Virus record (IMG/VR): IMGVR_UViG_3300034418_003021
Location: 1 to 34,215 of that record
Length of the DNA: 34,215 nt
DNA from: a virus
Strand: one strand, 5' to 3'
In this document: positions 1 through 34,215 of the stretch, piece after piece
Layout of the letters: every line of letters starts with the position of its first letter
How positions within the stretch are numbered: the first letter of the stretch is position 1
Position numbers and translations under genes: made by a program
Notes under the pieces: generated by a model
The model's database searches: none
Told to the model about the DNA's origin: nothing
The model's input: the letters and a program-made list of their open reading frames with translations, nothing else

Positions 1-477
1 CTCTCGCAACTCTTTGATGCCAGTTCTGTCCACCACCCGTTGCTTCAAGACTTGTGGTGTCTCAGGCTGGTATACCCCGTCTACCTGTACCATACGCAAG
101 CCCTCGCCTGTTCTCGCAGGTAAAACATATTTATGTTCGTCAGAGTGCCACACCCACACCTGACCATTACGTTTAACTGACTGGAACGGGCTGTGATACC
201 CGATCATCTCTGAGGTCGATACAGAGGGCCACCCACCTGTGCGTAGTTCAATCGCACCATCTTCGTAGTACGTCACAACATCTGTGCTGTAAAACCTGAT
301 GGCATACGCGCTCTCGCTTACTTTAACGATGCGCTCCCAGTCACGCCTACGCTTACCCAATGGACGAATATCACCACTACGCCCACGAATAGGTTTGACT
401 TCTTCGTACCGTTGCTTCGCTTGCCTGTAACAATGAACAGGCGCGGCATCGTATCTTGCGTTTGAGTATCCGTACAT
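1..477 (-). CDS. Hypothetical early phage protein (3' end outside window)
   Basis: This is an open frame of 159 codons running off the left edge. It begins at an ATG at 475-477 preceded by a strong AGGAGAGTGAC Shine-Dalgarno element. The visible part starts MYGYSNARYDAAPVHCY, continues through a basic stretch (KPIRGRSGDIRPLGKRRRDWERIVK), and then has beta-strand-like segments rich in aromatic residues (YAIRFYSTDVVTYYEDGAIELRTGGW). I recognise it only as a type of uncharacterised phage protein. Its start lies 20 nt downstream of palindrome copy 1. It is probably cotranscribed with the genes to its right. Its function is unknown, and the C-terminus cannot be judged. Confidence 0.75.
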   Translation of the reverse strand, partial: MYGYSNARYDAAPVHCYRQAKQRYEEVKPIRGRSGDIRPLGKRRRDWERIVKVSESAYAIRFYSTDVVTYYEDGAIELRTGGWPSVSTSEMIGYHSPFQSVKRNGQVWVWHSDEHKYVLPARTGEGLRMVQVDGVYQPETPQVLKQRVVDRTGIKELRE

Positions 478-478
478 G

Positions 479-664
479 TCACTCTCCTCGTTGATCAAAC
501 TTCACACAGTGTGAAGTTTCAAACTGCTTGCACATAATTAAAATGAACTGGGTGTAATTCACATCCAAACCCAGATTCTCTTCGTACAACTTCTTTACAC
601 GATCAATCTCATCACGTGCGTCTTTCCTAATGAGTAACGCTTTGTAGCTTTTGGGGTTTGCCAT
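479..664 (-). CDS. Small protein, possibly ribbon-helix-helix-like
   Basis: 61 aa starting MANPKSYKALL. The ATG at 662-664 lies one base after the stop of the upstream VWA gene and follows a TTGGAGAT ribosome site inside that gene, so this start is preferred to an upstream in-frame start. The predicted order is a short strand (YKALLIRKDA), an amphipathic helix (RDEIDRVKKLYEENLG) and a second helix (NYTQFILIMCKQF). That order resembles small ribbon-helix-helix DNA-binding proteins, but this is inference from pattern only. The last dozen residues (TSHCVKF and following) are encoded by palindrome copy 1 (497-519), so the repeat supplies the C-terminus. A non-DNA-binding role is equally possible. 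Confidence 0.6.
   Translation of the reverse strand: MANPKSYKALLIRKDARDEIDRVKKLYEENLGLDVNYTQFILIMCKQFETSHCVKFDQRGE
497..519. repeat. Palindrome copy 1
   Basis: A perfect 23-nt palindrome with 11-bp arms AAACTTCACAC / GTGTGAAGTTT around a central A. It lies inside the end of the 61-aa gene and 20 nt upstream of the start of the 1-477 gene. Confidence 0.95.
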
Positions 665-665
665 A

Positions 666-1883
666 TCAATCTCCAATGTGAATAGAAATACCGTTGTCGG
701 CGACAATGCCTTTGCTCGTGATACCCCACAGCACGGGTACGTTCCAGCCAGTACCCCAACTGTTTACGTATCCATCGGTCAGCATCACCACGCACTCGGG
801 CTTGAGTTTGTTGTCACGAATGTAATCAGCAACGCATTGTGGGTCAGTGCCACCACCACCGATTGGCTTCGTCGTTGTCATCATCGCGTCGAGATCTTCA
901 AAGTCGTACTTCTCGACGGCACACACGTGTGCATCCCAGTACAGCAGGTCGATACCCTCGGGTCGTACAGACTCAGCGATCTTCTTGATCTCACCCAACA
1001 CCTTGCCAAGCAAGTGATACATCGAACCAGACATGTCTGCGGCAATGACGATGCGTCCAACCGTTTCACCCACAGTCGATGGAAGATACACGCCCTGATC
1101 CACCCAGCGTCGGTTAGGTCTACGCCACGTGGAAACATCTTTGTCCATACAGAATGAATTGATGAACTCACGCAGGGCATCACGCCAGTCGATCTTAGAC
1201 TCCATCATGTCTTTGATCTCTTGGGGCACGCCACCCTTCATCTTGCCGGCTAGTAATGCGCCCTGTCGCAGTGCCTGATCAATGTCCCGCTCAAGTTCTT
1301 TCTGGGCTTGCTCGGACATTTCCTTTGCACCATCCCAATCGTGCGAATCGAATCCCTCTTGCGCGTTTGGATCTTCACTACCATCGTCTTTGGAATCATC
1401 ACATTCTCCCTCTTCACTTTTACCTTTGGTTTTACCCTTGCACTCTTGCTCAAGGATTCGAAATACTTCACCCGCATCCATCCCACGGAATCGCTCATCG
1501 AGTAACCCACCATCAGGAAGAGCAACATCTTTCTCTTCAGGGTCAGAGTCATAGATCATTAAATTGATCACGTAGTCACAGGCCATGTTCGCAAGCTTGC
1601 CGTTCTTCTCGTTAAGATCTTTCCACGTGGTCAGATGTCGAAACGCTTTGTGCAAGTTCTCGTGCAGTATCAAGCCACGCAGTTCCTCGTCCTTGATCTT
1701 GTCAACGAAAGCACGCCCATACATTGCGTCACGCCCATTGGTACAAGCAGTCGGCACGTTGTCCTCAATACTTGTTTTGCCAAGCATGAAGATCCCCGAA
1801 TACAGGCAATACTTGGGTTGCGCCATGAGCCACACGTGGGCTTTCTGGACACGCTGTTCAGCAGTAAGTTTTTGCATAGTCAT
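666..1883 (-). CDS. HExxH metallopeptidase-like / VWA domain protein (DUF2201-like)
   Basis: 405 aa. The N-terminal part has an HENLH zinc-binding HExxH motif at residues 74-78. An acidic low-complexity linker follows (about 149-185). The C-terminal half is a von Willebrand factor A domain with the MIDAS residues DMSGS at 283-287, a Thr at 346 and TDG at 369-371. This architecture matches putative metallopeptidase plus VWA-like (DUF2201) proteins, which usually pair with a MoxR-type AAA+ ATPase; one lies two genes upstream here. By analogy with CobT/CobS or ViaA/RavA pairs it probably acts as the metal-binding or substrate adaptor of the ATPase, but its target is unknown. The first ATG (1881-1883) follows AAGGAGAGTGAT; a second ATG two codons in is possible. 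Confidence 0.85.
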   Translation of the reverse strand: MTMQKLTAEQRVQKAHVWLMAQPKYCLYSGIFMLGKTSIEDNVPTACTNGRDAMYGRAFVDKIKDEELRGLILHENLHKAFRHLTTWKDLNEKNGKLANMACDYVINLMIYDSDPEEKDVALPDGGLLDERFRGMDAGEVFRILEQECKGKTKGKSEEGECDDSKDDGSEDPNAQEGFDSHDWDGAKEMSEQAQKELERDIDQALRQGALLAGKMKGGVPQEIKDMMESKIDWRDALREFINSFCMDKDVSTWRRPNRRWVDQGVYLPSTVGETVGRIVIAADMSGSMYHLLGKVLGEIKKIAESVRPEGIDLLYWDAHVCAVEKYDFEDLDAMMTTTKPIGGGGTDPQCVADYIRDNKLKPECVVMLTDGYVNSWGTGWNVPVLWGITSKGIVADNGISIHIGD

Positions 1884-1907
1884 ATCACTCTCCTTGGTTG
1901 TAAAAAA

Positions 1908-2777
1908 TTAAAAGTCGAAAGCACTGAGGATCTCGTCCACACGTGCCTTGACGTTGTGACGTACTTCATCGCTGTCACGCACAGTGTCTGCATTGACATT
2001 GACAATCGCACTCTCAAGCTTCTGTCGTGCTTGCTCAAGCTTGGGGTCATCGGTCACGTTCAACTTGGTCAGCAAGCCACACAACTCGACGGCATTGTTG
2101 ATCAGTGAATCCCGAAAGATCTGGGTGTTCGTCACCTCACCGTTCTTCAGTGTGCGTTCCTTATCCGCCAGCTTCTCACTCATGTGTGTCAACGTACTGT
2201 GGAGTCTGTCCCACATGTCCTTCATCGCATCGTTGAGTCGGTTGTTGAATGAGGTTTCATACTGCTCCTCAAGCTCACGCCTAACCTCCTCGGATGCATC
2301 AATGCGGAAGTCACCCTTGACAGGCAGGGGATCAAAGTCGTAACTGAACCGAAACTTGTTACGCAACTCAGACGCTCGGGGATACTCGTCACGATCAAAG
2401 AGATCACCCAACTGGAACGCAGAGGCAGACACCAAGGTGTCGTAGTTCACAAGGAACGCTTCGACCGCACTCTCAAACTGCTTCTCGAACATAGCCAACG
2501 TCTGCTTATACTCAAAGAAGTTCTTGAATGGCAACAAGCGATCACCACCATTGGACCACGGTAGGGTCTGCTCATAGTTCCAAGTACGCACAGCAGTAGC
2601 AACCTTCTGGATCTGCTCAAGCTCTTTCGATCCAGCAAGCAGGTGCTTGTTGTAGTTCCCTGCTCGGGTCTTGGTGTTCTTCGACTGGTCAATCTCGTCA
2701 GACACACGCTTGTCCAGCTTGCGACCGGTCCACGTAGAGATGTTGAGACGAACAAGAACTGCGGATTGGTTAAACAT
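1908..2777 (-). CDS. DUF3150-like protein between AAA+ and VWA genes
   Basis: 289 aa, starting MFNQSAVLVRLNISTWTGRKLDKRVSDEI. The ATG at 2775-2777 is 9-10 nt after AAGGAGAG, so it is preferred to a GTG two codons upstream. The protein is largely helical and charged, with probable coiled segments in its second half (EEVRRELEEQYETSFNNRLND and the C-terminal helix). The N-terminal LNISTWTGRKLD pattern and its place between an AAA+ ATPase and a VWA gene fit the DUF3150 family seen in phages and mobile elements; this is a family resemblance from memory. It is likely a third subunit or client of the AAA+/VWA machine. Palindrome copy 2 sits immediately upstream of its ribosome site. Confidence 0.75.
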   Translation of the reverse strand: MFNQSAVLVRLNISTWTGRKLDKRVSDEIDQSKNTKTRAGNYNKHLLAGSKELEQIQKVATAVRTWNYEQTLPWSNGGDRLLPFKNFFEYKQTLAMFEKQFESAVEAFLVNYDTLVSASAFQLGDLFDRDEYPRASELRNKFRFSYDFDPLPVKGDFRIDASEEVRRELEEQYETSFNNRLNDAMKDMWDRLHSTLTHMSEKLADKERTLKNGEVTNTQIFRDSLINNAVELCGLLTKLNVTDDPKLEQARQKLESAIVNVNADTVRDSDEVRHNVKARVDEILSAFDF

Positions 2778-2791
2778 AATCACTCTCCTTA

Positions 2792-2814
2792 AAAGTTCAC
2801 ACTGTGTGAAGTTT
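2792..2814. repeat. Palindrome copy 2
   Basis: Arms AAAGTTCACAC / GTGTGAAGTTT around a central T, with one mismatched pair. It fills the gap between the AAA+ ATPase stop and the ribosome site of the DUF3150-like gene. Confidence 0.95.
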
Positions 2815-2820
2815 GGTTAA

Positions 2821-3924
2821 TTAAGAAAACATCCATTGGTTGTCGGTAGCCCACTTCTTGAACTTGTCCGAACGAATAGCCACTGCTTGCTTGTCAGACT
2901 TCATGATTGACCGAGCGAACAGAGCCTGCCATTCCTTCTCCATGCGTCCGAGATAGTCCAAGAACTTGTCAACAACCGAGGATTCTTTGATGCGGGTAAT
3001 CGCAGAGAACACTGTCAAACACCGAGCCACTACGTCATCAGGTAACTTCGTGCCCTTGGGGTCATTGATGATCGCGTCCCACGTGGGTAGTTTGTCTGCC
3101 ACTGTAAAGAAAGCTTGCATGTCACGTGCCGCACTTTCACCGATGGTCCCTGACAACAAGCTGATGGTTAACTCGTCACCAAGCTCAGCTCTTTGTTTAG
3201 CAATGTGAGATGCCTTCTCCAAAGATCTTGGGGTAACAAATGCCTTCTGCAATTTCCCCGGCATATAGATATAGGCATTGTCACGCTGGGCTGGGTCAGT
3301 GTACGAACCCAAAGCATGTGGATACTGTCGAACCCAAGCGATAACCGTCGGGTCAATGTCATTGGCTAACGCCCACTTGCCCCATGAGTCATCGTCAATC
3401 GTGCCGTCAGCATTGAACCCTGCATGTGGCTTGCGAATGTCAACGACTGTGCCACGGTTGATCATGTGCGCTTCCAGCGTATCGCCCACCCCATCGCTTG
3501 ATAGGTTGGTAGTGGCGAACACAATCGAACCATCTGGCAACTTCTTGTCACCAACACGGTGTTCGTTGATCAGGGTCAGCAGTACGTTCTTGACGGACTT
3601 GATCGCTTTACCCAGCTCGTCGAGCATGATGATGACGGGCTTGCCACTGTGTAGCTTGAACCGTGCGTTTGGTGCGAACTCGGTTACACGGATCTCACCC
3701 GCATCCACTGTATAAGGCAGGGCAAAGTCACCGAGATCCAGCAGGGTGCAGTCGATGTACGCCACTTCGTAGTCGGGGAATCTTTTCTCCAACAACTTGA
3801 GGGTTGCAGACTTACCGATGCCGGGTTCACCGCATCCGATGATGGTTACGTCAGTGCCTGATGTTGCGATGGCATTGGCGAATTGGTTGAGGGAAATAGA
3901 ACTACCGAAATTGATAACGCTCAT
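2821..3924 (-). CDS. MoxR/CobS-like AAA+ ATPase
   Basis: 367 aa. It has a Walker A GEPGIGKS at residues 32-39, a Walker B VIIMLDEL at 97-104 (D102, E103) and a sensor-1 region FATTN ending at N140, all in the normal AAA+ order. The C-terminal half is a helical lid. Members of the MoxR/CobS group act as chaperone-like remodelling ATPases together with a VWA partner, which matches the VWA gene two positions downstream. The start ATG at 3922-3924 follows AGGAGTGACACC. Palindrome copy 3 lies 30 nt upstream of the start. Whether it helps metal insertion, virion maturation or host takeover cannot be told from sequence. Confidence 0.92.
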   Translation of the reverse strand: MSVINFGSSISLNQFANAIATSGTDVTIIGCGEPGIGKSATLKLLEKRFPDYEVAYIDCTLLDLGDFALPYTVDAGEIRVTEFAPNARFKLHSGKPVIIMLDELGKAIKSVKNVLLTLINEHRVGDKKLPDGSIVFATTNLSSDGVGDTLEAHMINRGTVVDIRKPHAGFNADGTIDDDSWGKWALANDIDPTVIAWVRQYPHALGSYTDPAQRDNAYIYMPGKLQKAFVTPRSLEKASHIAKQRAELGDELTISLLSGTIGESAARDMQAFFTVADKLPTWDAIINDPKGTKLPDDVVARCLTVFSAITRIKESSVVDKFLDYLGRMEKEWQALFARSIMKSDKQAVAIRSDKFKKWATDNQWMFS

Positions 3925-3953
3925 GGTGTCACTCCTAGTTAATGTAAAAGTAA

Positions 3954-3974
3954 AACTTCACACTGTGTGAAGTT
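3954..3974. repeat. Palindrome copy 3
   Basis: A perfect 21-nt palindrome with arms AACTTCACAC / GTGTGAAGTT around a central T. It sits between the 42-aa membrane-protein gene and the AAA+ ATPase gene. Confidence 0.95.
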
Positions 3975-3980
3975 CCAGTA

Positions 3981-4109
3981 CTACCCAAACAAGGCTATTG
4001 TCAAAAACAACAACGCCCAAACTACAACAAAAGCTACTGCGGCAAGCGCAACCAGCGCAAAGAACTCACGCCAGCTACGACAGTAAAAGAAATCAAGAAG
4101 CCACTTCAT
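3981..4109 (-). CDS. 42-aa single-pass membrane protein
   Basis: The translation is 42 aa, beginning MKWLLDFFYCRSW. It has a short basic N-terminus and one long hydrophobic segment at about residues 16-41 (ALVALAAVAFVVVWALLF), then ends. The ATG at 4107-4109 follows a near-consensus GGAGGTG site, and its first bases overlap the stop of the upstream gene (ATGA). This translational coupling is the same as in the neighbouring small genes and is the main argument that it is real. It could be a small inner-membrane effector, a holin-like peptide or a superinfection factor; sequence alone does not decide. It ends just before palindrome copy 3. Confidence 0.7.
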   Translation of the reverse strand: MKWLLDFFYCRSWREFFALVALAAVAFVVVWALLFLTIALFG

Positions 4110-4309
4110 TTCACACCTCCTTTGGCTGGCGTTACCTCGCCTTCTAAATAAATATCTGTGTCGTTATCTTCAGCTTCATCTTCAAATAAGTCTCCAGCCG
4201 CTACCTTGTCCCAACCCATGTCGATAGCGTCTTCCTCACTTGCCGCTTCGACTGTTATGTAGCGGTACTCTTTAGTCACCACGCACAACTCGTAAGTCTT
4301 GTTTTTCAT
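4106..4309 (-). CDS. Small acidic hypothetical protein
   Basis: 67 aa, beginning MKNKTYELCVVTKEYRYITVEAASEEDAIDMGWDKV, with a strongly acidic second half (DLFEDEAEDNDTDIYLEGEV). The pattern of a strand, then VEAASEEDAI, then a helix recalls small DpnD/PcfM-like phage and plasmid proteins, whose role is unknown. It overlaps its upstream neighbour by ATGA and its downstream membrane-protein gene by ATGA, so four genes in a row (4753 to 3981) look translationally coupled. Confidence 0.75.
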   Translation of the reverse strand: MKNKTYELCVVTKEYRYITVEAASEEDAIDMGWDKVAAGDLFEDEAEDNDTDIYLEGEVTPAKGGVK

Positions 4310-4527
4310 CTGTAAAACCCTCCTTTGTTGTTGATACCTTTGAGATCTTGCCGGTTAAACATAGGCACATAGTTGCTCTTATGCATTGGGACTACGGTGT
4401 GCTTCACCGCCCGTGCCTGTTCCTCCCCGCAAGGTAAACAAGTAAATAAACCTAACTTCCACCTGCGATACGGCACTTTCTCCCAGTGGCACGCAGTACA
4501 CAAATAAACTCGGTCCTCGTCACTCAT
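4306..4527 (-). CDS. Zinc-ribbon-like small protein (two CxxC)
   Basis: 73 aa from the ATG at 4525-4527, which overlaps the end of the upstream gene by 8 nt (ATGAGTGA). A longer upstream frame exists but lies inside that gene in another frame, and the coupled ATG is favoured. CTAC at residues 10-13 and CLPC about 16 residues later, separated by a basic aromatic stretch, form a probable four-cysteine zinc ribbon. The C-terminus (YVPMFNRQDLKGINNKGGFYR) is basic. Such small zinc proteins in phage early operons often bind nucleic acid or host transcription proteins, but no specific role can be assigned. Confidence 0.75.
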   Translation of the reverse strand: MSDEDRVYLCTACHWEKVPYRRWKLGLFTCLPCGEEQARAVKHTVVPMHKSNYVPMFNRQDLKGINNKGGFYR

Positions 4528-4753
4528 CGTCACCTCCCTTATATAAAGAACCTCCACGCCTAAACACTTCCCTTGCGTCTGGCTTACTTTCAAACCAGAC
4601 GGCCAGCTTCTTCTCCATGTCTTGGCACAACAAGTTTGGGTAAAGATCAACTTTGCCCTCCAATATCTGCCTCGACCGCTCCAAGCTTCTCGGTTTAACG
4701 AAACCAAACTTCACACTGTGTGAGGTTTGCGGATCAAACACGTACTCATTCAT
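4520..4753 (-). CDS. Small hypothetical protein containing a palindrome-encoded segment
   Basis: 77 aa, starting MNEYVFDPQ from the ATG at 4751-4753 after GGAGGGTGAG. Residues about 9-16 (TSHSVKFG) are encoded by palindrome copy 4 (4705-4729). The remainder (VKPRSLERSRQILEGKVDLYPNLLCQDMEKKLAVWFESKPDAREVFRRG) looks like a normal helical protein. No family is recognised. The in-frame palindrome suggests either that the repeat inserted and was tolerated, or that a regulatory site overlaps the start of the gene. A later start after the palindrome has no good ribosome site that I can see. Confidence 0.65.
   Translation of the reverse strand: MNEYVFDPQTSHSVKFGFVKPRSLERSRQILEGKVDLYPNLLCQDMEKKLAVWFESKPDAREVFRRGGSLYKGGDDE
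4705..4729. repeat. Palindrome copy 4 (intragenic)
   Basis: 12-bp arms around a central T with one mismatched pair (CAAACTTCACAC against GTGTGAGGTTTG). It lies inside the 5' part of the 77-aa gene. Confidence 0.95.
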
Positions 4754-4762
4754 CTCACCCTC

Positions 4763-4984
4763 CTAGTTAAACAAAGCAAAGTAATGTGCCTTTTCGCTTT
4801 TGGTCAGGCACTCCCAATGTGGTTTCACGTACTGTGTGTCCCAGTCGATATAACTACTGGTCAACCCTTCATCACGCTTACGCCATGTCTTGGGCCTACG
4901 CACCTCAACGGTTTGTGGGTTGTGTACTTTGACTTTGCCCTTGATCGCGGCAAGCTGGTCCTGCATTGTGTGATTGATTTTCAT
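4763..4984 (-). CDS. First gene of the early minus-strand operon, hypothetical
   Basis: 73 aa: MKINHTMQDQLAAIKGKVKV then VEVRRPKTWRKRDEGLTSSYIDWDTQYVKPHWECLTKSEKAHYFALFN. The ATG at 4982-4984 follows AGGAGAGTGAC. It is basic overall with a Trp/Tyr-rich C-terminal half, and no known domain is recognised. It is the first coding sequence after the long leader and promoter at 5463-5491, so it is likely among the earliest products of the operon. A TTTACA-GGCA-TGTAAA hairpin (5003-5018) lies just upstream of its ribosome site and could influence translation; this is inference. Confidence 0.7.
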   Translation of the reverse strand: MKINHTMQDQLAAIKGKVKVHNPQTVEVRRPKTWRKRDEGLTSSYIDWDTQYVKPHWECLTKSEKAHYFALFN

Positions 4985-5361
4985 GTCACTCTCCTAAAGA
5001 TGTTTACAGGCATGTAAAGAAGCACGCTCCCAATGAACGCACTTCTCGCCACGCCCGTGGCTTTCCCCTCTGCTCGTTTTGCAGTCCTGTGTGGTGTTCG
5101 GGGAGGGATAGTCAAAAGGTTGTCAGGCTTTTGCTACCCGCAGAGATACTGCTCGGGGTTGTCACTCAAGGGGATCGAAGTTCGCTGTCTCATGCCATTC
5201 TGTATGTTTGCCCTCGATTGGATAGATAGGGTCTAAGGGTTACGGTGAACCCAACGACATACAGACCATGCGTCTACTGGACCATGACCTACATAAAGAC
5301 TTGAACTCGTGCGAATAACTTGATGAGTCCCTACGCCTACTCTGCACCACGGGACTTGGGG

Positions 5362-5384
5362 AAACCTCACACAGTGTGAAGTTT
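5362..5384. repeat. Palindrome copy 5 (in operon leader)
   Basis: AAACCTCACAC / GTGTGAAGTTT around a central A, with one mismatched pair. It is nested in a wider inverted repeat, CCACGGG at 5347-5353 and CCCGTGG at 5402-5408, so the leader RNA could fold into one long two-part stem here. Confidence 0.95.
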
Positions 5385-5417
5385 GGAGGTTTGTGTCGCA
5401 CCCCGTGGCATTCGACC

Positions 5418-5454
5418 GAATTGTTAAAGAGCGAGTTGAAGCAAAGCTCCAACT
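5418..5454 (-). promoter_or_regulatory. rrn-type antitermination site: boxB-like hairpin plus boxA
   Basis: On the minus strand the transcript would begin with a 9-bp hairpin (AGUUGGAGC, loop UUU, GCUUCAACU; 5434-5454). It is followed at once by CGCTCTTTAACAATTC (5418-5433), which matches the bacterial rRNA boxA core (GCTCTTTAACAA). In ribosomal RNA leaders the order is boxB then boxA, and boxA binds NusB/S10 to build an antitermination complex. The same order here, just after a strong promoter, suggests that the phage uses the host Nus machinery on its early operon. The boxA match is seen directly; its function is inferred. Confidence 0.8.
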
Positions 5455-5462
5455 GAGATTCC

Positions 5463-5491
5463 ATTATCTCATAGTTCTATTACATTGTCAA
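5463..5491 (-). promoter_or_regulatory. Strong sigma70-type early promoter
   Basis: Minus-strand -35 TTGACA (5486-5491), a 17-nt spacer, and -10 GATAAT (5463-5468) preceded by TGA, giving an extended -10. Transcription would start near 5456 and run left through the leader into the gene at 4984 and the rest of the minus-strand operon. It shares TTGACAAT and TATGAGATA with the promoter at 6793-6821. Confidence 0.85.
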
Positions 5492-5530
5492 GTGTTTTCA
5501 ATGACTTACAGCAGGGTGTTTTGACAGTGT

Positions 5531-5551
5531 AACTTCACACAGTGTGAAGTT
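5531..5551. repeat. Palindrome copy 6
   Basis: A perfect 21-nt palindrome with a central A. It lies 39 bp upstream of the -35 box of the early promoter and forms the left boundary of the TGTTC/GAACA repeat module. Confidence 0.95.
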
Positions 5552-5937
5552 CTGATGCGCTTTGTTCTTTACTTTGGGGGATTTGTTCTGGAATGTTCGG
5601 GCTGAGAGAACGGGGGAAAGTGTTTCGGGATCATGATGTTAGGCTTGATTTTGTCAATTGTTCTAAATGTTCTGTGAAATACACACACCTGCGGAAAGTA
5701 ACTTTCTCTCCCTTTGTAAAACTAAGAGAACTGTAAAAGTCAAATGTTCATGTTTTTTAGTAGGTGGGTATATATATTTTTTTAGAACATTTATTAATTT
5801 AAGGGTATTTTGGGAACAAGAACTTGTGCAAAATCAACAACTTATGCTCTGTACCTAATGTCAGAACAATTAAGAACATTTACAATCGGTTATGCTTATA
5901 AATCAATGACTTGCGTATGTTCCTTCGAGAGAACATA
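5552..5937. other. AT-rich repeat module, candidate replication origin or partition-like site
   Basis: There is no convincing gene. The 5-mer TGTTC occurs on the + strand at 5563, 5584, 5594, 5659, 5668 and 5745, and its reverse complement GAACA at 5785, 5814, 5864, 5874 and 5931; one further TGTTC at 5918 forms a hairpin with the last GAACA. Pairs at 9-10 bp spacing (5584/5594, 5659/5668, 5864/5874) put copies on the same helix face. Orientation switches at an AT core (TATATATATTTTTTTA, 5769-5784), and distances on the two sides are nearly mirror-symmetric. Perfect palindromes 6 and 7 bound the block. Iteron-like repeats around an AT core suggest an origin; a partition or large operator site is the alternative. 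Confidence 0.55.
5916..5937. repeat. TATGTTC/GAACATA hairpin
   Basis: A 7-bp inverted repeat (5916-5922 and 5931-5937) around an 8-nt loop (CTTCGAGA), directly abutting palindrome 7. It uses the same TGTTC/GAACA unit as the rest of the module. No T-run follows on either strand, so it is not a classical terminator. Confidence 0.7.
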
Positions 5938-5960
5938 AAACTTCACACAGTGTGAAGTTT
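5938..5960. repeat. Palindrome copy 7
   Basis: A perfect 23-nt palindrome with a central A. It abuts a TATGTTC/GAACATA hairpin and forms the right boundary of the TGTTC/GAACA repeat module. Confidence 0.95.
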
Positions 5961-5965
5961 GACAA

Positions 5966-6128
5966 TAGGGAACTGGTCTTGCCCACAAACTATATAGGCA
6001 CTGGTTTCGCACCCTCCTCGCCACTCCTCCCCAACACGTTGCCACGCGACGCTCATCAACTTTGCATGACGCGAGTGCAAGCCCCGCGCCCGCCAACCCT
6101 CACCTACCAATCTGACACCAGTTCCCTA
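5966..6128. repeat. 12-bp inverted repeat enclosing 139 nt
   Basis: TAGGGAACTGGT at 5966-5977 and its exact reverse complement ACCAGTTCCCTA at 6117-6128. The enclosed 139 nt are pyrimidine- and GC-rich with no credible gene. The arms could close a structured RNA of about 163 nt on either strand or mark the ends of a small inserted element. The right arm overlaps a CCCTAAA/TTTAGGG palindrome (6124-6139) next to the terminator of the gene to its right. Confidence 0.6.
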
Positions 6129-6140
6129 AAAATTTAGGGC

Positions 6141-6167
6141 AAAAAAAAAGCCCCGCCGAAGCGGGGC
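6141..6167 (-). terminator. Rho-independent terminator with UUCG loop
   Basis: On the minus strand there is a 7-bp GC stem GCCCCGC / GCGGGGC with the stable TTCG loop (6150-6167), followed by nine T residues (6141-6149). It lies 18 nt beyond the stop of the 184-aa gene and ends that transcript. Confidence 0.95.
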
Positions 6168-6184
6168 CTGAAGGGTTGGGGGAG

Positions 6185-6739
6185 TTACTCGGCTTCGTCT
6201 GCGTAGCCGGCGTCGTCTAGCGCGTCGATCAGGAAAGCCGCGAGTTTAGCGAGATTATCGTTAGCGGCCTTCATTTTATTGAAGCCGGCCCGAAGCTTAG
6301 CGGCGGCGTCTTTATCGGTAGCACCCGATCCAATTGCGATCATGATCGTACCGCCGGTAGCCTTGGCACCTTTTTTCTTACCCTTAGCGGCCTTGGCCTT
6401 GGCAGAGCCGTTAGGAAACTGAAAATCGGCTTTCCCGTTAACCGCCGCGCGGATCGCGCTAAGGTAGTTGGCTTTAGTGTTAGCGTTTAAATGCGTGGGG
6501 AGTGCATCGTATACCGCCGCCGCATTGGGGCATGTACGACGCGAAGCGCCGATCTTAACCTTAGCGCCGCGCATGGCCTTTACTTGCTCATTGATTTTCG
6601 CGGTAGCGGAAACCAAAACATCAGCGGCGGCTTTAGCTTGCCCGATATTGTCGCCTATGATTTTAGCGGCGGCGATAACGTCAAAGGGCTTAGCGGCGGG
6701 CTTAGCGGCGGGTTTGCGGTTTACTTTACGTGTAGTCAT
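6185..6739 (-). CDS. Lys/Ala-rich basic protein in a moron-like cassette
   Basis: 184 aa. The N-terminus is histone-tail-like (MTTRKVNRKPAAKPAAKPFDV). A helical Ala-rich region follows, then NANTKANYLSAIRAAVNG, which resembles the helical core-binding pattern of some recombinases but is too short to assign. Next comes a Lys-rich tract (about 113-127) and a C-terminal helix ending in an acidic tail. The ATG at 6737-6739 follows CTGGAGAT. It has its own promoter (6793-6821) and terminator (6141-6167) and is flanked by palindromes 7 and 8. Its GC-rich third positions and frequent GCTAAG/GCTAAA pairs look unlike its neighbours, which fits separate acquisition. It probably binds nucleic acid, but no function is known. 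Confidence 0.8.
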   Translation of the reverse strand: MTTRKVNRKPAAKPAAKPFDVIAAAKIIGDNIGQAKAAADVLVSATAKINEQVKAMRGAKVKIGASRRTCPNAAAVYDALPTHLNANTKANYLSAIRAAVNGKADFQFPNGSAKAKAAKGKKKGAKATGGTIMIAIGSGATDKDAAAKLRAGFNKMKAANDNLAKLAAFLIDALDDAGYADEAE

Positions 6740-6792
6740 TTTTAAATCTCCAGTTAGTTAACCTGAGTCACACCATGCGACCCAGTGATTAA

Positions 6793-6821
6793 AGTATCTC
6801 ATAAGTTTAGTAGATTGTCAA
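6793..6821 (-). promoter_or_regulatory. Promoter of the Lys/Ala-rich gene
   Basis: Minus-strand -35 TTGACA (6816-6821), a 17-nt spacer, and -10 GATACT (6793-6798) preceded by TGA. It is a sister of the promoter at 5463-5491 and shares TTGACAAT and TATGAGATA. Palindrome 8 lies 20 bp upstream. Transcription would begin about 45 nt before the start codon. Confidence 0.75.
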
Positions 6822-6841
6822 ATGATATTTTCGCGCGGCGC

Positions 6842-6864
6842 AAATCTCACACAGTGTGAAGTTT
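6842..6864. repeat. Palindrome copy 8
   Basis: A diverged copy with a central A and two non-matching pairs (AAATCTCACAC / GTGTGAAGTTT). It lies 20 bp upstream of the -35 box of the promoter at 6793-6821. It is the rightmost copy; none was seen in the late region. Confidence 0.9.
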
Positions 6865-7219
6865 TCTGCTAGGGGCTGATGCCAGTGACCCCACCCCCCA
6901 AATTGTGTAGATGGGACCCGCCGGCTGACTACGTGTGTGTTTTGCACATTCAATCCCATCCAAATGATTTGTCTATACATTGTCAAATAATCCATATAGG
7001 GAAAACCCCCCCTTACCTAAATCTGGAGTCCCGTCTCCTTTTGGTATATATTTTTTCCTGGGGGTCGCGTCGGCTCGGCGACGTTAAATAGCCTGTATCC
7101 TCGTAACTAGAAGCAAAGACAATCGACCCCCACCCCCCTTGCAATACTTGTAGGCATCTGTTAGGTTTGTCCTATTGAAACGCACCCCCCATTAATTTTT
7201 TGGAGTCCCGTTTCCTCCG
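6865..7219 (+). promoter_or_regulatory. Divergent early/late intergenic region with repeated C-tract elements
   Basis: There is no gene. ACCCCCC occurs four times (6893, 7005, 7132, 7184). Three copies are followed, after 10-12 nt, by related sequences: TGGGACCCG (6912), TGGAGTCCCGTCTCC (7024-7038) and TGGAGTCCCGTTTCC (7201-7215). The last ends 4 nt before the first late gene. A TATATATTTTTT stretch lies between copies two and three. The late genes need a promoter here, but I see no good sigma70 match on the + strand, so these composite elements are candidates for a phage-specific late promoter or operator. A minus-strand TTGACA at 6981-6986 has only a weak -10. Confidence 0.5.
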
Positions 7220-7831
7220 ATGCCATTAGTTATTACACCTGAATTAGGAATACCACTGCCCTTCGACGTTACGCCAGAAGAGGTTGTGACGTTCCGTGAG
7301 CGTGCGAAAGCAGCATGTCAAACGATCCTTGAGCTGATCGAGTCCGGGGCAAAAATGCCTGATATGGACGACAAGACATCCGAAGAAGCACACAAACTGT
7401 TTGCGGCTGAAAAGCCTATTAGTGTTGCGAAAACACCACCCGCCGTTATTCTCAAATTAGAAGCCCTTCTCTCCACATACGACCATGAGTTTCTGGATGC
7501 CCAGAGACGGATCACAAACTTTGTGACCAACAGGTTGATGGAAGAGACTGAGAACGAAGACGCCGGAAAGCGACTTAAGGCACTTGAGTTACTGGGCAAG
7601 AAGGTCGGAATGTTCTCCGACCGAATGGAAGTCACTGTCAAACAGAAGCCAGCCGAGGAAATCGAGGCTGAGTTGGCTAGGCTCTTAGAGCGTTATGTTG
7701 GTGAGGCCATACCTGTTGAGGCAACAGAAGTAGAAGACAAACCGCTCAGCCCATTAGAGATTGACCTGGATGCAGAACTAGGTCTTAAGGATGATGACGA
7801 ACAGCCCGCAGAGTCTGTTAGAGAAGATTAG
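7220..7831 (+). CDS. Probable terminase small subunit
   Basis: 203 aa, first of the + strand morphogenesis genes, ending 41 nt inside the start of the large terminase. It is mostly helical: an N-terminal helix region (TPEEVVTFRERAKAACQTILELIESG), then a long central coiled segment (PPAVILKLEALLSTYDHEFL onward to about residue 135), then an acidic tail. The small subunit normally recognises the packaging site and feeds DNA to the large subunit. The assignment rests on position, size and helical make-up, not on a recognised motif. The ATG at 7220 has no close Shine-Dalgarno; the GGAG of the TGGAGTCCCG element lies 14 nt upstream, which is unusually far. Confidence 0.65.
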   Translation: MPLVITPELGIPLPFDVTPEEVVTFRERAKAACQTILELIESGAKMPDMDDKTSEEAHKLFAAEKPISVAKTPPAVILKLEALLSTYDHEFLDAQRRITNFVTNRLMEETENEDAGKRLKALELLGKKVGMFSDRMEVTVKQKPAEEIEAELARLLERYVGEAIPVEATEVEDKPLSPLEIDLDAELGLKDDDEQPAESVRED

Positions 7832-9329
7832 GGAAAACCCTAATCTTTTAGCATCGCTTCCCAAGGAAGTGAAGATGCGTGTCTTTGAGCTTATGGAAGA
7901 GCTTGAAGAACGTAAGTCTTCACTACGGTCCCAGAACTCGTTCATGGATTTTGTAAACAGGGTTTGGCCTTCCTTCATCCACGGCGCACACCACAAAAAG
8001 ATGGCAGAAGCGTTTGAGCGGGTGGCAGCGGGCAAAGTAAAACGACTCATTATTAATATGCCACCACGGCATACGAAGTCGGAGTTTGCCTCATATATTC
8101 TACCGGCTTGGTTCCTGGGTAAGTACCCCAATAAAAAGGTCATCCAGACCTCCCACACGGCAGAACTCGCTGTGGGTTTTGGACGAAAGGTGCGAAATCT
8201 TGTTGATCAGGACACGTATAAAGACATTTTTCCGGGCGTGGGACTTCAAGCTGACTCTAAAGCTGCTGGGCGATGGGCGACTAACAAGGGTGGAGAGTAC
8301 TTTGCTATCGGTGTGGGCGGTGCTGTCACCGGTAAAGGAGCGGATATTCTCATTATTGACGACCCTCATAGCGAACAAGAGGCTGCTCAAGCGGAAACTA
8401 ACCCGGAAATTTACGACAAGACCTACGAGTGGTACACATCAGGGCCACGGCAGCGACTCCAGCCGGGGGGATCAATCATAATCGTGATGACTCGGTGGTC
8501 TAAACGGGACCTAACCGGGCAAGTATTGAAGGCAAGCGCCCAAAGATCGGGCGAAGAGTGGGAAGTTATCGAGTTTCCTGCAATTTTGCCAAGCGACAAG
8601 CCGCTTTGGCCCCAGTTTTGGCCTTACGAAGAGCTTTTGGCCCTGCGTAACGAGCTGCCCCACTCAAAGTGGATGGCTCAGTACCAGCAGAACCCCACAT
8701 CGGAGACTTCTGCCATCATCAAACGGGAATGGTGGAACGTGTGGGAGAATGATGAGGCTCCATATTGCGACTTCACCCTGATGGCATGGGATACGGCGTT
8801 TGAAAAGCACAACCGGGCAGACTATTCGGCGTGTACGTACTGGGGAGTCTTTTACAAAGACGACGATACAGGGACACCGCAGGCCAATATCATCTTGCTC
8901 AACGCTTTCCGTAAGCGTATGGAGTTCCCAGAGTTAAAGCAGGTGGCTCTTGAGCAGTATCAGGACTGGGCACCGGACTCAATCATTATCGAGAAGAAGG
9001 CTTCGGGCGCTCCGCTAATCTACGAGATGCGGGCGATGGGTGTTCCTGTACAGGAATTTACACCGTCAAAGGGTAACGACAAGATCTCCAGACTCAATGC
9101 TGTATCTGACATATTTGCCAGTGGTAAAGTGTGGGTTCCTAACACCCAGTGGGCGGAGGAAGTAATTGAAGAGGTTGCAAGTTTTCCTGCTGGCGACCAT
9201 GATGACTATGTTGACTCTGTTTCCCTTGCGATGATGCGGTTCCGTAAGGGAGGATTTATTCGCACGCTCCTCGATGAGGATGACGAGATTCAATACTTTA
9301 AAAGCCGCCGACATGCGGGATACTACTAG
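7791..9329 (+). CDS. terL: Terminase large subunit (packaging ATPase/nuclease)
   Basis: 512 aa. The ATPase half has a Walker A-like MPPRHTKS at residues 90-97, a Walker B ILIIDD at 186-191 and a TRW coupling motif near 234-236. The nuclease half shows the RNase H-like acidic residues: D334 in MAWDTAF, E401 in IIIEKKASG, and the DHDDYVDS cluster at 469-476. It cuts concatemeric DNA and drives it into the procapsid through the portal. The start overlaps the preceding gene by 41 nt; ATGATG offers two adjacent starts. The length and motif order are normal for the family. Confidence 0.97.
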   Translation: MMTNSPQSLLEKIRENPNLLASLPKEVKMRVFELMEELEERKSSLRSQNSFMDFVNRVWPSFIHGAHHKKMAEAFERVAAGKVKRLIINMPPRHTKSEFASYILPAWFLGKYPNKKVIQTSHTAELAVGFGRKVRNLVDQDTYKDIFPGVGLQADSKAAGRWATNKGGEYFAIGVGGAVTGKGADILIIDDPHSEQEAAQAETNPEIYDKTYEWYTSGPRQRLQPGGSIIIVMTRWSKRDLTGQVLKASAQRSGEEWEVIEFPAILPSDKPLWPQFWPYEELLALRNELPHSKWMAQYQQNPTSETSAIIKREWWNVWENDEAPYCDFTLMAWDTAFEKHNRADYSACTYWGVFYKDDDTGTPQANIILLNAFRKRMEFPELKQVALEQYQDWAPDSIIIEKKASGAPLIYEMRAMGVPVQEFTPSKGNDKISRLNAVSDIFASGKVWVPNTQWAEEVIEEVASFPAGDHDDYVDSVSLAMMRFRKGGFIRTLLDEDDEIQYFKSRRHAGYY

Positions 9330-9337
9330 GACAGATT

Positions 9338-11806
9338 ATGGCAATCGAAAAAGCACTTTACGCAGCTCCCACGGGCATTGAAGACATGGTTGATCAGGTA
9401 GAGCCTGCCCTTGAGATCGAGATTGAAGATCCAGAAAGCATCAGCATTAAGGCTGGTGGACTGGAGATCGAGATTGAGAAGGAAGACATGGACGACGAGT
9501 TCAATGAGAACTTGGCTGAGAAACTGGATGAAGACACTTTAGTTAGCATAGCTGAGGACTTGTTAGGCGAGTTTCAGTCGGACTTAGATTCCCGTAAAGA
9601 CTGGGTGCAGACCTACGTTGATGGCTTGGAACTGCTTGGACTGAAGATTGAAGAACGCACCGAGCCTTGGCCTGGTGCTTGTGGTGTCTACCACCCGCTG
9701 TTGTCTGAGGCGCTAGTGAAGTTCCAGTCCGAGACAATCATGGAGACGTTCCCCGCAGCCGGTCCTGTAAAAACCCAGATCCTTGGGCAAGAAACCCAGG
9801 ACAGAATCGAGGCGGCTCAGCGGGTAAAAGAGGACATGAACTACCAGCTCACAGAAGTTATGGTCGAGTACCGGCCTGAGCATGAGCGGATGTTGTGGGG
9901 TCTTGGCCTGTCGGGTAATGCGTTCAAAAAAGTGTATTTCGACCCTAATCTGACTCGTCAGGTGTCCCTCTTTGTACCGGCTGAAGACATCGTTGTGCCT
10001 TACGGCGCGTCAAGCCTGGAGACTTCTGAGCGTGTAACCCACGTGATGCGTAAAACCAAGAACGAGCTGCGCAAGCTGCAAGTCATGGGCTTTTACAGAG
10101 ATGTTGAGCTGGACGACCCCACCGACACGCTGGACGAAATTGAGAAAAAGATCGCTGAGCAGATGGGCTTTAAGGCAACTCAGGATGATCGGTACAAAAT
10201 CCTTGAGATGCATGTCTATTTAGATTTAGAAGGTTACGAAGATAAGGATGAGAAGGGCAAGAAGACTGGAATTGCCCTGCCGTATGTTGTGACAATCGAA
10301 AAAGGTACTGAAACTGTCCTGTCTATCCGACGCAATTACCACCCGGATGATCCTAACAAGCAGAAGAGGGACCACTTTGTACACTATGGCTATGTACCTG
10401 GATTTGGCTTCTATTGTTTTGGCCTTATTCATCTCATCGGCGCTTTTGCTAAATCCGGAACGTCGATACTTCGTCAGCTTGTTGATGCTGGTGTTCTGTC
10501 TAATCTTCCTGGTGGCTTTAAAACTAAGGGCCTTAGGGTAAAGGGCGACGATACGCCGATTGCACCAGCCGAGTTCCGTGACGTAGATGTGGCCTCAGGC
10601 ACCATCAAAGACAACATCATGACGCTCCCGTACAAGGAGCCTAGCCAAGTTCTCTATTCATTGCTTGGCACAATCGTTGAGGAAGGCCGACGCTTTGCTT
10701 CTGCGGCTGACCTCAAGGTCAGCGACATGTCGGCGCAGTCCCCCGTAGGGACGACTCTTGCCATATTAGAAAGAACTCTGAAGGTGATGAGTGCGGTTCA
10801 AGCCCGTATTCACTACGCCATGAAGCAAGAGTTCAAGCTATTAAAGAACATCATCCGTGACTACACGCCCGAAGACTACGACTATGATCCGGTTGAGGGG
10901 CCGCCTCGTGCAAAGAGATCCGACTACGACATGGTTGAGGTCATGCCGGTATCGGACCCTAACTCGGCAACTATGTCTCAGAAGGTTGTCCAGTACCAAG
11001 CAGCTCTCCAACTAGCTCAATCCGCTCCCCAACTTTATGATCTTCCGCTTCTGCACCGCCAGATGTTAGAGGTCTTGGGGATTCGTAACGCCTCTAAATT
11101 AGTACCTATCGAAGATGACCTTAAACCAAAAGATCCGGTATCAGAGAATATGGACGCCCTCAATGAGAAGCCCCTCAAAGCGTTCATTTATCAAGATCAT
11201 GCAGCGCATATTACGGTTCACATGAGTATGCTCCAAGACCCTGTGACGATGCAGATTCTCCAGCAGAATCCAAAAGCACAGATGATTGGAGCGGCTTTCA
11301 TGGCGCACATCATGGAACATTTTGGCTTCCAGTACCGCAAGAACATTGAAGAGAAACTTGGCGTTCCATACCCAGCGCCTAATGAAGAGATGCCTGAGGA
11401 AATGGAAGTTGAGATTTCAAGGCTTGCCGCTGCCGCATCACAGAAGCTCCTCCAAGCTAACCAAGCGATGATCGCTCAACAGAAAGCCCAGCAAGCAGCA
11501 CAAGATCCGATTGTGCAGATGCAGCAACAAGAGCTTCAACTTAAGGCCGCTGAGCTACAGCGTAAAGCCCAGAAAGATCAAACTGACGCACAGCTCAAGA
11601 TGCAACAACAGCAGATCGAGCAGCAAAGAATCGCATCTCAGGCTGAGATTGAAGGAGCCAGACTTGGCGCCCAGATTGCTCGTGATCGTACACAACAAGA
11701 GTTTGACGCAGCAGCTCAAGCCGCAGATGAGCAAATTAAAGGGGTGGAATTAGGCTTAAAAATGGGTGAGGTAATGCAGCCTCCCCAACAACCTAAAGGA
11801 GAGTAA
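9338..11806 (+). CDS. Portal protein (long, P22-like)
   Basis: 822 aa, 8 nt after the terminase. The N-terminal region is acidic with repeated EIEIE segments (about 23-55). The conserved body contains EERTEPWPGACGVYHPLLSEALVKFQSETI and the central MLWGLGLSGNAFKKVYFDP region. The last 120 or so residues are a Gln/Ala-rich coiled coil (QQKAQQAAQD onward) resembling the helical barrel of long P22-type portals. The dodecameric portal forms the DNA channel at one capsid vertex and docks the terminase and adaptors. The product assignment rests on family resemblance and gene order and is strong; the barrel is inferred. Confidence 0.93.
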   Translation: MAIEKALYAAPTGIEDMVDQVEPALEIEIEDPESISIKAGGLEIEIEKEDMDDEFNENLAEKLDEDTLVSIAEDLLGEFQSDLDSRKDWVQTYVDGLELLGLKIEERTEPWPGACGVYHPLLSEALVKFQSETIMETFPAAGPVKTQILGQETQDRIEAAQRVKEDMNYQLTEVMVEYRPEHERMLWGLGLSGNAFKKVYFDPNLTRQVSLFVPAEDIVVPYGASSLETSERVTHVMRKTKNELRKLQVMGFYRDVELDDPTDTLDEIEKKIAEQMGFKATQDDRYKILEMHVYLDLEGYEDKDEKGKKTGIALPYVVTIEKGTETVLSIRRNYHPDDPNKQKRDHFVHYGYVPGFGFYCFGLIHLIGAFAKSGTSILRQLVDAGVLSNLPGGFKTKGLRVKGDDTPIAPAEFRDVDVASGTIKDNIMTLPYKEPSQVLYSLLGTIVEEGRRFASAADLKVSDMSAQSPVGTTLAILERTLKVMSAVQARIHYAMKQEFKLLKNIIRDYTPEDYDYDPVEGPPRAKRSDYDMVEVMPVSDPNSATMSQKVVQYQAALQLAQSAPQLYDLPLLHRQMLEVLGIRNASKLVPIEDDLKPKDPVSENMDALNEKPLKAFIYQDHAAHITVHMSMLQDPVTMQILQQNPKAQMIGAAFMAHIMEHFGFQYRKNIEEKLGVPYPAPNEEMPEEMEVEISRLAAAASQKLLQANQAMIAQQKAQQAAQDPIVQMQQQELQLKAAELQRKAQKDQTDAQLKMQQQQIEQQRIASQAEIEGARLGAQIARDRTQQEFDAAAQAADEQIKGVELGLKMGEVMQPPQQPKGE

Positions 11807-11995
11807 ATGGATGCATTAAAGTTTTTGTCAAACCAAATTCAAGAAGAACGCAAACGTATGGCGGATGACTTGGCTGATGGTATGGCAAAGGATCACAGTG
11901 AATATAAGTACTACTGTGGTGTTGTGCGAGGGCTATTAATAGCTAATAGCTTGATTCTTGAACTTTCAGAAAGGTTGGAAAAAGCCGATGAGTGA
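11807..11995 (+). CDS. Small helical hypothetical protein
   Basis: 62 aa, beginning MDALKFLSNQIQEERKRMADDLADGMAKDHSEYKYYCGVVRGLL. The ATG directly follows the portal stop codon (TAAATG) and has AAAGGAGAG upstream. It is highly helical with charged heptads. It overlaps the next gene by 8 nt (ATGAGTGA). Small proteins of this type commonly sit behind portals in environmental phages, but the role is unknown. Confidence 0.75.
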   Translation: MDALKFLSNQIQEERKRMADDLADGMAKDHSEYKYYCGVVRGLLIANSLILELSERLEKADE

Positions 11996-12395
11996 AATCC
12001 TTATTGGGTCTACAAGCGATCCAAACGAAGCAACGGTATTACCTGAAACGCCCGAACAGAAAGCAAAACAGCTTCCAGATCCGTCTGGTTATCGCATTCT
12101 TTGCGGGATTCCTGAAATTAAGGACGAATATGACAATGGTTTGGTAAAAGCCGATTTAACAATGCGGCATGAGGAACTACTAACCACTGTGCTTTTTGTC
12201 ATGAAGATGGGTCCAGATTGTTACAAAGACGAGTCTCGGTTCCCTTCTGGCCCTTGGTGCAAAGAGGGAGACTTCATTTTAGTTCGCCCGCACGCAGGGA
12301 CACGGGTAAAGATTCACGGGCGGGAGTTCCGCATTATCAACGATGACGCTGTTGAGGGAGTTGTAGAAGATCCCCGAGGCATTAGTCGCGCATAA
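11988..12395 (+). CDS. GroES-like cochaperonin
   Basis: 135 aa from the ATG at 11988, which is coupled to the previous stop; an upstream in-frame ATG at 11958 lies inside the previous gene and is less likely. The order GYRILCGIPEI, then a glycine/hydrophobic mobile-loop-like segment (YDNGLVKADLTMRHEELLTT), VLFVMKMGPDCYKD, WCKEGDFILVRPHAGTRVKI and FRIINDDAVEGVV follows the GroES beta-barrel (V.VGP..., GD.V..., G.....EF.I...). Phage cochaperonins such as T4 gp31 replace host GroES to fold the large capsid protein, and the gene lies between portal and capsid genes as expected for that job. Confidence 0.85.
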   Translation: MSEILIGSTSDPNEATVLPETPEQKAKQLPDPSGYRILCGIPEIKDEYDNGLVKADLTMRHEELLTTVLFVMKMGPDCYKDESRFPSGPWCKEGDFILVRPHAGTRVKIHGREFRIINDDAVEGVVEDPRGISRA

Positions 12396-12405
12396 GGAGT
12401 AAGTC

Positions 12406-13344
12406 ATGGCTGAAGAAAAAGAAGTTCAGGATCAAGAACAGGAAGTTGATCTTGAGTCTCAGGAAAAGGATATTGAGCTTGAGATAGAAGACGATACCCC
12501 GGAGCAGGATAGGGGGCGTCAACCATTACCCGAGGAAATGGTCAAAGAGCTTGAGGAAGATGAGCTTGAAGACTATTCCGAAAAGGTAAAAACCCGCCTT
12601 AAGCAGATGAAAAAGGTCTGGCATGACGAGCGTAGGGCTAAAGAATCAGCCTTGCGTGAGCAGCAGGAGGCCATTTCGTTAACCCAGAAGCTGATGGATG
12701 AGAATAAAAAGCTCAAAGGGCGGCTATCCGAGGGTGAGAAATCTCTGATTTCTACGGCTACAAGTGCCGCTGAATTAGAGATGGAAATGGCTAAACGGGC
12801 TTATAAAGAAGCTTATGACTCGGGCGACACGGATAAAATCGTGGAAGCTCAAGAAAAGCTGAATAATGCTGGTTATCGTCTTCAGAGGTTGAAAGGATAT
12901 AAACCCCCTTTACAACAAGAAGATAATGGTGTACAAAATCAACAAGTGCAGCCTCAAGCACCCCAGTTAGATCAGAAAACTGCTAAATGGCGTAGACAAA
13001 ATACGTGGTTTGGGCAGGACGAAGAGATGACAGCGGCGGCGTTGGGGTTGCATCAGAAATTAGAAAAACAGTACGGTTCTAACTACATTGGTACTGACGA
13101 ATACTGGAGTACGGTCGATAAGACCATGAAAAGACGATTCCCTGATTATTTTGGGGAAGACGACGAAGCGGTAGAGGCCAAACCTCAACGCACAGAAAAG
13201 CCGGCAACGGTTGTAGCACCAGCGTCTCGCAGCACCGCCCCCAAAAAAGTGGTGTTAAAACAGTCGCAGATAGCGCTTGCTAAAAAACTTGGACTCACTC
13301 CTGAGCAATATGCGAAGGAATACGCGAAAACGATGGGAGCTTAA
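12406..13344 (+). CDS. Capsid scaffolding protein
   Basis: 312 aa with a very acidic N-terminus (residues 1-60), a long charged coiled coil (about 60-165), a Gln/Pro-rich linker (about 168-190) and a basic C-terminal helix (KKVVLKQSQIALAKKLGLTPEQYAKEY). This layout of an acidic coiled-coil core and a small basic C-terminal helix that contacts the coat is typical of scaffolds. The position between portal and major capsid agrees. No protease signature is visible. The ATG follows AAGGAGTAAGTC. Confidence 0.8.
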   Translation: MAEEKEVQDQEQEVDLESQEKDIELEIEDDTPEQDRGRQPLPEEMVKELEEDELEDYSEKVKTRLKQMKKVWHDERRAKESALREQQEAISLTQKLMDENKKLKGRLSEGEKSLISTATSAAELEMEMAKRAYKEAYDSGDTDKIVEAQEKLNNAGYRLQRLKGYKPPLQQEDNGVQNQQVQPQAPQLDQKTAKWRRQNTWFGQDEEMTAAALGLHQKLEKQYGSNYIGTDEYWSTVDKTMKRRFPDYFGEDDEAVEAKPQRTEKPATVVAPASRSTAPKKVVLKQSQIALAKKLGLTPEQYAKEYAKTMGA

Positions 13345-13346
13345 TC

Positions 13347-13796
13347 ATGGCTGAGAACAGAATTGCACGTGAACTTGAATCAAGAGCTAAGACCGAAAGG
13401 CCAAAGCAGTGGCAACCCGCTTCATCTTTGCCGCCCCCGAACAAAGAACCAGGATATGCGTATCGCTGGATCAGAGTTTCGACGCTGGGGCAGTCTGACG
13501 CACGAAATGTTTCTGCTAAGTTTCGTGAAGGTTGGGAACCGGTAAGGATTGAGGAACAGCCACAGTTTAAATTTTTGGTTGATCCAAGCAGTCGATTCAA
13601 AGACAACATTGAGGTTCAGGGGTTATTACTCTGCAAAACTCCAGAAGAGTTTGTTGAACAGCGTAGTGAGTACTTTCAGCGCAAGAACAATGCTCAAATG
13701 GAGTCTGTGGATAATAACTATATGCGAGAGAACGATCCAAGGATGCCTCTCTTTAAAGAAAGGCGCACCACAACATCGTTCGGTCGTGGTCAATAA
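13347..13796 (+). CDS. Hypothetical protein between scaffold and capsid genes
   Basis: 149 aa, starting MAENRIARELESRAKTERPKQWQPASSLPPPNKEPGYAYRWIRVSTLGQSDARNVSAKFREGWEPVRIEEQPQF. It is basic, with a proline-rich N-terminal segment followed by a mixed core and a disordered-looking C-terminus (PLFKERRTTTSFGRGQ). It begins 3 nt after the scaffold stop. Proteins of this type occur next to capsid genes in environmental phages, and a minor head component is likely. No motif proves it. Confidence 0.7.
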   Translation: MAENRIARELESRAKTERPKQWQPASSLPPPNKEPGYAYRWIRVSTLGQSDARNVSAKFREGWEPVRIEEQPQFKFLVDPSSRFKDNIEVQGLLLCKTPEEFVEQRSEYFQRKNNAQMESVDNNYMRENDPRMPLFKERRTTTSFGRGQ

Positions 13797-13818
13797 TTTC
13801 TTAATGAGGTAATTTAAG

Positions 13819-14421
13819 ATGGCAACTACTGCTACCCCCTACGGGCTGAAGCCCGTTAAAAGGGTTGATGGTATGCCCTATGCCGGTGCGACGGAAACTT
13901 TTCTGATCGACCCTGCTGGGGAAGCTACCAACCTGTTTTATGGTCAAGTCGTAATCATTGGATCAGATGGCTACCTTGCTCTGTCTACCGCTACTGGTGC
14001 TGACGTTACTACCAATAACCTTGGTGGTAATGGCGTTGGCGCTATTGGGGTGTTTGTTGGATGTAACTATACAAATGCTCAAGGACAGCGTATTTGGTCA
14101 CAATACTACCCCTCTGGGCAGACTGGTACTCCAGAAGCCCTCGTAGTTACTGATCCTAATGTCATATTCCAAGCTCAGCTTGATGGTTCTGGCGCTCAGA
14201 CTGTTCTGGGTACTAACACCTTCTTTGCTGCCGCTCAGTCCACCAGCACGGGTTCTACCACGACTGGAAACTCGACAAGTGCCTTGGATGCGACTGTTCA
14301 GACTACTGCCGCCGCATTTCGCATTGTTGGTTTCGCTTCTACACCGGGCGACGCTTACACTGACGTATTTGTGAAGTTCAACCCAAGTGCGCATTCGTAC
14401 TTGAATAACGTCGGCCTGTAA
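13819..14421 (+). CDS. Putative capsid decoration/head protein
   Basis: 200 aa. It opens MATTATPYGLKPVKRVDGMPYAGATETFLIDPAGEATNLFYGQVVIIGSDGYLALSTATG, a beta-rich Gly/Thr/Ser pattern without signal or membrane segments. A long Ser/Thr linker (about 137-158) precedes a final strand-rich part. It lies directly upstream of the major capsid gene with a good ribosome site (ATGAGGTAATTTAAG). It probably decorates or stabilises the head. The function is inferred from place and composition. Confidence 0.7.
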   Translation: MATTATPYGLKPVKRVDGMPYAGATETFLIDPAGEATNLFYGQVVIIGSDGYLALSTATGADVTTNNLGGNGVGAIGVFVGCNYTNAQGQRIWSQYYPSGQTGTPEALVVTDPNVIFQAQLDGSGAQTVLGTNTFFAAAQSTSTGSTTTGNSTSALDATVQTTAAAFRIVGFASTPGDAYTDVFVKFNPSAHSYLNNVGL

Positions 14422-14432
14422 GGAGATAACAA

Positions 14433-15365
14433 ATGGCTATTTCACGCGCACAACTACTTAAGGAACTCCTTCCTGGGCTGAATGCTTTATTTGGTCTTGA
14501 GTATGCTCGCTATGGCGAGGAGCATAAGGAGATTTTTGAAACCGAAACTTCTGAGCGTTCATTTGAAGAGGAAACCAAGCTTTCTGGATTTGGTACCGCT
14601 CCTGTCAAAAACGAGGGTTCTTCCATCGCTTATGACAACGCACAGGAAGCTTTCACGGCTCGCTATACACACGAGACGATTGCTCTTGGATTCTCTATCA
14701 CTGAAGAAGCAGTTGAGGACAACCTCTATGACTCGCTCTCCAGCCGATACACCAAGGCTCTTGCCCGTGCTATGGCATATACCAAGCAGACTAAAGCTGC
14801 CGCTATCCTGAATAATGGTTTTAATACCAGCTATACAGGCGGTGATGGCGTTTCTCTGTTCTCTGGTAATACTGGCGCAGGCCGCAATGGTCACCCACTC
14901 GTTAACGGTGGAACAAACGCCAATGAGCCTTCAACGGCTGCTGACTTGAACGAAACATCTCTTGAAGATGCAGTAATTCAAATCGCTGCTTGGACCGACG
15001 AGCGTGGTCTTCTAATTGCGGCTAAACCCCGTAAGCTGATTATCCCCAGTGCCCTCCAGTTCACAGCTACCCGTCTCCTTGAGACTGAGCTTCGTGTTGG
15101 TACGGCGGATAACGACATCAACGCTATCAAGTCCAATGGTGTGGTACCCGAGGGTTACACCGTCAACAACTTCTTGACGGATACCGACGCATGGTTCCTC
15201 ACTACGGATGTACCTAACGGCCTGAAGCACTTCGTTCGTTCCTCCATGCAGAACAGCATGGACGGAGACTTTGATACCGGCAACGTCCGATACAAAGCCC
15301 GCGAGCGTTACAGCTTTGGCTGGTCTGATCCCCTGGGGATCTTCGGTTCACCCGGAGCAGCCTAA
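14433..15365 (+). CDS. Major capsid protein
   Basis: 310 aa, starting MAISRAQLLKELLPGLNALFGLEYARYGEEHKEIFE. It resembles HK97-fold coat proteins of the Mu gpT-like type: an N-terminal helix arm, an E-loop-like glycine segment (KLSGFGTAPVKNEGSSIAYDNAQEAFTARY), a spine helix (SSRYTKALARAMAYTKQTKAAAILNNGF), a P-domain with PRKLIIPSALQFTATRLLETE, and a C-terminal FGWSDPLGIFGSPGAA. It assembles the icosahedral shell. It is preceded by AAGGAGATAAC and followed by the only strong terminator in the late region, which fits high expression. Confidence 0.93.
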   Translation: MAISRAQLLKELLPGLNALFGLEYARYGEEHKEIFETETSERSFEEETKLSGFGTAPVKNEGSSIAYDNAQEAFTARYTHETIALGFSITEEAVEDNLYDSLSSRYTKALARAMAYTKQTKAAAILNNGFNTSYTGGDGVSLFSGNTGAGRNGHPLVNGGTNANEPSTAADLNETSLEDAVIQIAAWTDERGLLIAAKPRKLIIPSALQFTATRLLETELRVGTADNDINAIKSNGVVPEGYTVNNFLTDTDAWFLTTDVPNGLKHFVRSSMQNSMDGDFDTGNVRYKARERYSFGWSDPLGIFGSPGAA

Positions 15366-15369
15366 GATT

Positions 15370-15395
15370 GGGGGCCTTGTGCCCCCTTTCTTTTT
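15370..15395 (+). terminator. Rho-independent terminator after the capsid gene
   Basis: GGGGGC / GCCCCC stem (15370-15375 and 15381-15386) with a 5-nt loop, followed by TTTCTTTTT. The next 105 nt before the following gene contain a TTGTAG/CTACAA inverted repeat (15454-15459, 15478-15483) but no clear promoter. Confidence 0.9.
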
Positions 15396-15500
15396 GGTGT
15401 ATTTTTCAGTTATCGACTAGGATTTTTACTCGTACCGACTGACCTAGCAGACTTTGTAGAGACGGTATGAGGATGTGCTACAACACGAAAGGAGCCTAAA

Positions 15501-15800
15501 ATGGCCTCAACGACCTTTTCCGGTCCAGTTACTTCCACTAACGGTTTTGTTGGCAACATAACAGGCGACGTAACAGGTTCTGTTACCGGTGCTGTTTATA
15601 GCAACTACACAATCACCCCAGGTCAAACAGGTTTAGCTGCCGCATTAGGTGCCGTCGGTAATGCTTTGAATACCTCCGGTAAAGTAATTGGTAGAACTCT
15701 TGTTGATCTTGATGATGGGTTAATTTACGTTGCTACAGGAACTGCTGCTGCCGATCCTTGGAAAGCTTCTGACGGTACTACGTCCATTACTCCTGCTTAA
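15501..15800 (+). CDS. Small Gly/Thr-rich structural protein
   Basis: 99 aa. MASTTFSGPVTSTNGFVGNITGDVTGSVTGAV is a short beta-strand repeat pattern like that found at the start of phage fibres and decoration proteins. It is followed by a helical stretch and VIGRTLVDLDDGLIYVATGTAAADPWKASDG. The ATG follows AAAGGAGCC. It may attach to the capsid or vertex. No enzyme motif is seen. Confidence 0.75.
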   Translation: MASTTFSGPVTSTNGFVGNITGDVTGSVTGAVYSNYTITPGQTGLAAALGAVGNALNTSGKVIGRTLVDLDDGLIYVATGTAAADPWKASDGTTSITPA

Positions 15801-15812
15801 TAGGAGGCTTTT

Positions 15813-16106
15813 ATGAGCTTCGCAAGTGATATTTTAGCGACCAGTCTGGCGGATACAGGCACAGCCATACCTAGGCGCGTGCGTTTAGCAGGGGTTAATG
15901 TTATTGCTACTGCTACTTCTGGAACCCTAACATTTAGAGATGGTGGGGCAACAGGTACAGTTAAATTAACTTACACAACCCCAGCCGCCGCTGGTGCGTA
16001 TGACCTACTCATACCTGATAACGGTATTTTATTTAGTACCGACATGCACGTTACGTTTAGCAACAACGCTCACGTAACAAATGTAGTTATTTTGTATGTA
16101 GGTTAG
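15813..16106 (+). CDS. Small beta-rich structural protein
   Basis: 97 aa, beginning MSFASDILATSLADTGTAIPRRVRLAGVNVIATATSGTLTFRDGGATG and ending in strands (NAHVTNVVILYVG). It looks like an all-beta minor virion protein of a type common in environmental phages. AGGAGG lies 7 nt upstream. The role is unknown. Confidence 0.75.
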   Translation: MSFASDILATSLADTGTAIPRRVRLAGVNVIATATSGTLTFRDGGATGTVKLTYTTPAAAGAYDLLIPDNGILFSTDMHVTFSNNAHVTNVVILYVG

Positions 16107-16108
16107 TC

Positions 16109-16363
16109 ATGGCTAAGTCTCCCGCTTGGCAGCGTAAGGAAGGCAAAAACCCTAAAGGTGGGCTAAACGCCAAGGGTCGAGCCTCCTATAACAAAGCCAA
16201 TCCGGGTAAACCCGGACTTAAAGCTCCGCAACCAGAGGGTGGCCCTCGTAAGAAGTCTTTCTGCGCAAGGATGTCAGGTATGAAGAAGAAGCTTACATCT
16301 GCTAAGACTGCTAATGACCCGAACTCTCGTATCAACAAATCTCTTAGAGCTTGGAAGTGTTAG
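16109..16363 (+). CDS. Basic Lys/Gly-rich protein (DUF6321-like)
   Basis: 84 aa. MAKSPAWQRKEGKNPKGGLNAKGRASYNKANPGKPGLKAP and the conserved-looking RKKSFCARMSGMKKKLTSAKTANDPNSRINKSLRAWKC match a small family of phage proteins that I recall as DUF6321. It is strongly basic with two cysteines. It is the first of a cluster of tiny basic genes and likely binds nucleic acid or packs inside the virion; neither is shown. Confidence 0.8.
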   Translation: MAKSPAWQRKEGKNPKGGLNAKGRASYNKANPGKPGLKAPQPEGGPRKKSFCARMSGMKKKLTSAKTANDPNSRINKSLRAWKC

Positions 16364-16609
16364 ATGGAGATGATGCTATGGAATTTTGTCCTTTCAGTAA
16401 TAGTGGCAGGTATGGGCTTCTTACTTAAAGGTAAATTTGACGAGATCCAACGTCTCGGTATCCTTCTGAATAAGACTCGGGAGGAAGTTGCCCGTGACCA
16501 CATTACTCGCGCCGAAGTAAGGGCTGACTTAGATAAAATTCGTGAACATTTTGACAACGGCTTTGACAGGCTTGAAGCAAAAATTGATGCCTTATCGGCA
16601 AGGAGATAA
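16364..16609 (+). CDS. Small membrane-anchored coiled-coil protein
   Basis: 81 aa. A hydrophobic segment at about residues 5-21 (LWNFVLSVIVAGMGFLL) is followed by a long charged helix (FDEIQRLGILLNKTREEVARDHITRAEVRADLDKIREHFDNGFDRLEAKIDAL). The topology is one N-terminal membrane span and a coiled coil. It could be a lysis accessory protein or a membrane tether; no lysin is present in this window. The first of three clustered ATGs is used; the Shine-Dalgarno is weak, so the start may shift by 2-3 codons. Confidence 0.75.
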   Translation: MEMMLWNFVLSVIVAGMGFLLKGKFDEIQRLGILLNKTREEVARDHITRAEVRADLDKIREHFDNGFDRLEAKIDALSARR

Positions 16610-16611
16610 AA

Positions 16612-16890
16612 GTGGAAGACAAGAAAACCCAGGGCAACAAAAAAATGCGTTCTGCCGCAGTGCGTCAAGAAATGATGGGAATGATGCGTGCTGGTGAAGC
16701 CCCCAAGGATTTAAAAGAGCGCCTCGATAAAGTGAGCCGCGAGTCTGATTCTGAATACCGCCGCGAAACCCGTGATATGGGTATGAAATACGGTGGTATG
16801 GCTAAGATGAAAAAAGGCGGTCCTGTAAAAGCTTCTAAACGTGGTGATGGCTGCTGTTCTAAGGGTAAAACCCGAGGAAAAATGTGTTAA
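16612..16890 (+). CDS. Basic protein with GDGC-K-G-T-GKM tail (copy A)
   Basis: 92 aa from a GTG at 16612 after AGGAGATAAAA. A helical, charged N-terminal half ends in EYRRETRDMGMKYGGMAKMKKGGPVK, followed by a basic Cys-containing tail KRGDGCCSKGKTRGKMC. The gene at 17416-17763 carries the same RRETR...KKGG...KRRGDGC..KGRTKGKM ending, so the two share a C-terminal module. The tail may be a nucleic-acid or capsid-binding tag. Its overlap with the next gene is 7 nt. Confidence 0.8.
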   Translation: MEDKKTQGNKKMRSAAVRQEMMGMMRAGEAPKDLKERLDKVSRESDSEYRRETRDMGMKYGGMAKMKKGGPVKASKRGDGCCSKGKTRGKMC

Positions 16891-17069
16891 AGAAAGCTAA
16901 GTCTCGTGTAAACGAAGCTGGGGTTTATACCAAACCCAGTATGCGTAAACAGCTTTTTGAGCGTATCAAAGCAGGGGGTAAGGGTGGAAAACCAGGTCAA
17001 TGGTCAGCCAGAAAAGCACAACTTCTTGCCCAAAGTTATAAGAAAGCGGGGGGCGGCTACAAAAACTAG
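16884..17069 (+). CDS. Small basic protein (DUF5872-like)
   Basis: 61 aa from a GTG start inside the end of the previous gene. KKAKSRVNEAGVYTKPSMRKQLFERIKAGGKGGKPGQWSARKAQLLAQSY and the final GGGYKN match a compact basic family that I recall as DUF5872, found in phages and some bacteria. The function is unknown. The upstream CGAGGAAA is a fair ribosome site. Confidence 0.8.
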   Translation: MLKKAKSRVNEAGVYTKPSMRKQLFERIKAGGKGGKPGQWSARKAQLLAQSYKKAGGGYKN

Positions 17070-17103
17070 CCGCTTACAATATAGGCCCACGAAAGACGGA
17101 AAC

Positions 17104-17226
17104 GTGTTTGAGTGGATTTTATTTACCGCCGAAGTAGTTAGGCAAGTAAGAAGGATGGAGCGGGATGTCATTGAAAAAGCCGCAGCAGAGTCTGAAAGAC
17201 TGGACGAAGCAGAAGTGGAGAACTAA
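17104..17226 (+). CDS. Possible 40-aa protein overlapping the next gene
   Basis: A GTG-initiated frame, starting FEWILFTAEVVRQVRRMERDVIEK after the initiator and ending in an acidic helix. The amphipathic, strongly helical translation is far from random, and AAGACGGAAAC precedes the start. It overlaps the following gene by 62 nt in another frame. A longer upstream extension of this frame runs antiphase through the DUF5872-like gene and is not believed. It could be non-coding. Confidence 0.4.
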   Translation: MFEWILFTAEVVRQVRRMERDVIEKAAAESERLDEAEVEN

Positions 17227-17419
17227 AAGTGGAAAACCCTCCACTCAGGGACCGAAGGCTACTGGTGAGCGTTATCTACCAGAATCAGCCATTAAGTCGC
17301 TATCTCCCTCCGAATATGCGGCTACTACAAGGGCAAAACGGGCTGGTAAAGCTAAGGGTAAGCAGTTCGTGTCTCAGCCTAAGCGAATTGCAAAGAAGAC
17401 AGCGAGGTATAGAACATGA
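17165..17419 (+). CDS. Small basic hypothetical protein
   Basis: 84 aa. MSLKKPQQSLKDWTKQKWRTKSGKPSTQGPKATGERYLPESAIKSLSPSEYAATTRAKRAGKAKGKQFVSQPKRIAKKTARYRT is typical of a recurring small phage protein that sits near capsid and adaptor genes. Very basic N- and C-terminal parts flank a conserved-looking GERYLPE..IKSLSPSEYAATTRAKR core. The ATG follows GGAGCGGG. It is likely nucleic-acid binding, by charge only. Confidence 0.8.
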   Translation: MSLKKPQQSLKDWTKQKWRTKSGKPSTQGPKATGERYLPESAIKSLSPSEYAATTRAKRAGKAKGKQFVSQPKRIAKKTARYRT

Positions 17420-17763
17420 GCAGTAACAAGAAAGAAGGTATGACTAAAAAACAGCTTCTTGAGGACGCTGAATTAGAAGTAAATCTTCCCAAAAAATACA
17501 CTGACCCTAAACCCGGTTCTACTGAAAGACCAATACCAAGAACCGCTAGGCGAAATTTTATTAGGGACTATGTTATGGAAGGCGACGGGCCTGTGCCTAA
17601 AAAATACGTGGACTACGCAGATCAGGAAGCCCGAGAAGCGGCTGATGAAGAGCGTCGAGAAACCCGAGGTATGAAAAAGGGCGGTATGGTTAAATCTTCG
17701 GCTCCTAAGCGTCGTGGCGATGGATGTATTACCAAGGGGCGCACTAAAGGAAAAATGGTGTAA
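17416..17763 (+). CDS. Basic protein with GDGC-K-G-T-GKM tail (copy B)
   Basis: 115 aa, coupled by ATGA to the preceding stop. A charged N-terminal half (MSSNKKEGMTKKQLLEDAELEVNL) leads to TARRNFIRDYVMEGDGPVPKKYVDYAD. The C-terminus is RRETRGMKKGGMVKSSAPKRRGDGCITKGRTKGKMV, which closely matches the tail of the gene at 16612-16890. The two genes therefore share a C-terminal module on unrelated N-terminal parts. The function is unknown. Confidence 0.8.
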   Translation: MSSNKKEGMTKKQLLEDAELEVNLPKKYTDPKPGSTERPIPRTARRNFIRDYVMEGDGPVPKKYVDYADQEAREAADEERRETRGMKKGGMVKSSAPKRRGDGCITKGRTKGKMV

Positions 17764-17765
17764 CT

Positions 17766-17942
17766 ATGGCTGAGAAATGGATACAAAAGGCAATCAAAAA
17801 GCCTGGTGCGTTACGTAAGTCGCTTGGTGTAAAGAAGGGCGAAAAGATTCCCGCTGGGAAGCTTGCTGCCGCTGCTAAGAAGCCCGGTAAGATGGGGCAA
17901 CGTGCCCGGCTGGCTCAAACTTTAAAAGGACTTAAGAAGTGA
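17766..17942 (+). CDS. 58-aa basic hypothetical protein
   Basis: The translation begins MAEKWIQKAIKKPGALRKSLGVKKGEKIPAGKLAAAAKKPGKMGQRARLAQTLKGLKK and stops at a TGA that overlaps the GTG start of the next gene. It is almost entirely Lys/Ala/Gly with a short helix-turn pattern. It is too short for most gene callers, but its consistent reading frame, its coupling and its resemblance to recurring environmental-phage proteins support it. It is the last of the basic-gene cluster. Confidence 0.8.
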   Translation: MAEKWIQKAIKKPGALRKSLGVKKGEKIPAGKLAAAAKKPGKMGQRARLAQTLKGLKK

Positions 17943-18658
17943 CTACTTCTGGCACCAGCGGATTTAACCTAGACCTTAACGACATCATCGAAGAGGCGTT
18001 TGAGCGTTGTGGTGTCGAGGTGCGTACTGGCTATGAGCATCGCACGGCCCGCCGGTCTTTAAATCTTTTGACAATCGAGTGGTCAAACCGGGGCATTAAT
18101 CTTTGGACGATTGAGCAAGGTACGGTTAATTTGGGGCAGGGAACCGCTGTTTATGATGTTCCTGAAGATACTATTGACCTGCTTGACCATGTAATTCGCA
18201 CAGGCACAGGGACTAATCAAACTGATATTAATATCAGCCGGATTAGTGTTTCTACCTATGCCACAATCCCTAATAAAACAGCTCAAGGGCGCCCGATTCA
18301 AGTCTGGTTTAACCGCAGATCCGGTGCTACTGAGTCCTCAGGCATTGCTAAACCGCAAATCAACGTCTGGCCTACTCCTGACCAAGGAACTGTTGGAGAT
18401 CCATATTACACCTTTGTTTACTGGCGCTTGAGGAGGATTCAAGATGCAGGAAACGGAACCTCGACCCAAGATATACCTTTTAGGATGCTCAATTGTCTGG
18501 TTGCAGGTCTTGCGTATTATCTTTCCATGAAGATTCCTGAAGCCATGAACCGAATTGAGATGCTCAAAATGGCCTACGAAGAGCAGTGGATGATGGCGTC
18601 TTCAGAAGACCGTGAGAAAGCTGCGCTGCGACTTGCACCAAGGGAGATGTTTTACTAA
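17939..18658 (+). CDS. Head-tail adaptor/connector protein
   Basis: 239 aa from a GTG at 17939 overlapping the previous stop. NLDLNDIIEEAFERCGVEVRTGYEHRTARRSLNLLTIEWSNRGINLWTIEQGTVNLGQGTAVYDVPEDTIDLLDHVI and the C-terminal helices (RMLNCLVAGLAYYLSMKIPEAMNRIEMLKMAYEEQW) resemble short adaptors of P22-like and podovirus tails that ring the portal. No enzymatic motif is seen. Gene order, after the head genes and before a second adaptor, supports this. Confidence 0.78.
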   Translation: MTTSGTSGFNLDLNDIIEEAFERCGVEVRTGYEHRTARRSLNLLTIEWSNRGINLWTIEQGTVNLGQGTAVYDVPEDTIDLLDHVIRTGTGTNQTDINISRISVSTYATIPNKTAQGRPIQVWFNRRSGATESSGIAKPQINVWPTPDQGTVGDPYYTFVYWRLRRIQDAGNGTSTQDIPFRMLNCLVAGLAYYLSMKIPEAMNRIEMLKMAYEEQWMMASSEDREKAALRLAPREMFY

Positions 18659-19032
18659 TGCCTAGCAAATACTCTTCCGGCAAAAACGCAATCGCGGAAT
18701 GCGACCGTTGCGGCTTCAGGTACAAGCTGAAGGAGCTAAAAGAGCTTGTTATCAAGACAAAGAACGTCAATATTCTTGTTTGTCCTACGTGTTGGGAACC
18801 CGATCAACCGCAGTTGCAGTTAGGGATGTACCCAGTTAACGATCCGCAGGCTGTAAGAAACCCCCGCCCAGATAATTCTTATGAGTTGTCTGGGGATAAC
18901 TTAGGTGGTAGTCGAATCTTTCAATGGGGGTTTGCCCCTGTTGGTGGGTCCAGAAATATTGATGATGGTTTAACGCCTAACAACTTGGCTTTAGGCATTA
19001 CGCTTGGTACAGTAACCGTATCAACAACTTAG
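18658..19032 (+). CDS. Zinc-ribbon virion-associated protein
   Basis: 124 aa, translationally coupled to the adaptor by TAATG. CDRCGFRY at residues 15-22 and VCPTCWEP about 24 residues later give a four-cysteine zinc ribbon. The C-terminal half is Gly/Asn-rich (PDNSYELSGDNLGGSRIFQWGFAPVGGSRNIDDGL). This small zinc protein regularly sits between adaptor genes in related environmental phages. It may help join head and tail; that is inference. Confidence 0.78.
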   Translation: MPSKYSSGKNAIAECDRCGFRYKLKELKELVIKTKNVNILVCPTCWEPDQPQLQLGMYPVNDPQAVRNPRPDNSYELSGDNLGGSRIFQWGFAPVGGSRNIDDGLTPNNLALGITLGTVTVSTT

Positions 19033-19041
19033 GAGTATGTC

Positions 19042-19182
19042 ATGGAATATAAACAACCAAAACCAGTACCAGTCCCTAACACGGCTGGGTACCCCAATAA
19101 CACTGCCAATACGCAGACTGTTAAGACTCGTGGCACTGGGGCAGCGACGAAGGGCACAAACTCTTCTAAAAAGCTTGGATAA
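19042..19182 (+). CDS. 46-aa hypothetical protein
   Basis: The translation MEYKQPKPVPVPNTAGYPNNTANTQTVKTRGTGAATKGTNSSKKLG is Pro/Thr/Asn-rich and probably disordered. The ATG follows AGGAGTATGTC, and the stop is immediately followed by the ATG of the next gene. It is too short for most gene callers but fits exactly in the only gap of the gene string. The function is unknown. Confidence 0.7.
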   Translation: MEYKQPKPVPVPNTAGYPNNTANTQTVKTRGTGAATKGTNSSKKLG

Positions 19183-19899
19183 ATGAACTACGCTCAGCTC
19201 TTTGAAACCATCAAGGGATATTGTGAAAACGATTTCCCAAATACGCAGTTCACCGATTCTAGTGCTGCGACGGGCACCTTTACGTCCAAAGAGCAGATTG
19301 ATACGTTTATTCAACAGGCTGAACAAAGGATCTATAACTCCGCGCAATTTCCGGCCATCCGAAAGAATGTCACTGGAACATTGTCAATAGGAAATAAGTA
19401 CCTTTCATCACCTTCCGACTTCTTGGCTACGTATTCTTTGGCTGTCATTGATGGCGATGGCAACTACGAGTATTTGCTAAACAAAGACGTAAATTACATT
19501 CGCGCTGCCTACCCCAACCCATCTACTACTGGAATACCAAAGTATTACGCTTTATTTGGCCCAACAACAACCAATGACAGCCCACCAATTATTACCAACG
19601 AATACAGTTTTATTCTTGGGCCAACACCAGATGCTGCATACAGTGTTGAATTGCATTACTACTACTACCCTGAGTCTATCGTTACTGCATCTACAACTTG
19701 GCTTGGGGATAACTTTGATTCTGCCTTACTGTACGGGGCACTTTGCGAGGCATACACCTACATGAAGGGTGAGCCTGATGTTCTTGCTAATTACACAAAG
19801 CGTTATGAAGAGGCCATGATTCTGGCTAAGCGTCTTGGTGATGGCATGGAGCGCCGCGATGCCTACAGGTCTGGTCAGGTCAGAATGTCGGTGAACTAA
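19183..19899 (+). CDS. Phage tail adaptor protein (SU10-adaptor-like)
   Basis: 238 aa. MNYAQLFETIKGYCENDF, then KEQIDTFIQQAEQRIYN, LPSDFLATYSL-type strands, and a C-terminal helical bundle (GDNFDSALLYGALCEAYTYMKGEPDVLANYTKRYEEAMILAKRL) match the adaptor family found in SU10-like podoviruses, which extends the neck below the portal. The order of connector, zinc ribbon, then this gene is coherent. The name rests on remembered family features. Confidence 0.8.
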   Translation: MNYAQLFETIKGYCENDFPNTQFTDSSAATGTFTSKEQIDTFIQQAEQRIYNSAQFPAIRKNVTGTLSIGNKYLSSPSDFLATYSLAVIDGDGNYEYLLNKDVNYIRAAYPNPSTTGIPKYYALFGPTTTNDSPPIITNEYSFILGPTPDAAYSVELHYYYYPESIVTASTTWLGDNFDSALLYGALCEAYTYMKGEPDVLANYTKRYEEAMILAKRLGDGMERRDAYRSGQVRMSVN

Positions 19900-20307
19900 A
19901 TGGCATTTACTGGAAACTACACATGTAATTCGTTCAAATCGGGCCTTATCAATGGAGACTTTGACTTTGATACGGACATTATCAAGATGGCGTTGTACAC
20001 CAATAGCGCAACATTAAATGCGGATACAGCAGCCTATACTTCAACAGGAGAAGTCTCAGCCTCGGGTTATACCGCAGGGGGGGTTACTCTTACTGTCGAG
20101 AAGGGCATTTCTAGCAACACAGCGTACATCAGCTTTGAGAACGCATCAGTCTCTGCCGCTTTTACTGCGCGGGGTGCGTTGATTTATAAGGATGGCGGCG
20201 CTGCAATTTGTGTTTTAGACTTTGGGTCGGACAAAACTTCAACGACAACATTTACAGTGACGTTCCCGACAGCAAGTTCAACCGACGCTTTAATTCGACT
20301 TTCGTAA
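19900..20307 (+). CDS. Beta-rich structural protein
   Basis: 135 aa. MAFTGNYTCNSFKSGLINGDFDFDTDIIKMALYTNSATLNADTAAYTSTGEVSASGYTAGGVTLTV, then GALIYKDGGAAICVLDFGSDKTSTTTFTVTFP is a compact beta fold common in environmental phage virions. It directly follows the adaptor gene (TAAATG). It is probably part of the tail or the fibre attachment. Confidence 0.75.
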   Translation: MAFTGNYTCNSFKSGLINGDFDFDTDIIKMALYTNSATLNADTAAYTSTGEVSASGYTAGGVTLTVEKGISSNTAYISFENASVSAAFTARGALIYKDGGAAICVLDFGSDKTSTTTFTVTFPTASSTDALIRLS

Positions 20308-20317
20308 GGAGTAAGAC

Positions 20318-20893
20318 ATGTTTAGTGAAATTGCAGCCGGATCAGACAAGGTCGAAGCTGGCGTAGACAAAAATGACTGGATGAACGACAAAGTTCGTGC
20401 GGGTGGCGTCTTTACTGTTGAGTGTTTTGACAAGGACGGCAATCTCAAGTGGAAAGAGTCTGCTCACAACCTGGTTGTTAATGTCGGCCTTCAGGACATG
20501 AATGACAAGTATTTTGACGGTTCAGCCTATACCGCAACTTGGTATCTTGGCTTAGTCACGGGACCTGGTGGAAGTAATACTTACGCTGCCGGTGACACTC
20601 TTGGCGCTCATGCAGGATGGACGGAGTTTTCAAGCTACACAGGAAACCGTAAGTCCGTGACATGGAACGGCGCCACTTTAGCTGATCCTTCGGTTATGTC
20701 AAACAGCAGCTCGGCATCATCGTTTGCAATTACTGGGTCGGGCACGGTGGCTGGTGCGTTTTTGGCGAGCGTAGACACAGGGACATCAGGGATTTTGTTT
20801 TCTGTTTCTAACTTCCAATCGCCCGGGGATCGTACTGTAGCCAATGGCGATACGTTAAACGTGACGTACACATTTAGCCTTGATGCTGCGTAA
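20318..20893 (+). CDS. Structural protein of unknown role
   Basis: 191 aa, starting MFSEIAAGSDKVEAGVDKNDWMNDKVRAGGVFTVECFDKDGNLKWKESAHNLVVNVGLQDMNDKYF. After that it is Gly/Ser/Thr-rich and beta in character (YLGLVTGPGGSNTYAAGDTLGAHAGWTE). A very good ribosome site (AAGGAGTAAGAC) suggests strong expression. Homologues occur among tail genes of related phages. No catalytic motif is seen. Confidence 0.75.
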   Translation: MFSEIAAGSDKVEAGVDKNDWMNDKVRAGGVFTVECFDKDGNLKWKESAHNLVVNVGLQDMNDKYFDGSAYTATWYLGLVTGPGGSNTYAAGDTLGAHAGWTEFSSYTGNRKSVTWNGATLADPSVMSNSSSASSFAITGSGTVAGAFLASVDTGTSGILFSVSNFQSPGDRTVANGDTLNVTYTFSLDAA

Positions 20894-20903
20894 GGAGTTA
20901 TAA

Positions 20904-21083
20904 ATGGCAACGAAATTTCAAAAAGATCAACAGGTTAAAGTGGATGCTGCTGTTCCGACTGGACCAGTCCTAGCTTTTCGCATGAACGAAGAAGGCGTTA
21001 TTTACTGCCTGGTGCAATGGACAGATAAAGACGGAATTGAAAAAACCCGTTGGTTTAAAGAAGACGAATTGGTGGCGGTGTAA
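20904..21083 (+). CDS. 59-aa beta-barrel-like small protein
   Basis: MATKFQKDQQVKVDAAVPTGPVLAFRMNEEGVIYCLVQWTDKDGIEKTRWFKEDELVAV resembles small SH3/tudor-like proteins (G/DxVxV start, VQWTDKDG, TRWFKEDELV end) such as YodC-type proteins. It follows AAGGAGTTATAA. It is missed by length cut-offs but is clearly coding. Its role in the virion or cell is unknown. Confidence 0.8.
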   Translation: MATKFQKDQQVKVDAAVPTGPVLAFRMNEEGVIYCLVQWTDKDGIEKTRWFKEDELVAV

Positions 21084-21088
21084 TCAGT

Positions 21089-21814
21089 GTGTTTGGCGCT
21101 CTTCCTTTCACTGTAGCGCCATTTGCTGCGCTTGGTAATGTAACGCTCTTTGTTACAGTCTCGGAGTCGGCGACAGCCAGCGAGATTGCATCGGCGGTAG
21201 GGACGTTTTTTGCCAGCGTTCAAGAGTCTTCTCAGGGGTCGGATTCCATATCAGGCTCCCTTGTTGTTCCAGGCAGTATTACAGAATCGGTGTCGGGCAG
21301 TGACTCCGATACAGCCATTCCAATATTTGTACGTTCTGTTCAAGAATCGGCTACAGCTTCGGATGTAACCAGCGCCATCGTTACGTTTGTTAGTGCAGTG
21401 CAAGAATCTGTACAGGCGTCTGATGAGATAACGGTTACGGGGATATTTAATCCTTCGGTTGCTGAAGCTGCGCAGGCTTTGGAGCAGGTCTTTGCCGGGG
21501 TTATTTTTGTTGCTGTTGCCAATGAGTCGGCGTCAGCAGACAGCTCAGAGGTGGTTGGGGCTTCGGTCTTTAATGCTCCAATTCTGGAGGCTGCGGTTGG
21601 CGCAGACTCCGTTTCGTTTGACATTGAGTTTGGCGGCCTGATTAATGAGTCTGGATCTATCTCAGACAGCACACTGGCAAGGTTCCTGTGGGAGCTGATT
21701 AATGACAGTCAATCAGTGTCATGGCAAACTATTACGACGGATACGGGTGCCACTTGGAGCGTTGTTAATAATTCAGAAACCACCAACTGGACGGTTATTA
21801 AAATACATACGTAG
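21089..21814 (+). CDS. Fibre-like protein of nine 20-residue repeats
   Basis: 241 aa from a GTG. After a hydrophobic start (MFGALPFTVAPFAALGN), residues about 24-203 divide into nine repeats of exactly 20 aa. Each opens V/I-x-E-S/A and carries S/A-x-x-S/A-D about five residues later, then a hydrophobic strand ending FV or VF (for example VQESATASDVTSAIVTFVSA). The strict period suggests a beta-solenoid or a stacked-strand rod, as in fibres. The C-terminus (WELINDSQSVSWQTITTDTGATWSVVNNSETTNWTVI) is a separate Trp-rich domain. It begins the tail-fibre region. Confidence 0.8.
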   Translation: MFGALPFTVAPFAALGNVTLFVTVSESATASEIASAVGTFFASVQESSQGSDSISGSLVVPGSITESVSGSDSDTAIPIFVRSVQESATASDVTSAIVTFVSAVQESVQASDEITVTGIFNPSVAEAAQALEQVFAGVIFVAVANESASADSSEVVGASVFNAPILEAAVGADSVSFDIEFGGLINESGSISDSTLARFLWELINDSQSVSWQTITTDTGATWSVVNNSETTNWTVIKIHT

Positions 21815-21822
21815 AGGCAAAA

Positions 21823-22287
21823 ATGGCGCTAATTGTTAAGGATCGGGTCAAAGAAACGACTACCACCACGGGTACAGGCACCGTAACTTTGGCGGGTGCC
21901 GCAAGCGGATTTCAGGCTTTTTCCGTGATTGGCGATGGAAATACTACGTATTACGTTATTCAGGACACAGCGGCTGGGGACTGGGAAGTGGGCATTGGTA
22001 CGTACACGCTGTCTGGTACGACGCTGAGCCGGGATACGGTTTTATCATCCTCCAACTCGGGTAGCCTGGTTAATTTTGGCGTTGGGGATAAGGATGTATT
22101 TGTAGCTTACCCTTCAGAGGGGGCGCTTTTTGGTGGCGGAAACGCTACAATTGTGGTGAATCAACAATATGTGGCTGACAGCTACACGATTGCATCCGGC
22201 AGCAACGGCTTTACGGTTGGACCTTATACGGTCGGCCCAGGCGCAAGTGTAACTTTATCCGGCGGTCAACGCTGGGTTGTCATTTAG
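21823..22287 (+). CDS. Tail fibre-associated protein
   Basis: 154 aa. MALIVKDRVKETTTTTGTGTVTLAGAASGFQAFSVIGDGNTTYYVIQDTAAGDWEVGIGTYTLSGTTLSRDTVLSSSNSGSLVNFGVGDKDVFVAYP is a widespread phage fibre/baseplate domain of unknown detailed function. It is all-beta, with no enzyme motif. The C-terminal IASGSNGFTVGPYTVGPGASVTLSGGQRWVVI looks like a short trimeric cap. The ribosome site is GAGGCAAAA. Confidence 0.8.
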   Translation: MALIVKDRVKETTTTTGTGTVTLAGAASGFQAFSVIGDGNTTYYVIQDTAAGDWEVGIGTYTLSGTTLSRDTVLSSSNSGSLVNFGVGDKDVFVAYPSEGALFGGGNATIVVNQQYVADSYTIASGSNGFTVGPYTVGPGASVTLSGGQRWVVI

Positions 22288-22295
22288 GAGCCATC

Positions 22296-22583
22296 ATGAG
22301 TTCAATTACAGCGGGTACCACGACGACTACGGCCTTTACGGTCAGTGGTGATACGACGGGTGCGTTGGTATTTAAAACCAACGGTGGTACGACCGCGCTA
22401 ACTATTGATACTTCTCAGAATGCTACGTTTGCTGGAACAATATCGGCGAACGCCTGGGACAATCTTCCTTCTGCTCTGTTGGTGTATACCAGGGCTGGGT
22501 CCACGACATCGGTTTCTGTATCCAATGGCTTATTACCTGTCACAAATCGTGCTGGCTCTACGATTAATGTGGCTGTTTCTTAG
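22296..22583 (+). CDS. Short tail fibre-like protein
   Basis: 95 aa. TAGTTTTTAFTVSGDTTGALVFKTNGGTTALTIDTSQNATFAGTISA is the typical fibre element with ALTID..QNATFAG, related to the same element in 26475-26687 and 28933-29151. A separate C-terminal strand pair follows. It is expected to trimerise. The ATG follows TAGGAGCCATC. Confidence 0.75.
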   Translation: MSSITAGTTTTTAFTVSGDTTGALVFKTNGGTTALTIDTSQNATFAGTISANAWDNLPSALLVYTRAGSTTSVSVSNGLLPVTNRAGSTINVAVS

Positions 22584-22593
22584 GGGTTAAAAA

Positions 22594-22977
22594 ATGGCGT
22601 CACGTTATCCACTTGTTTTAAACGGAACATCCATACAGGAGCTGCAATCAAGCGATGTTCAGTATGGGTTTTTTGGTGAGATTACCGAGACTGTTTACAC
22701 GCTTGGCACCTCTGGTTCGATTGCACTAGATCCAGCTAATGGTTCTATTCAGGTTTGTGTAGCGACGGGAGCGCCGACATTTACAGATTCTTTAAGCTCA
22801 GGCCAGACTGTTGTTTTGCATTTAGAAAATGGGGACACGTATGCACCCGTATGGCCTACTGTGACTTGGGCTACCAGTGCTGGTAATGCAGCACCTACTG
22901 TGACGAATAAAGATGTGTTTGTATTTTGGAAAGTCAGTACGACCTTGTATGCGGCTTATGTCGGGAGTTACGCTTAA
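22594..22977 (+). CDS. Tail protein of unknown role
   Basis: 127 aa. MASRYPLVLNGTSIQELQSSDVQYGFFGEITETVYTLGTSGSIALDPANGSIQVCVATGAPTFTDSLSSGQTVVLHLENGD is a beta-rich sequence of the kind that accompanies receptor-binding fibres. It overlaps the next gene by one base (TAATG), so its amount is probably tied to that of the large LamG/SPRY fibre. Confidence 0.75.
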   Translation: MASRYPLVLNGTSIQELQSSDVQYGFFGEITETVYTLGTSGSIALDPANGSIQVCVATGAPTFTDSLSSGQTVVLHLENGDTYAPVWPTVTWATSAGNAAPTVTNKDVFVFWKVSTTLYAAYVGSYA

Positions 22978-25361
22978 TGTTAAGCAAAGCCTTAACCACT
23001 GCGGCGGCTGGCTCTGCGGCTGGCGACTACGAAATCTCACGCTCTCTGCGGTTCAACTCTGCTGACTCTGCTTATCTGAGTAGGACACAAGGAAGTGGAA
23101 GTAGAACTACTTGGACATATAGTTTTTGGGCAAAATTCTTTACTCAAAGCGGTGAACCTCATGTATTTACTTTTAATAACACCTCTAATGTAATGTACTT
23201 TAATGGTAGTACGAATGGGGCATTACTTTGGTATGACGGAAACGGGTCAAGTTTTTATTTAGTAACAACGCAACTTTTTAGAGACTTTTCTGCTTGGTAT
23301 CACATAGTAGCTGTAGCAGACACGACCAATGGTACACAAGGAGATAGAATCAGACTCTATGTGAACGGAACTCGTGTCACTGCGTTTGCAACAGCAAACT
23401 ATCCATCATCTTCTGGATATGTAACTGGTGCTAATCAAAGCGGCACAACAGCAACAATAAGTAAGTCTACTGGTGGTTTTAACGGCTACATGACCGAAAT
23501 AAACTTCATTGACGGTCAAGCCCTCACCCCATCGTCTTTCGGTGAAACCAACGAAACCACAGGAGTCTGGTCACCTATTCGTTATGCGGGTTCCTACGGC
23601 ACAAACGGGTTTTACTTACCCTTCTCTGACAATTCAGGAACAACCTCGACAACCCTTGGCGCTGATTCGTCAGGCAACGGGAACAACTGGACACCTAACA
23701 ACTTCTCTGTAACTGCGGGTGCTGGTAACGATTCTCTTGTGGACTCACCTACAAGGTATGGCACAGACACAGGTGCGGGTGGAGAGGTAAGAGGCAACTA
23801 CGCCACGCTGAACGCTGTTGATAATGCTTTAACGCTTGCCAACGGAAATCTTCAATTTGATAGAGCAACAACAAGTTGGGCAAGCACTAGAGCAACTTTT
23901 GGAGTCACTTCTGGGAAGTGGTATTGGGAGGTAACGCCTACTGCGGCAAGTGGAACGCTTTATTGCATGGTTGGTGTTGCTCTTAATTCTGCAACACTAA
24001 GCAACTATTTTGCTACATCGGCAACTGGATGGGCTTACTCTGCTCACGATGGCGGTAAGTATAACAATGCAACTTACTCTGCTTACGGGGCAACATGGAC
24101 AACTAACGATGTAATTGGCGTTGCATTCGATGCTGACGCTGGAACGCTAACTTTTTACAAGAATAATGTAAGTCAGGGAACTGCTTACACAGGACTCACA
24201 TCAGGCCCTTATATTCCAGCGGTTTCGTTGTATGGAACGATGACCGCATACATAAACTTCGGACAACGCCCATTTGCCTATGCTGCTCCAACAGGATTTA
24301 AAACATTATGTACGACAAACTTACCTACACCAACAATTATTGACTCTTCAGAGTATTTTGATACGGTGTTATATACGGGTAACAGTGTTAGTGGAAGACA
24401 GATAACTGGCGTTGGTTTCCAACCTGATTTTGTTTGGACAAAGGGACGTAATGACGCAAATCCTTGGCATAATTTATTTGATGTTATTCGGGGTGGTGGA
24501 AAAACATTATTTACAAATTCAACAGCAGCAGAGGTATCAAATAACAATTACGGTTATCTATCGGGATTTAATTCAGATGGATTTACACTTACTCAAGGCA
24601 ATATTGCAATATCTCAAGTAAATGATGCGGCATACACCTATGTCGCATGGAACTGGAAAGCCGACGGTGCTGGCGTAAGTAACGGAGACGGTACGATTTC
24701 TTCTACTGTATCTGTGAGTACGACCAGCGGGTTTAGTATTGTTACTTATACGGGTAACGGAAGTGCTGGTACTACGGTAGGGCATGGACTTGGCGTTGCT
24801 CCTAAAATGATTATTGCAAAGACACGCAATAATTTAGGTGACTGGCCTGTTTATCATGTATCGCTTGGCAATACAAAGAATCTTTTGCTAAATACAACAG
24901 GCGCAGAATCAACTTCATCAAGCTGGTGGAACAATACAACGCCATCATCTACTGTTATTACGCTTGGCAATAATTCATATATTAATGGCAATACTTATAC
25001 ATTTGTCGCCTACTGTTTCGCAGATGTAGAAGGCTTCTCCAAGTTCGGGAGCTATACAGGTAATGGTAGTGCTGACGGTCCATTCGTGTACACGGGGTTT
25101 AGACCAGCGTTTGTGATGATTAAAGGAACAAGTGCAGGATATATCTGGACAATTGAGGATAATAAGCGAGATACATTTAACCCAGAAACAAAATACCTTC
25201 AACCACAAGCATCTGCTGCTGAAGGAACCTTTACAACTCAAGATTTTACGTCTAACGGTTTTAAAATTAGAACAGCCGACACAGCATGGAATGGTAGCGG
25301 AATTACCTACATCTACATGGCCTTCGCAGAGTCGCCTTTTAAATTTGCGCTCGGGAGGTAG
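22977..25361 (+). CDS. Large adhesin with LamG-like, SPRY and DUF7483-like domains
   Basis: 794 aa from the ATG coupled to the previous stop; an upstream in-frame start lies inside that gene. Residues about 15-190 form a concanavalin/LamG-like jelly roll (SLRFNSADSAYLSRTQ, WTYSFWAKF, RIRLYVNGTRVT, GYMTEINFIDGQALTPSSFG). Residues about 285-420 form a SPRY domain (GVTSGKWYWEVTP, VIGVAFDADAGTLTFYKNN, PAVSLYGTMTAYINFGQRPF). The rest has repeated TGNG and GFQPDFVWTK / GLGVAPKMIIAKTR / GFRPAFVMIKG units, apparently three copies of one module. It probably binds host surface glycans; this is inference from the lectin-like folds. Confidence 0.85.
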   Translation: MLSKALTTAAAGSAAGDYEISRSLRFNSADSAYLSRTQGSGSRTTWTYSFWAKFFTQSGEPHVFTFNNTSNVMYFNGSTNGALLWYDGNGSSFYLVTTQLFRDFSAWYHIVAVADTTNGTQGDRIRLYVNGTRVTAFATANYPSSSGYVTGANQSGTTATISKSTGGFNGYMTEINFIDGQALTPSSFGETNETTGVWSPIRYAGSYGTNGFYLPFSDNSGTTSTTLGADSSGNGNNWTPNNFSVTAGAGNDSLVDSPTRYGTDTGAGGEVRGNYATLNAVDNALTLANGNLQFDRATTSWASTRATFGVTSGKWYWEVTPTAASGTLYCMVGVALNSATLSNYFATSATGWAYSAHDGGKYNNATYSAYGATWTTNDVIGVAFDADAGTLTFYKNNVSQGTAYTGLTSGPYIPAVSLYGTMTAYINFGQRPFAYAAPTGFKTLCTTNLPTPTIIDSSEYFDTVLYTGNSVSGRQITGVGFQPDFVWTKGRNDANPWHNLFDVIRGGGKTLFTNSTAAEVSNNNYGYLSGFNSDGFTLTQGNIAISQVNDAAYTYVAWNWKADGAGVSNGDGTISSTVSVSTTSGFSIVTYTGNGSAGTTVGHGLGVAPKMIIAKTRNNLGDWPVYHVSLGNTKNLLLNTTGAESTSSSWWNNTTPSSTVITLGNNSYINGNTYTFVAYCFADVEGFSKFGSYTGNGSADGPFVYTGFRPAFVMIKGTSAGYIWTIEDNKRDTFNPETKYLQPQASAAEGTFTTQDFTSNGFKIRTADTAWNGSGITYIYMAFAESPFKFALGR

Positions 25362-25363
25362 GG

Positions 25364-25891
25364 ATGCCACAAGGTAGATTTCATCAAGACCAAAGCGGAA
25401 CCAAGATCAATATGTTGACCTTGCTATGCCGCTTGCCTGAGCAGTCGAAGAACAGTAGTTACAAGTACATGACACGCTGTGATTGTGGAACTGAGAAGGC
25501 TATCTTTTACAACCAAGTCAAAAGCGGCAGGGCGCAGTCATGCGGATGCTTACAAAAACGCAAGGGTAAAGATGCACCAGCTTATAAGCATGGGCGTAGC
25601 GCAACAAAAGAATATGACCTTGAATTGCACATGAAGCGCAACTATGGAATGAGCTTCAAACAGTATGAAGAAATGCTTTTTTCTCAGGACGGTGTTTGTG
25701 CAATCTGCAAGGCAGAACCCCCAGTAAATCAACATAAAACCAGACTAAACATAGATCACGACCATTCAACGGGTAAGGTTCGAGGGTTACTTTGTGACTG
25801 TTGCAATCGAGCCTTGGGTTTAATGCGTGACAACACAGATTTGCTACAAAAAGCAATTGACTACCTCATGAAGTATTCTCTCGCACGATAG
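25364..25891 (+). CDS. Freestanding HNH/endonuclease VII-like homing endonuclease
   Basis: 175 aa. An N-terminal zinc motif (CDCG at 39-42, SCGCL at 59-63) is of the type attached to phage homing nucleases. The C-terminal nuclease has C112/C115, the catalytic IDHDHSTGKVRGLLCDCCNRALG block (D131 H132 D133 H134, C144, C147, N148) and the end-helix LLQKAIDYL of recombination endonuclease VII-like HNH proteins. It lies between a fibre gene and a tail-assembly-like gene, a usual insertion place for selfish endonuclease genes. It may promote its own spread or local recombination of fibre genes. Confidence 0.92.
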   Translation: MPQGRFHQDQSGTKINMLTLLCRLPEQSKNSSYKYMTRCDCGTEKAIFYNQVKSGRAQSCGCLQKRKGKDAPAYKHGRSATKEYDLELHMKRNYGMSFKQYEEMLFSQDGVCAICKAEPPVNQHKTRLNIDHDHSTGKVRGLLCDCCNRALGLMRDNTDLLQKAIDYLMKYSLAR

Positions 25892-25900
25892 GAGTAACAA

Positions 25901-26464
25901 ATGTTTGCAATCGTACAAAACGGTGAAATCGTAAAAACCTCTGGCTCGATTAGGTCGTTATTTCCCAACATGTCGTTTTCAGCAAAAGGGGCGTCGGCAG
26001 AATTTAAGGCAGCTAATAACGTCATGGAGGTTGTAGACGGCGAGCAAAAGGATCAGCGTTTTTATTGGGTGACGCCTGCTAACCCCTCTTTGCAGCTTAT
26101 TAATGGCGTACCAACCAGGGTGTATACCAACACAGCCAAAGAACTTGAGGATCGTTTAGAAACCAAAGAAGACGGCTCACCGCTGTATGTGCAGGTTTAC
26201 AACCCAGAAACAGAGCAGATGGAGGACACAACAGAACAGGTTGTGACAAAGGGATTAAAGTCGCAGTTCATTGCCCAGGTTAAAGAGGCGGCGAACACGC
26301 AATTGGCCCAAACCGACTGGTATGTGGTAAGAAAGTTTGAAAGAAACGTCGATATACCGGAAAATATAGTGGCGCAGCGAGCAGCGATTGTGAGTGATAC
26401 CGAGGCTAAAGAACAGGCCATTGCAGCCTGCACCACTGTTGAAGAACTCATGCAGGTTATTTAA
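25901..26464 (+). CDS. Tail fibre assembly-like protein
   Basis: 187 aa. The N-terminal half (MFAIVQNGEIVKTSGSIRSLFPNMSFSAKGA) is followed by the C-terminal pattern LKSQFIAQVKEAANTQLAQTDWYVVRKFERNVDIPENIVAQRAAIVSDTEAKEQAIAACTTVEELMQV, characteristic of phage tail assembly/chaperone proteins: a helix, TDWYVVR, Pro, RAAI, a spacer and a final helix. It probably helps fold or attach the adjacent fibres. The ribosome site is AGGAGTAAC. Confidence 0.8.
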   Translation: MFAIVQNGEIVKTSGSIRSLFPNMSFSAKGASAEFKAANNVMEVVDGEQKDQRFYWVTPANPSLQLINGVPTRVYTNTAKELEDRLETKEDGSPLYVQVYNPETEQMEDTTEQVVTKGLKSQFIAQVKEAANTQLAQTDWYVVRKFERNVDIPENIVAQRAAIVSDTEAKEQAIAACTTVEELMQVI

Positions 26465-26474
26465 GGAATAAAAA

Positions 26475-26687
26475 ATGGCAGCTTCTGAACTTAATGCAAC
26501 ATCGGCGGGTGGCGTTGCGCTGACTGGCGGCGATGCGGATGAGATCGTCATCAAGACCGGGGGCACGGCTGCTATTAGTATTGATGGATCGCAGAATGTT
26601 GCGGTGGCAGGAACATTTACTTTTGACGGCGGGACGGAGCCTGCAACCACAGGCAAGGCAATCGCCATGAGCATCGTGTTCGGATAG
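26475..26687 (+). CDS. Adhesin cassette 1, small fibre-base protein
   Basis: 70 aa, starting MAASELNATSAGGVALTGGDADEIVIKTGGTAAISIDGSQNVAVAGTFTFDGGTEPATTGKAIAMSIVFG. The ISIDGSQNVAVAGTFTF element and the ATTGKAIAMSIVFG end match the 72-aa gene at 28933-29151, so the two are paralogues. It is first of a three-gene unit that is repeated. It probably forms the trimeric base or linker of the glycine-rich adhesin; this is inference. Confidence 0.8.
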   Translation: MAASELNATSAGGVALTGGDADEIVIKTGGTAAISIDGSQNVAVAGTFTFDGGTEPATTGKAIAMSIVFG

Positions 26688-26695
26688 GATAAATT

Positions 26696-27079
26696 ATGGC
26701 AAACCCTAATATTGTTAACGTCACCGACATTCGCGGTAATACCTCGTCGTATTTAATTAGCTCGACCGACGATCCGTTTGCCACGGCGCTGATTAATAAT
26801 GCGGCGTCATCAAGTAAGATTTACAAGGTCAATATGATTATGGCGGCGAATGTGGATGGGGTCAGCCCTTACGACATAACCATAAAGCTGTTTTCCCAAG
26901 ATGACCTTGGCGGCACAGGCACGGCGCTGGCTTCTACGATCACGGTCCCTGCGGATTCGTCAGTGATTATTATTGACAAGAACTCTTCCTTTTACCTTCT
27001 TGAAGACAAGTCCATTGGTGCGACAGCGGGTACGGCGAATAAGATCGTAGTGACCTGCTCCTGGGAGGAGATAGCCTAA
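26696..27079 (+). CDS. Adhesin cassette 1, beta-sandwich-like protein
   Basis: 127 aa. MANPNIVNVTDIRGNTSSYLI, then NNAASSSKIYKVNMIMAANVDGVSPYDITIKLFS, ITVPADSSVIIIDKNSSFYLLEDKSI and VVTCSWEEIA. The paralogue at 29155-29514 has the same order (PNIVEVT, NPAASGKVFKVNALYVSNVDG, VTVPADGSVTFLNKSIYLEEGDEL, ASFEEIN). It overlaps the next gene by one base (TAATG). It is a likely virion connector for the adhesin. Confidence 0.8.
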   Translation: MANPNIVNVTDIRGNTSSYLISSTDDPFATALINNAASSSKIYKVNMIMAANVDGVSPYDITIKLFSQDDLGGTGTALASTITVPADSSVIIIDKNSSFYLLEDKSIGATAGTANKIVVTCSWEEIA

Positions 27080-28923
27080 TGGCACAGTTCCCAAGTCAAA
27101 CAGACGCCAACGGCATCTGGAGGATTAACGACCTTCGCAACGCCCGTATGGGCAGTAATTGGCCCTTAGTAGGTCCAGCACCTGTTGAGTACCTCGTCAT
27201 CGCTGGTGGTGGCTCGGGAGGTACCTACACACCTTCCAGCGGTTATACGATAGGCAACCCCGGATTTAATTCCGTCTTTGCAACCATCACATCTGATGGA
27301 GGTGGTTATGGCGGGCGATATAACAACATCCCCGGCGGTCCCGGCGGTTCTGGTGGCGGCGGCGGTGGAACCAGCTCCGGTGGAGTTACTCCCGGCGGCC
27401 CCGGTACCTCTGGTCAGGGAAGCGATGGTGGTCTTGGTGCCGGTCCATCACCTGCTTATCTTGGTGGCGGCGGTGGTGGTGCAAGCGCAGTCGGCCAAAA
27501 TTTTCAAACATCACCCGTAGCATCTGGTGCTGGTGGTGACGGTCAGTATTCGGACATTACTGGAACTGCTGTTCAACGGGCTGGTGGTGGAGGCGGCGGT
27601 TCCGGTGGAAGCACCGCTGGAGCAGGTGGCGCAGGTGGCGGTGGCGCAGGCGGTTCTGCCGCAAATGGCACTCCGGGAACTTCATTAACAGGCGGTGGCG
27701 GTGGCGGTGCTGATATGGGCATTGGAGCGGCGGCGGGTGGTGGCGGTGCGGGTGGCTATCGCACAAACTATACGTCTTCTGGGCCTACTCCTTCTCCAAA
27801 ACTTTCAGGAGGCCCTAGCGGTGGCTCTTCTATCGAGGCATCTTTTAGTGCTATACCGGGAACGGCTTACACAGTCACAGTAGGTGCTGGTGGTGCGTCT
27901 GTTGGGTCAGGTACAGGAACGTCAGGCGCAGGCGGCTCAGGTGTCGTTTATCTTCGTGTCCCAGACGGTTTTGCCGCAGCGTTTTCTGATGGCGTAATGG
28001 CAAGAGCCTATTCTGTATCCGGGTACAACATCTACGAAGTTCAGCAAACAACAACCACGGGTGAAACCGTAACCTTCTTCCCCAACGCCTTTTTGGTGGA
28101 ATACCTTGTGGTTGCAGGGGGAGGTGGCGGTAGTGACATGGGTGGTGGTGGTGCAGGTGGATTTTTGACATCTGACAATACTGTTGCTTTGCCTGTAACC
28201 GTTGGTCAAACCTATCCTGTAATTGTTGGTGGTGGTGGAACTGGCGGTCCTAATAATTCAACCGGAACATCCGGTAGCAACTCTCAATTCGCCTCAATAC
28301 TTGCCACTGGTGGTGGACATGGTGGCGTTTACAATGCAAACAACGCCGCTACTGGTGGTTCTGGTGGTGGTGGCACAGGAACACCTTCTCCTCAATACCC
28401 AGGAGCCGCTGGAAATACACCTTTTCGTTCCCCATCTCAAGGAAATAGTGGAGGCAATGGTGGCACAGCGAACTATGCTGGTGGCGGTGGTGGCGGTGCA
28501 ACTGACCCTGGTTCAAACGGAACCACAACTGGTGGAAACGGTGGGAATGGAACTGCATCATCTATTTCTGGTTCTCCTGTAACTTATGCTGGTGGTGGAG
28601 GCGGCGGTTCCTTGTCAGCAACGGGCAGTACGGGTGGAGCAGGAGGCGGTGGTAACGGGGGTGGAGATGCGTCTCCCGGATCAACATCAACTCCCGGAGG
28701 TACCAATACTGGTGGCGGCGGTGGAGGAGGAGGCACGGATTACAACCCAAATGCTATTGCGAGAGGTGGCGGCTCTGGCGTAGTCATTATTAAGATCGAA
28801 GACATACGAACAGCCACATTCTCTGCTGGTGTCACGTACAGCGAATCCACTGCGGTATCAGGCTACAAGATCTACACGGTCACGGCGACCTCTACGACAA
28901 GCGAAACAGTAACTTTCTCATAA
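27079..28923 (+). CDS. Adhesin cassette 1, glycine-rich tail adhesin
   Basis: 614 aa. The N-terminus (AQFPSQTDANGIWRINDLRNARMGSNWP) is followed by two tandem copies of one large module. Each starts VEYLV(I/V)AGGG (about residues 36 and 340), runs through long Gly-rich stretches with GGGGG blocks, and ends SGVV(Y/I)...FS.GV..YS.SGY.IY.V..T.T.ETVTF. Gly-rich blocks of this kind can form polyglycine-II helix sandwiches, as established for the S16 gp38 adhesin. A receptor-binding tip is likely. The second paralogue is 29514-31301. Confidence 0.85.
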   Translation: MAQFPSQTDANGIWRINDLRNARMGSNWPLVGPAPVEYLVIAGGGSGGTYTPSSGYTIGNPGFNSVFATITSDGGGYGGRYNNIPGGPGGSGGGGGGTSSGGVTPGGPGTSGQGSDGGLGAGPSPAYLGGGGGGASAVGQNFQTSPVASGAGGDGQYSDITGTAVQRAGGGGGGSGGSTAGAGGAGGGGAGGSAANGTPGTSLTGGGGGGADMGIGAAAGGGGAGGYRTNYTSSGPTPSPKLSGGPSGGSSIEASFSAIPGTAYTVTVGAGGASVGSGTGTSGAGGSGVVYLRVPDGFAAAFSDGVMARAYSVSGYNIYEVQQTTTTGETVTFFPNAFLVEYLVVAGGGGGSDMGGGGAGGFLTSDNTVALPVTVGQTYPVIVGGGGTGGPNNSTGTSGSNSQFASILATGGGHGGVYNANNAATGGSGGGGTGTPSPQYPGAAGNTPFRSPSQGNSGGNGGTANYAGGGGGGATDPGSNGTTTGGNGGNGTASSISGSPVTYAGGGGGGSLSATGSTGGAGGGGNGGGDASPGSTSTPGGTNTGGGGGGGGTDYNPNAIARGGGSGVVIIKIEDIRTATFSAGVTYSESTAVSGYKIYTVTATSTTSETVTFS

Positions 28924-28932
28924 GGATTTATT

Positions 28933-29151
28933 ATGGCTTCCACGATTAACTCAACAACGTCTGGTGCGGGTGGCCTAATCACTACCGGAGATGCCTCTAA
29001 CGTATTAAAATTACAGACAAATGGGGTGGACGCCGTTTCGATTGACGCCTCTCAGAATGTTGCGGTCACGGGGGATCTGACTTTTAATAATGGAGCCAAG
29101 GCGGCAAGTACGGGAAAATCCGTCGCAATGGCAATTGTTTTTGGAGCGTAA
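28933..29151 (+). CDS. Adhesin cassette 2, small fibre-base protein
   Basis: 72 aa. MASTINSTTSGAGGLITTGDASNVLKLQTNGVDAVSIDASQNVAVTGDLTFNNGAKAASTGKSVAMAIVFGA is the paralogue of the 70-aa gene at 26475-26687. It shares the SID.SQNVAV.G..TF core and the TGK..AM.IVFG end. It opens the second copy of the three-gene adhesin unit after AAGGATTT. Confidence 0.8.
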   Translation: MASTINSTTSGAGGLITTGDASNVLKLQTNGVDAVSIDASQNVAVTGDLTFNNGAKAASTGKSVAMAIVFGA

Positions 29152-29154
29152 GCC

Positions 29155-29514
29155 ATGGCTGCACCTAATATTGTTGAAGTAACCACGATCACAGGCCGCA
29201 CGGAAGGTCAGGCGGTTGGTCTGTCAGCCACGGCAATTGTTGCGAATCCAGCAGCTTCTGGTAAGGTATTCAAGGTCAACGCCCTGTATGTATCCAATGT
29301 AGACGGCACAGACAATGCGGATGTCACAATTACCTTTTACGATGCCAGCGTTACAACAAGCTTTCATATTGCCAAGACGGTGACGGTCCCTGCGGATGGT
29401 TCGGTGACATTTCTAAACAAATCCATTTACCTTGAAGAGGGTGATGAGCTGCGCCTTGCTGCTAATGCAACAGGGGATATTGAAGCGGTCGCCTCGTTCG
29501 AGGAGATTAACTAA
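29155..29514 (+). CDS. Adhesin cassette 2, beta-sandwich-like protein
   Basis: 119 aa, the paralogue of 26696-27079. The N- and C-terminal thirds are well conserved and the central strands have diverged. It starts 3 nt after the previous stop and overlaps the large adhesin gene by TAATG, exactly as in cassette 1. The role is as proposed for its paralogue. Confidence 0.8.
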   Translation: MAAPNIVEVTTITGRTEGQAVGLSATAIVANPAASGKVFKVNALYVSNVDGTDNADVTITFYDASVTTSFHIAKTVTVPADGSVTFLNKSIYLEEGDELRLAANATGDIEAVASFEEIN

Positions 29515-31301
29515 TGCCTTACCCAACCCGCTCTTCAGCTTCCAGTATCTGGGAGCTTAACCAAATAAGTCAGGCCATATTAGGCAATGACTGGCCCAGT
29601 GTCTCTGTCCCACTAGAGTACCTCGTCATTGCCGGTGGTGGTGCAGGGGGAAGTGGATCAAGCGGAAATGGTGGTGGTGGTGGTGCGGGGGGTTATCGCA
29701 CAAACTACACATCGGCTGGTCCTGTTCCAACCCCCAAACAATCAGGTGGTGGTGCGTCTCTTGAATCTGCGCTGACGATTACAACCGGCACGGCTTACAC
29801 AGTAACAGTCGGTGCTGGTGGCGCTGGTTCAGCATCTAATCAAACTGCTGGCAATGGGTCTAATTCTGTCTTTTCAACTATTACTTCAACGGGCGGTGGC
29901 GGCGGAAGTAGTGAGACTTCAGGAACAGGTGCGACTGGGGGATCAGGCGGTGGAGGTGGTGGCCCTGCTGGCCCAGGTGGACCGGGAACCACAAGCCAAG
30001 GGTTTGCTGGAGGTTCAGATCCCGGTGGAGGCGGCGGCGGTGGCGCCGGAGAAGCTGGTGGAACAGACGGCCCCGGAGAGGGTGGTGATGGTGTTTGGTC
30101 AGATATTACCGGGTCAGGCACTCAACGAACAGGGGGTGGTGGAGGGCGTGGGGCCGCATCGTTAGGATACGCAGGCGGTGCAGGAGGTGGTGGTGATGGC
30201 GCTGGAGATCCCCCCGGTGTCGCTGGTGATGGCACACAACTTACCGGCAGCGGTGGCGGCGGTAGCCGTGCTGGTTTAGTAGGCGGTGCAGGCGGCTCAG
30301 GTGTCGTAGTTCTCCGAGTACCCGATTATGTTGCCGCACAGTTCTCAGGTGGTGTAGCCGCCCGTGCTTACTCCGTGTCTGGCTACAACATTTATGAGGT
30401 TCAGCAGACCACGACAACTGGTGAGACTGTGACGTTCTACCCCAATGCTTTCTTAGCAGAATATCTTGTTGTCGCAGGAGGAGGTGCAGGAAGACCCATC
30501 CTAAACTATGCTGGCGGCGGTGGCGGCGCAGGAGGCGTTTTGACTTCTGATAATACTGTTGCTATACCCGTAACGGTTGGACAGACTTACCCTGTTATTG
30601 TTGGAGGTGGCGGGGCGTTAGCATCATCGGGTTCTGATTCTCAATTTGCTTCAGTCGTTGCAAGTGGCGGCGGTGTAGGTGGTATAGCTTCTGGAACTTC
30701 GGCTGGAGGTAACGGAGGCTCTGGTGGCGGAGGTGGTCAATTTGGAGCCTTTGGAGCCGTAGGTGGTTTTGGTAATACGCCATTTAGAAACCCATCACAA
30801 GGAAATAACGGCGGCAGTTCTGTGGGCGGTAGTGGAACCCGTTCGGTTGGTGCTGGTGGTGGAGGTGCTGGTGCCATAGGAGGAGACTCAGGAGCAAGCA
30901 CTAGCGGTGGAAATGGTGGTAATGGAATCACATCATCCATTTCGGGATCGCCTGTAACTTATGGCGGCGGCGGTGGGGGTGGAGCCGACACAAACCCCGG
31001 TGTAGCGGGTACAGGTGGGACAGGTGGTGGAGGCGATGGTGCAGGTTTTAGCAACAATGCCACAAATGGCACAGATGGTTTAGGCGGTGGTGGTGGTGGT
31101 AACGGCGGGACAATTTCTGGGCCGGGTCAAAGAAACGGTGGTACGGGCGGTTCAGGCGTAGTCATCATCAAGATCCCTGACACTCGCACTGCGACATTCT
31201 CGGGTGGTGTTACTAACACTTTGTCCACAGCAGTTGCTGGATACAAGATCTACTCTGTAACTGCTACTTCATCAACTAACGAAACGGTCACATTCTCATG
31301 A
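29514..31301 (+). CDS. Adhesin cassette 2, glycine-rich tail adhesin
   Basis: 595 aa, the paralogue of the 614-aa protein. The N-terminus (MPYPTRSSASSIWELNQISQAILGNDWPSV) keeps the W.LN...NARMG/ILGNDWP-like pattern. Two internal modules follow, beginning LEYLVIAGGG (about residue 36) and AEYLVVAGGG (about 315) and ending in SGYNIYEV and AGYKIYSV strands. Gly-block sequence and length differ from cassette 1 while module ends are nearly constant, which suggests selection on the exposed loops. It overlaps the oxygenase gene by ATGA. Confidence 0.85.
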   Translation: MPYPTRSSASSIWELNQISQAILGNDWPSVSVPLEYLVIAGGGAGGSGSSGNGGGGGAGGYRTNYTSAGPVPTPKQSGGGASLESALTITTGTAYTVTVGAGGAGSASNQTAGNGSNSVFSTITSTGGGGGSSETSGTGATGGSGGGGGGPAGPGGPGTTSQGFAGGSDPGGGGGGGAGEAGGTDGPGEGGDGVWSDITGSGTQRTGGGGGRGAASLGYAGGAGGGGDGAGDPPGVAGDGTQLTGSGGGGSRAGLVGGAGGSGVVVLRVPDYVAAQFSGGVAARAYSVSGYNIYEVQQTTTTGETVTFYPNAFLAEYLVVAGGGAGRPILNYAGGGGGAGGVLTSDNTVAIPVTVGQTYPVIVGGGGALASSGSDSQFASVVASGGGVGGIASGTSAGGNGGSGGGGGQFGAFGAVGGFGNTPFRNPSQGNNGGSSVGGSGTRSVGAGGGGAGAIGGDSGASTSGGNGGNGITSSISGSPVTYGGGGGGGADTNPGVAGTGGTGGGGDGAGFSNNATNGTDGLGGGGGGNGGTISGPGQRNGGTGGSGVVIIKIPDTRTATFSGGVTNTLSTAVAGYKIYSVTATSSTNETVTFS

Positions 31302-31927
31302 ACAACACCGCAGAAGTAATACCTATGCACAGTTCTCCTGAAGAACGGCAGACACCTAACCCTGCTTGGGCGTTCAACCTCGACCCCGTTCATTCATGGG
31401 CCTATTGGGAGAAAGCCTTCAGCAAAGAGGAGTGCGAGCGCATCATCGAGATCGGCAACGACAGGACTCAGCGTCAAGCCAAGACTCGTGGTGAAGAAGC
31501 ACAAAAGGTGCGGAAGTCTGAGATTGCATGGCTCTACCCTTCTGACGATCTTGACTGGGCCTACAGGCGTTTGACCGACATCATTATGGATCTGAACGGC
31601 AGGTTCTTTCAGTTTGATCTGTTTGGTGCTACCGAGGGCTTTCAGTTTACCAAGTATGTTGCCCCAGGTGGCAAGTACGGCAGACACATTGACTCAGCAC
31701 CCGGAACTCTGATTCGCAAACTGTCTTTTACTCTGCAACTCTCGGAGCCTGAAGACTACAAGGGTGGAGATCTCTGCCTGTACTTGGGTGACAAGGCTGA
31801 AGTGATGAAGAAGGATCAGGGCTTTGTTGCTTTGTTCCCCAGTTATGTTTTGCATGAGGTTAAGCCTGTCACGCAGGGAACCCGTTATTCGTTAGTTAGC
31901 TGGATCACCGGCAAACCTTTTAAATAG
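31298..31927 (+). CDS. 2-oxoglutarate/Fe(II)-dependent oxygenase
   Basis: 209 aa. It carries the iron-binding HxD at H130/D132 (YGRHIDSAPG), the distal His at H186 (YVLHEVKPVTQGTRYS) and the 2OG-binding Arg at R196, in a double-stranded beta-helix pattern (LSFTLQLSEP, GGDLCLYLGD, GFVALFPSYVLHEV). It resembles the PKHD/prolyl-4-hydroxylase-like oxygenases carried by many aquatic phages. It is coupled by ATGA to the glycine-rich adhesin gene, so a virion fibre protein is a possible substrate, but a host target or nucleic acid cannot be excluded. Confidence 0.92.
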   Translation: MNNTAEVIPMHSSPEERQTPNPAWAFNLDPVHSWAYWEKAFSKEECERIIEIGNDRTQRQAKTRGEEAQKVRKSEIAWLYPSDDLDWAYRRLTDIIMDLNGRFFQFDLFGATEGFQFTKYVAPGGKYGRHIDSAPGTLIRKLSFTLQLSEPEDYKGGDLCLYLGDKAEVMKKDQGFVALFPSYVLHEVKPVTQGTRYSLVSWITGKPFK

Positions 31928-31935
31928 GAGTAGAC

Positions 31936-32316
31936 ATGGCACATTTTGCCCGCATCAAAAATGGAATCGTGGATTTTGTAACTGTCGGTCGTGATGACGA
32001 CGAGAGCAGGGAAGATGAATTGGCCCATGACGGTTGGATTTATAAGAGAACTTCTTATAATACGAGGGGTGGGGTTCACTACGGACCCGACGGTCAACCG
32101 TCTGCCGATCAATCCAAAGCCTTCCGCAAGAACTACGCTGGAATTGGCTACATGTACGATCCGATCCGCGACGCATTTATTCCCCCCAAGCCATTTAATT
32201 CTTGGGTTCTTAACGATCAAACCTGCTTATGGGAAGCTCCCGTTGCTATGCCGGATGACGGCAAGCGCTACCAGTGGGACGAAGTAACAACCTCATGGGC
32301 TGAAATTACGGAGTAA
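31936..32316 (+). CDS. Tail-associated protein common in cyanophage-like virions
   Basis: 126 aa. MAHFARIKNGIVDFVTVGRDDD, then SYNTRGGVHYG, KAFRKNYAGIGYMYDPIRDAFIPPKPFNSWVLNDQTCLWEAPVAMPDDGKRYQWDEVTTSWAEI. The FRKNYAGIGYMYD..RDAFIPPKP.NSWVLN..TCLWE segment is a very recognisable phage structural motif found in cyanophages and other aquatic phages. Its role in the particle is not known to me. AGGAGTAGAC precedes the start. Confidence 0.82.
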   Translation: MAHFARIKNGIVDFVTVGRDDDESREDELAHDGWIYKRTSYNTRGGVHYGPDGQPSADQSKAFRKNYAGIGYMYDPIRDAFIPPKPFNSWVLNDQTCLWEAPVAMPDDGKRYQWDEVTTSWAEITE

Positions 32317-32319
32317 ATT

Positions 32320-34014
32320 ATGGCCTCATCATGGTCTGCTTTAAAAATTGAGTTAATCGGCACCGGAGAGCAGTCTGGCTCCTGGGGCAACACCACAAAC
32401 ATTAACCTGGGTGATGGTGGCGCTGGCTTGGAGCAGGCCATTGTCGGTCGTGCCGAATTAGTAACGGGCGACTTTACATCCAACAGCTACACACTTAGTT
32501 ACACCGACACCAACGCTGTTCAGGACTTTCGTGCGTTAGTGCTTGATATTACAGCCACACTTAGCGCCGCCGGTACGGTAATCGTCCCAGCCATTAACAA
32601 ACCTTACTTGGTGTTTAACAACTCGGTGGGCGGCTACGACGTTACGGTCAAGGTATCCGGGCAGACTGGGGTTACGGTTCCCAACGGCAAAAAAGCCATT
32701 GTGTATAACAACGGAACGGATGTCGGTCATGCCCTGAGCTGGATTGACTCCTTAACTCTCGGAAACGCTCTTGCTGTTACATCAGGTGGAACGGGGCAAA
32801 CATCGTTTACTAACGGTCAGCTTCTTATCGGCAATACCACAGGTAATACCTTGTCCAAGGCAACGCTGACCGCTGGAAACAATATCTCTGTTACGAATGG
32901 AACAGGTTCGATTACGCTGGCTGCTACTGCGGCAGGCTCTGATACCCAGATTCAGTTTAATGACGGCGGCACTAACTTGGGTGGCGATTCTGGGCTTGTG
33001 TATAACAAGACAACCAATACCCTGACGGTTGATGTTGTAGATATTGGTACGGGGGCAGGGAATATCGCCACAAACACAGCAATTGGCGACCAAGCTCTTG
33101 ATGCAAACACAACCGGTTTTGAAAATGTTGCAGTCGGTCATAGGGCGCTGACCAGTAATACAACTGGAGATTACTGTACTGCCATCGGTGCGGATGCATT
33201 ATATTCAAACACAAGCGCCAACTACAACACAGCCGTTGGAACTGATGCCGCAGTTCTAACATCAACGGGCATTTCAAACACCGCTGTTGGTGCCTCTGCT
33301 TTGGTTTATAACGTCAGCGGTAGTTTTAATACAGCGTTTGGTACAGCCGCACTTTTTGATGCAACAGGCGGCGCTAATGTGGCTGTTGGATATTACGCCT
33401 TATCTTCTATTGTGAATGTTACTAACAATACCGCTATTGGGCACCAGGCACTTAAAGATGACACAGGGATTAGTAACTCTTCTGCTCTAGGTGCAAATAC
33501 TGCGGTGACTGGATCTAATCAGGTTCAGCTTGGTGATTCGTCAACCACGACTTACGTTTATGGAACGGTACAGAATCGCTCCGACGCAAGGGACAAAGCA
33601 GATATTCGTGACACCGAGCTTGGCCTTGACTTCATCATGTCCCTTCGTCCCGTTGACTATAAATGGGATTACAGAGAAACTTATAAAACAGCAGCCCCTG
33701 AGAAGCCCATTAAAGGTACGCCTGAGGCTCAACAAGAATATGCCGCTAAGATGGAACAGTGGAGGCAGCAGAACAATCTGTCTAACATTACGCCCAATGG
33801 GTCAAACAAACGCAGCCGTTACCATCACGGTCTGATCGCGCAAGAAGTCAAAGCAGTAATGAATGCCAAAGGCATTGATTTTGGTGGCTACCAGGATCAC
33901 TCAGTTAATGGCGGCGATGACGTTTTGTCGATTGGATACGATGAGCTAATTGCCCCCTTGATTAAAGCGATTCAGGAGCTGAAAGCAGAGATTGAAGAGC
34001 TGAAAGCTAGGTAA
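32320..34014 (+). CDS. Tail fibre/spike with S74 intramolecular chaperone autoprotease
   Basis: 564 aa. An N-terminal attachment part (SSWSALKIELIGTGEQSGSWGNTTNINLGDGG) is followed by a beta-rich shaft. Residues about 250-400 are head-type repeats (NTAIGDQAL, NVAVGHRAL, NTAVGTDA, NTAVGASAL, NTAFGTAAL) like those of trimeric adhesins. The C-terminal peptidase S74 domain begins at the SDARDK site (421-426), where the Ser-Lys dyad cuts after trimer folding, and runs through RPVDYKWDY, YHHGLIAQEV and DELIAPLIKAI to a terminal coiled coil. The chaperone is therefore released from the mature spike. Confidence 0.93.
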   Translation: MASSWSALKIELIGTGEQSGSWGNTTNINLGDGGAGLEQAIVGRAELVTGDFTSNSYTLSYTDTNAVQDFRALVLDITATLSAAGTVIVPAINKPYLVFNNSVGGYDVTVKVSGQTGVTVPNGKKAIVYNNGTDVGHALSWIDSLTLGNALAVTSGGTGQTSFTNGQLLIGNTTGNTLSKATLTAGNNISVTNGTGSITLAATAAGSDTQIQFNDGGTNLGGDSGLVYNKTTNTLTVDVVDIGTGAGNIATNTAIGDQALDANTTGFENVAVGHRALTSNTTGDYCTAIGADALYSNTSANYNTAVGTDAAVLTSTGISNTAVGASALVYNVSGSFNTAFGTAALFDATGGANVAVGYYALSSIVNVTNNTAIGHQALKDDTGISNSSALGANTAVTGSNQVQLGDSSTTTYVYGTVQNRSDARDKADIRDTELGLDFIMSLRPVDYKWDYRETYKTAAPEKPIKGTPEAQQEYAAKMEQWRQQNNLSNITPNGSNKRSRYHHGLIAQEVKAVMNAKGIDFGGYQDHSVNGGDDVLSIGYDELIAPLIKAIQELKAEIEELKAR

Positions 34015-34016
34015 TC

Positions 34017-34215
34017 ATGGACCCAATTACTGCTTTAGCTACCATATCGGCAGTATGGGGCGGTATCAAGAAAGCGGTCGAAGTAGGTCGTGAGGTTCAA
34101 GACGTATGGAGTCAGTTGTCAAAGTGGGCGCAAGCCGCTGATGTACTAGAGCAGGTATCGGATAAACCTAAGAAACCGCCGTTATTTAAGAAGATTGACT
34201 TTAGTAACGACACCA
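34017..34215 (+). CDS. Hypothetical virion-region protein (3' end outside window)
   Basis: The visible 66 codons begin MDPITALATISAVWGGIKKAVEVGREVQDVWSQLSKWAQAADVLEQ and continue KPKKPPLFKKIDFSNDT at the edge. The ATG is 2 nt after the previous stop. An N-terminal Ala-rich amphipathic helix and KKPPLFKK resemble small proteins placed after fibre genes in cyanophage-like genomes. The function is unknown, and the C-terminus is not seen. Confidence 0.75.
   Translation, partial: MDPITALATISAVWGGIKKAVEVGREVQDVWSQLSKWAQAADVLEQVSDKPKKPPLFKKIDFSNDT

Follow-up and report, generated by a model that had tools for sequence, protein, structure and literature searches.

An array of opposed TGTTC pentamers around an AT-rich core, a probable SaPI/PICI-style replication origin in a free-living tailed phage

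The window analysed here, a whole IMG/VR record of 34,215 bp that is probably a fragment, harbors no convincing gene between positions 5531 and 5960, as a sequence-only reading of this DNA had claimed. The gene-free block contains twelve copies of a short motif, reading TGTTC at 5563, 5584, 5594, 5659, 5668, 5745 and 5918 and GAACA at 5785, 5814, 5864, 5874 and 5931, and a recount returned the same twelve that had been announced. The earlier estimate that fewer than one would be expected by chance is slightly too low, the window average being 1.1 per 430 bp and dinucleotide shuffles of the region giving a mean of 1.6 sites; none of 5000 such shuffles reached 12. Moreover, in a motif-free scan for inverted 6-mer arrays, TGTTCT at this locus ranks first in the window with a net of 8, a value reached by 0 of 200 block shuffles.

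The copies are strongly polarized, as first described. The left iteron set (5563-5749, plus strand) comprises six TGTTC in one orientation throughout, spaced 21, 10, 65, 9 and 77 bp, and to the right of the AT core four GAACA copies, equivalent to TGTTC on the minus strand, constitute the right iteron set (5785-5878); the single exception on this side is the TGTTC that belongs, together with the last GAACA, to an outer pair (TGTTCcttcgagaGAACA, 5918-5935), able to pair as the hairpin that had been noticed. Other relatives also have a trailing convergent pair of this kind, as does phage Rollin. Directly repeated sites 9-10 bp apart occur at 5584/5594, 5659/5668 and 5864/5874, again as reported. 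The mirror symmetry proposed about position 5767 holds for the inner three sets, within about 3 bp, and fails for the outer ones; among relatives the polarity is preserved and the exact mirror positions are not.

The AT-rich core at 5742-5801 is the lowest-GC 60-bp window of the record (18% GC) and a candidate unwinding element; the narrower core originally delimited at 5769-5784 falls inside it. The module is the lowest-GC window of the contig in most of the relatives examined and in the 60-kb contig G016, and in the remaining relatives examined it falls among the lowest 1.6%. The array centre of the L062-type group is not AT-rich, and its polarity is weaker. Two IHF-consensus sites, both on the plus strand and both conserved in aligned relatives, are found in the right arm, at 5832-5844 (AATCAACAACTTA, consensus WATCAANNNNTTR) and at 5901-5913 (AATCAATGACTTG), and all 8 of the longer contigs checked have an IHF consensus within the module or close to it. 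A DnaA box is represented by a single loose match, TTTTGCACA at 5825, whose conservation is limited to the nearest relatives, so that the conserved DnaA box near the iterons expected of a classical DnaA-dependent iteron origin is lacking. LexA-type (GTTCN7GTTC and others), sigma-54, P4 and SV40 sites were likewise sought within the module and not found, and neither a DNA similarity search of the region against annotated phages nor an Rfam scan gave a match (for Rfam, none above threshold).

At the left edge of the module lies a leftward early promoter, TTGACA-17-GATAAT (5463-5491, minus strand), followed by a leader RNA of about 450 nt (4985-5456, minus strand) which is transcribed away from the module and is a neighbour of the putative origin, outside it. 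The leader carries a boxA (CGCTCTTTAACAATT, 5433-5419) and a covarying consensus structure of 71 pairs, in 24 of which both partners change; the fraction of paired cells is 97%, compared with 87% for shuffled sequences and 38-47% for slid controls. The leader lacks a conserved long open frame and Rfam gave no match above threshold; it is a candidate for a new structured leader, perhaps acting in antitermination. On the other side of the module, upstream of TerS, the stretch at 6880-7200 is rich in poly-C, with repeated ACCCCCC, and includes a conserved block at about 6889-6958; relatives' contigs tend to end here. The stretch is possibly a late promoter, a packaging site or an assembly obstacle. 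The contig ends were considered as packaging ends, but they are scattered over the poly-C region and were judged an assembly effect.

Both edges of the block are formed by a palindrome, AACTTCACACAGTGTGAAGTT, at 5531-5551 and 5939-5959. These copies had been called perfect palindromes; they are indeed present at both edges, as 21-bp dyads (AACTTCACAC-A-GTGTGAAGTT) with one unpaired central base. Together with six others, at 500-516, 2795-2811, 3956-3972, 4709-4725, 5365-5381 and 6845-6861, they make eight copies between 500 and 6861. The adjacent gene (6185-6739, minus strand) encodes a 184-aa protein, the predicted palindrome binder, with a swappable helical N-terminal domain (about residues 20-112), a basic linker and a conserved C-terminal domain; AlphaFold models it as a helical bundle (pLDDT 72), for which no structural match was found. 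A near-consensus promoter of its own and a strong terminator serve this gene, the two elements occupying 6139-6169 and 6793-6821 on the minus strand, and the terminator ends just before the module.

Among relatives, the similarity of palindrome half-sites tracks the identity of the N-domain of this protein (Mantel p 2e-4) and not that of its C-domain (Mantel p 0.39). A natural swap is seen in L032, which combines a C-domain of L031 type with the N-domain and palindrome of L018 type. Similarly, the window and L008 share the array and have C-domains 83% identical, while their N-domains are 37% identical and their palindromes differ. Since the palindrome sequence switches with the adjacent N-domain and the array is unchanged, the palindromes, which had been read as the bounds of the module, are not part of the array and are most likely operators of the 184-aa protein, in a circuit separable from the origin. 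In a repressor-operator pair the operator would be expected to co-vary with the DNA-binding domain of the protein linked to it, and the 184-aa protein looks like a specificity-switching regulator. An 88-aa HTH protein was discarded as palindrome binder, not being conserved in all relatives. The coupled change of palindrome and domain provides a natural set of matched operator-protein pairs.

The array itself is widely shared. A terminase search yielded 80 viral contigs as relatives, and about 28 related contigs carry the array, upstream of the gene for the large terminase at a distance of 1.4-3.3 kb, with left copies reading TGTTC, right copies reading GAACA and spacing that is often identical. 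All inter-site distances (21, 10, 65, 9, 77, 40, 29, 50, 10, 44, 13) are preserved in the nearest relatives; L008 preserves the left-arm spacing 21,10,65,9,77, and groups B and C show 21,10,65/66,8,77 or close to it. Between the window and L008, 12/12 sites are preserved at an off-site identity of 0.82 (p 7e-6), between the window and L090 11/12 (p 1.5e-7), and between L018 and L031 9/9 at a background identity of 0.64 (p 2.5e-9), a pattern indicating that the array sites are under purifying selection. Lack of conserved repeat spacing in relatives had been named in advance as an outcome that would speak against function; the spacing is conserved, and the search in relatives therefore favours it. 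The same layout is also built from other repeats: GTTCCA in G015 and G016, AATGTTCC in G018, TTGTTC mixed with TTGTGTC in G003, and TTGTTGTA in G007. In Planktothrix phage Pag-Yong1 (L098), the corresponding gap upstream of the terminase (16001-16360) holds a cluster of GTCATAC repeats, nearly all in one orientation, which is a possible distant counterpart of the array.

In full-length relatives, early genes run left from the module and late genes run right. The early genes encode a MoxR ATPase, a VWA protein, a DUF3150-like protein, DNA polymerase A, an SNF2-type helicase, a nuclease, a 292-aa protein of unknown function, a 77-aa HTH protein and, just after the gene for the latter, a primase-helicase (955 aa in G001). 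This primase-helicase, of the Rep/Cch kind, was found in five relatives (G001, G007, G015, G016 and G018); it matches DUF927 at 7.6e-24, and its family profile matches the structure of the SCCmec Cch helicase (5dgk) at E 3.1e-19 and, weakly, a PrimPol domain (0.033). The window record lacks its gene, and from the relatives its presence in the window's phage is presumed. The DNA polymerase A gene is carried by contig G027, which matches the window at 99.9% identity wherever the two overlap; at least this portion of the early operon is therefore common to the window phage.

A DUF927 domain is present in Cch, a relative of SaPIbov1 Rep; SaPI Rep proteins recognise short iterons through a C-terminal domain (PMC7581432). 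In the phage protein, residues 781-900, the C-terminal part, have in relative terms diverged further in the GTTCCA lineages than in a TGTTC lineage at a similar overall distance, a pattern compatible, for the few lineages available, with reading of TGTTC by the helicase. The primase-helicase may be the protein that reads TGTTC; the 77-aa HTH protein, whose recognition helix is conserved, is an alternative candidate. The AlphaFold model of the primase-helicase (pLDDT 55) is too poor to define a DNA-binding domain. The adjacent 184-aa protein was rejected as iteron binder: TGTTC arrays persist beside unrelated adjacent proteins, and L008 has the same array despite a different N-domain and palindrome.

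Taken together, these features make it likely that the array at 5563-5935 is a SaPI/PICI-style replication origin of a free-living tailed phage, located about 18 kb from the helicase gene, the distance seen in G001. This extends the earlier suggestion of an iteron-type origin, which is well supported by the conserved spacing, the lowest-GC core, the IHF consensus and the Cch-homologous helicase of relatives. Initiator monomers would bind the pentamers on both sides of the AT core and, the iteron sets facing each other, would form two assemblies head to head; the right arm would be bent by IHF, the core at 5742-5801 would melt, and two helicase hexamers would be loaded and then run in opposite directions. 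The helicase would probably be the PrimPol-DUF927 protein of the relatives' early operon, possibly assisted by the 77-aa HTH protein. Origin activity, the identity of the iteron binder, double-hexamer loading and IHF binding are all steps that we infer. Cumulative GC skew, which had been suggested as a check, is low at 5-7.5 kb with its minimum at 7484, and gives no other location for the origin; since the curve follows the transcription switch, with its minimum close to that switch, it neither supports nor opposes an origin.

Three other functions were weighed. The array might be a packaging initiation site (cos/pac), at which TerS would bind the pentamers and IHF would shape the complex, as at the R sites and IHF site of lambda cosB. 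The constant position of the module 1.4-3.3 kb upstream of the terminase would suit this function, and lambda cosB likewise carries IHF sites together with multiple short protein sites; moreover, G001 and G007, whose repeats differ, also differ far more in TerS (26% identity) than in TerL (77%). However, the cluster of contig ends is located not at the module but in the poly-C region, about 600-1200 bp upstream of TerL, which weakens this explanation; the TerS proteins of G006 and G012 are only 28-30% identical to that of G001 and yet TGTTC arrays are present, and opposed sets around an AT minimum are not a cos feature. We regard packaging as unlikely. Transcriptional control, with the array as an enhancer or silencer of the leftward early promoter made of IHF and activator or repressor sites, appears similarly unlikely. 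Most relatives do have a near-consensus promoter with the array starting a short way upstream, and promoters are a frequent site of IHF action, but promoter and array lie anywhere from 20 to 195 bp apart, in contrast to an internal spacing that is rigid within groups, so that the array is unlikely to serve this promoter by fixed contacts. In addition, a near-consensus promoter needs little activation, the palindromes explain regulation better, and opposed sets around the AT minimum of the genome would be left unexplained. A partition (centromere-like) or looping site, raised by the sequence-only reading and comparable to P1 parS with its ParB boxes flanking an IHF site, gained no support and is very improbable: it would account for IHF and short boxes on both sides, but no ParA/ParB-like gene was noticed in the lists of relatives' genes, parS has no need of an AT-rich core, and in relatives the pairs deviate from strict symmetry in their positions.

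Returning to the origin interpretation, independent support and a cultured test case are offered by the layout of Pseudomonas phage Rollin (L203), whose primase-helicase is 27.5% identical. Its gene desert presents TATGCAA at 260, 282 and 304 and the inverse TTGCATA at 528, 537 and 546, with a further repeat pair at 617 and 673; an AT tract and, at 324, an IHF consensus are also present, and 8 of the 9 copies of the repeat in the 61-kb genome lie within the desert. Rollin also has a palindrome of its own, AAAAGGTAGnAAnTTnCTACCTTTT, with four copies around and between the iteron sets in positions 1-700. The Rollin record contains a run of N at about 987-1086. In Rhizobium phage TM27A, which encodes a remote homologue of the primase-helicase, no clear iteron was found in the gene desert, where IHF sites and low GC are present. 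Origins are unknown for most phages recorded from metagenomes only, and the array is a conserved signature from which an origin can be predicted across this phage group, with Rollin as the cultured representative where the prediction can be tested. A wider generalization, towards which we lean slightly sceptically, would be that a large aquatic group of free-living tailed phages uses a SaPI/SV40-like origin, in which opposed pentamers load two PrimPol-DUF927 helicases head to head and IHF acts as architect, boxed in by an independently evolving operator system of palindromes and domain swaps.

The arrangement had been thought undescribed, but opposed iteron sets flanking an AT-rich region have been published for SaPI/PICI origins, and SV40 is similar. 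The classical iteron origins (lambda ori, pSC101, R6K, P1) share iterons, an AT-rich region and, in some, IHF with the phage module; they use direct repeats of about 17-22 bp, whereas the phage core is 5-7 bp long and occurs in two opposed sets, and a conserved DnaA box is absent from the module. Satellite phage P4 alpha resembles the phage protein in being a fused primase-helicase initiator, and TGTTC also forms the core of the type I iterons of P4; P4, in contrast, uses two separate sites, ori and crr, and its iteron GGTGAACA has zero copies in the 34 kb of the window. The SF3 origins of SV40 and papillomavirus similarly set short opposed sites beside an AT tract and load two head-to-head hexamers; the hosts are unrelated, T-antigen and E1 have their DNA-binding domain at the N-terminal side, and GAGGC is absent from the phage module. 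Opposed repeats are known to recruit head-to-head hexamers (PMC9894130).

SCCmec Cch and Cch2 provide a homologous helicase domain, and the 5-nt iterons AAGTG of Cch2 are similar in size to TGTTC (PMC7581432); the SCCmec site consists of three direct repeats, as opposed to the two opposed sets of the phage (PMC7581432), and Cch has no fused primase, unlike the phage protein. The closest correspondence is with the SaPI/PICI origins (SaPIbov1 Rep-ori and those of Gram-negative PICIs), whose initiator helicases are related to the DUF927/Cch group, in which two sets of iterons invariably surround an AT-rich region, and whose layout is constant while the repeat sequence differs between lineages (PMC6092414). 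The phage module has two opposed short-iteron sets and an AT-rich region, and its relatives encode the corresponding helicase. It differs in the IHF sites in one arm, in the fusion of primase to helicase and in the linked, separate operator system; in addition, a SaPI origin lies just downstream of rep, and the window record bears terminase, portal and major capsid genes and is no phage-inducible satellite island. Because a long distance separates it from the helicase gene and it does not lie on a satellite, the array is classed as working like a SaPI/PICI origin and not as a member of that family. If the wider generalization above holds, phage satellites would share with phages, and would perhaps have derived from them, an origin plan that was once called unique to satellites; the opposed-iteron plan in tailed phages with a Cch-like helicase would bear on where satellite replication modules come from.
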